A DNA stretch of 44,803 nucleotides, from NCBI GenBank assembly GCA_017435665.1, contig JAFSEP010000031.1:1-44803 (forward strand). Direction: 5' to 3'. A program made the translations under genes and the position numbers. Shown one piece after another: positions 1-44,803 of this stretch. Position 1 is the stretch's first letter; each line of letters begins with the position of its first letter. The stretch is from Clostridia bacterium. GTDB taxonomy: Bacteria > Bacillota > Clostridia > Oscillospirales > Acutalibacteraceae. The notes under the pieces were generated by a model. The model ran no database searches. It was given only the letters and a program-made list of their open reading frames with translations, and was not told where the DNA came from.

Positions 1-44
1 CGTGGATTTTCAGTCCACTGCTCTACCAACTGAGCTACAGAGGC
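1..44 (-). tRNA. tRNA-Phe (GAA), 3' part cut off
   Basis: Read on the minus strand, the 5' acceptor strand, a normal D arm and an anticodon arm with loop CTGAAAA between GTGGA and TCCAC are present. This gives anticodon GAA (Phe). The T arm and 3' end lie beyond the window edge. It is the last visible member of a Val-Asp-Phe cluster. Confidence 0.93.
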
Positions 45-80
45 AAATTCCGGCAAGCGATATTTCGCCTACCTAAAGAA

Positions 81-157
81 TGGCGACCCGGAACGGGCTC
101 GAACCGTCGACCTCTAGCGTGACAGGCTAGCGTTCTAACCAACTGAACTACCGGGCC
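81..157 (-). tRNA. tRNA-Asp (GTC)
   Basis: A complete 77-nt cloverleaf on the minus strand. The anticodon loop CTGTCAC sits between CTAGC and GCTAG (anticodon GTC), the T loop is TTCGAGC, and the 3' CCA is encoded in the DNA at 81-83. Middle gene of the tRNA operon. Confidence 0.97.
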
Positions 158-162
158 ATTCA

Positions 163-238
163 TGGTGGGAACAATAGGGCTCGAACCTATGACCCTCTGC
201 TTGTAAGGCAGATGCTCTCCCAGCTGAGCTATGCTCCC
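163..238 (-). tRNA. tRNA-Val (TAC)
   Basis: A complete 76-nt cloverleaf on the minus strand. The anticodon loop CTTACAA lies between TCTGC and GCAGA (anticodon TAC). The acceptor stem GGGAGCA/TGTTCCC has one G-T pair, and CCA is encoded at 163-165. First gene of the operon, only 5 nt from tRNA-Asp. Confidence 0.97.
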
Positions 239-271
239 ATTTGTTACGCTTCCTCTCGTCAGCGCTTGTAT

Positions 272-300
272 ACTATACACTAATCAAAGCGTTTTGTCAA
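272..300 (-). promoter_or_regulatory. Promoter of the tRNA Val-Asp-Phe operon
   Basis: On the minus strand TTGACA (295-300) is followed by 17 bp and TATAGT (272-277), ending about 33 bp before tRNA-Val. Three 6-bp A tracts at exact 10-bp steps (305-310, 315-320, 325-330) lie directly upstream, as in a curved UP-element region. Confidence 0.8.
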
Positions 301-350
301 CACCTTTTTTCAAATTTTTTCAGATTTTTTTGCACCCTTGCAGCCTGCAC

Positions 351-379
351 AAAAAGACGGCTGCCGAAGCAGCCGTCTT
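351..379 (-). terminator. Terminator of pckG
   Basis: A perfect 11-bp stem (354-364 with 369-379), a 4-nt TTCG loop on the minus strand, then a T run. It lies 20 bp after the pckG stop codon. Confidence 0.92.
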
Positions 380-398
380 AAACAATACTCTATCTGAA

Positions 399-2192
399 TT
401 ATTCAGCAACGTTAGCCTTGAGTGTTTCAAGTTCCTTTCTGAGTTCAGCAGGAAGCTTGTCACCGAACTTACCGTAGAATTCTTCGATGCCCTTTGCATC
501 TTCTGCCCAAAGAGCCTTATCAACGTCAAGAATCTTCTTGAGTGACTCAACAGTAACCTCATCCTCGATGCCTTCAAGGTTGATATCTTCTGCATTGGGA
601 AGGAAGCCGATAGCTGTTTCCTGAGCGCCAACCTTACCTTCGCAACGGTTGATGATCCAATCAAGAACACGAAGGTTGTCACCGAAGCCGGGCCACATGA
701 AGTTGCCTTCGTCATCCTTACGGAACCAGTTAACATTGAAGATCTTGGGAGCCTTTTCGGGATCGAGTGTCTTACCGATATCGATCCAATGCTGCCAGTA
801 ATCAGCCATATCATAGCCGCAGAAGGGAAGCATAGCCATGGGGTCACGGCGAACAACACCTACTGCACCTGATGCAGCTGCTGTTGTTTCAGAAGCCATA
901 ATTGAACCAACGAATACACCGTGGTTCCAGTCTCTTGACTGATATACCAGCGGAGCAAGCTTTGCACGGCGTCCGCCGAATACAAATGCTGAAATGGGAA
1001 CACCTGCGGGATTTTCAAACTCGCTGCTGATGCAGGGACAGTTCTTTGCGGGAGCTGTGAAACGGCTGTTGGGATGAGCACCCTTGATTTCGTCTGTCTT
1101 GCCGTTCCAGGGCTTACCTGTCCATTCAAGAGCATTTTCGGGAGGATTCTTATCGAGACCTTCCCACCATACTGTATCGTTATCAAGGTTATATGCAACG
1201 TTTGTGAAGATTGTGCCCTGCTTTGTTGAAAGCAATGCATTGGGGTTTGACTTCATATTTGTGCCGGGAGCAACACCGAAGAAGCCGTTTTCGGGGTTGA
1301 TAGCGTAAAGTCTGCCGTCTTCACCCTTACGGATCCAAGCGATATCGTCACCTACGCACCATACCTTGTAGCCCTTCTTCTTGTATCCCTCGGGAGGAAT
1401 AAGCATAGCAAGGTTTGTCTTACCGCAAGCTGAGGGGAATGCAGCGCAGATATACTTAACTTCACCTTCGGGATTTTCAATACCGAGGATAAGCATATGC
1501 TCGGCCTGCCAGCCTTCGTTTCTGCCCTGATATGAAGCAATACGAAGAGCAAAGCACTTCTTACCGAGAAGAACGTTTCCGCCGTAACCTGAGTTAACTG
1601 AAATGATTGTGTTATCCTGGGGGAACTGACAGATGTATCTCTTTTCTTCGTCGATTTCGCACTTGCAGTGGAGACCACGAACCCAGTCATTGCTGTCACC
1701 GAGAGCTTCGAGAACATCAAAGCCAACTCTTGTCATAATTACCATATTGAGAACAACGTAGATTGAGTCTGTAAGCTCGATACCTGCCTTTGAGAAGGGT
1801 GAGCCAACGGGGCCCATTGAATAGGGAATGATATACATTGTTCTGCCCTTGTAGCTATCCTTAGCGATAGAATAGAGCATTTCATATGCCTCTGCGGGAT
1901 CCATCCAGTTGTTTGTGGGGCCTGCTTCTTCCTTAGTGGGAGCACAGATAAATGTTCTGCCTTCAACACGGGCAACGTCATTTACTGCTGTTCTGTGATA
2001 GTAGCAACCGGGAAGTAATTCCTGATTAAGCTTGATCATTTCGCCTGTTGAGCATGCTTCTGCTCTTAAAGCTTCGATCTGTTCCTCAGAGCCGTCAATC
2101 CATACGATTTTATCAGGATTAACAAGATTGATTTTGTCTTCAATCCAACTGAGAACGCTCTGATTTTTTGTGGGAGCATTTGTGAGTGACAT
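399..2192 (-). CDS. pckG: Phosphoenolpyruvate carboxykinase (GTP)
   Basis: This cytosolic enzyme interconverts oxaloacetate + GTP and PEP + CO2 + GDP, linking glycolysis to C4 acids; in fermentative gut Clostridia it often works in the CO2-fixing direction toward malate and succinate. The 597-residue protein has the usual length of the GTP family. Visible motifs are the P-loop AFPSACGKTN with the family's reactive cysteine, the RFTAP segment and the CPCIS region. The start at 2192 (MSLTNAP) is chosen because AGGAAAGGA lies just upstream; an in-frame ATG 22 codons earlier gives an N-terminus unlike the family and has no such site. It has its own promoter (2286-2314) and terminator, so it is separate from the hydrogenase cluster behind it. 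Confidence 0.97.
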   Translation of the reverse strand: MSLTNAPTKNQSVLSWIEDKINLVNPDKIVWIDGSEEQIEALRAEACSTGEMIKLNQELLPGCYYHRTAVNDVARVEGRTFICAPTKEEAGPTNNWMDPAEAYEMLYSIAKDSYKGRTMYIIPYSMGPVGSPFSKAGIELTDSIYVVLNMVIMTRVGFDVLEALGDSNDWVRGLHCKCEIDEEKRYICQFPQDNTIISVNSGYGGNVLLGKKCFALRIASYQGRNEGWQAEHMLILGIENPEGEVKYICAAFPSACGKTNLAMLIPPEGYKKKGYKVWCVGDDIAWIRKGEDGRLYAINPENGFFGVAPGTNMKSNPNALLSTKQGTIFTNVAYNLDNDTVWWEGLDKNPPENALEWTGKPWNGKTDEIKGAHPNSRFTAPAKNCPCISSEFENPAGVPISAFVFGGRRAKLAPLVYQSRDWNHGVFVGSIMASETTAAASGAVGVVRRDPMAMLPFCGYDMADYWQHWIDIGKTLDPEKAPKIFNVNWFRKDDEGNFMWPGFGDNLRVLDWIINRCEGKVGAQETAIGFLPNAEDINLEGIEDEVTVESLKKILDVDKALWAEDAKGIEEFYGKFGDKLPAELRKELETLKANVAE

Positions 2193-2285
2193 AATGTTTC
2201 CATCCTTTCCTGGCCGTAAGCCGATATATATTATTTTTTGTAGTAACGAATTTCTCAATAGTTCTCCATTTTACTATCATATAGT

Positions 2286-2314
2286 ATTATACAGAAGAAG
2301 GCCCTTTAATGCAA
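2286..2314 (-). promoter_or_regulatory. Promoter of pckG
   Basis: On the minus strand TTGCAT (2309-2314), a 17-bp spacer and TATAAT (2286-2291) lie about 95 bp before the start codon. The AT-rich leader shows no riboswitch that I recognise. Confidence 0.65.
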
Positions 2315-2376
2315 GATTTATTTGATTAAAAATATAAAAAATTTGGTAATTTTTGGTATTGACCGCCCCGAAGCTC

Positions 2377-2407
2377 AAAAAAAGCGACGGACAACCGTCC
2401 GTCGCTT
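2377..2407 (-). terminator. Terminator of the hydrogenase cluster
   Basis: A perfect 11-bp stem (2382-2392 with 2397-2407), a 4-nt loop and a T7 run on the minus strand, 14 bp after the hydA stop codon. Confidence 0.92.
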
Positions 2408-2420
2408 AAATATATCGCAA

Positions 2421-4175
2421 TTACTTAACGTCAAAGAGAGGTCTTGCAACATATGATGTGTGGAGAATTTCGTGAGCCTTGTGGCTGCCCGGCTTCTCGA
2501 AGAAGTTGTCATATGCTTCCTTAACATCAGGATTAAGATGTGACTTTCTGAGAACCTTTGAGCTGTCATCAGCATAAAGAGCTGCTGCTCTGAGAGCCTT
2601 GAGGTCTGTGAAGTTACGTGTTGTAGCATCCTGAACGGGCTGACCGCCACCGTTGATACAACCGCCGGGACAGCACATAATCTCAACGAAGTGATAATCA
2701 GCTGTACCGTCCTTAATCTTATCCATAATGATCTTAGCGTTCTTTGTGCCGCTTGCAACAGCAACCTTAACGTCCATATCGCCAAGCTTGTAGGTAGCTT
2801 CCTTAACGCCTGCCATACCACGAACCTCGTGGAATTCAGGCTTTTCAAGCTCCTTGCCTGTGATAACCTCTGCTGCTGTACGGAGAGCTGCCTCCATAAC
2901 ACCGCCTGTTGCGCCGAAGATAACGCCTGCACCTGTGCCTTCACCGAGAGGTGCATCGAACTGCTCGTCGGGAAGAAGGTTGAAGTTGATACCTGCTGTC
3001 TTGATCATTCTGCCAAGCTCTCTTGTTGTAAGAGCGTAATCTACGTCTGCAACGCCTGCTGCATTCTGGTCATCTCTGCCACATTCGAACTTCTTAGCTG
3101 TACAGGGCATAATTGATACGCAAACGATATCCTTCGGGTCGATGCCCATCTTCTGTGCATAGTATGTCTTGATTGTTGCACCCTGCATCTGCTGGGGAGA
3201 CTTACATGTTGAAAGATGACCGAGCTGTTCGGGATAGTAGTGTTCGCAATACTTAACCCAACCGGGTGAGCATGATGTGATCATGGGAAGAGTGCCGCCT
3301 GTCTTTACTCTTTCGAGAAGCTCAGTTGCTTCTTCCATAATTGTAAGGTCAGCGCCGAAGTCTGTGTCAAATACCTTATCGAAGCCGAGACGGCGAAGTG
3401 CTGCAACCATCTTACCTGTTACAAGTGTACCGATGGGCATACCGAAGCATTCGCCGAGTGTAGCTCTGATAGAGGGAGCTGTCTGAACAACAACGTGCTT
3501 TGCGGGATCGTTGATAGCAGCAAACACCTTAGCTGTATCATCCTTTTCATATATAGCACCTGTGGGACAGGAAACAATACACTGACCGCAGGATACGCAT
3601 GATGTTTCACCGAGCTTAAGCTCAAATGCTGAGCTGACGTGAGTATCAATACCACGTGCATTTGCGCCGATAACTGAAATACCCTGATTATCGCAGGCTG
3701 CGATACAGCGGCGGCAGAGGATACACTTATCGTTGTCTCTTACCATATGAGCTGCAGATGTGTCAAGCTCATACTTGGGTGTTTCGCCCTCAAAGCGTGT
3801 TTCATCATCAACGCCGTATTCCTTGCAGAGCTTCTGAAGCTCGCAGTTACCGCTGCGTACGCATGATAAGCACTGTCTCTTATGAGTTGAAAGAATAAGC
3901 TCGAGTGTTGTCTTACGTGAAGCACGAACTTTTTCTGTATTTGTGAAAATTTCAGTACCGTCTCTTTCAATGGGGAATACGCAAGCTGTTACAAGGCTTC
4001 TTGCGCCCTTAACCTCTACCATACAGAAACGGCAGGCACCAATTTCATTGATATCCTTGAGGTAGCAGAGAGTGGGGATTTCAATACCTACCATTCTTGC
4101 TGCATCAATGATCTTTGTGCCATATGGAACAGTAACATCCATACCGTTGATTTTAATATTAAGCATCTTTTCCAT
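2421..4175 (-). CDS. hydA: NADH-linked [FeFe]-hydrogenase catalytic subunit HydA
   Basis: Catalytic subunit of a cytosolic HydABC-type hydrogenase that evolves H2 from NADH and reduced ferredoxin (or runs in reverse). The 584 residues carry, in order: a plant-type [2Fe-2S] domain (C37, C48, C51, C65), a His-Cys3 [4Fe-4S] site (H98, C102, C105, C111), two [4Fe-4S] ferredoxin motifs (C151-C161 and C193-C203), and the H-cluster domain with motifs TSCSPGW (300-306), MPCTAKK (356-362) and an L3 motif with C502 and C506, then the small-subunit-like tail. There is no extra C-terminal [2Fe-2S] domain. The first motif has Ser where CpI has its second Cys (see findings). The start is fixed by AAGGAGG 7 nt upstream. 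Last gene of the cluster, 12 bp after hydB. Confidence 0.95.
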   Translation of the reverse strand: MEKMLNIKINGMDVTVPYGTKIIDAARMVGIEIPTLCYLKDINEIGACRFCMVEVKGARSLVTACVFPIERDGTEIFTNTEKVRASRKTTLELILSTHKRQCLSCVRSGNCELQKLCKEYGVDDETRFEGETPKYELDTSAAHMVRDNDKCILCRRCIAACDNQGISVIGANARGIDTHVSSAFELKLGETSCVSCGQCIVSCPTGAIYEKDDTAKVFAAINDPAKHVVVQTAPSIRATLGECFGMPIGTLVTGKMVAALRRLGFDKVFDTDFGADLTIMEEATELLERVKTGGTLPMITSCSPGWVKYCEHYYPEQLGHLSTCKSPQQMQGATIKTYYAQKMGIDPKDIVCVSIMPCTAKKFECGRDDQNAAGVADVDYALTTRELGRMIKTAGINFNLLPDEQFDAPLGEGTGAGVIFGATGGVMEAALRTAAEVITGKELEKPEFHEVRGMAGVKEATYKLGDMDVKVAVASGTKNAKIIMDKIKDGTADYHFVEIMCCPGGCINGGGQPVQDATTRNFTDLKALRAAALYADDSSKVLRKSHLNPDVKEAYDNFFEKPGSHKAHEILHTSYVARPLFDVK

Positions 4176-4187
4176 TTCGGCACCTCC

Positions 4188-5990
4188 TTAAGACTTAACA
4201 ATAGCTTTGAACTTACATGAATCCATACATACACCGCACTTGATGCACTTTGACGGATCGATTGTATGAGCTTCCTTGACTGTACCTGAGATAGCACCAA
4301 CAGGGCACTTTCTTGCACAAAGAGTACAGCCCTTACACTTATCTGCTTCAATTGTGTATGAAAGAAGGTTCTTACATACGCCTGCGGGACACTTCTTATC
4401 AACAACGTGAGCTACATATTCATCACGGAAGAACTTGAGTGTAGCAAGAACGGGGTTGGGAGCTGTCTGACCGAGACCGCAGAGTGAGTTTTCCTTGATA
4501 TAGTTACAAAGCTCTTCAATCTTATCAAGATCCTCAAGTGTTGCGTTACCGTCAGTAACCTTGTCAAGCATTTCAAGAAGTCTCTTTGTACCTACACGGC
4601 AGGGAGTACACTTACCGCAGGATTCATCAACTGTGAAGTTGAGGAAGAACTTAGCAATATCTACCATACAGTTATCTTCGTCCATAACGATAAGACCGCC
4701 TGAACCCATCATACAACCGATAGCTGTAAGGTTATCATAGTCAATTTTCGTATCCATAAGTGATGCGGGGATACAACCGCCTGAGGGACCGCCTGTCTGA
4801 GCAGCCTTGAACTTCTTTCCGTTGGGAATACCGCCGCCGATTTCTTCAATGATTTCACGGAGTGTTGTACCCATGGGGATTTCAACAAGACCTGTGTTCT
4901 TGATCTTACCGCCGAGAGCAAATACCTTTGTGCCCTTTGACTTTTCTGTACCCATTGATGCAAAGAAGTCTGCACCCTCACGGATAATTGTGGGAATATT
5001 AGCAAATGTTTCAACGTTGTTTTCAGTTGTCGGCTTACCGAAGAGACCCTTAACTGCCGGATAAGGCGGACGGGGTCTGGGCTCACCACGGTTACCCTCG
5101 ATTGAAGTCATAAGAGCTGTTTCTTCACCGCATACGAATGCGCCTGCACCAAGACGGATGAAGAGGTCAAAGTCAAAGCCTGAACCGAAGATGTTCTTAC
5201 CGAGGAGGCCGTATTCTCTTGCATCGTCAATAGCCTTCTGTAAACGCTCAACAGCAATGGGATATTCAGCACGAACGTATACATAGCCTTCTGTTGCGCC
5301 TGTTGCATAGCCGCAGATAGCCATAGCTTCGATAATGCAGTGGGGGTCGCCTTCAAGAACCGAACGGTCCATAAATGCACCCGGGTCACCTTCGTCAGCG
5401 TTACATACAACATACTTCTGGTCAGCCTGGTTAGCTGCTGTGAAGCTCCACTTGAGACCTGTGGGGAAGCCACCGCCGCCTCTGCCACGGAGACCTGAAT
5501 CCTTGACAACCTGAATAACCTGTTCAGGAGTCATTTCTGTAAGACACTTACCGAGAGCAACATAACCGTCCATAGCGATATATTCGTCTATGCTTTCGGG
5601 GTTGATAACACCGCAGTTACGAAGAGCTACTCTATTCTGCTTTTTATAGAATGTTGTATCGTTGAGAGAAACAACCTTACCGGCTTCTTCAACAACGCTT
5701 TCATCAACATCTTTGTAAACGAGTCTGTCAACGGGACGTCCCTTGAGGAGATGCTCGCTAACGATTTCCTTTACATCATCCTTCTGAACACAGCTGTAAA
5801 ATGTGCCGTCGGGATAAACGATAACAACCGGGCCTAATGCACAAAGACCGAAACAGCCTGTTCTGACAATCTTTACTTCTTCTTCAAGTTCAAAAGCCTT
5901 GAGCTGGGCTTCAAACTCTTCAATAAGAGTTGCGCTGCCTGATGATGTACATCCGGTACCACCACAAATCAATACCTGAGCACGAATCAT
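4188..5990 (-). CDS. hydB: Hydrogenase NADH-binding subunit HydB (NuoF-like)
   Basis: Flavoprotein subunit that takes electrons to or from NADH and passes them to HydA; in HydABC complexes it is the likely bifurcation site. Domains in its 600 residues: N-terminal thioredoxin-like [2Fe-2S] (C9, C14, C46, C50), NuoF core with the FMN glycine loop RGRGGGGFPTG (168-178) and the NADH segment GAGAFVCGEETAL (281-293), [4Fe-4S] ligands C458, C461, C464, C504, and a C-terminal double ferredoxin domain (C552-C562, C582-C592). This length and order match HydB rather than complex I NuoF, which is shorter and lacks both ends. GGAGG precedes the ATG. Confidence 0.95.
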   Translation of the reverse strand: MIRAQVLICGGTGCTSSGSATLIEEFEAQLKAFELEEEVKIVRTGCFGLCALGPVVIVYPDGTFYSCVQKDDVKEIVSEHLLKGRPVDRLVYKDVDESVVEEAGKVVSLNDTTFYKKQNRVALRNCGVINPESIDEYIAMDGYVALGKCLTEMTPEQVIQVVKDSGLRGRGGGGFPTGLKWSFTAANQADQKYVVCNADEGDPGAFMDRSVLEGDPHCIIEAMAICGYATGATEGYVYVRAEYPIAVERLQKAIDDAREYGLLGKNIFGSGFDFDLFIRLGAGAFVCGEETALMTSIEGNRGEPRPRPPYPAVKGLFGKPTTENNVETFANIPTIIREGADFFASMGTEKSKGTKVFALGGKIKNTGLVEIPMGTTLREIIEEIGGGIPNGKKFKAAQTGGPSGGCIPASLMDTKIDYDNLTAIGCMMGSGGLIVMDEDNCMVDIAKFFLNFTVDESCGKCTPCRVGTKRLLEMLDKVTDGNATLEDLDKIEELCNYIKENSLCGLGQTAPNPVLATLKFFRDEYVAHVVDKKCPAGVCKNLLSYTIEADKCKGCTLCARKCPVGAISGTVKEAHTIDPSKCIKCGVCMDSCKFKAIVKS

Positions 5991-6009
5991 AATTTATACC
6001 TCCAAAAAT

Positions 6010-6378
6010 TTATACTTCGTCTTTATATGTGTATTCGCTGATAGGCTGTCCGCCCTTGAGATGCTTCTCCACAACTTCCTTTGCCTTCTCTGCGTTCATC
6101 TTGACATAAGTAACCTTGTCCTTACCTGCTTCAAAGATTTCAACAACGGGCTCGTACTGACAGATGCCGATACAGCCTGTCTGAGTTACTGTTACCTTGT
6201 CAGCAAGGTTTTCTGCGTTTACTGCCTCAACAAAAGCATTGAGAACAGGTCTTGCACCTGCTGCGATACCGCATGTTGCCATACCGACAACTACTCTTAA
6301 ATCGCCTGTGCCTTCACGCATAACAACCTTGTTCTGCATTTTTTCCTTGATTGCTGCAAGTTCTGCTAATGACTTCAT
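6010..6378 (-). CDS. HydD-like small thioredoxin-fold hydrogenase accessory subunit
   Basis: A 122-residue protein related to the [2Fe-2S] thioredoxin-like domains of NuoE and HydB, placed directly before hydB as in the hydC-E-D-B-A clusters of acetogens. Only three cysteines are present (C36, C69, C73). The CIGIC pair is intact, but the first of the usual four ligands is replaced in the VVVGMATC segment, so a normal [2Fe-2S] cluster is doubtful. A structural or assembly role in the hydrogenase complex is inferred. AAAGGA lies 9 nt before the ATG. Confidence 0.8.
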   Translation of the reverse strand: MKSLAELAAIKEKMQNKVVMREGTGDLRVVVGMATCGIAAGARPVLNAFVEAVNAENLADKVTVTQTGCIGICQYEPVVEIFEAGKDKVTYVKMNAEKAKEVVEKHLKGGQPISEYTYKDEV

Positions 6379-6411
6379 AGTTTAGGGTCCTTTCTATAAT
6401 TGATTTAATGT

Positions 6412-6963
6412 TTAACTTAATTCATCATACTGCTCACGAAGGTATTCCCCTATCCACGTGATTACCTCGAAATTATCGAGGGGTACGTCTCCGAGTTTTT
6501 CCTTCATTTCTTCAGTATGTAATTCAACTTTTTTATCACCCTTTGAATGTAAAAAATTCCATTCAATACCGGGTTGTCCCTGGATAAGAGTTACCACCGT
6601 TGAAGCTATATCACCCAGAGGAGTGAAATCAATGTGGTTCTTATAAAACAAAGCGCTCGTCCTTGTTCCGTGATTATCGGGATACTCACTCTTGTGACGG
6701 GAGGTTATCTCCACGCTGCCGCCTGTCTGCGCCGCAGCAAGCTGTAAAAGAGGAATTCCCAAGCCCACACTTCTGGTGGTTCTGGTTGTGGTAAACGGGT
6801 TTGTCACGCTTTCAAGGAAGTCGGCAGTCATTCCGCAGCCGTTATCCTCCACGGAAATCAGCATGGTCTCATCCGTTTCCTCAATGGTTATATCAATCTT
6901 ATCCGCTTTCGCTTTAACGGAGTTCTGGGCAATATCAAGAATATTCAGTGACAATTCTTTCAT
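6412..6963 (-). CDS. GHKL-type ATPase domain protein of the hydrogenase cluster
   Basis: A 183-residue stand-alone histidine-kinase-like ATPase. The N box (DIAQNSVKA, N14), the DNGCG motif near residue 40 and the G-rich SVGLGIPLL near 65-73 are visible. There is no phospho-acceptor HisKA domain, no membrane segment and no sensor domain. Proteins of this kind sit in hydrogenase clusters of many Clostridia. What it phosphorylates or binds is unknown; partners may be the neighbouring PHP, DRTGG or sensory-hydrogenase proteins. Its ATG overlaps the stop of the PHP gene by one base (TAATG), indicating translational coupling. Confidence 0.8.
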   Translation of the reverse strand: MKELSLNILDIAQNSVKAKADKIDITIEETDETMLISVEDNGCGMTADFLESVTNPFTTTRTTRSVGLGIPLLQLAAAQTGGSVEITSRHKSEYPDNHGTRTSALFYKNHIDFTPLGDIASTVVTLIQGQPGIEWNFLHSKGDKKVELHTEEMKEKLGDVPLDNFEVITWIGEYLREQYDELS

Positions 6964-7700
6964 TATTCCTCACCCCTGAGCTTTTTAAATAGGTTGTGTC
7001 TGACAAAAGCCGACGAATAGGGTTCATCTTCAATTTCGAAGTACGCATCCTTATCCCTCATATTCCAAAGATAATGAGCATCGGAAGAAACCACAATCAG
7101 CTTGTCCTTCACATTTTCATAATTACGGAAATATTCCTCAATCTTCTCTTTATCGTGAAACTCGGCACAGCGGAAATCAAGATAATCGGGGAAAACACCC
7201 AAGGTGGCGATTATGCCGTTTGACTGCCTGTCGATATGAGCAGGCCAACAAATTCCGCCATATTCCTTCACTATACCGCTTACCTCGTCTATGGTGATTT
7301 CGGTTGCATTGGAAAGAAGATATTCATCTGTTCCGATAACCTCATCATTTTCGTCAAGAATAAGCTGATTACCGAAAATATCCGTACGGTTGAGGATTTT
7401 TATTCTCCGTGTTTCAATATATTCATCGAACCTCATCGCCTCATCAAGTGTTTCAAAGAGGCAGACAACGTGAATATCCTCTGCTGTTGTCAGTTCCATT
7501 CCGGCTATGGGAATAATTCCGTTTTTCTTTGCCGCCGCAAAAAATGCGGGACAGTTTTTTGTTGTGTTATGGTCTGTCAGAGCGACTATATTCAGTCCGT
7601 TCAGCACAGCCATACCGCATATATTATTCGGTGTCATATCATCGTCTCCGCAGGGAGAAAGGCAGGAATGAATATGAAAATCGTAATAATACTTATTCAT
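6963..7700 (-). CDS. PHP-domain metal-dependent phosphoesterase
   Basis: A 245-residue PHP-family hydrolase. Metal-binding motifs visible in order are FHIHSCLSPCG at the N-terminus, ALTDHNTT, AGMEL, PAHID and SSDAHYLW, which together supply the His/Asp/Glu set of a di- or trinuclear centre. The substrate is unknown; relatives act on 3'-5' phosphoadenosine, short oligonucleotides or sugar phosphates. The position between a DRTGG protein and an ATPase inside a hydrogenase operon suggests a signalling or nucleotide role in redox control (inference). Start and stop overlap both neighbours (ATGA upstream, TAATG downstream). Confidence 0.85.
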   Translation of the reverse strand: MNKYYYDFHIHSCLSPCGDDDMTPNNICGMAVLNGLNIVALTDHNTTKNCPAFFAAAKKNGIIPIAGMELTTAEDIHVVCLFETLDEAMRFDEYIETRRIKILNRTDIFGNQLILDENDEVIGTDEYLLSNATEITIDEVSGIVKEYGGICWPAHIDRQSNGIIATLGVFPDYLDFRCAEFHDKEKIEEYFRNYENVKDKLIVVSSDAHYLWNMRDKDAYFEIEDEPYSSAFVRHNLFKKLRGEE

Positions 7701-8023
7701 ATCAGCTTGCCTATTGCAACCGCCGTTTCATATGCGGTCATCTGTGTTGAGAGAATATTGACACCCTTTTCGTTTGCTGTTGCGATTACGTTTTCATCAG
7801 CGGTTACACCCTCCGCCAGAATAATGCAACCAATATCTGCAAGAGATGCCACAGCAACGATATTTATATTTGACATAATGGTGATCCATGCACAGTTTTC
7901 TCTTGCTCTGCCCATTACCCAGCTGAGCAGGTCGCCTGCATAGCCACCCTCTACTTCTTTTTCACCATCAGGAACAGCAACGGGATTCAGGGAACATTTT
8001 GCCGCAAGTTCATTTACTGTCAT
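7697..8023 (-). CDS. DRTGG domain protein (downstream copy)
   Basis: A 108-residue protein that is almost entirely one DRTGG domain, a fold found alongside CBS domains and in phosphotransacetylase N-termini and thought to bind small ligands. Segments such as INIVAVASLADIGCIILAEG and the terminal TAYETAVAIGKL align by eye with the second copy at 9753-10106. The start MTVNELAAK at 8023 is chosen because it lies within the end of the sensory hydrogenase gene (14-bp overlap) and removes a non-homologous extension. The stop overlaps the PHP start (ATGA). Confidence 0.8.
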   Translation of the reverse strand: MTVNELAAKCSLNPVAVPDGEKEVEGGYAGDLLSWVMGRARENCAWITIMSNINIVAVASLADIGCIILAEGVTADENVIATANEKGVNILSTQMTAYETAVAIGKLI

Positions 8024-9290
8024 TTCCGTTTTCCTCCTCACTGTTCTTCTGAGCCAATACCACGCACTTGCTGTCTGAGGGAATTTTACCTCTGACAAGA
8101 TCCTCTGCAAAGGCTCTGCAGGTAGGACTGCCGCAAGCTGCGCAATCTATTCCGGGAAGCTCTTTTTTGATATTTTCTATCTGCGCCATCATTCTCATAG
8201 ACTCACCCATATTGTTACTCAGGCGGCTGATGGGAATATATGACGGAGATGTATTAAGGAAATAACCCTCGGGAATAAACTTTTCATCTGCGGGAAGGTG
8301 ATTGAGGGAAACGGGCATATACCGTCTGACCGTCTGAAGCCTTGTCTTTGCAATGAAGGGGTTTTCTATGGTCATAACACCGCCCACACATCCGCCTATA
8401 CATGCATTAAGCTCAACAAACTCAAGCTGAGGTATGTTGCCGTTTTCAATCTGGTCAAGAATCTTTATGCAGTTTTCTATGCCGTCTGCAGCAAGATAAC
8501 TGTCATTGAGAAGTGCGGAGGACTCACCGCCGCTTGTTGCCCAGCCTATACCAACCTTACCCGATTCTGTCATAATCTCGGGTTGCTTATCCTTTTTCAT
8601 AGCACCGACTAAAAGGAAGTATATCTCGCTGAGAGATACAACCACGTCTACGTTGCTCTTATAGTCACCGTATCCGTTTCTTATATAGCTCACCTTCGCC
8701 GCACAGGGGGAAATAAAAAATGTTCCTATTTCCTCATCCTTCAGCTCGGGATGCTCCTTCTTTGCCTTTTCCTTAGCGAGTATTGCTGCAATCTCCATAG
8801 GCGGAAGAAGCGGCATAATGTTATCCTTCAGATAAGGAAAGCGCAAAGAAATAAGTCTTGCGATAACGGGACATGCCGATGAAATAACCGGCTTCTTTAT
8901 TCCGGGGATTTTCAGATAAAGCCTTGTATATGCCGAAACCAGCTCGGCAGCCTTGGCAACCTCAAAGATATCGTCAAAGCCGATATCCTTCAGTCCCTGA
9001 ATAACATAGTTGACATCGTCCAGACCGTCAAACTGTCCGAAAAGGGACGGAGGCGGAAGCGCTATCTTCCACTTGTAATGCTGATAATGCTCAAACTTTG
9101 AGCACATAGCCTTCTTAGCCTTACTCTGACATACTCTTATGCACTCACCGCAGTCAATACAACGGTCAGTATCAATATGCGCATGTCCGTCTTTGATTCT
9201 TATGGCCTCAGTCGGGCAATGTCTCATACACGCAGTACAACCGGTGCATTTTTCCACATCAAGTTCAACGGAATGCTTATAGTGAATCAT
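8010..9290 (-). CDS. Sensory-type [FeFe]-hydrogenase (HydS-like)
   Basis: A 426-residue protein with an N-terminal double [4Fe-4S] ferredoxin (C15-C25, C44-C54), an H-cluster domain with all four cluster cysteines (C140, C196, C297, C301), and a C-terminal FeS domain (C383, C386, C391, C409). The first H-cluster motif is SSACP, so alanine replaces the cysteine that relays protons in catalytic enzymes. That change is characteristic of sensory hydrogenases, which have low turnover. Unlike many HydS proteins it has no PAS domain. It probably senses H2 or redox state and signals through the ATPase, PHP and DRTGG neighbours (inference). GGAGGTG precedes the ATG. Confidence 0.88.
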   Translation of the reverse strand: MIHYKHSVELDVEKCTGCTACMRHCPTEAIRIKDGHAHIDTDRCIDCGECIRVCQSKAKKAMCSKFEHYQHYKWKIALPPPSLFGQFDGLDDVNYVIQGLKDIGFDDIFEVAKAAELVSAYTRLYLKIPGIKKPVISSACPVIARLISLRFPYLKDNIMPLLPPMEIAAILAKEKAKKEHPELKDEEIGTFFISPCAAKVSYIRNGYGDYKSNVDVVVSLSEIYFLLVGAMKKDKQPEIMTESGKVGIGWATSGGESSALLNDSYLAADGIENCIKILDQIENGNIPQLEFVELNACIGGCVGGVMTIENPFIAKTRLQTVRRYMPVSLNHLPADEKFIPEGYFLNTSPSYIPISRLSNNMGESMRMMAQIENIKKELPGIDCAACGSPTCRAFAEDLVRGKIPSDSKCVVLAQKNSEEENGNDSK

Positions 9291-9327
9291 ATTTCTTCAC
9301 CTCCGCAACGTGTTTTTCCTCTGTTTC

Positions 9328-9756
9328 TCAGTCTGTGAGATTTACATACATCTTTATTGTTGTGCCCTTGCCAACCTCTGTTTCGATATGCATTTCATCT
9401 GTATATCTCTTCATATTCGGCAGACCCATACCAGCGCCGAAGCCAAGCGAACGGACCGTATCTGTTGCAGTGGAGTAGCCCTCCTGCATAGCAAGGTCTA
9501 TATCCTTTATTCCGGGGCCGTGGTCTTTGAGCACTATTTCAATTTTATCCTCAAATACGGTAACATCTGCTTCGCCGCCGCCTGCATGTATAACCATATT
9601 GATCTCGCCCTCATACATAGCTATCGAAACCTGTCTGATAATATCGGGGGCAAGACCCAGCTGGCGCAGACTGCGCTTTACATTGGCAGAAGCCTGACCT
9701 GCAGAAGTGAAATCAGTACCGTCCACGTCAAAGTGAAAAGTCAGCGACTCATTCAT
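9328..9756 (-). CDS. Anti-sigma-factor-like (RsbW/SpoIIAB-type) ATPase
   Basis: A 142-residue GHKL ATPase with the size and motif order of serine kinases such as RsbW. The N box is near residues 49-56 (EGEINMVIHA), DHGPGI near 78, and GAGMGLPNM near 107-115. It has no HisKA domain. Anti-sigma kinases bind or phosphorylate a sigma factor or an anti-anti-sigma partner; none is encoded here, so its target is unknown. Together with the second ATPase at 6412-6963 it gives the cluster two free-standing kinase-like modules. Its start overlaps the DRTGG stop by 4 bp (ATGA). Confidence 0.83.
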   Translation of the reverse strand: MNESLTFHFDVDGTDFTSAGQASANVKRSLRQLGLAPDIIRQVSIAMYEGEINMVIHAGGGEADVTVFEDKIEIVLKDHGPGIKDIDLAMQEGYSTATDTVRSLGFGAGMGLPNMKRYTDEMHIETEVGKGTTIKMYVNLTD

Positions 9757-10106
9757 ACGTGCCTGCTTTCTCCTCTGAGACCGTTCTCATAAAGCTTACC
9801 GCAAGCCTCATACATACGCATAGGCGTTGTAAGAATCACAAGAGAGCTGTCTTTTGCAAGCTCAATCATCTCAGGGGTAGGTTTTTTGCTTCTTACAAAA
9901 ACGATGCAGACCATATCCATCATCTCAGCTGTTCTTACAACCTGAGAATTGACAAGACCGGTCAGAAGCACTGCCTGATTTTTAACATAGGCAAGAACAT
10001 CGCTCATCATATCGCTTCCGCAAGCTGAAAACACTTCGTTATCAAGACTTTCTTCACCGCATACAACCTCGGCTTCAAGAATTTCCTTAATGGTGCCTAT
10101 CGTCAT
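9753..10106 (-). CDS. DRTGG domain protein (upstream copy)
   Basis: A 117-residue DRTGG-domain protein, paralogous to 7697-8023. It begins MTIGTIKEILEAEVVCGEE and ends with TTPMRMYEACGKLYENGL, matching the layout of the other copy. The two copies flank the ATPase and sensory hydrogenase pair. A ligand-binding or scaffold role is inferred. It lies 24 bp after hydC and is probably co-transcribed with it. Confidence 0.8.
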   Translation of the reverse strand: MTIGTIKEILEAEVVCGEESLDNEVFSACGSDMMSDVLAYVKNQAVLLTGLVNSQVVRTAEMMDMVCIVFVRSKKPTPEMIELAKDSSLVILTTPMRMYEACGKLYENGLRGESRHV

Positions 10107-10130
10107 AGTGAACTTCCTTTACAAATGTTT

Positions 10131-10625
10131 TTATTGATACTTAGCAAGAATATCCTTAACGTCAGCAGCAACAAGACGTCCGTAAACGTCATCGTTTACT
10201 GTAAGAACGGGAGCAAGACCGCAAGCACCGATGCAACGGCATGCAGTTACAGAGTACTTTCCGTCCTCTGTGCATTCCTCAGCTTCAATTCCCAGCTGAG
10301 CGCAGATTTCGTCAAGAATTTCCTGTGCACCCTTAACATAGCAGGCTGTACCGAGACAAACTGAGATGTTGTACTTGCCCTTGGGTGAAAGTGAGAACTG
10401 AGCATAGAATGTTGCTACGCCGTAAACCTTTTCAAGAGGCACGTCCATACCGTTTGCGATGGTGAGCTGAACCTCAAAGGGAAGGTATCCGTAAATTCTC
10501 TGTGCTTCCTGCATAACGTGCATAAGCATACTCTTGTCATCTTTGCATTCAGCGATGATTGCCATTAATTCATCATGCTGCTCGGGTGTGTCCGTAAAAG
10601 GAATTTTGCTTATCTTCTTGAGCAT
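10131..10625 (-). CDS. hydC: Hydrogenase [2Fe-2S] subunit HydC (NuoE-like)
   Basis: A 164-residue thioredoxin-fold ferredoxin, the NuoE-type subunit that pairs with HydB. All four ligands are present (C90, C95, C131, C135) in the contexts CLGTACY and CRCIGACG, with the conserved YGVATFYAQF helix before them. First gene of the ten-gene hydrogenase cluster, although the catalytic genes hydB and hydA are at the far end. An AAGGAAGGAAAA-like site precedes the ATG. Confidence 0.95.
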   Translation of the reverse strand: MLKKISKIPFTDTPEQHDELMAIIAECKDDKSMLMHVMQEAQRIYGYLPFEVQLTIANGMDVPLEKVYGVATFYAQFSLSPKGKYNISVCLGTACYVKGAQEILDEICAQLGIEAEECTEDGKYSVTACRCIGACGLAPVLTVNDDVYGRLVAADVKDILAKYQ

Positions 10626-10711
10626 AAATTTTCCTTCCTTTCAGAAAATATTATTATATCGGAATGCGACTTTGTCAAAAAGTTAACAAAGCACATTTTT
10701 CCACATATGAC

Positions 10712-10720
10712 ATTATAGCA
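10712..10720 (-). promoter_or_regulatory. Candidate extended -10 promoter of the hydrogenase cluster
   Basis: On the minus strand TGCTATAAT (extended -10) lies about 87 bp before hydC. No good -35 box is seen 17 bp upstream, so it would depend on the TGn element or an activator. The rest of 10626-10932 is AT-rich and holds no gene that I can support. Confidence 0.5.
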
Positions 10721-10932
10721 GAACAATTCATAAAAATCTAGTGTTTATCCGAATAAATTTGACTTTTTGTCTTATAATTTTTTGGGTTAAATGACATAAA
10801 ATGAAAAGTTGTTTTATTTGTTTTCGTCTCAAGTAAGATTAATTTCTCTTTCAATCGCTTTAGTGCACACCGATTTGTATCGTCAGACCTTAAGTTAACC
10901 GGTGACTGCGCCAATATATTGATTTTTTCGGC

Positions 10933-10965
10933 AAAAAACACCCGTCAAATTTGACGAGTGTTTTG
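10933..10965 (-). terminator. Terminator of the Ig-like secreted protein gene
   Basis: A 13-bp stem with one mismatch (10936-10949 with 10950-10963) and a T6 run on the minus strand, about 50 bp after the stop codon at 11018. Confidence 0.85.
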
Positions 10966-11017
10966 TACCCTAATTTTTAATTTATCTTACTGTGTAGATT
11001 TGTAAGTTATCAAGATG

Positions 11018-11437
11018 TTATGCTTGAGTGACTGTGAACTCACCGCTCGCATAACCGATCATACCGTCGCCTTCCACAATATATCTGACTATAAGACGGT
11101 ACTCACCCTCTTCAAGTCCTTTGAAGTTCTCAAAAGAATCACCGAGTTCAATTGAGTCTACTGCGCTTCCGTCGTGACGAATTGAGTAAGCCTCTTCTGT
11201 GTAACCGTAAGCAATATTGGTGTTTTGCCAATTACCGTTTTCATCCTTCTTTTCAATTGAAGTGACATATGGACGGTGAATAGTCCTTCTTGTGTTGTTT
11301 TCGCACTCAAAGGTAATTATAGCAGTTTCTGTTGTGACGGGTCTTACGGACACCTTTACGTCATCAGGCTTTGCAGGAAGTATTACCGATATGATTGACA
11401 TTAAGATTGCTAAAACAGCGCTGAATAATGCAGACAT
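11018..11437 (-). CDS. Secreted or surface protein with bacterial Ig-like domain
   Basis: A 139-residue protein with an N-terminal hydrophobic segment (residues 2-20) that looks like an uncleaved anchor or signal, followed by a beta-rich domain. The pattern VRPVTTETAIITFECENNT, then SIEKKDENGNWQ, then GEYRLIVRYIV resembles single Ig-like domains of Firmicute surface proteins. No catalytic motif is seen. AGGAGG precedes the ATG. It is transcribed divergently from the PadR operon; a shared palindrome between the promoters suggests joint control. Confidence 0.65.
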   Translation of the reverse strand: MSALFSAVLAILMSIISVILPAKPDDVKVSVRPVTTETAIITFECENNTRRTIHRPYVTSIEKKDENGNWQNTNIAYGYTEEAYSIRHDGSAVDSIELGDSFENFKGLEEGEYRLIVRYIVEGDGMIGYASGEFTVTQA

Positions 11438-11481
11438 AAGAAATCCTCCTTTCTTTATTTTTTGAACCTTAAGGCATTTTC

Positions 11482-11510
11482 AGTATAGCATTGTTTATAT
11501 CTTATGTCAA
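11482..11510 (-). promoter_or_regulatory. Promoter of the Ig-like protein gene
   Basis: On the minus strand TTGACA (11505-11510), 17 bp, TATACT (11482-11487), about 45 bp before the start codon. Its -35 box lies 1 bp from the palindrome at 11512-11536. Confidence 0.82.
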
Positions 11511-11511
11511 T

Positions 11512-11536
11512 ATATATTTTGCGATACAAAATATAT
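11512..11536. promoter_or_regulatory. Palindromic operator candidate between divergent promoters
   Basis: A perfect 10-bp inverted repeat, ATATATTTTG and CAAAATATAT, with a 5-bp centre. It lies next to the -35 box of the minus-strand promoter and 18 bp upstream of the -35 box of the padR promoter. Autoregulation by the PadR protein is inferred. Confidence 0.6.
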
Positions 11537-11554
11537 AGTTTTGCAAAAACACCT

Positions 11555-11583
11555 TTGACTTTGCTTATTTTCTATGGTAATAT
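11555..11583 (+). promoter_or_regulatory. Promoter of the padR operon
   Basis: TTGACT (11555-11560), a 17-bp spacer ending in TGG, and TAATAT (11578-11583), 33 bp before the TTG start codon. Confidence 0.75.
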
Positions 11584-11615
11584 AAAGTTAAAGAAAAAGG
11601 AAAGGAGAATCTGCC

Positions 11616-11951
11616 TTGCTCAATACGGATAATTTCAAGCGCGGAACCGTTGACCTTGTGGTTTTAAGCGTTCTGCGTGAAAAGGATATGTATGGTTACG
11701 AGATAGTCAAAGCAATAGAAGAAAAAAGTGGCGGCAGATTCCAACTGCCTTTGGGCACACTGTATCCTGTTTTGTACCGCTTCTTGGAAAGCGGATATCT
11801 TTCCGACAGGGATGAAATAGTCAACAAACGATTGAGAAAATATTATCACCTCGAGGAAAAAGGAGAGGAATTTTATAAAGAAGCTCTTGCGGAATATATA
11901 AAAATTTCCGAAGGAGTCAATATGATAACACAAGGCGGTGGAATTGAATGA
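11616..11951 (+). CDS. PadR family transcriptional regulator
   Basis: A 111-residue winged-helix regulator. The PadR signature is clear: MYGYEIVKAIEEKSGGRF, PLGTLYPVLYRFLESGYL, and the wing KRLRKYYHLEEKGEEF. It starts at a TTG codon placed 8 nt after AAAGGAG; no upstream ATG fits. PadR proteins of this short type usually repress their own operon, often together with a membrane or transport protein. The next gene starts inside its stop codon (ATGA). Confidence 0.92.
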   Translation: MLNTDNFKRGTVDLVVLSVLREKDMYGYEIVKAIEEKSGGRFQLPLGTLYPVLYRFLESGYLSDRDEIVNKRLRKYYHLEEKGEEFYKEALAEYIKISEGVNMITQGGGIE

Positions 11952-12343
11952 AAAAAGACGCAATTTTAAACAAATACATTTCATCGGTTTCCTCACTCAT
12001 TATCTGTCAACCAAAGCAGAAAAAAGCTTTTCTTGCTGAGCTTCGTTCTGAAGTGGAGAATTTTCTCACCGAAACAGAAAACGCGACAGAAGAGGATGTT
12101 GAAGCATTTTTCGGAACTCCCGAAACAATTGCCTCAAGCTTCATTTCAAATACTGACAGCACTGAGATAAAAAGAAGGATATCAGTTAAAAATATTATTA
12201 GTGTTGCTGTAATTGTCGCGCTTCTCATCTATATCGCCTTTGTTGTTATAAGTCTGATTGATGTTCACACAGAAGCTCACGGATATTTTGAGGAGGGTAT
12301 TACCCAGGCTGTTATCAGCCTGATGAAAGGCGGGATATTATGA
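11948..12343 (+). CDS. DUF1700-like single-TM membrane protein
   Basis: A 131-residue protein with a charged cytosolic N-terminal half (LxxxIxxxxLxxxKxxFLAELRSEVENFL, then the FFGTPETIASSF motif) and one membrane segment (about 85-107). The N-terminal part resembles the DUF1700/HAAS domain usually encoded next to PadR regulators. It overlaps both neighbours by 4 bp (ATGA) and is the middle gene of a three-gene operon. Its function is unknown; it may be a PadR-linked membrane stress protein. Confidence 0.75.
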   Translation: MKKDAILNKYISSVSSLIICQPKQKKAFLAELRSEVENFLTETENATEEDVEAFFGTPETIASSFISNTDSTEIKRRISVKNIISVAVIVALLIYIAFVVISLIDVHTEAHGYFEEGITQAVISLMKGGIL

Positions 12344-12873
12344 AAAAGGTAATTTCAATTGTATTGGTGTTGGTACTTTTTACATTTCCTCTTACACCTT
12401 TTGCACAAGCGGCAAGCAATGCACAGATTGAATATTTTGAAGATGGCTCATATATGATAATCAGCTCAGAAGAGGATATTGAACATGAAGACAACGAGGT
12501 TTCCCTAGGATTCATAGAAAAGCTGATTAAAGCAATCAGAAAACTTATAAATCTGATTTTAGGAAAAAGTAATGTCCAAACCGTAAAAGATATAAAATAT
12601 GTTCATTACTACGACAAAAATGGGGTTCGTTTGTGGAGCGTTTACGTCGAGGGAACATTTACCTATAACAGTAAATCGGCAACATGCACAAATGCTTCTA
12701 CAAAATATTACATTTATGACAATGATTGGGAAATGATTTACTGCAATGCGGAAAAAAGCGGTGCAACAGCAACAGCAAATTTTAAGATCAGACAATACAA
12801 ACTGGGTATACCGCTTAAAGTAATTGAAAGAGCGGTCACTCTCACTTGTGATGAAAACGGAAAAACAACATAA
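12340..12873 (+). CDS. Secreted protein of the padR operon, unknown function
   Basis: A 177-residue protein with a clear signal peptide (MKKVISIVLVLVLFTFPLTP..AQAA). After an acidic stretch comes an amphipathic segment (GFIEKLIKAIRKLINLILGK, about residues 51-70), then a beta-rich C-terminal domain ending without an anchor. The domain pattern (DKNGVRLWSVYVEGTFTYN, then ATCTNASTKYYIYDNDWEM) recalls small secreted Clostridia proteins, but I cannot name the family. The amphipathic helix might associate with membranes. Coupled to the previous gene by ATGA. Confidence 0.7.
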   Translation: MKKVISIVLVLVLFTFPLTPFAQAASNAQIEYFEDGSYMIISSEEDIEHEDNEVSLGFIEKLIKAIRKLINLILGKSNVQTVKDIKYVHYYDKNGVRLWSVYVEGTFTYNSKSATCTNASTKYYIYDNDWEMIYCNAEKSGATATANFKIRQYKLGIPLKVIERAVTLTCDENGKTT

Positions 12874-12875
12874 TC

Positions 12876-12906
12876 AAAAGGGGGCTGTTTTACAATCCCC
12901 TTTTTT
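12876..12906 (+). terminator. Terminator of the padR operon
   Basis: An AAAAGGGG/CCCCTTTT stem with a 13-nt loop followed by T6, immediately after the stop codon. Confidence 0.82.
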
Positions 12907-12925
12907 CCGCGCATAAACAAAATCA

Positions 12926-12958
12926 AACAGCTGTCTCACCTTAAGTGAAACAGCTGTT
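12926..12958 (-). terminator. Terminator of the small cysteine-rich protein gene
   Basis: A 13-bp stem built on ACAGCTGT and TCAC with one mismatch and a 5-nt loop. On the minus strand it is followed by a T-rich stretch. Confidence 0.65.
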
Positions 12959-12986
12959 GTTTTATTCTTTTTACGTCTTTTCCCGA

Positions 12987-13175
12987 TTACTTTACCTGTT
13001 CCGAAACGAAGTCTGCATCAAGGCATGAGCAGGAAACATAGTTTTCCTTTTCGTCAACGCATTTTTCGTTCTTCTTTGCGCAAAGCTTTGTTACAAGAAC
13101 ATAGATGCCTGCGATTGCAGCAGCAATAGCAGCGATTATTCCCACAATTTTAGCTATCTTCTTAACTGTATCCAT
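12987..13175 (-). CDS. Small single-TM protein with cysteine-rich tail
   Basis: A 62-residue protein. The start MDTVKKIAK is chosen because GGAGG lies 9 nt upstream; the longer frame has a non-conserved extension. One Ala/Ile-rich membrane helix (about 7-29) is followed by a charged tail with four cysteines (LCAKKNEKC and VSCSCLDADF). I do not recognise the family; the tail could bind a metal or be lipid- or disulfide-modified. Confidence 0.6.
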   Translation of the reverse strand: MDTVKKIAKIVGIIAAIAAAIAGIYVLVTKLCAKKNEKCVDEKENYVSCSCLDADFVSEQVK

Positions 13176-13263
13176 ATCTGTTTTCCTCCAAAAATAATTT
13201 ACAGGTGTATTATACAACTTAATGTATGCAATGTCAATATTTTGTGTATTAAATTAAATAAAA

Positions 13264-14232
13264 TCAATATGTAAATGTGATTGTTCCGTCATACTGTCCG
13301 TGCATTTTGATGGACACGGTAATTCCCATCATCTTGCCTTCACCGCCGCCCTCTGAAACAGGCATACAGTAGGTTATGGATTTCAGCTTTCCGTCGGAGT
13401 TAATTACGGCACTTATCTTTGAAGCATTATAGTTTGCGTACATTGACGTAACATTTACACTTGAGGGAAGCCCGAAGGACTCAACACTTATGGTTTCATA
13501 AATACCGTCGTGATAAACGGCAGGAGCAGTATTTGTCTGCTTTTCGGGATTCATCTCAACCTGAACGGTATATGTTCCGTCACCGTTATCCGTTGCCGTT
13601 GCGCTCTTTACACCTGCCGGGTCAAGGTATGCAGGCTTGTTCGGAGGGAAAACCAGAGTATCGGGGGTTTCATCAGAGCCGCCCTGATCTACACCGTTGA
13701 CGAAGGTATAGGTTGCATTCGTAACGTTTCCCTTATCGGCAATTATTGAATCAGCTATGCTTTTGACAAGAGCACCGCCCGTTATTTCATCCACAGCAAT
13801 AGCCATATTGTGATTTCTTGAAGCTGTGAAGTTCTTTGTTGACTTTGTGGCATTAATCGCATCGGTAAGAGCCTTTGCAATATCCTCCTTGGTGGAGGGG
13901 ATCTTTGAAGCCGGAGCCTCGGTTGCCGTTGTTCCCGGCTCGCCGTTCTGCCCTTGCTGGTTACCTGCATAGGTCGTAAGTCCCGAATCTCCCGTCGGAA
14001 GAGTTATTGTCACTTGTTCGGTGGTTGTGGGCGTCGCCTGATTGGTCACCATATTTATAACAATCTGTGTAGTGCTTTCCGTCGGTGAAGGCTGAGTCTG
14101 TGTTTCGGGGAGGGTCATCATCCCGTTTCTGACAAAATATGTACCCAGAACAAGACCGATGCAGAAAATCCAGATTACTGCAACACAGCCGGCACATACC
14201 TTCAGCAGCGTTTTAGTACTGATTTTATCCAT
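13264..14232 (-). CDS. Membrane-anchored surface protein with Thr-rich linker
   Basis: A 322-residue protein with one N-terminal membrane helix (about 12-34, WIFCIGLVLGTYF), then a Thr/Pro/Gln-rich low-complexity linker (about 40-110) and an exported globular domain (about 113-322). The domain includes DNGDGTYTVQVEMNPE and ends in alternating beta strands (GITVSIKMHGQYDGTITFTY). This build resembles exported LppX/DUF-type lipid- or wall-associated domains, but no lipobox or catalytic motif is seen and I cannot assign a function. AAGGAA precedes the ATG. Confidence 0.7.
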   Translation of the reverse strand: MDKISTKTLLKVCAGCVAVIWIFCIGLVLGTYFVRNGMMTLPETQTQPSPTESTTQIVINMVTNQATPTTTEQVTITLPTGDSGLTTYAGNQQGQNGEPGTTATEAPASKIPSTKEDIAKALTDAINATKSTKNFTASRNHNMAIAVDEITGGALVKSIADSIIADKGNVTNATYTFVNGVDQGGSDETPDTLVFPPNKPAYLDPAGVKSATATDNGDGTYTVQVEMNPEKQTNTAPAVYHDGIYETISVESFGLPSSVNVTSMYANYNASKISAVINSDGKLKSITYCMPVSEGGGEGKMMGITVSIKMHGQYDGTITFTY

Positions 14233-14329
14233 ATTAATTCCTTCCGCAGACGTATATGTCCGCTGTTTTCAAATTCCGCTTTTTATTCTACCACCGATAC
14301 AGTCCTTTTTCAATAACAAAATATAAACT

Positions 14330-15763
14330 TTATTTTTTCGGAGTATAATCCACAGTAAAGCAATGGGATTTTATTCGGTATCCGAGAATATGCATCCTGA
14401 ACTGCTCTCCGCTTACGGTTTTTGAACCTATTTTCACCTTGCTGACATAACCTATATACGGGCTTACGGCATCGTCTGCTTCAAGGATTTTTATCCACTT
14501 TGACGGGTCTCCCTTCAGCTTTATACCGTATGCCTCCTCGGCAGCTTTCTTTATATCTTTGCTTGAAATTTTAACGGTTGCCTTCCAGCTTTCACTCTTC
14601 TTATCCTTAGCACTTTCCACCGCAGCGAGATACGGATAATCTGCACCCCAAGCGTTTTTACTGCTTGCTGTTTTGCCTGCACTTACGGAATGATACGGTG
14701 TCATACAAGCCTTTCCGTTATAAGCAACATATTCTCCCATAACCTTGTTCACGGCCTTTTTCACCTTTTTACTTACAGCCGATTTTGATGAGAAGGCGTG
14801 TTCATAGCTCTTGATTTTAAAGTTACGGTTTTTTGCATATGTATAACAGGCGACCACCTGAGCCTTGATTGTCTCGTAGGATGCATTGCCGCCGATTTCT
14901 GCCTGAGTAACACGCTGAAGATACTGTTTAAGAGAATACTTTTTATCTCCGTATTTCACTTTTGAGGGCATCTTTTTGTCCTTTTTGATTTTTGTTCCCG
15001 TGAAATAATACGTCAGTATCTCATCATATTTTTTGCCGTTTTTCGCCATTACCTGAGCACCGTTCTGACTGAGTCCCACGCCGTGACCGACACCGTAGCA
15101 AACGAAGGTGAAGGTACCTTCTGTAGATTTTACGTGTTTGAAGCTGCAGGTCTTCTTCATCGACTTTGTTCCGTAGTATTTTTTGTCACCGTTGACCTTA
15201 TATGCGCTTACCTTATATACGCCCTCTTTTTTCAGGGTTATACTTGTTTTTTCTGTGGTTTTATATTTCTTCCACTTTCCTGTTTCCTTATTGAGAAGAT
15301 AAATCTGATATCCGTCGGCATTTTTTATTTTATCCCATTTCAGCCTGAAGGAATTTTTCTTTTTGTTGGTGCATCTTGTATTCTGCACCTTTTCAGGTGT
15401 TGTCACAGCCTCGGCGAAGGTTCCCGTTTCGCTGTAATAATTCTTTCCGTCAACATTATCTATTGCCTTCACGTTAAAGCGATAGGTTTCCCCCGGTTCA
15501 AGGCCTGATACGGTGCAGGTATTTGTGCCGAACAGCCCGTATTCCAGATATTTTTTCTTTGTCTTATCATACATATAGAGCTTATAATTATCGGCGTTTT
15601 TCACCTTTGTCCATTCAAGCACCACTGCTGTTTCCGAAGCACTTTTCTGTATAAGCTGAGCCACGTTTTCCGGTCTGTATTCCGCCTGAAGTGTAAAGGC
15701 AAAGCATATTGCCAGCACACATATCAGCATACTTGTCAAAAGGAATTGTATATAACGTTTCAT
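14330..15763 (-). CDS. Secreted FN3-SpoIID/LytB protein with permuted domain order
   Basis: A 477-residue exported protein. Signal peptide (1-28), two fibronectin type III-like repeats (about 32-120 and 124-205), then a SpoIID/LytB-type peptidoglycan lytic domain. In ordinary SpoIID the KAQAVAARTYA motif comes first and GHGVGMSQ...YYxGT last. Here GHGVGLSQNGA (226-236) and YYFTGT (252-257) come first, followed by AEIGG with the presumed catalytic E289, KAQVVACYTYA (300-310), YHSVSAGKT (357-365) and the SGEQFR...F segment (451-470), which ends the protein. This is a circular permutation at the same total domain size. It likely cleaves glycan strands or modifies amidase products at the cell surface. 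AAAGGAG lies 9 nt before the ATG. Confidence 0.85.
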   Translation of the reverse strand: MKRYIQFLLTSMLICVLAICFAFTLQAEYRPENVAQLIQKSASETAVVLEWTKVKNADNYKLYMYDKTKKKYLEYGLFGTNTCTVSGLEPGETYRFNVKAIDNVDGKNYYSETGTFAEAVTTPEKVQNTRCTNKKKNSFRLKWDKIKNADGYQIYLLNKETGKWKKYKTTEKTSITLKKEGVYKVSAYKVNGDKKYYGTKSMKKTCSFKHVKSTEGTFTFVCYGVGHGVGLSQNGAQVMAKNGKKYDEILTYYFTGTKIKKDKKMPSKVKYGDKKYSLKQYLQRVTQAEIGGNASYETIKAQVVACYTYAKNRNFKIKSYEHAFSSKSAVSKKVKKAVNKVMGEYVAYNGKACMTPYHSVSAGKTASSKNAWGADYPYLAAVESAKDKKSESWKATVKISSKDIKKAAEEAYGIKLKGDPSKWIKILEADDAVSPYIGYVSKVKIGSKTVSGEQFRMHILGYRIKSHCFTVDYTPKK

Positions 15764-15911
15764 ATTTTAACGCTCCTTTAGCAACAAATGAATATAAAAA
15801 CACAGATATATATAATCATAAAACTTTGACAATAAAGTGAATTTGTGATGAATAAAACGGAGCTTACAACTAATACTAAAGACAAAAATGCAAAAGGAGA
15901 GCATATAAATT

Positions 15912-16349
15912 ATGGTTGAATCAGATACAATAAAGCTCCTTCGTGAGTGCAACGCAGGGGTCAAAATGGGTGTAAGCAGTATTGAGGAGGTTCTGCCCAA
16001 GGTGAAGAACGAAAAGCTCAAGGAGCTTCTTCTTGATAACAAGCTCAAGCACGAGGATATCGGTGGTCGCACAAGTCAGATTCTTCTCGACTATTCGGAC
16101 GAAGGCAAGGAGCCTAATCCTATGGCAAAGGGTATGTCCTGGATAAAGACAAATTTCAAGACCGCCATGGCTGACGATATTGACAAAACCGTCGCCAAGC
16201 TCATTACCGAGGGCTGTGATATGGGTGTCAATTCTCTTTGCGAATATCTTAACAAATATAAGGCAGCAGAAGAAAAGGTCAAGGACCTGACAAAGGAGCT
16301 TGTCCGTCTTGAAGAGGATTTAACTCATTCACTCAGGGAGTTTTTATAA
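15912..16349 (+). CDS. Ferritin-like four-helix-bundle protein (DUF2383-like)
   Basis: A 145-residue all-helical protein. The repeated pattern LLRECNAGVKMGVSSIEEVL in the first half and LITEGCDMGVNSLCEYL in the second half shows an internal twofold repeat of helix pairs, as in DUF2383-type four-helix bundles. A conserved His-Glu pair (KHEDIG) and paired Cys/Met residues are visible. The function is unknown; relatives occur in sporulating Clostridia. AAAGGAG precedes the ATG. It is monocistronic with a terminator directly behind it. Confidence 0.75.
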   Translation: MVESDTIKLLRECNAGVKMGVSSIEEVLPKVKNEKLKELLLDNKLKHEDIGGRTSQILLDYSDEGKEPNPMAKGMSWIKTNFKTAMADDIDKTVAKLITEGCDMGVNSLCEYLNKYKAAEEKVKDLTKELVRLEEDLTHSLREFL

Positions 16350-16351
16350 TG

Positions 16352-16390
16352 CTTAACAGGCAGACGGTCACAGACCGTCTGCCTGTTAAG
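16352..16390 (+). terminator. Long perfect terminator hairpin
   Basis: A perfect 18-bp stem (16352-16369 with 16373-16390) and a 3-nt loop, directly after the stop codon at 16349. The T tract behind it is short (TTT). Confidence 0.75.
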
Positions 16391-16391
16391 T

Positions 16392-16721
16392 TTATCCGTG
16401 CGGCTCCGCCGCACGCCGCCCACGACTGCGGGCGGCCTCCGCCAGCTCAATCACATTATTCACAGGAGCAAAAATCACCGGTTTTGCCTTTTCTATTATA
16501 TATATGAATTTCTTCGGCACAAAATGAATCACCTTTCCCGCAGCATTGATAACCACATTTTCCTCGGAGGAATACACCCTGACCGTTGAATAGGTTGCGT
16601 TGAAAACCGTTTCCTCAGTCTGCTGCTTGGCAGTAAGAAAGCCCGTCACCGCAAGAAGCGCACAAAGCGAAGCTATACATATAAGGCAGTATACCCTGAA
16701 AAGCTTATAGTTTTTTGTCAT
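16392..16721 (-). CDS. Small membrane protein behind spoIIP
   Basis: A 109-residue protein with one N-terminal membrane helix (about 8-30) and a short extracytoplasmic region rich in beta-like segments (VFNATYSTVRVYSSEENVVI, then VIHFVPKKFIYII). I do not recognise the family. AAAGGA lies 9 nt before the ATG and the gap to spoIIP is 21 bp, so it is the third gene of a gpr-spoIIP operon and may be a sporulation protein. The last 15 residues (AARSRGRRAAEPHG) are encoded by two GC-rich palindromes and differ sharply in composition from the rest. Confidence 0.6.
   Translation of the reverse strand: MTKNYKLFRVYCLICIASLCALLAVTGFLTAKQQTEETVFNATYSTVRVYSSEENVVINAAGKVIHFVPKKFIYIIEKAKPVIFAPVNNVIELAEAARSRGRRAAEPHG
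16398..16436. repeat. Tandem GC-rich palindromes (REP-like)
   Basis: Two adjacent perfect hairpins: GTGCGGC-TCC-GCCGCAC (16398-16414) and GCCGCCC, an 8-nt loop, GGGCGGC (16415-16436). They are far richer in G+C than their surroundings and overlap the 3' end of the gene at 16392-16721. Confidence 0.65.
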
Positions 16722-16742
16722 AAGACTTCATCCTTTTCTGTG

Positions 16743-17906
16743 TTATGTATCCTTCGTATAGTTTTTCATAAGGTCGGCAAGAGCTACTCCCATACACTTA
16801 CCCGCATATACAGCCTCCTCCAGAGTATTTGCGTCACTACCCATTTCAAGAAGAACGGAGCAATGGCTCATATCCATATTGTATTTCCTGGGGCTGAAAT
16901 AAAGCGGTCTGGTTATACCCTCAAAGTTTTCTTCGAGCTTATCCTGAAGCTGAACGGCAAAGGTCAGATTCTGTTTCCAATCGTCAAAGCCGGTTATACC
17001 GTTACCGCTTTCCTGACAGCCGCTTATAATCATTATCTGAGCACACTTCTTTCCGTCAATCTCACATACGGGCTTGATTTTTGTTCCGTCGTTCAGCTCA
17101 ATGGCATCTCTGTGCACGTCAAGCACAATCTGTATTTCGGGATGCTCTTCAAGGTGCTTACTAACCGCCTCCCTTGATCTTGTGTATGCGCCGTTATATT
17201 TATAATCGTATATGGTTGTATCGTGTATTACCGTATAGCCTGCCTTTTCAAGCTCCTCCTTTATTGCGGTACCCACCCTGACCGTATTGAGAGAGGGGTC
17301 GTTGCTTCTCGGCTTGAAATCCTCAGAATAGAAGCCTCTGTCCGTAATCTGATAGGTTTCTGTGGTATGCGTATGAAAAATCAGCACGGCAGGCTTGCTT
17401 TTATCCGTAATATTCATATCAGCCTTTTCACTCAGCAGCTTTTTTATGTTTATACCCGTATCATTTACGTTTTTCACACGTACACGCCCGTATGAATCCG
17501 TGACGCCTGAGCTTTTATAGGTCTGTTCGCTTATTTTGCCTGCTTTTTTGCCGCCTTCGTCAGCCTCGACATAGCTTTTCATCACCTGTTTTATATCTTC
17601 GGGTGTTGCCGTAAACAAAGAGTCATCCTGACTATCGGACTCAGAAGGCTCCGTTTCAGGCACCTGCGTAACGTCGGCATCAGTGCTTGTCTGCTCCGTT
17701 GCTTCGGGTACAGCTGAGCTTACTTCTTCACCGGGGCTGAAATCTGCCCCCGTAGGCAATACGGAGGAGGCACTCATAAGCGTAACCTTCCCCAATATTT
17801 CCGTACACCACCCGGTATTAATTGAAAATACGCACACAGTCAAAGAAAAGAATATCAATGATATTATAAGTCTCAGGTTTGAATCCTTAATCGGTCTGCC
17901 CTTCAT
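16743..17906 (-). CDS. spoIIP: Stage II sporulation protein P
   Basis: A cell-wall amidase (and endopeptidase in some species) that works with SpoIID and SpoIIM to thin septal peptidoglycan during engulfment. 387 residues: an N-terminal membrane helix (about 13-33), a Ser/Thr/Glu-rich linker, then the SpoIIP domain with the zinc-binding HTHTTETY motif and the later LDVHRDAI segment. The start MKGRPIK at 17906 is chosen because AGGAGG lies 7 nt upstream; the earlier in-frame ATG would place the ribosome site inside the gene. It follows gpr on the same strand, the conserved order in spore formers. Confidence 0.95.
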   Translation of the reverse strand: MKGRPIKDSNLRLIISLIFFSLTVCVFSINTGWCTEILGKVTLMSASSVLPTGADFSPGEEVSSAVPEATEQTSTDADVTQVPETEPSESDSQDDSLFTATPEDIKQVMKSYVEADEGGKKAGKISEQTYKSSGVTDSYGRVRVKNVNDTGINIKKLLSEKADMNITDKSKPAVLIFHTHTTETYQITDRGFYSEDFKPRSNDPSLNTVRVGTAIKEELEKAGYTVIHDTTIYDYKYNGAYTRSREAVSKHLEEHPEIQIVLDVHRDAIELNDGTKIKPVCEIDGKKCAQIMIISGCQESGNGITGFDDWKQNLTFAVQLQDKLEENFEGITRPLYFSPRKYNMDMSHCSVLLEMGSDANTLEEAVYAGKCMGVALADLMKNYTKDT

Positions 17907-17976
17907 TGTCTGTCCTCCTGCTTTCACACATATATATTAAATGTATGATCAGAGACACCCCGATAGAACAGTAAAT

Positions 17977-18867
17977 TCATCCGACAATCGCCAGAATATC
18001 CTTGGGATCCGTATGCTTCTGCAAAGCGCAGTTTATTCCCATAGCCACTAACAGAGCTGCCCTTTGAACCATAAGGTCAACCTCCTCGGGCGTAACAATT
18101 ACCCCCTGACCGAAGGGTCTGAGGATATCCTCTGTAACACGGCTTTCATCAACACCTGCCTTTTCCATTATATCGTAAGCCAGCGTGGCACCGTCAACAA
18201 CAGTAGGTACACCTATTGAAATAACGGGAACGCCAAGAGTTTCGCTGTTCAGTGCTGACCTTGCATTACCTACCCCCGAGCCGGGAGTAATACCCGAAGA
18301 AGACATCTGTACCGTTGTGCCGAGCCTTTCAAGCCGTCTTGCCGCAAGAGCATCCACGGCAATCACAGCCGAGGGCTTTATCTGCCTGACAATGCTCTTC
18401 GCAATCTCTCCCGACTCAATTCCCGTTTTGCCCAGAACACCAGTAGCAACGGCAGCCACCCTGCGCATACCCTCAAATCCGATGCTTTTCTGCAGCTCCT
18501 CATCAATGTGCCTCGTGGCAAGCACCGACTTTACAACAAGAGGCCCGAAGGCATCAGGAGTGATGCTGTCATTTCCGAGGCCGATAACAAGCACCGTCCC
18601 CTCATCGGGAAGAAGCCTTTCGATGTGATTACTTATAACCTCAAGCTGAGAGGAAAACAGATCGGTCATACGTGTAAACGGTGTCACCTCAAGGGTAATA
18701 TACTCGCCCGGCGGCTTCCCCAGAGCTTTGCTTCCCCGTTCGTCTGTCACCCTTATTTCCGTCACCTTAACCCCTTTTTCCTCGTATTCCTTCAAAATCA
18801 CACCGTCGATATAGTCAGAACCTACAATTTCACGTCTTTCAACGGCTAAATCTGTGCGTAAATTCAC
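17977..18867 (-). CDS. gpr: Germination protease GPR
   Basis: Aspartic-type protease that degrades small acid-soluble spore proteins at germination. The 296 residues contain the family blocks VIGLGNDSITPDAFGP, ATGVLGKTGIESGEI, VDALAARRLERLGTTVQ, SGITPGSGVGNARSALN and VPTVVDGATLAYD. A GTG start is inferred because an in-frame TAG lies five codons upstream and no ATG exists between. The propeptide is therefore only MNLRTD before the conserved cleavage point in RTD-LAVE. It lacks the long insertion of Bacillus GPR. A weak forespore-sigma-like site, GGATA (18936-18940) with CAATAATA 16 bp downstream, is visible. Divergent from rpsT, as in other Firmicutes. Confidence 0.95.
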   Translation of the reverse strand: MNLRTDLAVERREIVGSDYIDGVILKEYEEKGVKVTEIRVTDERGSKALGKPPGEYITLEVTPFTRMTDLFSSQLEVISNHIERLLPDEGTVLVIGLGNDSITPDAFGPLVVKSVLATRHIDEELQKSIGFEGMRRVAAVATGVLGKTGIESGEIAKSIVRQIKPSAVIAVDALAARRLERLGTTVQMSSSGITPGSGVGNARSALNSETLGVPVISIGVPTVVDGATLAYDIMEKAGVDESRVTEDILRPFGQGVIVTPEEVDLMVQRAALLVAMGINCALQKHTDPKDILAIVG

Positions 18868-18956
18868 AAAATCATCACTTTTCTATTGCAAAATTCAATT
18901 TTTTATAGTAATATTATTGACGCTGAAAAAAAGTATATCCATTTATAAAAAATATC

Positions 18957-18985
18957 TTGCAATTTTCAGTTAAAGATGTTAGAAT
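18957..18985 (+). promoter_or_regulatory. Promoter of rpsT
   Basis: TTGCAA (18957-18962), a 17-bp spacer and TAGAAT (18980-18985), 40 bp before the rpsT start. Confidence 0.7.
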
Positions 18986-19025
18986 ATACGATGCATGACA
19001 ACAATTTTCGAAGGAGGTGCTATAA

Positions 19026-19286
19026 ATGCCGAATATCAAGTCAGCCAAGAAGCGTGTTTTAGTTAATGCAACAAAGCAGGCTCGTAATAAGTCAAGAAAC
19101 TCAGCACTCAAGACAGCTTTAAAGAAGGCTAACGCTGCAATCGACGCAGGCGCAGAGAACAAGGAAGAATTAGTAAAGGTTGCTATCAAGAAGCTCGATC
19201 AGGCTTCAGCAAAGGGTTTACTTCACAAGAACAACGTAGCAAGAAAGAAGTCAGCTCTCGTAACAAAGCTCAACGCTTCAAAGTAA
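19026..19286 (+). CDS. rpsT: 30S ribosomal protein S20
   Basis: An 86-residue, Lys/Ala/Arg-rich helical protein with the S20 pattern (MPNIKSAKKRVLVNATKQAR ... HKNNVARKKSALVTKLN). It binds 16S rRNA early in 30S assembly. AAGGAGG precedes the ATG. Monocistronic with its own promoter and terminator. Confidence 0.98.
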   Translation: MPNIKSAKKRVLVNATKQARNKSRNSALKTALKKANAAIDAGAENKEELVKVAIKKLDQASAKGLLHKNNVARKKSALVTKLNASK

Positions 19287-19312
19287 TCAGTACTTACTCA
19301 AATTTGTATTTT

Positions 19313-19338
19313 AAAGCTCTGCCTCTGCAGAGCTTTTT
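19313..19338 (+). terminator. Terminator of rpsT
   Basis: A perfect 10-bp stem AAAGCTCTGC/GCAGAGCTTT with a 4-nt loop, ending in T5. Confidence 0.9.
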
Positions 19339-19377
19339 AATTTGTATGAATTTCAAGGAAAAAGTTTTAAAAAAGGC

Positions 19378-19406
19378 TTGACCTGAGATTGATATTGTGA
19401 TAGAAT
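19378..19406 (+). promoter_or_regulatory. Promoter of the rpmG-secE-nusG-rplKA operon
   Basis: TTGACC (19378-19383), 17 bp, TAGAAT (19401-19406). The transcript would start near 19413, giving a leader of about 130 nt. Confidence 0.75.
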
Positions 19407-19413
19407 AGCCGTA

Positions 19414-19516
19414 CCTCTGTTAGAGGGCTTTATTTTTGTGCCCTGAAAAAGTCAGAGGGAGGCCTAAAAAATTGCTTTGACCGTGTGATCCTTGTTGCAT
19501 ACGACCAAAGCGCAAT
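19414..19516 (+). promoter_or_regulatory. Structured leader before rpmG
   Basis: Two nested structures. First, CCTCTG (19414-19419) pairs with CAGAGG (19453-19458) around an inner AGGGC/GCCCT helix (19424-19428, 19440-19444). Second, ATTGC-TTTG (19471-19479) pairs with CAAA-GC-GCAAT (19506-19516) around an inner GTGTG/CATAC helix. No T-box or known riboswitch motif was recognised. Confidence 0.5.
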
Positions 19517-19542
19517 TATCCGTTAAAAATGGAGGTGCCGTC

Positions 19543-19692
19543 ATGAGAGTTAAGATTACATTAGCTTGTACAGAATGCAAGCAGCGTAACTACAACACAA
19601 TGAAAAACAAGAAGAACAATCCCGACAGGCTGGAGATGAACAAGTATTGCAGATTCTGCAAGAAGCATACTCTCCACAGAGAAACAAAGTAA
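19543..19692 (+). CDS. rpmG: 50S ribosomal protein L33 (zinc-ribbon form)
   Basis: A 49-residue zinc-ribbon protein with two CxxC pairs (CTEC and CRFC) and the typical ending [15 protein letters not shown]. This is the zinc-binding paralogue, placed before secE as in most Firmicutes. The start at 19543 follows GGAGGTG; the longer frame begins inside the RNA leader. Confidence 0.97.
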
Positions 19693-19708
19693 TCGGGAGG
19701 TAACAGAA

Positions 19709-20194
19709 ATGGCTGAAGAAAAAAAGAATGTTACCGGTAAGGTTGAACAGGCCACAACCGATACCAAAAAGGCTGCTGCTGAAAAAGTAGCAAAGGCAGC
19801 TAAGGGTGACAAAAACAACAAGCCAAACATCTCAGTTCGTATGAAGAAGGGCGCAGCTAAGGCTAAGAACTCAACTGTTAAATTCTTCAAAGACTTCAAG
19901 GGTGAATCAAAGAAGATTGTATGGCCTGATGCCAAAACAGTCTTAAAGAACACAGGTATTGTACTCCTCGTTGTTGCAGTAATAGCACTCATCGTGTTTG
20001 CTATCGACGGTGGATTAGCTTTCATCATTGAAGGTCTTCAGAAACTCGCCACAGGTTCAACAGAAACCACAACAGCTGTTTCAAATGCAGTTTCAACAAC
20101 AACAGCATCAACAACAGCAGCTTCAACTACCACAACAACAGCAGACACAACAGTTGCAGGTATGATCGGTTTCTTCAGTAATCTTATAGGCTGA
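19709..20194 (+). CDS. secE: Preprotein translocase subunit SecE with Thr-rich tail
   Basis: Essential small subunit of the SecYEG channel. The conserved core is at about 58-108: the amphipathic FFKDFKGESKKIVWPDAKTV helix followed by one membrane helix (GIVLLVVAVIALIVFAI). At 161 residues it is far longer than minimal SecE (about 60-65 residues). A Lys/Ala-rich cytosolic N-terminus of about 55 residues precedes the core, and a Thr/Ser/Ala-rich segment (about 114-150) plus a hydrophobic end (VAGMIGFFSNLIG) follows the membrane helix, on the outside. GGGAGG precedes the ATG; nusG follows by 17 bp. Confidence 0.93.
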   Translation: MAEEKKNVTGKVEQATTDTKKAAAEKVAKAAKGDKNNKPNISVRMKKGAAKAKNSTVKFFKDFKGESKKIVWPDAKTVLKNTGIVLLVVAVIALIVFAIDGGLAFIIEGLQKLATGSTETTTAVSNAVSTTTASTTAASTTTTTADTTVAGMIGFFSNLIG

Positions 20195-20211
20195 GATCAG
20201 GAGGTGTAAAA

Positions 20212-20781
20212 ATGGCTGATAACACCAGATGGTTCGTTATCCACACCTACTCGGGCTATGAAAACAAGGTAGCCTCAAACATCCTTACGGTGGTTGAAAA
20301 CCGTAAGATGCAGGATCAGATTTTAGAGGTAAGAATACCCACTGAAATCGTGACCGAAATCAAAGATGAAAAAAAGCGTGAGGTTGAGCGCAAAATATTC
20401 CCCGGCTATGTTATGATAAGACTTGCCTGTGTTTATAAGAAGCGCAGCGAGTTTGAGGAAGAAGAACTCACCATGACCGATGAAGCATGGTATGTTATCA
20501 GAAACACCCGTGGAGTAACGGGCTTTGTAGGCCCGGGAAGCAAACCCGTTCCCCTTTCCGAAGAAGAGGTTATTGCCCTCGGAATTGAAAAGAGAACGAT
20601 TGAGGTTGACTATAATGTAGGTGACCTCGTAAACATTTTAAGCGGTCCGTTCGACGGATTCAGCGGCGTTGTAAGCTCTATCGACTTAACAAAGGAAATC
20701 GTTGTTGTTATGATTTCAATGCTCGGCAGAGAAACACCCGTAGAGCTTCAGCTTAACCAAGTTGAAGTGGCTATCGACTGA
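20212..20781 (+). CDS. nusG: Transcription termination/antitermination protein NusG
   Basis: A 189-residue RNA-polymerase-binding factor. The NGN domain (RWFVIHTYSGYENKVA at the start, IFPGYVMIRL near 62, FVGPGSKPVPLS near 105) is followed by the KOW domain (VGDLVNILSGPFDGFSGVV near 135). It is of normal length, in the standard secE-nusG-rplK order. Confidence 0.97.
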   Translation: MADNTRWFVIHTYSGYENKVASNILTVVENRKMQDQILEVRIPTEIVTEIKDEKKREVERKIFPGYVMIRLACVYKKRSEFEEEELTMTDEAWYVIRNTRGVTGFVGPGSKPVPLSEEEVIALGIEKRTIEVDYNVGDLVNILSGPFDGFSGVVSSIDLTKEIVVVMISMLGRETPVELQLNQVEVAID

Positions 20782-20800
20782 TAGCAAAACAAACCTATGA

Positions 20801-20857
20801 TAATTTGCAGTGAAAACTGCTGAATTATGATGAGAGACTGAAAGTCTCTGTGGGAGA
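20801..20857 (+). promoter_or_regulatory. Putative L1-binding leader before rplK
   Basis: A GCAGT-GAAA-ACTGC hairpin extended by TAATT/AATTA (20801-20827) is followed by a second hairpin AGAGACT-GAA-AGTCTCT (20833-20849) flanked by GATGA on the 5' side and GTGGGAG on the 3' side. That arrangement matches the ribosomal protein L1 recognition site known from 23S rRNA and L11-L1 operon mRNAs, so autoregulation by L1 is likely. Confidence 0.65.
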
Positions 20858-20915
20858 CATTGAAAATCATTTAAGCAATGTCGCCATCAACCACATATTT
20901 TGGAGGTGCAAAGAA

Positions 20916-21341
20916 ATGGCTCAAAAGGTTGTAGGTTTTATTAAGCTCCAGATTCCTGCAGGTAAGGCTACTCCGGCACCGCCTGTTGGTCCTGCTTTAG
21001 GTCAGCACGGTGTTAACATTATGGCTTTCACAAAGGAATTCAATGAGCGCACTAAGAATGACGCCGGTCTTATTATCCCGGTTGTTATCACAGTTTATGC
21101 CGACCGTTCATTCTCATTCATCACAAAGACACCGCCCGCTGCTGTTCTTATCAAGAAGGCTTGCGGCATCGAAAGCGGTTCAGGTGTGCCGAACAAGACT
21201 AAGGTCGCAACAATTACCGGTGAGCAGATTAGAAAAATCGCAGAGCAAAAAATGCCTGACTTAAATGCAGCAAGCATCGAGACAGCTATGAGTATGATAG
21301 CTGGTACAGCTCGCAGCATGGGCGTTGTTGTCGCTGACTAA
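20916..21341 (+). CDS. rplK: 50S ribosomal protein L11
   Basis: A 141-residue L11 of normal length ([53 protein letters not shown]). It binds the GTPase-associated region of 23S rRNA. The start MAQKVVG at 20916 follows GGAGGTG; the longer upstream frame crosses the L1-binding leader and is not used. Confidence 0.98.
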
Positions 21342-21399
21342 TGCTTCCGGGTGGGAGGAAAAATCCGATTATACCACTCTACAGGAGGAATTTAAAGTT

Positions 21400-22113
21400 A
21401 TGAAACACGGAAAGAAATATGTTGACAGCGCAAAGCTCGTTGACAGAACAATGCTTTATGATCCTGCGGAAGCTCTCGATTTAACAGTTAAGACTGCTAC
21501 CGCAAAGTTTGACGAAACAGTAGAAGCTCACATCCGCTTAGGTGTTGACTCACGTCACGCTGACCAGCAGGTTAGAGGCGCTGTTGTTTTACCCAACGGA
21601 ACAGGTAAGTCTGTTCGTGTTGTAGTTTTCGCTAAGGGCGATAACGCTAAGGCAGCTGAGGAAGCAGGCGCAGAATATGTAGGCGCTGAAGACCTCGTTG
21701 CAAAAATTCAGGGTGAAGGCTGGACAGACTTCGACGTTGCTATCGCTTCACCTGATATGATGGGTCTTGTTGGTCGTTTAGGTAAGGTCCTCGGTCCCCG
21801 TGGTCTTATGCCGTCACCCAAGGCAGGTACTGTTACTCCTAACGTTGCTCAGGCTGTTACAGAAGCTAAGGCAGGTAAGATTGAGTACCGTCTTGACAAG
21901 ACAAACATCATCCACTGCCCCATCGGCAAGGCTTCATTCGGCACAGAGAAGTTGCTTGAAAACTTCACAACTCTCCTCGATGCTGTTATCAAGGCTAAGC
22001 CCGCTGCAGCAAAGGGTCAGTACATCCGTTCATGCGTAGTTACATCAACAATGGGCCCCGGTGTTCGTATTAACCCGAACAAGGTTGGTTCAAGTGCAGC
22101 TGCTGCTGAATAA
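21400..22113 (+). CDS. rplA: 50S ribosomal protein L1
   Basis: A 237-residue L1 of normal length with the signature [20 protein letters not shown] and a conserved start [15 protein letters not shown]. It forms the mobile L1 stalk and is the likely repressor of this operon through the element at 20829-20857. AGGAGG precedes the ATG at 21400. Confidence 0.98.
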
Positions 22114-22134
22114 TTAATCCTCGGAAAAAAATAC

Positions 22135-22163
22135 TTGACATAGTTAATTCTATGTGGTATCAT
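22135..22163 (+). promoter_or_regulatory. Promoter of rplJ-rplL
   Basis: TTGACA (22135-22140), a 17-bp spacer ending in TGG, TATCAT (22158-22163). It lies 22 bp after the rplA stop and starts a separate rplJL transcript. Confidence 0.85.
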
Positions 22164-22170
22164 ATTTAAG

Positions 22171-22304
22171 CTGTCCATCCCTAAGACAGCAGGTGCAATG
22201 CTTAAAGGTACAAACCGCCTGCCGAGGAACGGAGCATACGATTTATCTTAAAGGATTAGTATGTTTACGCCTTTCTCGGTTAAACGGGAAAGGCGTTTTG
22301 TTTT
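22171..22304 (+). promoter_or_regulatory. L10 leader with attenuator-like hairpin
   Basis: The leader has the typical L10(L12)4-binding layout: CTGTCCATCCCTAAGACAG, then GCAGGTGCAATGC and ACCGCCTGCCGAGGAACGG. It ends in ACGCCTTTC/GAAAGGCGT (about 22267-22295) followed by TTTTGTTTT, which can act as an intrinsic terminator. L10-L12 feedback on transcription is the known role of this RNA family. Confidence 0.8.
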
Positions 22305-22354
22305 GCATCCAGGGAATGAGGCTCTGCCTCGTATTAATACAGGAGGTGAATGAT

Positions 22355-22966
22355 TTGCCCAGTCAGAAGGTTTTAGAACAGAAACAGCAAATCGTTGCTG
22401 ACTTAGTAGAAAGACTTAACTCAGCTTGCGCCGGTGTTATCGTCGACTACAGAGGTATCACAGTTGTTGACGACACAAAGCTTCGTAAGGAACTGCGTGA
22501 AGCAGGTGTTGAATACACAGTTGTTAAGAATACTCTCTTAAAGTTAGCTATTGAAAAGACTGAATTAAACGGTCTTGATGCTGTTCTCGAAGGCACAACA
22601 GCTATTGCAACAAGTGCTGATGACTATGTTGCAGCAGCTCGTATTCTCTGCAAGTATGCAGATTCAAACAAGAATTTCACAATCAAAAACGGTTTCCTTG
22701 ATAACGATGTTATCGATGTTGACAAGATCAACGGTCTTGCTAAACTTCCCTCAAGAGAAATCTTACTTGCTAACGTTCTCGGTGCTTTCAATGCTCCCAT
22801 CGCTGCTTTCGCAAGAGCTGTACAGGCTATTGTTGATAAGGGTGGCGTAGAAGCTACTGAAGCTCCCGCTGAAGAAGTAGCAGAAGCTCCGGCTGCTGAA
22901 GAGGCACCGGCAGAAGCTCCGGCAGCTGAAGAAGCAGCACCGGCAACAGAAGAAGCAGCTGAATAA
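22355..22966 (+). CDS. rplJ: 50S ribosomal protein L10 with acidic tail
   Basis: A 203-residue L10, which anchors L7/L12 dimers on the ribosomal stalk. The core (MPSQKVLEQKQQIVADLVER ... GVIVDYRGITV ... YTVVKNTLLKLA) is standard. The start is a TTG at 22355, 9 nt after AGGAGG. The last ~38 residues are almost only Glu, Ala and Pro, beyond the C-terminal helix that binds L12. This lengthens the protein by about 35 residues over the family norm. Confidence 0.97.
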   Translation: MPSQKVLEQKQQIVADLVERLNSACAGVIVDYRGITVVDDTKLRKELREAGVEYTVVKNTLLKLAIEKTELNGLDAVLEGTTAIATSADDYVAAARILCKYADSNKNFTIKNGFLDNDVIDVDKINGLAKLPSREILLANVLGAFNAPIAAFARAVQAIVDKGGVEATEAPAEEVAEAPAAEEAPAEAPAAEEAAPATEEAAE

Positions 22967-23027
22967 TTCAGAACTGCTGAAAAACTAAAATTTAATTTAA
23001 ACGATTTACAATTGGAGGTAAATTATC

Positions 23028-23405
23028 ATGGCATCAGAAAAGATTACTGCTATTATTGAAGAATTAAAGGTTCTCACAGTTCTTGAACTCTCAGAACTCG
23101 TACACGCTGTTGAAGAAGAATTCGGCGTATCAGCTGCAGCAGCAGTTGTAGCAGCTGGCCCCGTTGCAGATGCAGGCGCAGCTGCTGAAGAAAAGACAGA
23201 ATTCGACCTCGAACTCACAGAGGTTGGCGCAGAAAAGATCAAGGTTATCAAGGTTGTTCGTGAAATCACAGGTCTTGGTCTTGCAGATGCTAAGGCAGCT
23301 GTTGACGGCGCTCCCAAGGTACTCAAGGAAGCAATGTCAAAGGAAGATGCAGAAGCTGCAAAGGCAAAGCTCGAAGAAGTTGGCGCAAAGGTTACTCTCA
23401 AGTAA
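23028..23405 (+). CDS. rplL: 50S ribosomal protein L7/L12
   Basis: A 125-residue L7/L12: N-terminal dimer domain, Ala-rich hinge ([20 protein letters not shown]) and C-terminal factor-binding domain ([27 protein letters not shown]). Normal length. In many bacteria rpoB follows; here the hairpin array follows instead. Confidence 0.98.
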
Positions 23406-23426
23406 TTTATTCACATCTGAAACTAT

Positions 23427-23463
23427 GGCGTTGTGTTTGCAAGAACACAACGCCAGTTTTATT
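23427..23463 (+). terminator. Terminator of rplJ-rplL
   Basis: A perfect 11-bp stem GGCGTTGTGTT/AACACAACGCC with a 6-nt loop, then AGTTTTATT. The T-rich stretch is also the first 9-mer of the repeat array. Confidence 0.8.
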
Positions 23464-23626
23464 CGCCTTGCGGCGAGTTTTATAGCTTCGCAGTGTTATT
23501 ATGCGATGCATAGTGTTATTTGCTTCGCAAGTTTTAGTAGCGAATAAAATAACACTGAAACCTGGGTTTCAATATCACTATTGTCTCAAGACAATAATAT
23601 CACTCCGACACCGTCGGAATAACACT
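23455..23626. repeat. Array of 9-bp motifs alternating with small hairpins, inverted at the centre
   Basis: Left half: five 9-mers of the type AGTKTTATT start at 23455 (AGTTTTATT), 23476 (AGTTTTATA), 23492 and 23512 (both AGTGTTATT) and 23530 (AGTTTTAGT). Right half: four reverse-complement types start at 23548 (AATAACACT), 23571 and 23596 (both AATATCACT) and 23618 (AATAACACT). Almost every spacer is its own perfect hairpin with unrelated sequence: CGCC-TTGC-GGCG, ATGC-GAT-GCAT, TGC-TTC-GCA, GAAAC-CTGG-GTTTC, ATTGTC-TCAA-GACAAT, CCGAC-ACC-GTCGG. TTTTATTCGC (23458-23467) also pairs with GCGAATAAAA (23540-23549). The last 9-mer touches the -35 box of the next gene. Confidence 0.85.
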
Positions 23627-23654
23627 TGAAAAAACTTTCTGCTTTCTATATAAT
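23626..23654 (+). promoter_or_regulatory. Promoter of the four-helix-bundle gene
   Basis: TTGAAA (23626-23631), 17 bp, TATAAT (23649-23654). The transcript would start near 23661, so the leader is only about 13 nt and the ribosome-binding site is almost at the 5' end. Confidence 0.75.
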
Positions 23655-23673
23655 TTATATTGAGGTGATATTT

Positions 23674-24030
23674 GTGGCTGACAGTATTTTAAGAGACAAA
23701 GCTAAAGTATTTGCAAAAGAAATTATTTTTCTTTGTCGAGAAATGAAATCTAATCGAAAGGAATCTGTTTTAATAAATCAAATACTCCGTTCTGCGACCT
23801 CAATAGGAGCAAATATACACGAAGCACAATATGCGCAAGGAACTAAAGATTTTATATCGAAATTAGAAATAGCACAAAAAGAGTGTTACGAAACAGAATA
23901 TTGGTTAGAACTGCTTTTTGAAACAGATTGCATAACCGAAGAAAAATATAAGAAGTTACATAACGATTGTGGAGCAATCAGAAGAATGCTGATTGCCTCC
24001 TTAAAAACAGTCAAGTCAAATAAAATGTAA
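23674..24030 (+). CDS. Four-helix-bundle protein (S23/IVP-like family)
   Basis: A 118-residue all-helical protein of the family first seen in 23S rRNA intervening sequences, whose fold is shared with the Avd accessory protein of diversity-generating retroelements. Diagnostic parts are LINQILRSATSIGANIHEAQ, GTKDFISKLEIAQKECYETEYWLELL and the closing RRMLIASLKTVK. A GTG start at 23674 is chosen because TGAGGTGAT lies just upstream; a longer frame starting from a TTG would begin inside the promoter. Family proteins form pentameric barrels with a basic face that may bind nucleic acid. No 23S rRNA and no reverse transcriptase are in this window. The gene is lower in G+C than the ribosomal genes before it and lies against the hairpin array. 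Confidence 0.85.
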   Translation: MADSILRDKAKVFAKEIIFLCREMKSNRKESVLINQILRSATSIGANIHEAQYAQGTKDFISKLEIAQKECYETEYWLELLFETDCITEEKYKKLHNDCGAIRRMLIASLKTVKSNKM

Positions 24031-24057
24031 AAGAAATAAGTAAAATATATCAAAGAA

Positions 24058-24087
24058 CCATCCTTCGCACTTGGGTACGAAGGATGG
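24058..24087 (+). terminator. Hairpin after the four-helix-bundle gene
   Basis: A perfect 10-bp stem CCATCCTTCG/CGAAGGATGG with a 10-nt loop (CACTTGGGTA). There is no strong T tract, so termination is uncertain. The loop and stem top resemble the hairpin at 25039-25072. Confidence 0.5.
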
Positions 24088-24121
24088 CATGTTATTTCTA
24101 TAACAACAAACAAGAGCATTA

Positions 24122-24150
24122 TTGACAAACAAGAAAAAGAAATTTATAAT
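24122..24150 (+). promoter_or_regulatory. Full-consensus promoter
   Basis: TTGACA (24122-24127), exactly 17 bp, TATAAT (24145-24150), 60 bp before the gene at 24210. Both boxes match the consensus perfectly. Confidence 0.85.
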
Positions 24151-24209
24151 AGATTTCAGAGAAGAAAACAAGCACAAACATTCCCCTACTCTTTTTGAAA
24201 GGAGAAATT

Positions 24210-25022
24210 ATGAAAAAATCAACTAATTCTATAAAAAGTAATATCTGCAAATATTTATTGATACCGATAATAGTTATTATAGATATCATTATGCTGATTG
24301 TTATAACTCCCTTAACAGACGGGAAAACATACTCTGACCACAAAGGTGTTTATACATATGATGAGTTGTTTTCGTCAAAAACCGAGGGTGCCGATATGAA
24401 AGATATGATATCATTTTCACTTTTTTCCGGAAACATATTGCATCCTGTAAATGCAAATACAATCTTAGATGGTGTAGAATTCGTAACGGTTTCTCATTTA
24501 ATTACACCTGCAATAATGGTTTTGTATAATCCGAACAACGAAATATGTGCTTTAAGCACAAGGAGCAGCGGACCGGTTTTAGATGTGAATGAGGTAAGTG
24601 ATGAGATTGTTTTTGAAATTTCTAAAGCAACAGGTTATGTTGTTTACGGAACATTATTTACCTTTTGTGGCGACATATATATGTTTGCAAATATAAAGGA
24701 TGATACATATGTGTATGATGAAAATTCAACACCTCGGGAAAATGCAGTTAGATCAACTTATAGTTCTCACAGTAAAACCATTGCTTTATTTAAACTTTGT
24801 AATGTGGATGAAAGTTTCATTGAAGAAAATTTTTCGGGGTATAATGCGGGTAGTTATATAAAGTATTATCCGGAGTGGTATGAAGGACTTCAATATTTTT
24901 GGGAATATAGAGTCATAGCCGCCATCTTGTTCATCATTCAGTTCCCGATTGCTTTTAAAATCTATAGTAAAGTAATAACACCAAAAACAGAAAGTAATAA
25001 AAAGAAAAAAGCCAAGAAATAA
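24210..25022 (+). CDS. Unknown protein with two membrane helices
   Basis: A 270-residue protein that I cannot assign to a family. Membrane helices lie at about 13-38 (YLLIPIIVIIDIIMLIVITP) and about 232-253 (AAILFIIQFPIAFKIY). They enclose an extracytoplasmic domain of about 190 residues with mixed beta pattern and several isolated cysteines, and a Lys-rich cytosolic tail closes the protein. The start is ATG 24210 after AAAGGAG. It is AT-rich, driven by a perfect consensus promoter and flanked on both sides by similar hairpins. Confidence 0.7.
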   Translation: MKKSTNSIKSNICKYLLIPIIVIIDIIMLIVITPLTDGKTYSDHKGVYTYDELFSSKTEGADMKDMISFSLFSGNILHPVNANTILDGVEFVTVSHLITPAIMVLYNPNNEICALSTRSSGPVLDVNEVSDEIVFEISKATGYVVYGTLFTFCGDIYMFANIKDDTYVYDENSTPRENAVRSTYSSHSKTIALFKLCNVDESFIEENFSGYNAGSYIKYYPEWYEGLQYFWEYRVIAAILFIIQFPIAFKIYSKVITPKTESNKKKKAKK

Positions 25023-25038
25023 GCAGAATACATCGAAA

Positions 25039-25072
25039 AACACCCTTTCGCACGCAAGTACGAAAGGGTGTT
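25039..25072 (-). terminator. Terminator of the zapA-U32 operon
   Basis: A perfect 12-bp stem (25039-25050 with 25061-25072) and a 10-nt loop; on the minus strand it ends in T5. It can also fold on the plus strand behind the gene at 24210. Confidence 0.8.
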
Positions 25073-25076
25073 CTGA

Positions 25077-27122
25077 TTATTCAACACCTCGGTAATAAAG
25101 TCCTCTTGTGTATTCCATAGAGGGCTTATCACCGTTTTGGTAAGCCTTGATTATTTCCTGAACCTGAGTCTTGTTTTCCTTGGTGAAATAAAGAGTGATG
25201 AAATCCATATTCTCTATTTCTCTGAGTCTCTCGGCAAGGTAAATGGGCCTTGAATTAAGCACCTCGCTGCAACCGTTTGAGCATACCACGGGGAATTTCA
25301 CCCCAAGTCTGTCTGTAAGATATGAATTTCCACCGCATTTATCGCAGGTCTTTCCGTTTCTTATGGGGCAGTTTCGTGTGAGCATAAGAGGAATACTTCC
25401 GTAAGCAATCATTCCTCGGGGTATTTCTCCGCCAAGCTTCTTCATTTTGCTCAGAGTAAGCTCAGCCGAAACCGTTGCCTCCTGAACGCCGAGCTTCTCA
25501 AGCTCATTGAGAGAAAGAGTGTTATATACATTAAGAGTAAAGCCTGTGTGAATATTCATTCCCAGAGAACGAGCCATAGCAACACCGTCAAGATTGGTGC
25601 AGTAAGCAAGTCTTATGCCCGATTTCATCAGCACTTCAAGTCTTTGATAAACCTTGTCTGCGGTTGCAAAAATCCCTCTGGGTACTTCAACACCTACCCT
25701 TACATCTGCGCTGATTTCCCTGAGTTTATCTTCGGGCGTGTTAATGGGAATATAAACCGTATCAACACCCGAAAGGTCGTCGGGAAGCTGAGAAATATGG
25801 GCAAGGCGGATATAGGTTTTCATCTCCCCTGCCCTGTGAGGCTTGATTTCAGGCTTTATTCCTACAAATTTCTTCGGCTTATTCACATTGAGCTTTTCAA
25901 GTATGCCCTCAAGCACCTGCCTTCTCAGGCCGTTTATAACACCCGCAGGTACAATAAGACCTTCGTCCATATCTATTTCAATCTCATTTGCATAGAAGGG
26001 CGTACCGCCGCATTTTGAAAGTCTCTGCTCAAGGCTTTCGGCAGTCATAGGCTTGTTGATCGCCTTTTCGGGTATGCACTCGCTTTCTGCATAGCAACTG
26101 ACTCCCGATGCCGAGCCTGAAAGTGAGACCTTCTCCCCCTCTATAACCGTCATATAGAAGTCAACGGGTATAAGGGGTGTTTCTCTGTCATAGAGCCTTT
26201 CAAGCATAGGAAGAACATCCTTTGCCGCAACAACATCGTCCTTCATTCTTGTGCCGAACATATCTCTGCCGAGCTTTCCTTCAAAATAGCCCTTTGTGAA
26301 GCCTGAACGGGAAAATACAGCTCTCAGAGCGTTATTTATATTTTCATCAGATGTTCCGTTAATTGCGTTTTTACAGGCTGTAACAGCCGCCGCAACATAT
26401 TCGGGTCTTTTCATTCTGCCCTCGATTTTAAGGGAAGAAACCCCCGAATTTGCAAGAATATCCACATTCTCCGTCAATGATAAATCCTTCAGAGACAAAT
26501 CATATCCCGTTCCGTTTTCTGCAGTAAAGGGAAGTCTGCAGGGCTGAGCGCAGAGACCTCTGTTACCGCTTCGGGAACCGAGCATTGCGCTGAGATAGCA
26601 CTGTCCCGAAACGCACATACACAAAGCACCGTGAACGAAGTGCTCAAGCTCAATGTTTGTTCTGCTTCTGATATTTTTTATTTCTTCAAGACTTGTTTCC
26701 CTGGGAAGAACTGCTCTTGTGTATCCCATTTCTTCAAGAAGATTGATACCGTAGGAGGTCTGCACGGACATCTGTGTTGAAGCGTGGCGCTGTATATGGG
26801 GAGCGCACTGCTTTGCCAGAGCCGCAATACCCAAATCCTGCAAAATAAGCACGTCTGCATTACAATCACAAACGTGCTTAATCATAGCTGAAGCGGTAAC
26901 AATTTCATCATCCGAAACGAGAGTGTTGAGCGTAATATGCACCTTCGCAGAACGTGCGTGAGCATATTCCACAGCTTTTACAAGCTCCTCATCGTCAAAA
27001 TTGCCGGCATTTCTTCTTGCATTGAATGCCTTGCCCCCAAGATAAACGGCATTTGCGCCGCATCTTATTCCGGCAACAAGAGCCTCAAAGCTTCCGGCAG
27101 GTGATAAAATTTCAATTGCCAT
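25077..27122 (-). CDS. U32 family peptidase (TrhP/RlhA-like)
   Basis: A 681-residue U32 protein. The N-terminal TIM-barrel part starts IEILSPAGSFEALVAGIRCGANAVYLGG and carries ELEHFVHGALCMCVSGQCYLS with the following LGSRSGNRGLCAQPCR signature. A long C-terminal region (about 300-681) includes a late cysteine set (CPIRNGKTCDKCGG). Several U32 proteins, despite the peptidase name, act in tRNA or rRNA hydroxylation with Fe-S clusters; the cysteine sets fit that. The start at 27122 is the conserved MAIEIL, one base after the zapA stop, so the two genes are translationally coupled. Confidence 0.92.
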   Translation of the reverse strand: MAIEILSPAGSFEALVAGIRCGANAVYLGGKAFNARRNAGNFDDEELVKAVEYAHARSAKVHITLNTLVSDDEIVTASAMIKHVCDCNADVLILQDLGIAALAKQCAPHIQRHASTQMSVQTSYGINLLEEMGYTRAVLPRETSLEEIKNIRSRTNIELEHFVHGALCMCVSGQCYLSAMLGSRSGNRGLCAQPCRLPFTAENGTGYDLSLKDLSLTENVDILANSGVSSLKIEGRMKRPEYVAAAVTACKNAINGTSDENINNALRAVFSRSGFTKGYFEGKLGRDMFGTRMKDDVVAAKDVLPMLERLYDRETPLIPVDFYMTVIEGEKVSLSGSASGVSCYAESECIPEKAINKPMTAESLEQRLSKCGGTPFYANEIEIDMDEGLIVPAGVINGLRRQVLEGILEKLNVNKPKKFVGIKPEIKPHRAGEMKTYIRLAHISQLPDDLSGVDTVYIPINTPEDKLREISADVRVGVEVPRGIFATADKVYQRLEVLMKSGIRLAYCTNLDGVAMARSLGMNIHTGFTLNVYNTLSLNELEKLGVQEATVSAELTLSKMKKLGGEIPRGMIAYGSIPLMLTRNCPIRNGKTCDKCGGNSYLTDRLGVKFPVVCSNGCSEVLNSRPIYLAERLREIENMDFITLYFTKENKTQVQEIIKAYQNGDKPSMEYTRGLYYRGVE

Positions 27123-27123
27123 A

Positions 27124-27555
27124 TTAACCCTTATCCTGAGCAGCCTTCTTGCTTCTCGGTGCGGGAGCATAGTCCTGCTGAGCGAGCATTGAACGAATCT
27201 GCATATTAAGTCTGTCTATTTCAAGCTTGCAGGCTTCAAGCTCTCTCTTTGCGTTTTCAGCTTCGTGTCTTGCCCAGTCAGCCTTGCTCTTTGCACTTGC
27301 GGCATCGTCAAGGTAGTCCTTGATCTGTGAGCGAAGATTGTCTGAGCTGATATTTGCCTTCTTGAATTCGTCGGCATACTGTAAAGCAACAAGCACAGCT
27401 GCCTGAGTTGTTGAAATACGGGGATTTTCCTTCATTGTGGTTTCAAGAGCCTCGTTGAGCTCTGCACCAAGCTCTGTTACATAAGCAATATCATCTTCTG
27501 TTACGATTGCATATTCTGCACCGCCGATAGTAAGCTTTACTCTGTTCTTTATCAT
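27124..27555 (-). CDS. zapA: Cell division protein ZapA
   Basis: A 143-residue FtsZ-bundling protein. The N-terminal ZapA domain (KLTIGGAEYAIVTEDDIAYVTELGAELNE) is followed by a long coiled coil (about 80-130, rich in Ala, Glu and Lys). It stabilises the Z ring at mid-cell. The start MIKNRVK is chosen because GAAAGGA lies 8 nt upstream. The zapA-U32 pair is a common arrangement in Clostridia. Confidence 0.9.
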   Translation of the reverse strand: MIKNRVKLTIGGAEYAIVTEDDIAYVTELGAELNEALETTMKENPRISTTQAAVLVALQYADEFKKANISSDNLRSQIKDYLDDAASAKSKADWARHEAENAKRELEACKLEIDRLNMQIRSMLAQQDYAPAPRSKKAAQDKG

Positions 27556-27739
27556 TTTGGCTGTTCCTTTCTTTGTCATTTAAAATTAATTCTAAAACAC
27601 CAACTAACATTATACTATATAAATTCAAAATATAAAAGACCTATAACGAAATTTTTTTGTATATTTCCGTCGATTTTGCAAAAATGTCAACCCTGTCAGT
27701 CCCGATACCGTCACTTTTTTGGCAGATATTACATTTTGA

Positions 27740-27768
27740 TTGACATAGAACAACAGTTGTGGTATTAT
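27740..27768 (+). promoter_or_regulatory. Promoter of the mgtC-like gene
   Basis: TTGACA (27740-27745), a 17-bp spacer ending in TGG, TATTAT (27763-27768). The remaining intergenic stretch 27556-27739 is AT-rich and shows nothing else I can support. Confidence 0.82.
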
Positions 27769-27783
27769 AATTAAATGATAAAC

Positions 27784-27815
27784 AGGTGTCAATTTCTTGA
27801 CACCGTTGATTTTTT
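27784..27815 (+). promoter_or_regulatory. Attenuator-like hairpin in the mgtC leader
   Basis: A perfect 8-bp stem GGTGTCAA-TTTC-TTGACACC (27784-27803) followed by GTTGATTTTTT begins about 10 nt after the expected transcript start and ends 15 bp before the start codon. It looks like a weak intrinsic terminator placed between promoter and gene. Confidence 0.5.
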
Positions 27816-27830
27816 CAAAGGAGATAAATC

Positions 27831-28532
27831 GTGGAAAGCATTAGTTTATTTTTTGATCGGATCAGCAGCTTTACTGCTTCCCTACCCCCTGACATTGTAT
27901 ATATGCTCAGAGTTCTTGTTGCGGCGGCATGCGGTGCGGCAATCGGTGTTGAAAGAAGCAAAAGGCAGAAGGAAGCAGGTATCCGAACTCACATTGTCGT
28001 TGCAATCGGTGCAGCTCTTATGATGATCGTTTCAAAATACGCCTTCTTTGACGTAGCAAGAGCAGATGCATCACGTATTGCCTCAAACGTCATCACAGGT
28101 GTCAGCTTCCTTGGCGCAGGCGTTATTTTTGTCAAAGACAGCTCTATCAAAGGTCTTACCACAGCGGCAGGTATCTGGGCAACCTCAGGTATAGGCCTTG
28201 CAATCGGTGCAGGTATGACAGGTATGGGTATGTTTACTACCCTGCTCATTATCATTCTTCAGGTCTTTCTTCATAAGTACGCAAGCGGTCTTGAGGGTGC
28301 GTTCAACACCTTTATCAAGGTCAAGCTGAGAGGAGACCACGAAAAAGCTCTTGAACGGTTGATACATTGTCTGGACGAACACGAAATTGAGATTATAAAT
28401 CAACGTGTCAACCGAGGAAACGACGGAACGATAAAGGTTCAGCTTTCCGTAAAGGTGCCCAGAGATGTCCGTACAGAAACCCTCAGTGTCCTTTTCGATG
28501 ATGATGAGGATATTATTTCTATTGAAATATAA
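27831..28532 (+). CDS. MgtC/SapB family membrane protein
   Basis: A 233-residue protein with about four to five membrane helices in the first 150 residues and the MgtC signature (GAAIGVERSKRQKEAGIRTHIVVAIGAALMM, SFLGAGVIFVKDSSIKGLTTAAGIW). A C-terminal ACT-like cytosolic domain follows (about 165-233). Family members are linked to growth at low magnesium and to modulation of membrane ATPases, not to Mg transport itself. A GTG start follows AAAGGAG by 7 nt. Confidence 0.92.
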   Translation: MESISLFFDRISSFTASLPPDIVYMLRVLVAAACGAAIGVERSKRQKEAGIRTHIVVAIGAALMMIVSKYAFFDVARADASRIASNVITGVSFLGAGVIFVKDSSIKGLTTAAGIWATSGIGLAIGAGMTGMGMFTTLLIIILQVFLHKYASGLEGAFNTFIKVKLRGDHEKALERLIHCLDEHEIEIINQRVNRGNDGTIKVQLSVKVPRDVRTETLSVLFDDDEDIISIEI

Positions 28533-28652
28533 AAGAGTGACAACATTAAAAGCTCAGATAATACTCAGACGGCACTTTGAAACAAGCGATAAATAATAAT
28601 CACGCAAAACAAGATATAATCAAACATTACCGACAAATTATGCTGAAACGCT

Positions 28653-28690
28653 AAAAACGACAACCTTCGAAAGAAGGTTGTCGTTTTTTT
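28653..28690. terminator. Bidirectional terminator between mgtC and the pit operon
   Basis: A perfect 16-bp stem including the flanking A and T runs (28653-28668 with 28673-28688), a GAAA loop, with T tracts on both strands. It serves the convergent genes on either side. 28533-28652 holds nothing else I can support. Confidence 0.92.
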
Positions 28691-28691
28691 A

Positions 28692-29312
28692 TCAGGTATT
28701 TTTCATAATGATTGAGCCTACACACTCGCCTACGTGCTCGCAGGCATCGGCACAGGCCTCAAGGCAGTCAAAAATCTTGTACCAACTGATTTTTTCCTGA
28801 GTGCTCATATCACTCTTTGTAATTCTGCGCATTGATGCTAAGTAGAGCTTATCACATTCCTCCTCGATATCGTTGCAGATGATAATAAGAGGATGGATTT
28901 TCTTTGATTTCTTGAAGTTTTCAAACTCATTCATAATGTCATAGAAAGACTCACAGCCCTTCACAAGATGCTTTGCATACTCAATAGCATCGGGCTGGAT
29001 TGTCTTCACATCGTAGATGTAAAGCTTCTGCAAAACCTCCTCAAGAAGGTCAAGTACATTATCAAGCTGATGACTCATAAGGTCAAGGTCCTCACGGTCA
29101 ACGGGTGTCACAAATGCCTTTGCAAGAGCCGCACTCATCTCGTGCTTCTTCATATCGGCACCGTGCTCAAAGCCATGCATTTCCTTGAGCATATCTTCGA
29201 TTTTGTCCGGATCGTAGTTTTCAAGACACTCAACAAGGTATGCAGCTGCCTTCTTTGCAAGTTCAGCACAAGCCTTGTAATTATCAAAATAAAATTTATC
29301 ACCTTTAGCCAT
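28692..29312 (-). CDS. DUF47/PhoU-like phosphate transport regulator
   Basis: A 206-residue all-helical protein of the DUF47 (PhoU-like, Pit accessory) family. The ExxxD metal-binding signatures are visible (MHGFEHGADMKKHEM near 46-58 and CNDIEEECDKLY near 150) together with the FVTPVDREDLDLM block. It usually controls the Pit phosphate carrier encoded beside it; pit lies 34 bp upstream on the same strand. Confidence 0.92.
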   Translation of the reverse strand: MAKGDKFYFDNYKACAELAKKAAAYLVECLENYDPDKIEDMLKEMHGFEHGADMKKHEMSAALAKAFVTPVDREDLDLMSHQLDNVLDLLEEVLQKLYIYDVKTIQPDAIEYAKHLVKGCESFYDIMNEFENFKKSKKIHPLIIICNDIEEECDKLYLASMRRITKSDMSTQEKISWYKIFDCLEACADACEHVGECVGSIIMKNT

Positions 29313-29346
29313 TGTTGTTCATTCCTTTCAGTTATATATAAATTTA

Positions 29347-30396
29347 TCAGGTAAATATCATCATAAATATCTTGGTCATTATGAAACCTACAAGTCCGCA
29401 ACCGGGGAAGGTAAGCACCCATGTGAGAACCATTTCCTTAACCACACCGAAATTGATTGCAGACACTCTCTTTACTGCGCCTACGCCCATAATCGAAGTC
29501 GTTTTTGCGTGGGTTGTTGATACAGGCAGACTGAATACGGAGCAGAACAGAAGCGAAATCGCTGCCGCCATATCAGCTGAGAAGCCCTGATACTTTTCGA
29601 GCTTGACCATATCCATACCGACTGACTTGATAATCTTTTTACCGCCCATTGCCGTACCGAGAGCCATAATAACCGAGCATACAACCATAAGCCAGACAGG
29701 GATATTGATATCTGACGGAAGGGCCTGTCCGTGTGACATATATACACACAAAAGTATAACACCCATAAACTTCTGACCGTCCTGAGCACCGTGCATAAAC
29801 GCCATTGATGCAGCACCCACTATCTGTGCCCCTCTGAAGAAGGGCTCTGTCTTTGGTCTGTCTGCATTATAAAACAGCATTGTGACTATTTTACAGACTA
29901 TCCAGCCAAGACCGAAGCCGAGAATTACGGAAATAAAGATACCGTAAATTACCTTGACCCATTCGCTGCCGTTTACTCCCGCAAAGCTGTTATTGATAGC
30001 GATTGCACTACCGGTAAGACCTGCGATAAGCGCATGGCTTTCACTTGTGGGTATACCGAACACCCAGGCAAGAGTTGCCCAAAGAACAATCGCAAACAAT
30101 GCGGCACTCAGAGCAATGATAGCTATATCCGGGTTATCACCGAAATTAACCATTTTTGTGATTGTCTCAGCAACGGTAGCATTAACCATTGTCATCACGA
30201 AAACGCCCAGAAAGTTAAACACGGCCGCCATAAGTATTGCAGCCTTGGGAGGCATACAGCGTGTAACAACGCAGGTCGCAATAGCATTAGGAGCATCTGT
30301 CCAACCGTTTACAAGAATAACGCCAAGTGTCAGAATAACAGCTATAAACAGCAAGGGATTGGCTGTCATCTGATTCCAAAAAGACAAAATATCCAT
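29347..30396 (-). CDS. pit: Inorganic phosphate transporter Pit
   Basis: A 349-residue low-affinity phosphate carrier of the PiT family with about ten membrane helices. Both inverted-repeat signatures are visible: GWTDAPNAIATCVVTR near residue 31 and AFMHGAQDGQKFMGV near 194. The first gene of a pit-DUF47 operon with a consensus promoter and a leader hairpin. AAGGAAGG precedes the ATG. Confidence 0.95.
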   Translation of the reverse strand: MDILSFWNQMTANPLLFIAVILTLGVILVNGWTDAPNAIATCVVTRCMPPKAAILMAAVFNFLGVFVMTMVNATVAETITKMVNFGDNPDIAIIALSAALFAIVLWATLAWVFGIPTSESHALIAGLTGSAIAINNSFAGVNGSEWVKVIYGIFISVILGFGLGWIVCKIVTMLFYNADRPKTEPFFRGAQIVGAASMAFMHGAQDGQKFMGVILLCVYMSHGQALPSDINIPVWLMVVCSVIMALGTAMGGKKIIKSVGMDMVKLEKYQGFSADMAAAISLLFCSVFSLPVSTTHAKTTSIMGVGAVKRVSAINFGVVKEMVLTWVLTFPGCGLVGFIMTKIFMMIFT

Positions 30397-30438
30397 TCAG
30401 TACCTTCCTTGAATAAGTATATTTATAATCATCCAATC

Positions 30439-30482
30439 CGGATATTATCAGATAAAGCATATTGCTTGTGTATAAATATCCG
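30439..30482 (-). promoter_or_regulatory. Hairpin in the pit mRNA leader
   Basis: CGGATAT (30439-30445) pairs with ATATCCG (30476-30482), with an inner AAGCA-TAT-TGCTT helix (about 30454-30466). It sits in the roughly 95-nt untranslated leader. No known riboswitch was recognised. Confidence 0.4.
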
Positions 30483-30497
30483 TTTTTCGACACTCTG

Positions 30498-30526
30498 ATT
30501 ATAACGGAAAACCCTTTTTTTGTCAA
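30498..30526 (-). promoter_or_regulatory. Promoter of pit
   Basis: On the minus strand TTGACA (30521-30526), 17 bp, TATAAT (30498-30503), both full consensus. From here to 30763 the DNA is very AT-rich; TATAAT-like boxes near 30701 and 30713 may serve the plus-strand gene, but no clear -35 box is seen. Confidence 0.88.
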
Positions 30527-30763
30527 TCATAAAGGTTCACGGTTTCATTCAGATAAATCATAAGTACAGAAACAAATACACACAGCTTTTTGTTGATTTT
30601 TCGAGTTTCTTCAATATGTTTATAAAACATTTAAAACTAAAATTCATAAAAAATATATGGTTTATTCAAAAAATATTTATAAATTTATTCTTTTTTTGTA
30701 TAATGAATTTATATAATATATGGTATACAGGCAAAGTTAAATTTGCGTCAGGAGGTAAAAGCT

Positions 30764-32476
30764 ATGAAAAAAACATTCTGCAAATCTATATCCGTGATTC
30801 TTGTAATCGCTATGCTGATGAGCTTTGCATTACCTGTTTTTGCAAAGGACGGCAACTGGATTTCCCAGACAAGAAGCGACATTCCCGTTATCCGTATTTC
30901 AGGTGACGGCGAGCCTCTTGTTGATGCAGAAGGCAATAAGGTTTTCCATTACAAGGATTTCGCATCAATTCTCGAAGACGATGAAGAAACCGATGATGAA
31001 GAAGGCGACAACGCCATTCTGGAGGCTACTGCAAACATTCTTATGCCCTTCCTTATTGACGGTCTGATTAATGACAATTGGGATCCCTACTATGAAAATC
31101 TTCAGAAGGAAATCGGCGAGCTTTTTGAAAACTCTCTTCTGGACAAGGATGGCAATCCTCAGTACGGCACAGGATTACGTGCCTCAAGAATTGAGGAAAT
31201 GAACCGTAAGAGACACAACGACCAGGGCTCATATTACAACGGAGTTAAGTATTACGACTATAATTCATATTGGTATCGCTATGACTGGAGACTTGACCCC
31301 ATTGAAACAGCGAATGAATTTAAGGTGTTCATCGATGACCTTCTGGCATCAACCGAATGCAATCAGGTAGGCATTGTTGCAAGCTGTCTCGGCACCAATG
31401 TTATCACAGCTTATCTTGCCGTTTATCCCGAACACGCCAAGGAGCACGTAAGAGGCGTTTCATATGACGGAAGCGTTGTGGGCGGTGCTGAAATGCTCAG
31501 CGAAACCATTTCAGGCAAGTTTAATATTGACGCTGCCGCTATTAACAGAGCTCTTATTGACTGCGGAGCAATCGGCTTGTTCAACATAGACGGATTTGTA
31601 AACACCACCCTTGAGATGCTTGACAGAACAGGCGTACTTGATACAGTTATCGGCAAAACAAAGGATTGGATATACTACAAGCTTGTTGAGGGTGTAACCT
31701 CTGCACTTGCTCTTTCCACATTCTTCACCTGGCCTAACTATTGGGCATGCGTATCAACGGATGATTATGATACAGCTATGAACTACGTTTTCGGTCCTGA
31801 GGGAAGTGAAAAGAGAACAGAGTATGCAGGTCTTATAGCCAAGCTCGAGCGCTATAACGAGCTTGTGCGTGAAAGAGTGCCCGAAATCCTTACACAGACC
31901 GTAGACAACGGCACACATTTCGGTGTTATTTCCAAATACGGCTTCCAGATTCTTCCCATATGCGAAACAAACTATCTTATTTCCGACCAGTTCGCCTCAG
32001 TAGGACGCTCATCCTTCGGTGCAACAACAGGAACAATCTATAACGACCTTCCTGCAGACTATATTACATCAAGAATTGAAGCAGGCTTCGGCAGATACAT
32101 TTCTCCCGACGGACAGATTGATGCATCAACCTGCCTTTTCCCGAATCAGACCTGGTTTATAAAGGGCTCAAGCCATTCCAACTGGTCAGACTGGGAGGTA
32201 CGCCTTCTTTATGATATTGCATCCTCAAAGGAACAGATCACCATCGATAACTCCTGCTGGCCCTCACAGTTCGTTGTTTACTCATACACCAATCCCAACG
32301 ATGCCAATGACGGTGAAATCGAGACTATGACAATCGAAAACTGCGACACGGAAAACTGGGAAGCAGATGAAAGCAAGGATAATCCCACAACAAAGCACGA
32401 AAAGCTCTTCGTGGGTCTTACCTCATTTATCAAATGGGTATTTGAGCTTATTAAAATGCTTTTCGGATTATTATAA
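30764..32476 (+). CDS. Secreted LCAT-like alpha/beta hydrolase
   Basis: A 570-residue exported protein with a signal peptide (1-27, ending LPVFAKDG). The YRYDWRLDP segment (172-179) and the following nucleophile elbow IVASCLGTN (204-212) match lecithin-cholesterol-acyltransferase-like lipases. However, the residue at the nucleophile position is C208, not serine (A-S-C-L-G). H471 (GSSHSNWS) is a candidate catalytic His. An acidic stretch (71-82) and a C-terminal amphipathic hydrophobic segment (551-570) are present. A lipase or acyltransferase acting outside the cell is inferred. AGGAGG lies 8 nt before ATG 30764. Confidence 0.8.
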   Translation: MKKTFCKSISVILVIAMLMSFALPVFAKDGNWISQTRSDIPVIRISGDGEPLVDAEGNKVFHYKDFASILEDDEETDDEEGDNAILEATANILMPFLIDGLINDNWDPYYENLQKEIGELFENSLLDKDGNPQYGTGLRASRIEEMNRKRHNDQGSYYNGVKYYDYNSYWYRYDWRLDPIETANEFKVFIDDLLASTECNQVGIVASCLGTNVITAYLAVYPEHAKEHVRGVSYDGSVVGGAEMLSETISGKFNIDAAAINRALIDCGAIGLFNIDGFVNTTLEMLDRTGVLDTVIGKTKDWIYYKLVEGVTSALALSTFFTWPNYWACVSTDDYDTAMNYVFGPEGSEKRTEYAGLIAKLERYNELVRERVPEILTQTVDNGTHFGVISKYGFQILPICETNYLISDQFASVGRSSFGATTGTIYNDLPADYITSRIEAGFGRYISPDGQIDASTCLFPNQTWFIKGSSHSNWSDWEVRLLYDIASSKEQITIDNSCWPSQFVVYSYTNPNDANDGEIETMTIENCDTENWEADESKDNPTTKHEKLFVGLTSFIKWVFELIKMLFGLL

Positions 32477-32493
32477 TACATAACAAAACACTT

Positions 32494-32530
32494 CCCTGAG
32501 GCTCAGCAAAGAGCCTCAGGGTTGATTTTT
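32494..32530 (+). terminator. Terminator of the hydrolase gene
   Basis: A perfect 11-bp stem CCCTGAGGCTC/GAGCCTCAGGG with a 6-nt loop, then TTGATTTTT. Confidence 0.88.
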
Positions 32531-32533
32531 ATA

Positions 32534-32563
32534 TAGACATAGCCTTATACCTTATGATATAAT
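32534..32563 (+). promoter_or_regulatory. Promoter of the GH43 gene
   Basis: TAGACA (32534-32539), 18 bp, TATAAT (32558-32563), 29 bp before the ATG. The -35 box is weak. Confidence 0.55.
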
Positions 32564-32592
32564 AAGAGAAACTATCAGGCAGGTGAAGAATT

Positions 32593-33534
32593 ATGCATTT
32601 ATTAAAGATTGACAAGGATCATTATCAGGGGCAGGCAGACCCCTATATCCTCAAAAGCGGCGGCAGGTATTACATATACGTAACGGGTCACGATGCTGTC
32701 TATGCTTATCAGTCGGAAAATCTTTTTGAAGGCTGGGAATACTACGGTGTTGTTATGACAGTGCCCGGACTTGATTCCTTCTGGGCACCCAGTGTTATTG
32801 AGCTTGAGGGAAAATTCTATATGTATAACTCAATGGAAATCTATAACGATACTCCTGATAAGGGCGGCCACAGAGGCGCTATGCACGTCTCCGTTGCGGA
32901 TAATCCTCTGGGTCCCTTTGAAAATGCAAGGCAGATTCTTCATCCCTTCTCCATTGACTCTCACATAGTTCAGAATGAGTCGGGGCTTTTCCTTTTTTAT
33001 TCCTCAAACAGATTTGAGGGTGAAAGAATAGGCACCTGCATTTATGTTGACCGTATGCTCGACCCCTTCACACCTTCAGGTAATCCCGTTTTAGTTCTTG
33101 AGCCCACGCTTGATGAGGATATTTACCGCCGTGACCGATACAAGAAGGGTCAGCATTGGCACACCATTGAGGGTGCGTTTTATTTCCGTGAGGGTGACTG
33201 GCATTATCTTATGTATTCAGGAAATTGCTTTGAGCAGCCCACGTATTATATCGGCTACGCAAGAGCAAAAACTGACGAAACCGACCTGACAAAGATAAAA
33301 TTTGAGAAATACCCCGATGATAATACATACCACCCTGTTCTCAAGGCTAATGAATTTGAGGAGGGCACCGGTCACCACTCAATGATAAAAGAAAACGGTC
33401 AATGGTATGCAATATATCACGCAAGAGATTACGGTGATGCCCTCAACGCCTTTGACGCAAGAAACGCAAGGATATGCAAGCTTCACGTGAAAGACGGAAT
33501 TATCGAAGCCGAGAGGTATGAAGACCGTATCTGA
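32593..33534 (+). CDS. Glycoside hydrolase family 43 protein
   Basis: A 313-residue five-bladed beta-propeller enzyme. The GH43 catalytic triad can be placed: general base D16 (QADPYI), pKa-modulating D122 (SIDSHIV) and general acid E193 (TIEGAFYF). The HH motif near the end (GTGHHSMIKENGQWYAIYHA) is also typical. There is no signal peptide, so it acts in the cytosol, probably on imported arabino- or xylo-oligosaccharides from plant cell walls. The exact substrate cannot be told from sequence. It is monocistronic. Confidence 0.92.
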   Translation: MHLLKIDKDHYQGQADPYILKSGGRYYIYVTGHDAVYAYQSENLFEGWEYYGVVMTVPGLDSFWAPSVIELEGKFYMYNSMEIYNDTPDKGGHRGAMHVSVADNPLGPFENARQILHPFSIDSHIVQNESGLFLFYSSNRFEGERIGTCIYVDRMLDPFTPSGNPVLVLEPTLDEDIYRRDRYKKGQHWHTIEGAFYFREGDWHYLMYSGNCFEQPTYYIGYARAKTDETDLTKIKFEKYPDDNTYHPVLKANEFEEGTGHHSMIKENGQWYAIYHARDYGDALNAFDARNARICKLHVKDGIIEAERYEDRI

Positions 33535-33549
33535 TTAGAACAAACACAC

Positions 33550-33601
33550 AAAGGAGCTGTATCAAAACATCGTAAGCAGATGTTATTGATACAGCCCCTT
33601 T
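33550..33601. terminator. Long hairpin terminator behind GH43
   Basis: AAAGG-A-GCTGTATCAA pairs with TTGATACAGC-C-CCTTT, with an inner AACATC/GATGTT helix and a 7-nt loop. It sits between convergent genes and may work in both directions. Confidence 0.75.
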
Positions 33602-33654
33602 ATTATTGATTATTCCGATTTCTTTATCTATCGTTCACCGAAACAGCAAACGGT

Positions 33655-34590
33655 TTACGATTTTTCATGCTCACCGTTGCTTCCGGTCAAAATACTTTCT
33701 CCGTCAAAGACGATAACTCCGTAACCGTTACCCGTCTTATTGCCGTCCTGCAACCATTTTGCAAAAGCCCTCTGCATTGAGGTATCTGTTGGCAGCTGAG
33801 AAACAGGCTTTTTTGCATCTGCACCGAAAACTCTCCATGCATCTGTGAACATAGGCATTTTCATTGAAAAGAGTATTTCAAAGTCCCGTATAAACTGCGA
33901 AAGATTTGATTTTTCGGGAAGAATTTTAAGATTATCGGGATACAGAAGCCACGAATGGCAGGAGAATACAATCTTTCCGTTCTGCTGTCTGTCTGAAAAG
34001 AACTCATAAGCCCTTCTGTAAGAATCAAGTCTCGTTTCCTCCGTAAGAGACTGAGAGTGTGAGGGTATATGCATTGTCAGCACAAAATCGCCGGCCTTCA
34101 ATGACACTCCGTGCTTTTTATAGCTTTTAGAGGTAAATTTATAATGCTCGTATTGAAATCTTCCCAAGCCGAAGCGCTCCAGCTTATAAAACTTCAGGAA
34201 CCAATCCTCAACGAATGTTCCCCATATGCCCTTTACCTCCTTACATTCAAGGAGCTTTGCCTTGAGGTCAAACACCGTATTCCAATACACATCCTCATCT
34301 ATTCCCTGCTTTCTGTATTCCTCAAGCAAGGGCTCGGTGCAATTAAGAAGCAGAAGGAAATTCACTGTATAGATATGCTCGTCAATGAGTCTTGAAAGCA
34401 ATCTGCTTTTCCAGAAAAACGTTTTAAAATTCTTCTTGCGTACCCAATAAGACTTATACATTGAATTATAAAGCTTTTCTGCCAAAGGCTTTGAAAAAAT
34501 CTTTTCTTCAGCGTTAATAACAGCTTCCTTTGCCTGTGACGGAAAGTCAAGTCTGTCCATCACAAGAACGGCATGATTGTATTTCTTCAT
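33655..34590 (-). CDS. GNAT-like acyltransferase-domain protein (DUF5596-like)
   Basis: A 311-residue cytosolic protein without membrane segments. The N-terminal half is helical; the C-terminal half contains VLTMHIPSHSQSLTEETRLDSYRRAYEFF, then FSCHSWLLYPDNLKILPEKSNLSQFIRDF, a pattern I associate with the two-part acyltransferase (NAT_N/GNAT-like C-terminal) family. The substrate is unknown. Its start overlaps the stop of the ABC transporter gene by 4 bp (ATGA), so it is the third gene of an exporter operon and may modify the exported compound (inference). Confidence 0.65.
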   Translation of the reverse strand: MKKYNHAVLVMDRLDFPSQAKEAVINAEEKIFSKPLAEKLYNSMYKSYWVRKKNFKTFFWKSRLLSRLIDEHIYTVNFLLLLNCTEPLLEEYRKQGIDEDVYWNTVFDLKAKLLECKEVKGIWGTFVEDWFLKFYKLERFGLGRFQYEHYKFTSKSYKKHGVSLKAGDFVLTMHIPSHSQSLTEETRLDSYRRAYEFFSDRQQNGKIVFSCHSWLLYPDNLKILPEKSNLSQFIRDFEILFSMKMPMFTDAWRVFGADAKKPVSQLPTDTSMQRAFAKWLQDGNKTGNGYGVIVFDGESILTGSNGEHEKS

Positions 34591-36389
34591 ATGTTTTCCT
34601 CTCTGTCTTTATATTTCTCTGCCTGAAGATTGAACATATACGCATATGTACCGCCGAGCCTCATAAGCTCCTCGTGGCTTCCGCTTTCGATTATACGGCC
34701 TTTTTCCATAACGTATATTCTGTCTGCGTTAACAGTTGTCGAAAGTCGGTGGGAAATGAAAATAACCGTTTTGTGTGCTGCTGCATCCATCATAGCACGG
34801 TTAAGGTTATATTCTGCAACAGGGTCAAGGTTTGCCGAAGGCTCGTCAAGAATAACATATGGGCAATCCTTATAAAAGGCTCGGGCAATGGCTATCTTCT
34901 GACTCTCACCCCCCGAAAGCATAACACCGTCATCGTCAAATTCCCTGAGGAGCTCGGTGTCAATACCCTTGGAGAGCTTTTTAGAGAAGCCGCTATGTTT
35001 AAGTGCTTCCAGAACCTTGCTTTCATCGGCATTTTTACCCAGAGCAACGTTTTCACCTACCGAGCAGGCGAAAAGCTGAAAATCCTGAAATACAGCGGCA
35101 AATCTGTCTCTGTGAGAATCAAGAGTGTTATTCCTTATATCCTCTCCGTCAATGAGAATACTGCCCTCAGTAGCATCGTAAAGTCGGAGTAAGAGGTTGG
35201 TAAGTGTTGTCTTACCTGCACCGTTATAGCCCACAAGTGCTATCTTTTCATAAGGCTTTACCGTAAGATTGATGTCGCTGAGTGTGGGCTCATCATTACC
35301 GGGATATGTAAAGGAAAGATTCTCAATTCTGATTTCCTTGGGTTCGTCCTTGGGCGCAACCCTTTCACCGTCTCTTATTTTAAAGTCACAGCTGAGAAAT
35401 TCACGGTATTTCTCAATCATCTTTCCTCTCTCGGAAAATACTGCAACAGCCCATACTGTTAAGAAATTGATTGAAACTGCTATTGAATATGCGCCGTTGA
35501 AGGCTGCCACGAAATCACCCGGGGTAATACTGTTTTTCACCATTACGCAATACCCGAGATAAAGAGGAAGCACAAACATAAAGCCGAAAACCTGTATTCC
35601 CGATTCCTGAATAAAATAAAGGGCAGATATCTTGCTCCAGTATTTCTTCTGGTTTTTTATAACATCGTCGGCAGCATCGTTATATCTTTCCATAAGCAAG
35701 GGGGATATGCTGTTCATTCTTACCTCCTTGCAGTAATCCTGAAGGTAAAAAATGCGCTGGAAGTAGTCGCTTCTTCTGTGGAATTTTGTGTTATCCACAC
35801 GTCTGCCCATCTGAAGTGCACCGATTTTCTTACTCAGAGGAAGAAACACTCCGATAAAGAACAGAATTATCATCAGACACACAGGATCAATGGAAAGCAG
35901 AATTGACGAAATTGTAACAAGTGAGATAATGTTACCCACATAGTTTCTTATAAGACCCAGGAGATTCTGAATATTATCTGACGACGACTCTACGGTAAGA
36001 ATAAAGTTATTATAAAACTCAGGGTTATCATAGCTTTCAAGGTCCAGCTGACGTGCCTTGTCATAAAGCTTTTTGTTAAGTCTGTAATGAACCTTCTCCC
36101 TTTCCACATTCCAGAAAAATTCCCTGAAAAGCCATGCAAAGAGCTTGCTAACAACAAGCACAAGAGCAATCGCTCCCACCGCAAAAAATACTCTTTCAAG
36201 CCTTTCCCCTTCCGTAACCACATCAATGATATACTTTACACCGATAACGCTCACAAGCCTTGAGGGAAGTATGAGAAGAATACCCCATATGAACTCACCG
36301 ATAACAAGCAAGGGTGAAACAGAAAACAGCAGACGGATAAAGAAGAAAATATTCGAAGGCATGGAGTGCAGCTTTTTTGTCTCATTCAT
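34587..36389 (-). CDS. ABC exporter subunit, fused permease-ATPase (second gene)
   Basis: A 600-residue half-transporter. Six membrane helices in about 1-310 are followed by the nucleotide-binding domain: Walker A GYNGAGKTT near 393, signature LSGGESQK near 492, Walker B YVILDEPSANLDP near 513, and H-loop ISHRLS. The catalytic glutamate is intact. It overlaps the preceding homologous gene by 8 bp and the two surely form a heterodimer. The start is ATG 36389, 9 nt after AGGAGG. The cargo is unknown; no precursor peptide was found nearby. Confidence 0.92.
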   Translation of the reverse strand: MNETKKLHSMPSNIFFFIRLLFSVSPLLVIGEFIWGILLILPSRLVSVIGVKYIIDVVTEGERLERVFFAVGAIALVLVVSKLFAWLFREFFWNVEREKVHYRLNKKLYDKARQLDLESYDNPEFYNNFILTVESSSDNIQNLLGLIRNYVGNIISLVTISSILLSIDPVCLMIILFFIGVFLPLSKKIGALQMGRRVDNTKFHRRSDYFQRIFYLQDYCKEVRMNSISPLLMERYNDAADDVIKNQKKYWSKISALYFIQESGIQVFGFMFVLPLYLGYCVMVKNSITPGDFVAAFNGAYSIAVSINFLTVWAVAVFSERGKMIEKYREFLSCDFKIRDGERVAPKDEPKEIRIENLSFTYPGNDEPTLSDINLTVKPYEKIALVGYNGAGKTTLTNLLLRLYDATEGSILIDGEDIRNNTLDSHRDRFAAVFQDFQLFACSVGENVALGKNADESKVLEALKHSGFSKKLSKGIDTELLREFDDDGVMLSGGESQKIAIARAFYKDCPYVILDEPSANLDPVAEYNLNRAMMDAAAHKTVIFISHRLSTTVNADRIYVMEKGRIIESGSHEELMRLGGTYAYMFNLQAEKYKDREENI

Positions 36390-38208
36390 CGTCCTCACCC
36401 TCCTTCTGTCCGTTATAGCTTGAAGCCTGAAGAGAAAACATACGGCTGTATTCTCCGTTACGGCTCATAAGCTCACCGTGGGTACCTTCCTCAAGCACTC
36501 TGCCCTCGCCGATAACGATAATTCTGTCGGAAAGGACTGCGCTTGAAAGTCGGTGAGATATATAAAGTGCGGTTTTTCCTCCTGTGACCTCAATAAGATT
36601 TTCATACATCTTATATTCAGCTATGGGATCAAGAGCAGAGGAAGGCTCGTCAAGAACAGCAAACTGAAAATCCTTGGCAAAAAGTCTTGCAACGGAAACC
36701 TTCTGATTTTCTCCTCCTGAAAGACCTGCACCGTCTTTCTCAAATTCCTTTGTCAGCACCGTATCTCCGCCCTTGGGCAATGTGGATATCTTTTCCCATA
36801 TTCCGCTTTGCTCAAGTGCCTTTTGTGCAAAAGCCTTCTCTTCCTCCGTACACTCGTGACAGAGAATATTTTCAAATACTGAAACTGCAAAGTTCTTATA
36901 ATCCTGAAAAACTGCACCGTAGCTGTTTCTCAGAGACTCAAGGTCGTATTCCTTCATGTTTTTGCCGTTATAGAGAATTTCGCCCCCGGTAACATCATAA
37001 AAGCGAAGAAGGAGCTTTACAATAGTGGATTTACCTGCGCCGTTTGCTCCCACAAGCGCTACGGTCTCGCCTTTATTTATTGTAAATGAAACGTTTTTAA
37101 GGGTATCCTTTTTAGCTGAGGGGTAACGGAAGGATACATTCCTGAATTCGAGGCTCTCAAACTCACCGCAGATTTCCGTACCTCCCACAATTTCGGGCTC
37201 ATAATCAAAGAACTCTCTCAGATTATGGAAATAATATGCCATCTGTGTCATCATATCAAAGCTGTCAGCTATACCGAGGGTGGCTTCCCTTACAGAATTG
37301 ATAGACGAAAGCACAACCGAAAAGCCCGATACGGTAAGGTTCTTGCCGTAAACAAACTGATAACCTGCAAAGGCATATGTACCTATAATTGGCAGAAACT
37401 CGCTGAAAAACGAGCTTACCATACTGTAAACAAACAGCTTCACACCATACTTTTTAAGTATTACTATATTTGCATCAATCGATGCCCTGAAGCGTTCCAT
37501 AAGCACAAGAAAAATATTTGAGGTGCGCATATCCTTGGAAAAATCCTTGAGAAATACCGTTCTCTGAATATATGCCTTTGTTCTGTTGTTTCCTGTCATT
37601 TCAAGGTCACGGTTATATACCACCTTGCTTTTGAAAATCTCAATTATAAACACAAGACACACGGGGCAAAGGAACAGAAGATATGCAGGGTCAATGGCAG
37701 TCACCGTTCCGATTACAAGGGCAAGAGACAAAACACCGCCCACTATCATTGCTGTTGCCGAGCATATTGCATCAAAATAGCTCCAGGAAAGAATATTTGT
37801 AGCTCTCTGGTATTTATCGTAAAACTCAGGGTTTTCATAACAGGAAACATCAAGCTCCGTCGCCTTTGCAAAAACCTTGTTATTAAGCTGCTTGAGTACA
37901 TTTTTTGTTGCCGCCTGATTTATGTAATTGGCATACCAGTTAATTGCTTTAAGGAAAACAGAACAGCCAAGGAACATAAGAAGATATCTCACATAATCCT
38001 CAAAGGTTCCCTCACCGTCTATAATGCTGAGAAGCACCTTGAGAAAAAGGATGTTCTGAATAAAAAGTGAGAAAACTCTGTCGGCTGTATAGTTTACAAG
38101 ATATCCCAGAAGAAGCCTTTTATCAGCCTGCCAGACAATTTTAAGCGCAAAAGCAATATTCTTTATAAGAGGTACCTTAACTTTTTCGTGAACAGGCACT
38201 CTACGCAT
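36382..38208 (-). CDS. ABC exporter subunit, fused permease-ATPase (first gene)
   Basis: A 608-residue half-transporter with six membrane helices and a C-terminal ATPase: Walker A GANGAGKST, signature LSGGENQK, Walker B FAVLDEPSSALDP, H-loop ISHRLSS. No peptidase C39 domain is present, so it is not a typical bacteriocin-maturation exporter. The start MRRVPVHEK at 38208 follows AAAGGAG. It is the first gene of the three-gene operon with the second half-transporter and the acyltransferase. Confidence 0.92.
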   Translation of the reverse strand: MRRVPVHEKVKVPLIKNIAFALKIVWQADKRLLLGYLVNYTADRVFSLFIQNILFLKVLLSIIDGEGTFEDYVRYLLMFLGCSVFLKAINWYANYINQAATKNVLKQLNNKVFAKATELDVSCYENPEFYDKYQRATNILSWSYFDAICSATAMIVGGVLSLALVIGTVTAIDPAYLLFLCPVCLVFIIEIFKSKVVYNRDLEMTGNNRTKAYIQRTVFLKDFSKDMRTSNIFLVLMERFRASIDANIVILKKYGVKLFVYSMVSSFFSEFLPIIGTYAFAGYQFVYGKNLTVSGFSVVLSSINSVREATLGIADSFDMMTQMAYYFHNLREFFDYEPEIVGGTEICGEFESLEFRNVSFRYPSAKKDTLKNVSFTINKGETVALVGANGAGKSTIVKLLLRFYDVTGGEILYNGKNMKEYDLESLRNSYGAVFQDYKNFAVSVFENILCHECTEEEKAFAQKALEQSGIWEKISTLPKGGDTVLTKEFEKDGAGLSGGENQKVSVARLFAKDFQFAVLDEPSSALDPIAEYKMYENLIEVTGGKTALYISHRLSSAVLSDRIIVIGEGRVLEEGTHGELMSRNGEYSRMFSLQASSYNGQKEGEDDE

Positions 38209-38319
38209 AAAAACCACTCCTTTCGCAAAGTCCGTCACCTGTTGAAATTGAAACGAAAACCGTTATTTTTGAATTGTAACACACCTGTTTTCAGGTGTCA
38301 AGAAGTCAGCATAACTATG

Positions 38320-38348
38320 TTGACTTTTATATTCCGAATTGATATAAT
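38320..38348 (+). promoter_or_regulatory. Promoter of the HAD gene
   Basis: TTGACT (38320-38325), 17 bp, TATAAT (38343-38348), 35 bp before the ATG. An ACACCTG-TTTT-CAGGTGT inverted repeat (38281-38298) lies between this promoter and the divergent ABC operon and could be an operator. Confidence 0.8.
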
Positions 38349-38383
38349 CCTCCTGTAACAACAGTAAAAAAGAGGAATTTCCA

Positions 38384-38944
38384 ATGCATAACAGACTTGT
38401 AATTTTTGATTGCTTCGGAGTGATTTTCGGTGAGGTTGCTCCCCTGTTTCTGAGAAAATATCTCTCCGATGAAGAAGCCGACGCAATAAAGGACAAAATC
38501 TTTGTCCCTGCAGACCTGGGACAGATTACATATGATGAGCTTCTTGATACTCTTGCTGTAACCGTTGGTGTTAACAGAGACGAGGTTATCCGTGAATGGA
38601 ACAAGCTTTTTATTCTGAAAGACGATACAGTTGAGCTTATTAAAAAACTCAGAGAAACTGCAGATATTGCCTTACTTTCAAATGCACCTCTCGGTCTTGT
38701 GGAAAAAATGTTTGGGGAATACGGTCTTACATATCTTTTTGACAAAATGGTAGTTTCCTCTGCAATCGGACTTGCCAAGCCCGACCCTGAAATCTACCGT
38801 TACTGTGTGGCACAGTTTGACAGAGAATACGATGAAATCTATATGATTGACGATAATTCCGCAAACCTCGAACCCCTCAAAGAAATCGGAATTACTCCCA
38901 TACTTTTCACGGGTGCGGAGAGTGTGGTTTCTGTTCTTGGTTAA
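38384..38944 (+). CDS. HAD-superfamily hydrolase with altered motif I
   Basis: A 186-residue HAD subclass IA protein. Motif I is VIFDCFGVI, motif II LLSNA, motif III K in LAKPDPEIY, and motif IV MIDDNSANL, with a helical cap between about 15 and 80. The second motif-I aspartate (D+2), needed for acid catalysis in phosphatases, is phenylalanine here. Relatives with such changes include dehalogenase-like and orphan HADs, so the activity is uncertain. Monocistronic with its own promoter and terminator. Confidence 0.85.
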   Translation: MHNRLVIFDCFGVIFGEVAPLFLRKYLSDEEADAIKDKIFVPADLGQITYDELLDTLAVTVGVNRDEVIREWNKLFILKDDTVELIKKLRETADIALLSNAPLGLVEKMFGEYGLTYLFDKMVVSSAIGLAKPDPEIYRYCVAQFDREYDEIYMIDDNSANLEPLKEIGITPILFTGAESVVSVLG

Positions 38945-38952
38945 TTATTTTG

Positions 38953-38982
38953 TATACCGACATTCTGTCGGTATATTTTTTT
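38953..38982 (+). terminator. Terminator of the HAD gene
   Basis: A perfect 9-bp stem TATACCGAC/GTCGGTATA with a 5-nt loop and T7. Confidence 0.92.
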
Positions 38983-38999
38983 ACTCGTAGCGATAAAAC

Positions 39000-39055
39000 T
39001 TAAGAAATTCTTAAAGCGTTTCCCACTTGTTTATTAAGATTTGTCAAGATATAAT
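39000..39055 (+). promoter_or_regulatory. Promoter and response-regulator boxes of the two-component operon
   Basis: TTGTTT (39027-39032), 17 bp, TATAAT (39050-39055). Two pairs of TTAAGA-like direct repeats flank and overlap it: 39000/39011 (11-bp step, also the palindrome TTAAGAA-A-TTCTTAA) and 39034/39044 (10-bp step). OmpR-family regulators bind such tandem repeats, so autoregulation is inferred. Confidence 0.55.
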
Positions 39056-39105
39056 ATTATCAGGATAAAGAAAGAAGGAAGATGAAAACAAAAGGAGTGA
39101 CAAAA

Positions 39106-39798
39106 ATGCAGAACATATTGGTTTGCGATGACGAAAAAGACATAGTTGAAGCTCTGAGAATATATCTTAATGCTGAAGGCTATAACGTATATCAGGCTTA
39201 TAACGGCAAGGAAGCTCTTGATGTGCTGAAAAAAGAAAAGATACACCTTGTTCTTCTTGATATAATGATGCCCGTTATGGATGGTATCAGCACAATTTCA
39301 GCCATAAGAGAAAAATCCAACGTGCCTGTCATTCTTTTAACAGCAAAAAGCGAGGATACGGACAAAATTCTAGGTCTGAATATCGGTGCTGACGATTACA
39401 TAACAAAACCCTTCAATCCCGTTGAGGTTATTGCCCGAGTCCGTTCTCAGCTCAGGCGTTATCTTAATTTGGGAACAATTGAAACAAAAGCATCCGTTCT
39501 GAAAATCGGAAATATTGAGCTTGATGACGAAAGCAAAACCGTGAGCGTTGACGGTGATAACGTCAGCCTGACAAAGCGTGAATTTTCCATACTGCGTCTG
39601 CTTATGAAAAATCCGGATAAGCTTTTTGCACCAAGTGAAATCTACAGACAGGTCTGGCAGGACGAACCTCTGGGCGCAGAAAACACTGTTGCGGTTCATA
39701 TAAGGCATTTAAGAGAGAAAATTGAAATTAACCCTGCAGAACCCAGATATCTTAAAGTTGTCTGGGGACAGGGCTATAAGATGGAGGGAGAAAAATGA
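39106..39798 (+). CDS. OmpR-family response regulator
   Basis: A 230-residue regulator. The receiver domain carries D8/D9, phospho-acceptor D52 (LLDIMMPVMDG) and LLTAKSED with the conserved Lys. The C-terminal winged helix (KTVSVDGDNVSLTKREFSIL ... NTVAVHIRHLREKIE) is typical of the OmpR/VanR class. The start MQNILVCDDE follows AAAGGAG; the earlier ATG gives an untypical extension. Its stop overlaps the kinase start (ATGA). Confidence 0.95.
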   Translation: MQNILVCDDEKDIVEALRIYLNAEGYNVYQAYNGKEALDVLKKEKIHLVLLDIMMPVMDGISTISAIREKSNVPVILLTAKSEDTDKILGLNIGADDYITKPFNPVEVIARVRSQLRRYLNLGTIETKASVLKIGNIELDDESKTVSVDGDNVSLTKREFSILRLLMKNPDKLFAPSEIYRQVWQDEPLGAENTVAVHIRHLREKIEINPAEPRYLKVVWGQGYKMEGEK

Positions 39799-42005
39799 AC
39801 AGACTCAAATCGAACCTTGCTGTCAAGATTATAGCATTTATTCTGTCTGTCGCTATGACCCTGACCTGCTTTGCAAGCGTTGCGGCGGTTACATATCTTG
39901 CAATAAATGATGCATATGTTCTCAATTCGTCATTCTCGTCAGAAAGCAGAATAAAAAATCTTGCGAGAAACGATCTGCTTTCGGTTGTATATATTGTTGA
40001 AGACAAACTGTTTATAAACAATTTCAACGGCGCCTACTATAATCTTCTCGAAGAAAGTCAGTCAAACTTTCTTTACGAGGTAAAAGACCGAAGAGGAAAC
40101 GTCATTGTTACAAATGTAAAAGACGGCAAGAGCATATCTCACGCTATGGATTGCTCCGATGAGCTGTTATCTTACGTTAATGATTATAATTCTTTTGATA
40201 ATATACAGTTCCGAACAGAAAGCGAAGCAAGAGAATACATAAAGTACTGCGAAAAATACTTTTCCGAATTTGACTGCACCATAGTTAAAAAACAGTATTA
40301 TGAAACGGATTACGACTACTGTGATTGGGTAGATGTAAATTGGTACGGCGAGTTGTTTGGCAGTGAAGCAGAAAACGGAAGCAGCTCGTGGGAGGATCCG
40401 GATCTCCCTGTCGAAATCAAAACCGATAAAGACGGGGAGCGCTATTATGAGGCTTACGAAATAGTGGTTGAAAACAGCAAAATCAATGAAGAGTCACTTA
40501 TCTGCACCATTGGTCTGCGTGACCCGTTGACGGTATATGATGCTTATTACTTTGCCGCTTCATTCACCGATAAGCTGAACGAAGAACGATACAGCCTGAT
40601 TGCTGTGGCGGCAATAACCGCATTGCTGTCAGTTATTCTTTTCTGCTTCCTCATAAGCTCAGCAGGACACAAAAGCGGAGAAGAAGATATATATCTGAAT
40701 TTCTTAGATAAAATTCCTTATGACATAATTCTTGCTGTTATCGGTCTTATATGCTTCGGCGTTATATACTTATTTGATCTGGTAATAAACTTCAGTCTTA
40801 ACAATACAGCATCGGTTATTTCTCTCATTCTTACGATAGTTTTTGCAACGATTATTCTTTTTCTTTTATTTATAACCACCGCTGCAAGAATAAAGGGCAG
40901 AACACTCCACAAGAACTGGCTTATAATAATCATCCCGAAAAGCATTTTCAGATTAAGCAGAAAGGCTGTGAAAAAAGCGGGTAAAGCTTATCGCAAAATT
41001 GCAGATACGCTTCCCCTATATCGGCAGGCAGGATTTGGTATTTTAATATGGTTTGTTGCTGACCTTATCGTGACAATATTCTTTTGCGAAATGGGTCTTG
41101 CCGGTGAAGAAGAATTAGTATTGTTAATATTAATAAAGCTTCTCATAATACCCGTTATCGCTTTAGCCGTAATCAATATGAAAGCTATCGAAAAAGGCGG
41201 AGAGGAAATCTCCGGCGGTAACATCAACTATAAAATTAACACCAATCTTATGTATCCGCCTTTCAGGAAGCACGCAGAAAAGCTTAATGATATAGGAATG
41301 GGGCTTGATAAAGCTCTGGATGAAAAGCTGAAAAGTGAGCGAATGAAAACAGAGCTTATCACCAATGTTTCCCACGATATAAAAACTCCTCTGACCTCTA
41401 TTATCAATTATGTTGATCTGCTTAAGCGTGAGGGTTTGGAAAGTCCCAATGCAGCAGCATATATTGAGGTTATTGACAGACAATCGGCAAGACTTAAAAA
41501 GTTGACCGTTGACTTAGTCGAGATGTCAAAAGCAACCACAGGCAATATGAATGTTAACATAAGCGATGTAGATGTAAACGTGTTGCTGACTCAGGCCATA
41601 GGCGAATACAGTGAAAAATTACAGGCAAAAGGTCTTGAAACCGTGGTCAATCTTAAGGAAGATATACCGCAAATTAAGGCTGACGGTAATCTTCTCTGGC
41701 GAATTTTCGATAATCTTCTGAGTAATATCTGCAAATACTCAAAGTATGACACAAGAGTCTATCTTGAAACAGCCTTAAGGGGAAGCGAAGTCACAATCAC
41801 ATTCAAAAACATATCAAGCCAACCCTTGAACATACCCGGTGAGGAGCTTATGGAACGCTTTGTCAGGGGTGACAGCTCACGAAACACAGAGGGCAGCGGA
41901 CTGGGTTTGTCTATTGCACAAAGTCTTGCAGCACTCCAGAACGCCGATTTCAGAATTGAAATTGATGGCGATTTATTTAAATCAGTCATTACATTCACAT
42001 TATAA
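39795..42005 (+). CDS. Multi-TM sensor histidine kinase
   Basis: A 736-residue kinase paired with the preceding regulator. An N-terminal helix (about 10-36) is followed by an extracellular sensor region (about 37-265) with many Tyr, Asp and Glu residues, then about five further membrane helices (about 272-455). A linker precedes HisKA (NVSHDIKTPLTSIINYVDLL, H527) and the ATPase domain with N box NLLSNICKYSK and G box GSGLGLSI. The DIKTPLT form and operon layout recall VanRS- or wall-stress-type systems of Clostridia. The signal is unknown. Confidence 0.92.
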   Translation: MNRLKSNLAVKIIAFILSVAMTLTCFASVAAVTYLAINDAYVLNSSFSSESRIKNLARNDLLSVVYIVEDKLFINNFNGAYYNLLEESQSNFLYEVKDRRGNVIVTNVKDGKSISHAMDCSDELLSYVNDYNSFDNIQFRTESEAREYIKYCEKYFSEFDCTIVKKQYYETDYDYCDWVDVNWYGELFGSEAENGSSSWEDPDLPVEIKTDKDGERYYEAYEIVVENSKINEESLICTIGLRDPLTVYDAYYFAASFTDKLNEERYSLIAVAAITALLSVILFCFLISSAGHKSGEEDIYLNFLDKIPYDIILAVIGLICFGVIYLFDLVINFSLNNTASVISLILTIVFATIILFLLFITTAARIKGRTLHKNWLIIIIPKSIFRLSRKAVKKAGKAYRKIADTLPLYRQAGFGILIWFVADLIVTIFFCEMGLAGEEELVLLILIKLLIIPVIALAVINMKAIEKGGEEISGGNINYKINTNLMYPPFRKHAEKLNDIGMGLDKALDEKLKSERMKTELITNVSHDIKTPLTSIINYVDLLKREGLESPNAAAYIEVIDRQSARLKKLTVDLVEMSKATTGNMNVNISDVDVNVLLTQAIGEYSEKLQAKGLETVVNLKEDIPQIKADGNLLWRIFDNLLSNICKYSKYDTRVYLETALRGSEVTITFKNISSQPLNIPGEELMERFVRGDSSRNTEGSGLGLSIAQSLAALQNADFRIEIDGDLFKSVITFTL

Positions 42006-42031
42006 TTAAGAATGAGAAAATGAAAAAACAA

Positions 42032-42074
42032 AAAGCGAAACGCCGTCGGATTAGCTCCGTCGGCGTTTCGCTTT
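42032..42074. terminator. Bidirectional terminator between kinase and glgP
   Basis: An 18-bp stem with one T-T mismatch (42032-42050 with 42056-42074) and a 5-nt loop. The minus strand ends in a strong T-rich run, the plus strand in TCTCTTTTT. Confidence 0.9.
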
Positions 42075-42091
42075 GTCTCTTTTTGAGGATT

Positions 42092-44497
42092 TTATCTTGT
42101 TACTGATTCAGCATTCCAGATATTAGCTGCATATTCATTAATAGCTCTGTCGGCGGCAAATCTGCCTGCACCTGCTGTGTTGAGAAGTGACATTCTGTTG
42201 AATCTGTCCTTATCGGTATAGATTTCGTCAAGCTTTCTCTGTGCGTTACGGTAATCTGCAAAGTCAGCAAGAACCATATAGGGATCGTGATTGATGATGT
42301 TTGCGATTTCGGGGAACTGAACACCGTTGATGCCGTTCTGAATGAAGCTGATAACCTTCTTCAGCTCAGCGTTGTTATTGTAGTAATTCATAGGCACGTA
42401 GCCGTTGCGCTTGACTGCATTTACATCAGGTGTGCGCATACCGAAAAGCACCATATTCTCATCGCCCACAGCTTCGTTGATTTCAACGTTTGCACCGTCA
42501 AGTGTACCGAGGGTAATTGCACCGTTTATCATAAGCTTCATATTACCTGTACCGCTTGCCTCTGTGCCTGCAAGGGAAATCTGCTCACTGATATCTGCGG
42601 CGGGCATAAGCTTTTCAGCCATAGAAACGTTGTAGTCCTCGAGATAGATTACCTTGAGTCTGCCACGCATATCGGGGTCATTATTGATAAGGTTTGCAAG
42701 GGCGCAGATGAAGCTGATAATCTTCTTTGCAACGAAGTAGCCTGATGCTGCCTTTGCGCCGAAAATATATGTGTGGGGAACATAGTTTCCGTCGGGATTT
42801 TCCTTGATTTCAAGGTATTTTGCAACGATGTTAAGAGCGTTGAGATGCTGTCTCTTGTATTCGTGAAGTCTCTTTACCTGTACGTCAAAGATTGAGTTGG
42901 GGTCAAGCTCAACGCCTGTTCTCTTTTTAACGTATGCGGCAAAATCCTTCTTGTTTGCAAGCTTGATTTCTCCGATTTTATCAAGAACCTTCTTATCGTC
43001 TGCAAACTCTCTGAGTCTTTCAAGCTCGTCACCGTTATAAATAAAGCCCTTGCCGATAAGCTTTTCAAGATAAGAGGTAAGTCTCGGATTGGACTGGCAG
43101 AGCCATCTGCGGTGAGCAATACCGTTTGTTACGTTTGTGAACTTTTCGGGAGTAAGCTTATAGTAATCGTTGAAAAGGTCATCCTTGAGAATCTGTGAAT
43201 GAAGTGCAGAAACACCGTTTACGCTGTGGCAGGCGGCAACACAGAGGTTCGCCATACGTACAACACCGTTTGCGATAACTGCAAGGTTTTCAACCTTGCC
43301 TGCATCCCCCGTCATAGCCCATACGTGAGCACGGTATCTGTTGTCAACCTCTTTTGCAATCTGATGAATACGGGGAAGAAGTGAACGGAATAAATCCTCA
43401 TTCCAGCACTCAAGTGCTTCCTTCATAACTGTATGGTTAGTGTATGCTGTAGCCTTTGTAACAATGTTCCATGCATCGTCCCAGCCGTAGCCGCACTCGT
43501 CAAGAAGTATTCTCATAAGCTCGAGAATTGAGAGTGTGGGGTGAGTATCGTTGATATGGACTGCATTCTTCTCAGCAAAGTTTTCCATTGTACCGTAATG
43601 TCTGAGGTGACGGTGAACGATATCCTGAACGGATGCTGAAACAAGGAAATACTGCTGCTTGAGACGGAGAGACTTGCCCTCGGGATGATTATCTGAGGGA
43701 TAAAGAACCTTGCTGATAACCTCAGCCATAGCGTTCTGCTCCATAGCACGCATATACTGTCCCTGATCAAAGAGGCTCATATCAAGACCGGGAGCAACAC
43801 TCTTCCACAGACGGAGAATGCTGACAGCCTTGTTGTCCTTACCGCTTACAAACATATCATAGGGAATAGCTGTAATTGCAGTATAATCCTTATGCTCAAC
43901 GCTGTGATACTGATTATCCCAGCTGTCCTCTATATAACCGCCGAAGCGTACCTCAACCTTGTCCTTTTCTCTGGGTGTGAGCCATACTTCGCCGCCGGGA
44001 AGCCAGAAATCGGGAAGCTCTGTCTGCCAACCGTCAACAAGCTTCTGCTTGAAAATACCGTATTCGTAAAGGATTGAGTAACCCATACCCTGATAGCCCT
44101 GAGTTGCAAGACCGTCAAGATAGCAGGCAGCAAGACGGCCGAGACCGCCGTTACCGAGACCTGCATCAGGCTCCTGCTCATAAAGGTTTTCAAGCTTTAC
44201 GCCAAGCTCCTTGAGAGCCTTTTCGAAAACTGATGTAAGGTTAAGATTATACAAATTGTTTTTAAGTGAGCGACCCATAAGGAATTCCATACTGAGATAG
44301 TAAACCTTCTTTGCACCCTTTTCAAGAGCCTCACCCTTGAATTCACGGCTTCTGTCCTGCATCATATCCTTAACGATGAGTGAAACCGCCTTATAGAACT
44401 GCTCATCGGTTGCCTCCTGAACGGATACGCCGTAAAAATGAGAAAGCTTTGCTTCGATGAGTTCCTTTGCTTGTGCTGCTGTGAGTGAATTTTTCAT
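42092..44497 (-). CDS. glgP: Glycogen/maltodextrin phosphorylase
   Basis: An 801-residue PLP enzyme that releases glucose-1-phosphate from alpha-1,4-glucans. Family blocks visible: YYLSMEFLMGRSLKNNL, EPDAGLGNGGLGRLAACYLD, HINDTHPTL, QVKRLHEYKRQHLN and the PLP-lysine region GTEASGTGNMKLMINGA. Full length with no missing part. GGGAGG-like bases precede the ATG. It is monocistronic, with the upstream region AT-rich and no convincing -35 box. It would let the cell use stored glycogen during fermentation or sporulation. Confidence 0.97.
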   Translation of the reverse strand: MKNSLTAAQAKELIEAKLSHFYGVSVQEATDEQFYKAVSLIVKDMMQDRSREFKGEALEKGAKKVYYLSMEFLMGRSLKNNLYNLNLTSVFEKALKELGVKLENLYEQEPDAGLGNGGLGRLAACYLDGLATQGYQGMGYSILYEYGIFKQKLVDGWQTELPDFWLPGGEVWLTPREKDKVEVRFGGYIEDSWDNQYHSVEHKDYTAITAIPYDMFVSGKDNKAVSILRLWKSVAPGLDMSLFDQGQYMRAMEQNAMAEVISKVLYPSDNHPEGKSLRLKQQYFLVSASVQDIVHRHLRHYGTMENFAEKNAVHINDTHPTLSILELMRILLDECGYGWDDAWNIVTKATAYTNHTVMKEALECWNEDLFRSLLPRIHQIAKEVDNRYRAHVWAMTGDAGKVENLAVIANGVVRMANLCVAACHSVNGVSALHSQILKDDLFNDYYKLTPEKFTNVTNGIAHRRWLCQSNPRLTSYLEKLIGKGFIYNGDELERLREFADDKKVLDKIGEIKLANKKDFAAYVKKRTGVELDPNSIFDVQVKRLHEYKRQHLNALNIVAKYLEIKENPDGNYVPHTYIFGAKAASGYFVAKKIISFICALANLINNDPDMRGRLKVIYLEDYNVSMAEKLMPAADISEQISLAGTEASGTGNMKLMINGAITLGTLDGANVEINEAVGDENMVLFGMRTPDVNAVKRNGYVPMNYYNNNAELKKVISFIQNGINGVQFPEIANIINHDPYMVLADFADYRNAQRKLDEIYTDKDRFNRMSLLNTAGAGRFAADRAINEYAANIWNAESVTR

Positions 44498-44670
44498 AAA
44501 AACCTCCCAAAATTTATAAAAAAAGAAATGATATTTAATCTTTGCTTTGTATATTTTATACTAAAAATCGGCAAATTACAATACCTAAGAAAGAAATAAT
44601 TTAAAAATATGCTTCGCAAATTAAAAATTGAAAATGGAAGGTGGAAAATTGTAGGGCTGCACTGTAAAAT

Positions 44671-44733
44671 CAGCACATAGGTAAGTGATTTGTGTCAGCA
44701 CATCGGTAAGCCAGTTGAAAAGCTAGGTAAGCC
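44671..44733. repeat. Short direct repeats, possible insertion-sequence end
   Basis: CAGCACATAGGTAAG (44671-44685) and CAGCACATCGGTAAG (44696-44710) lie exactly 25 bp apart; GGTAAGCC recurs at 44705 and 44726. Spaced multiple repeats of this kind remind me of the ends of IS21-type elements, but no transposase is in the window. The rest of 44498-44803 is AT-rich and holds no gene I can support. Confidence 0.35.
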
Positions 44734-44763
44734 GAAGTGAACAAAAAATTAATCAAAAGAACT

Positions 44764-44801
44764 AACAATGGGCAGGCACAATATTGTGCCTGCCCATTGT
44801 T
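44764..44801. terminator. 38-bp perfect palindrome at the window end
   Basis: A perfect 19+19-bp inverted repeat without a loop (AACAATGGGCAGGCACAAT and its complement). It may be the terminator of a gene outside the window; with no T run visible its role is uncertain. Confidence 0.5.
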
Positions 44802-44803
44802 GC

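Follow-up and report, generated by a model that had tools for sequence, protein, structure and literature searches.

In the passages of the literature drawn on here, intervening sequences (IVS) of 23S rRNA genes in Coxiella and Leptospira carry an open reading frame for an S23p/IVP protein, are called selfish and have heptameric direct repeats 5′ of that ORF (PMC4990558). Each IVS-bearing 23S helix is described there as originally having had a small tetraloop that was replaced by the IVS (PMC4990558), and the IVS site is therefore a hairpin loop. REPINs, in turn, are dispersed palindromic, non-autonomous units with a conserved partner gene, the RAYT (PMC3116915, PMC6006769). The target hairpins of diversity-generating retroelements (DGRs) need their stem structure but not their stem sequence, have a 5′-GRNA loop and act as DNA, and group IIC introns insert at or near terminator hairpins (PMC3240598); IS1397-type insertion is into palindromes, the REP hairpins (PMC1525189). 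A resemblance between PF05635 and Avd has also been remarked on in a paper on DGRs (PMC10053308). Gut-1 was presented in 2010 as a probably noncoding RNA found in the human gut only (PMC2864571).

We analysed a stretch of 44,803 nucleotides (the window), which is contig C16 of a 2.23-Mb draft genome of a Clostridia bacterium in 64 contigs (the own genome). In it, palindromic spacers and nine motif copies sit between rplL and a small gene of the PF05635 family (IVP gene). We consider it likely that array and gene belong to a mobile element of gut Clostridia, of which the window holds one copy: a first hairpin (hairpin 1), an inverted hairpin array, a promoter and the IVP gene, with hairpins as the presumed object of recognition. 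The element looks widespread and looks to be placed after or inside the terminators of other genes. In other copies the IVP gene is followed by cargo in some cases, by a terminator-like hairpin within the element and by a right end like an inverted hairpin 1. In the open-licence literature we found neither such terminator elements described nor Gut-1 linked to PF05635, and no account of hairpin arrays adjacent to PF05635 genes.

Anatomy of the array and its gene

Allowing at most one mismatch, we located five copies in the AGTKTTATT sense (starting at 23455, 23476, 23492, 23512 and 23530, those at 23476 and 23530 with one mismatch) and four AATAWCACT copies (starting at 23548, 23571, 23596 and 23618), a recount that bears out the nine copies given in a preliminary description of this DNA. 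The orientation is inverted, with the left motif first, then its reverse complement, and the IVP gene directly 3′; the array is better seen as inverted halves about a centre, with a 10-bp closing stem (Table 1). The inverted halves and palindromic spacers rule out a CRISPR array, which has direct repeats and unrelated, non-palindromic spacers.

Arrays were scored with a motif-agnostic detector, in which a unit is a 7-mer repeated in either orientation with at most one mismatch over a spacer of 7–26 nt in which there must be a perfect hairpin with a stem of 4 bp or more, and the score is the maximum per 300-bp scoring window. With its nine motif copies and six motif-hairpin-motif units within about 200 bp, the array scored 6. 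Of 1000 dinucleotide shuffles, 421 scored 0, 565 scored 1, 14 scored 2 and none scored higher, and the sole score of at least 3 in the rest of the window came from a coding stretch (22701–23100, motif AGCAGCT). RNA folding of positions 23420–23660 yielded −76.9 kcal/mol versus −47.0 (sd 4.4) for shuffles (z −6.8), and DNA folding of the same interval z −8.1. The array is thus confirmed as real.

Table 1 Features of the element copy in the window
Feature	Position	Strand	Remarks
Hairpin 1, left end of element	23426..23455	+	perfect 12-bp stem, 6-nt loop; in place of rplL terminator
Left array half	23455..23538	+	five AGTKTTATT copies with hairpins between
Closing stem, 5′ strand TTTTATTCGC	23457..23466	+	encloses hairpins of left half
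Closing stem, 3′ strand GCGAATAAAA	23540..23549	+	array centre
Right array half	23548..23626	+	AATAWCACT copies; hairpins 23557–23570, 23580–23595, 23605–23617
Promoter-like TTGAAA-N17-TATAAT of IVP gene	23626..23654	+	read from sequence; TATAAT at 23649–23654
IVP / S23 / four-helix-bundle gene	23674..24030	+	118 aa, GTG start, RBS upstream
Hairpin 3′ of IVP gene	24058..24087	+	possible terminator of element or host

The range of 23455–24030 given earlier begins too late, as the hairpin at 23426–23455 is also part of the element. This hairpin resembles a rplL terminator and was assigned to the element because such hairpins begin relatives in unrelated contexts. The array does end at a −35-like box, as had been described: the final base of the last motif copy (23626) doubles as the first T of TTGAAA, which is separated from TATAAT by 17 nt. 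Promoter-like boxes between array and gene were also seen by eye in several relatives. A right-end search recognised no right end in the window, and no split terminator was seen at this copy. An ORF of 270 aa 3′ of the IVP gene (24210–25022) matched neither Pfam nor NCBIfam at E 0.001 and is possible cargo.

The IVP gene matches PF05635 with 102.3 bits (cut-off 33.8) and TIGR02436 with 111.5 bits (cut-off 24). Its structural model has four helices (pLDDT 94.1) and by Foldseek is most similar to 2rld (TM 0.88) and 2gsc of the S23 family, followed by Avd 4dwl (prob 1.00, TM 0.78, E 0.04) and the DGR RNP 8ube; a sequence search found 2rld and 2gsc as the only structures. The model confirms that IVP and the DGR accessory protein Avd have a fold in common, as had been stated earlier. 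Judged from a median dN/dS of 0.085 over 354 pairs of relatives (dS 0.1–1.2), the protein is under strong purifying selection.

Hairpin arrays beside IVP genes and the Gut-1 RNA family

The own genome has eight PF05635 genes, six of them with an upstream hairpin array and, among these, five different motifs (by eye). A family survey covered 60 genomes, 21 of which have PF05635, and 48 IVP loci including those of the own genome; 21 of the 48 loci scored at least 3 within 700 bp upstream, compared with 17 of 3939 scoring windows more than 3 kb away. The close-relative set comprised the best 80 of 493 relatives of the window protein (from named genomes, some from one assembly), all labelled as Clostridia, Oscillospiraceae, Ruminococcus or Ruminiclostridium MAGs. 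An array (score ≥3) lay within 500 bp upstream in 72 of these 80, versus 34 of 4644 far windows, a control to which 15 of the 80 loci contribute because they have any such window. In a class survey of 196 genomes, 64 with PF05635, the best-scoring loci were taken, of which 29 were new; these and the 48 family loci form a diverse set, in which hairpin arrays, mostly of other motifs, occur at 29 of 77 IVP genes. Inverted repeats of at least 13 nt between the two flanks of the gene were present at 16 of the 77 diverse loci (control 0.4%). The expectation that hairpin arrays accompany this gene family in other gut Clostridia was thus borne out (72/80, 21/48 and 29/77 loci). The detector reported no hairpin array at eight of the 80 close relatives and at 48 of the 77 diverse loci, and many array-negative diverse loci show inverted short-unit arrays by eye (e.g. 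G013:C10, G043:C11). Short-unit arrays of ATTATTCATTATTCAT, AAGAATAAAG and TGCATTGTGCATTG (L007:1001–1060, L005:1845–1950 and L020:4920–4960) are intergenic and also stand beside several IVP genes; they are probably the same phenomenon, with short units replacing hairpins.

The 9-mer of the preliminary description is present in the window but is not universal: motifs differ by IVP lineage and are common only to close lineages. Motif distance correlated with IVP protein distance (Mantel r 0.35, p 2e-4, 29 loci), and motifs were common only to pairs below 30% protein distance (mean 1.0 versus 2.4–2.9). The correlation rests on close relatives, and co-inheritance would give it too.

The consensus of Gut-1 (RF01706), CAAUGAAAU-hairpin-GUGAAAU-hairpin-GUGAAAU-hairpin-UGAAAU, equals one half of such an array. 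The window array, with its left half aligned, reaches 33.5 bits, which is below the 50-bit gathering score; two other arrays of the own genome, on C13 and C11, pass it (61.3 and 56.5 bits). Gut-1 matches (E ≤0.001) were found in 17 of 21 genomes with IVP and in 6 of 39 without (Fisher p 9e-7). Arrays are therefore enriched with the gene family and not equally frequent in genomes lacking it, and the association postulated in the preliminary description was not refuted. Among genomes at least 90% complete the numbers were 13 of 16 and 3 of 32, the latter with one match each, and four of the 21 genomes with IVP had no Gut-1 match. Up to 32 matches per genome stand beside a single IVP match (G030), where one array may yield two matches. 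From these match numbers and from the array copies read, many arrays lack an IVP gene. The passages of the 2010 account that describe Gut-1 mention no other half, no IVP gene and no mobility (PMC2864571). An orphan RNA family is thereby explained as half of a larger element.

Genomic sites and probable mobility

That array and gene behave as a mobile unit, as had been suggested, is supported by many unrelated sites, by unoccupied sites and by IVP-less copies. Only one of the 80 close relatives (L144) has the rplL site in common with the window; by blastn, 74 upstream flanks including that of the window fell into 69 clusters, and 68 downstream flanks into 65. The left and right ends recur precisely in unrelated contexts, i.e. 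the same unit is found at several sites. The array of the window was present at none of the 26 readable rplL sites among 33 other genomes of the same genus, and most of these sites have plain terminators (by eye); the detector scored 3 at one of the 26 (L188), with an unrelated 7-mer. A second copy in the own genome (C11:6986) lies between AAAAAGGGAGTC and GACTCCCTTTT, and the detector found a hairpin array at none of 23 readable orthologous sites (L362 was too short and left out). At the orthologous sites of L269 in the same genus, seven of ten look like an intact terminator with T-tract (by eye), L331 carries a different array, and L332 and L335 have no clear terminator; detector scores of at least 3 were obtained at two of the ten, L331 (array) and L338 (short-unit array). 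In an empty-site search for L112, matches were obtained in 37 of 79 relatives, and three of these matches covered most of the query: L277 and L278, which have the look of plain terminators, and L276, which has not.

A tRNA gene is present within 700 bp upstream, with the nearest such gene on the same strand, at 27 of the 48 family loci and at 7 of the 80 named ones, and at least 12 kinds of tRNA are represented; some copies stand behind a tRNA terminator and on its strand (terminators judged by eye). A subset of copies lies inside the stem-loop of an intrinsic terminator, with the 5′ arm on one side and the 3′ arm and T-tract on the other. The left flank contains an A-run of at least 5 at 36 of 71 named loci with a recognised hairpin 1 (control 5.6%), which we read as the probable start of the terminator arm. 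The complementary 3′ arm with T-tract follows about 120–1900 bp 3′ of the IVP gene. Over 67 loci, arms of at least 12 nt were found at 12 (0.06 expected) and of at least 11 nt at 15 (0.29 expected), with a modest excess at 8 nt (26 versus 14 expected); a strong split terminator is present in only about a quarter of the loci tested. TCCTT(A/T) occurs within 45 nt before the 3′ arm at 15 of 19 loci with arms of at least 10 nt (control 3.5%) and is absent before the arm in L102, L104, L114 and L153. Similarity of the right end to hairpin 1 in reverse complement (best match at least 15/22) was found at 20 of 69 loci versus 7 of 69 in the control, a weak signal alone.

Two IVP-less copies in G003 are 94.6% identical over 351 bp and occupy different sites, one of them clearly in a split terminator. 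In G030, 16 of the 17 array copies printed draw on common hairpin modules in different combinations; several copies in this genome (L236–L255) stand directly after stop codons, and its single PF05635 match spans 62 of 106 positions and is a possible fragment. Intact terminators, short-unit arrays, promoter-like boxes and the common modules of G030 were counted by eye.

Further observations concern single loci. Five elements (L094, L097, L098, L100 and L102) have a second, mutually similar ORF (..FKIENIFQM.KK.YCPVC..) 3′ of the IVP gene (by eye), likely a cargo gene. In L003 (own contig C8) the IVP unit is flanked by two similar terminators (~1262–1303 and 2268–2308) that have the tip TTTTGTCTA in common, as though one had arisen from the other by duplication. 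Half arrays of the own genome (L257, L261, L265 and L266, on C53, C24, C63 and C29) adjoin a purine-rich, RBS-like block on the opposite strand and possibly affect the expression of an oppositely transcribed gene.

The defined ends, the IVP-less copies and the multiple sites would also suit ordinary MITEs that depend on a DNA transposon with its transposase encoded elsewhere and carry the IVP gene as no more than a frequent passenger, and arrays outnumber IVP genes in several genomes. No mobility enzyme, neither transposase nor reverse transcriptase, was recognised in the element. The own draft genome and G003 yielded no match to RVT_1 (PF00078) or Y1_Tnp (PF01797), and for the own genome another enzyme would therefore be needed. 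We nevertheless hold the MITE account to be unlikely, as Gut-1 matches track the presence of IVP while the two enzyme families compared do not (reverse transcriptase in 5/21 genomes with and 8/39 without IVP, Y1_Tnp in 10/21 and 14/39), as the passenger itself is under strong purifying selection, and as no consistent target-site duplication, a lack that also counts against the mobile element proposed here, was found over 15 of 19 loci (L100 and L119 have 4-nt repeats, most of the others none). A resident reverse transcriptase or Y1 transposase was rejected as the mover on the same two counts, no association with IVP and no match in the own genome.

Hairpin form, proposed recognition and comparison with known systems

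Hairpin conservation was analysed in an alignment (A2) of 45 sequences; besides the window it contains 44 of the 72 further loci for which hairpin 1 had been recognised. RNAalifold predicted 41 pairs, and in 15 of them both partners have changed in one or more sequences. The three right-half hairpins covary among the 45 relatives, with, for example, GC in 32 and AU in 13 sequences at columns 148–163 and GC in 22 and CG in 20 at columns 112–119; in the closing stem (columns 36–138: UA 41, CG 3, AU 1) pairing is kept through two-sided changes in 4 of 45. Since stems vary and pairing is retained, the hairpin shape is kept while the stem sequence changes. The preliminary description, which had stressed that spacer hairpins are unrelated in sequence, holds within one array and not between close relatives, whose hairpins stay in register with compensatory changes; the hairpins are therefore inherited and maintained rather than newly made for each copy. 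Hairpin 1 is not within the RNAalifold structure and occurs in several unrelated versions, beginning with GGCGTTGT, TGCGAGACTTC, TGCCGAGTG or TGCCCAACTT. Between motif copies (37 of 45 rows), the innermost pair, left copy 4 with right copy 1, clearly covaries (0.72, 0 of 500 permutations as good), and covariation is weaker for left copies 4 and 3 with right copy 4 and for left 3 with right 1. A full fold-back of left onto right motifs was rejected because in these rows the innermost pair alone covaries clearly, and most motif copies were treated as linkers.

Loops follow the orientation of the motif. Among right-half sense loops C(GAA)G ranks first and C(AAA)G second, and C(GCAA)G, C(GTAA)G and C(GCA)G are also frequent; the commonest left-half loops, C(TGC)G, C(TTC)G, C(TTGC)G and C(TTAC)G, are reverse complements of GN(N)A loops. 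Loops of the xGNNAx type were counted in sense at 45 of 183 right-half hairpins, versus 2 in antisense and 43 of 2216 control hairpins, and in the left half at 4 of 139 in sense versus 40 in antisense. GN(N)A-type loops are unusually stable in DNA, and the GCGAAGC mini-hairpin is an extraordinarily stable DNA hairpin. The stems are near-perfect and free to vary in sequence, as they would be if slippage or template switching at quasi-palindromes had simply converted terminators into perfect hairpins, with neither element nor selection involved. We regard such a conversion artefact as hardly credible, because the ends are precise and common to unrelated contexts, the IVP gene lies inside, relatives have unoccupied sites, and loops are tied to motif orientation.

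When the count of G-T and A-C pairs in the stems is split by half, it follows motif orientation. In stem cores, with the three outermost pairs left out, the G-T:A-C ratio is 25:2 in the left half, 11:6 in hairpin 1 and 17:25 in the right half, compared with 47:29 in terminator-like hairpins and 28:0 in tRNA acceptor stems as controls. The left-half skew is as expected of RNA, although some of these may be motif pairs, and would fit an array that is a cis-regulatory RNA leader, in which IVP binds hairpins of the transcript and controls its own expression or stability, any mobility being incidental or due to other elements. The strong RNA folding, the two-sided changes in 15 of the 41 predicted pairs, the location directly upstream of the gene at hairpin-type loci and the publication of Gut-1 as a probable RNA (in the passages cited, PMC2864571) agree with such a leader. 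However, the promoter-like boxes (by eye) lie downstream of the array, so that the main transcript would start past it; some arrays have no gene, and some are turned the other way round (by eye); and neither hairpin 1 nor the right half shows the G-T excess of tRNA acceptor stems. We consider an RNA leader distinctly unlikely. Selection on RNA only was likewise rejected, as hairpin 1 and right-half cores are balanced for G-T versus A-C and the left half alone is skewed. Because of the loops, we lean towards hairpins that act as DNA rather than RNA.

For the mobile element we propose that an IVP oligomer would recognise the array hairpins together with the adjacent motif, the bound form probably being DNA hairpins that have C(GN(N)A)G loops and are either extruded or single-stranded. 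IVP would then bring the element to other hairpins, those of terminators, where strand transfer would fall either to a host enzyme or to an activity as yet unrecognised. Insertion into a terminator would spare coding sequence and leave the IVP gene downstream of active operons, and a lineage-specific motif could keep each IVP protein matched to its own arrays. For annotation, some operon-end hairpins in gut Clostridia would be parts of elements and not host terminators.

More tentatively, and with some doubt on our part, PF05635 could comprise the proteins by which hairpins are recognised in a large, as yet unnamed class of hairpin-homing mobile elements, a class that covers the terminator elements, classical IVS and a DGR branch. 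DNA hairpins would be recognised by a GN(N)A loop and a lineage-specific flanking motif, and elements would be guided into hairpin loops, namely terminators in gut Clostridia and 23S rRNA helices in the case of IVS; the branch joined by a reverse transcriptase would have come to act on DGR target hairpins. If true, a single system would show itself in three forms, as Gut-1 RNA, as IVS and as DGR-Avd. The mobile-element reading itself proposes a setting for a protein family without known function and hints at what Avd-type proteins may recognise, and the spread of 23S rRNA intervening sequences becomes testable in a many-copy system.

Like REPINs, the arrays are dispersed, palindromic, non-autonomous units with a conserved partner gene. 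RAYTs are Y1/HUH transposases, whereas the partner here is a four-helix bundle of the Avd fold in a genome without PF01797. Insertion at or near hairpins, of terminators or REPs, is common to the present elements, group IIC introns and IS1397, but the window has no Rfam intron match and no transposase was recognised in the element. For the P. gingivalis BrickBuilt MITE, no link to S23 or four-helix proteins was found in the passages describing it. As in DGR target hairpins, stems in the arrays are variable and loops often of the GN(N)A type, and the IVP fold is the Avd fold; the system is not a DGR, because the own genome has no reverse transcriptase match. The closest known kind are the 23S rRNA IVS, which have the protein family PF05635 in common with the present elements and enter loops of rRNA helices, where a subset of the present elements enters terminator loops; the inverted repeats that enclose 16 of the 77 diverse IVP genes are a further point of likeness. 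The window copy follows rplL and is not within 23S rRNA, and Rfam gathering matches in the window are tRNAs and the L10 leader only. Unlike IVS, the present elements are intergenic, in terminators or behind tRNA operons, and possess a hairpin-punctuated inverted array, promoter-like boxes of their own, sometimes cargo, and dispersed IVP-less copies.
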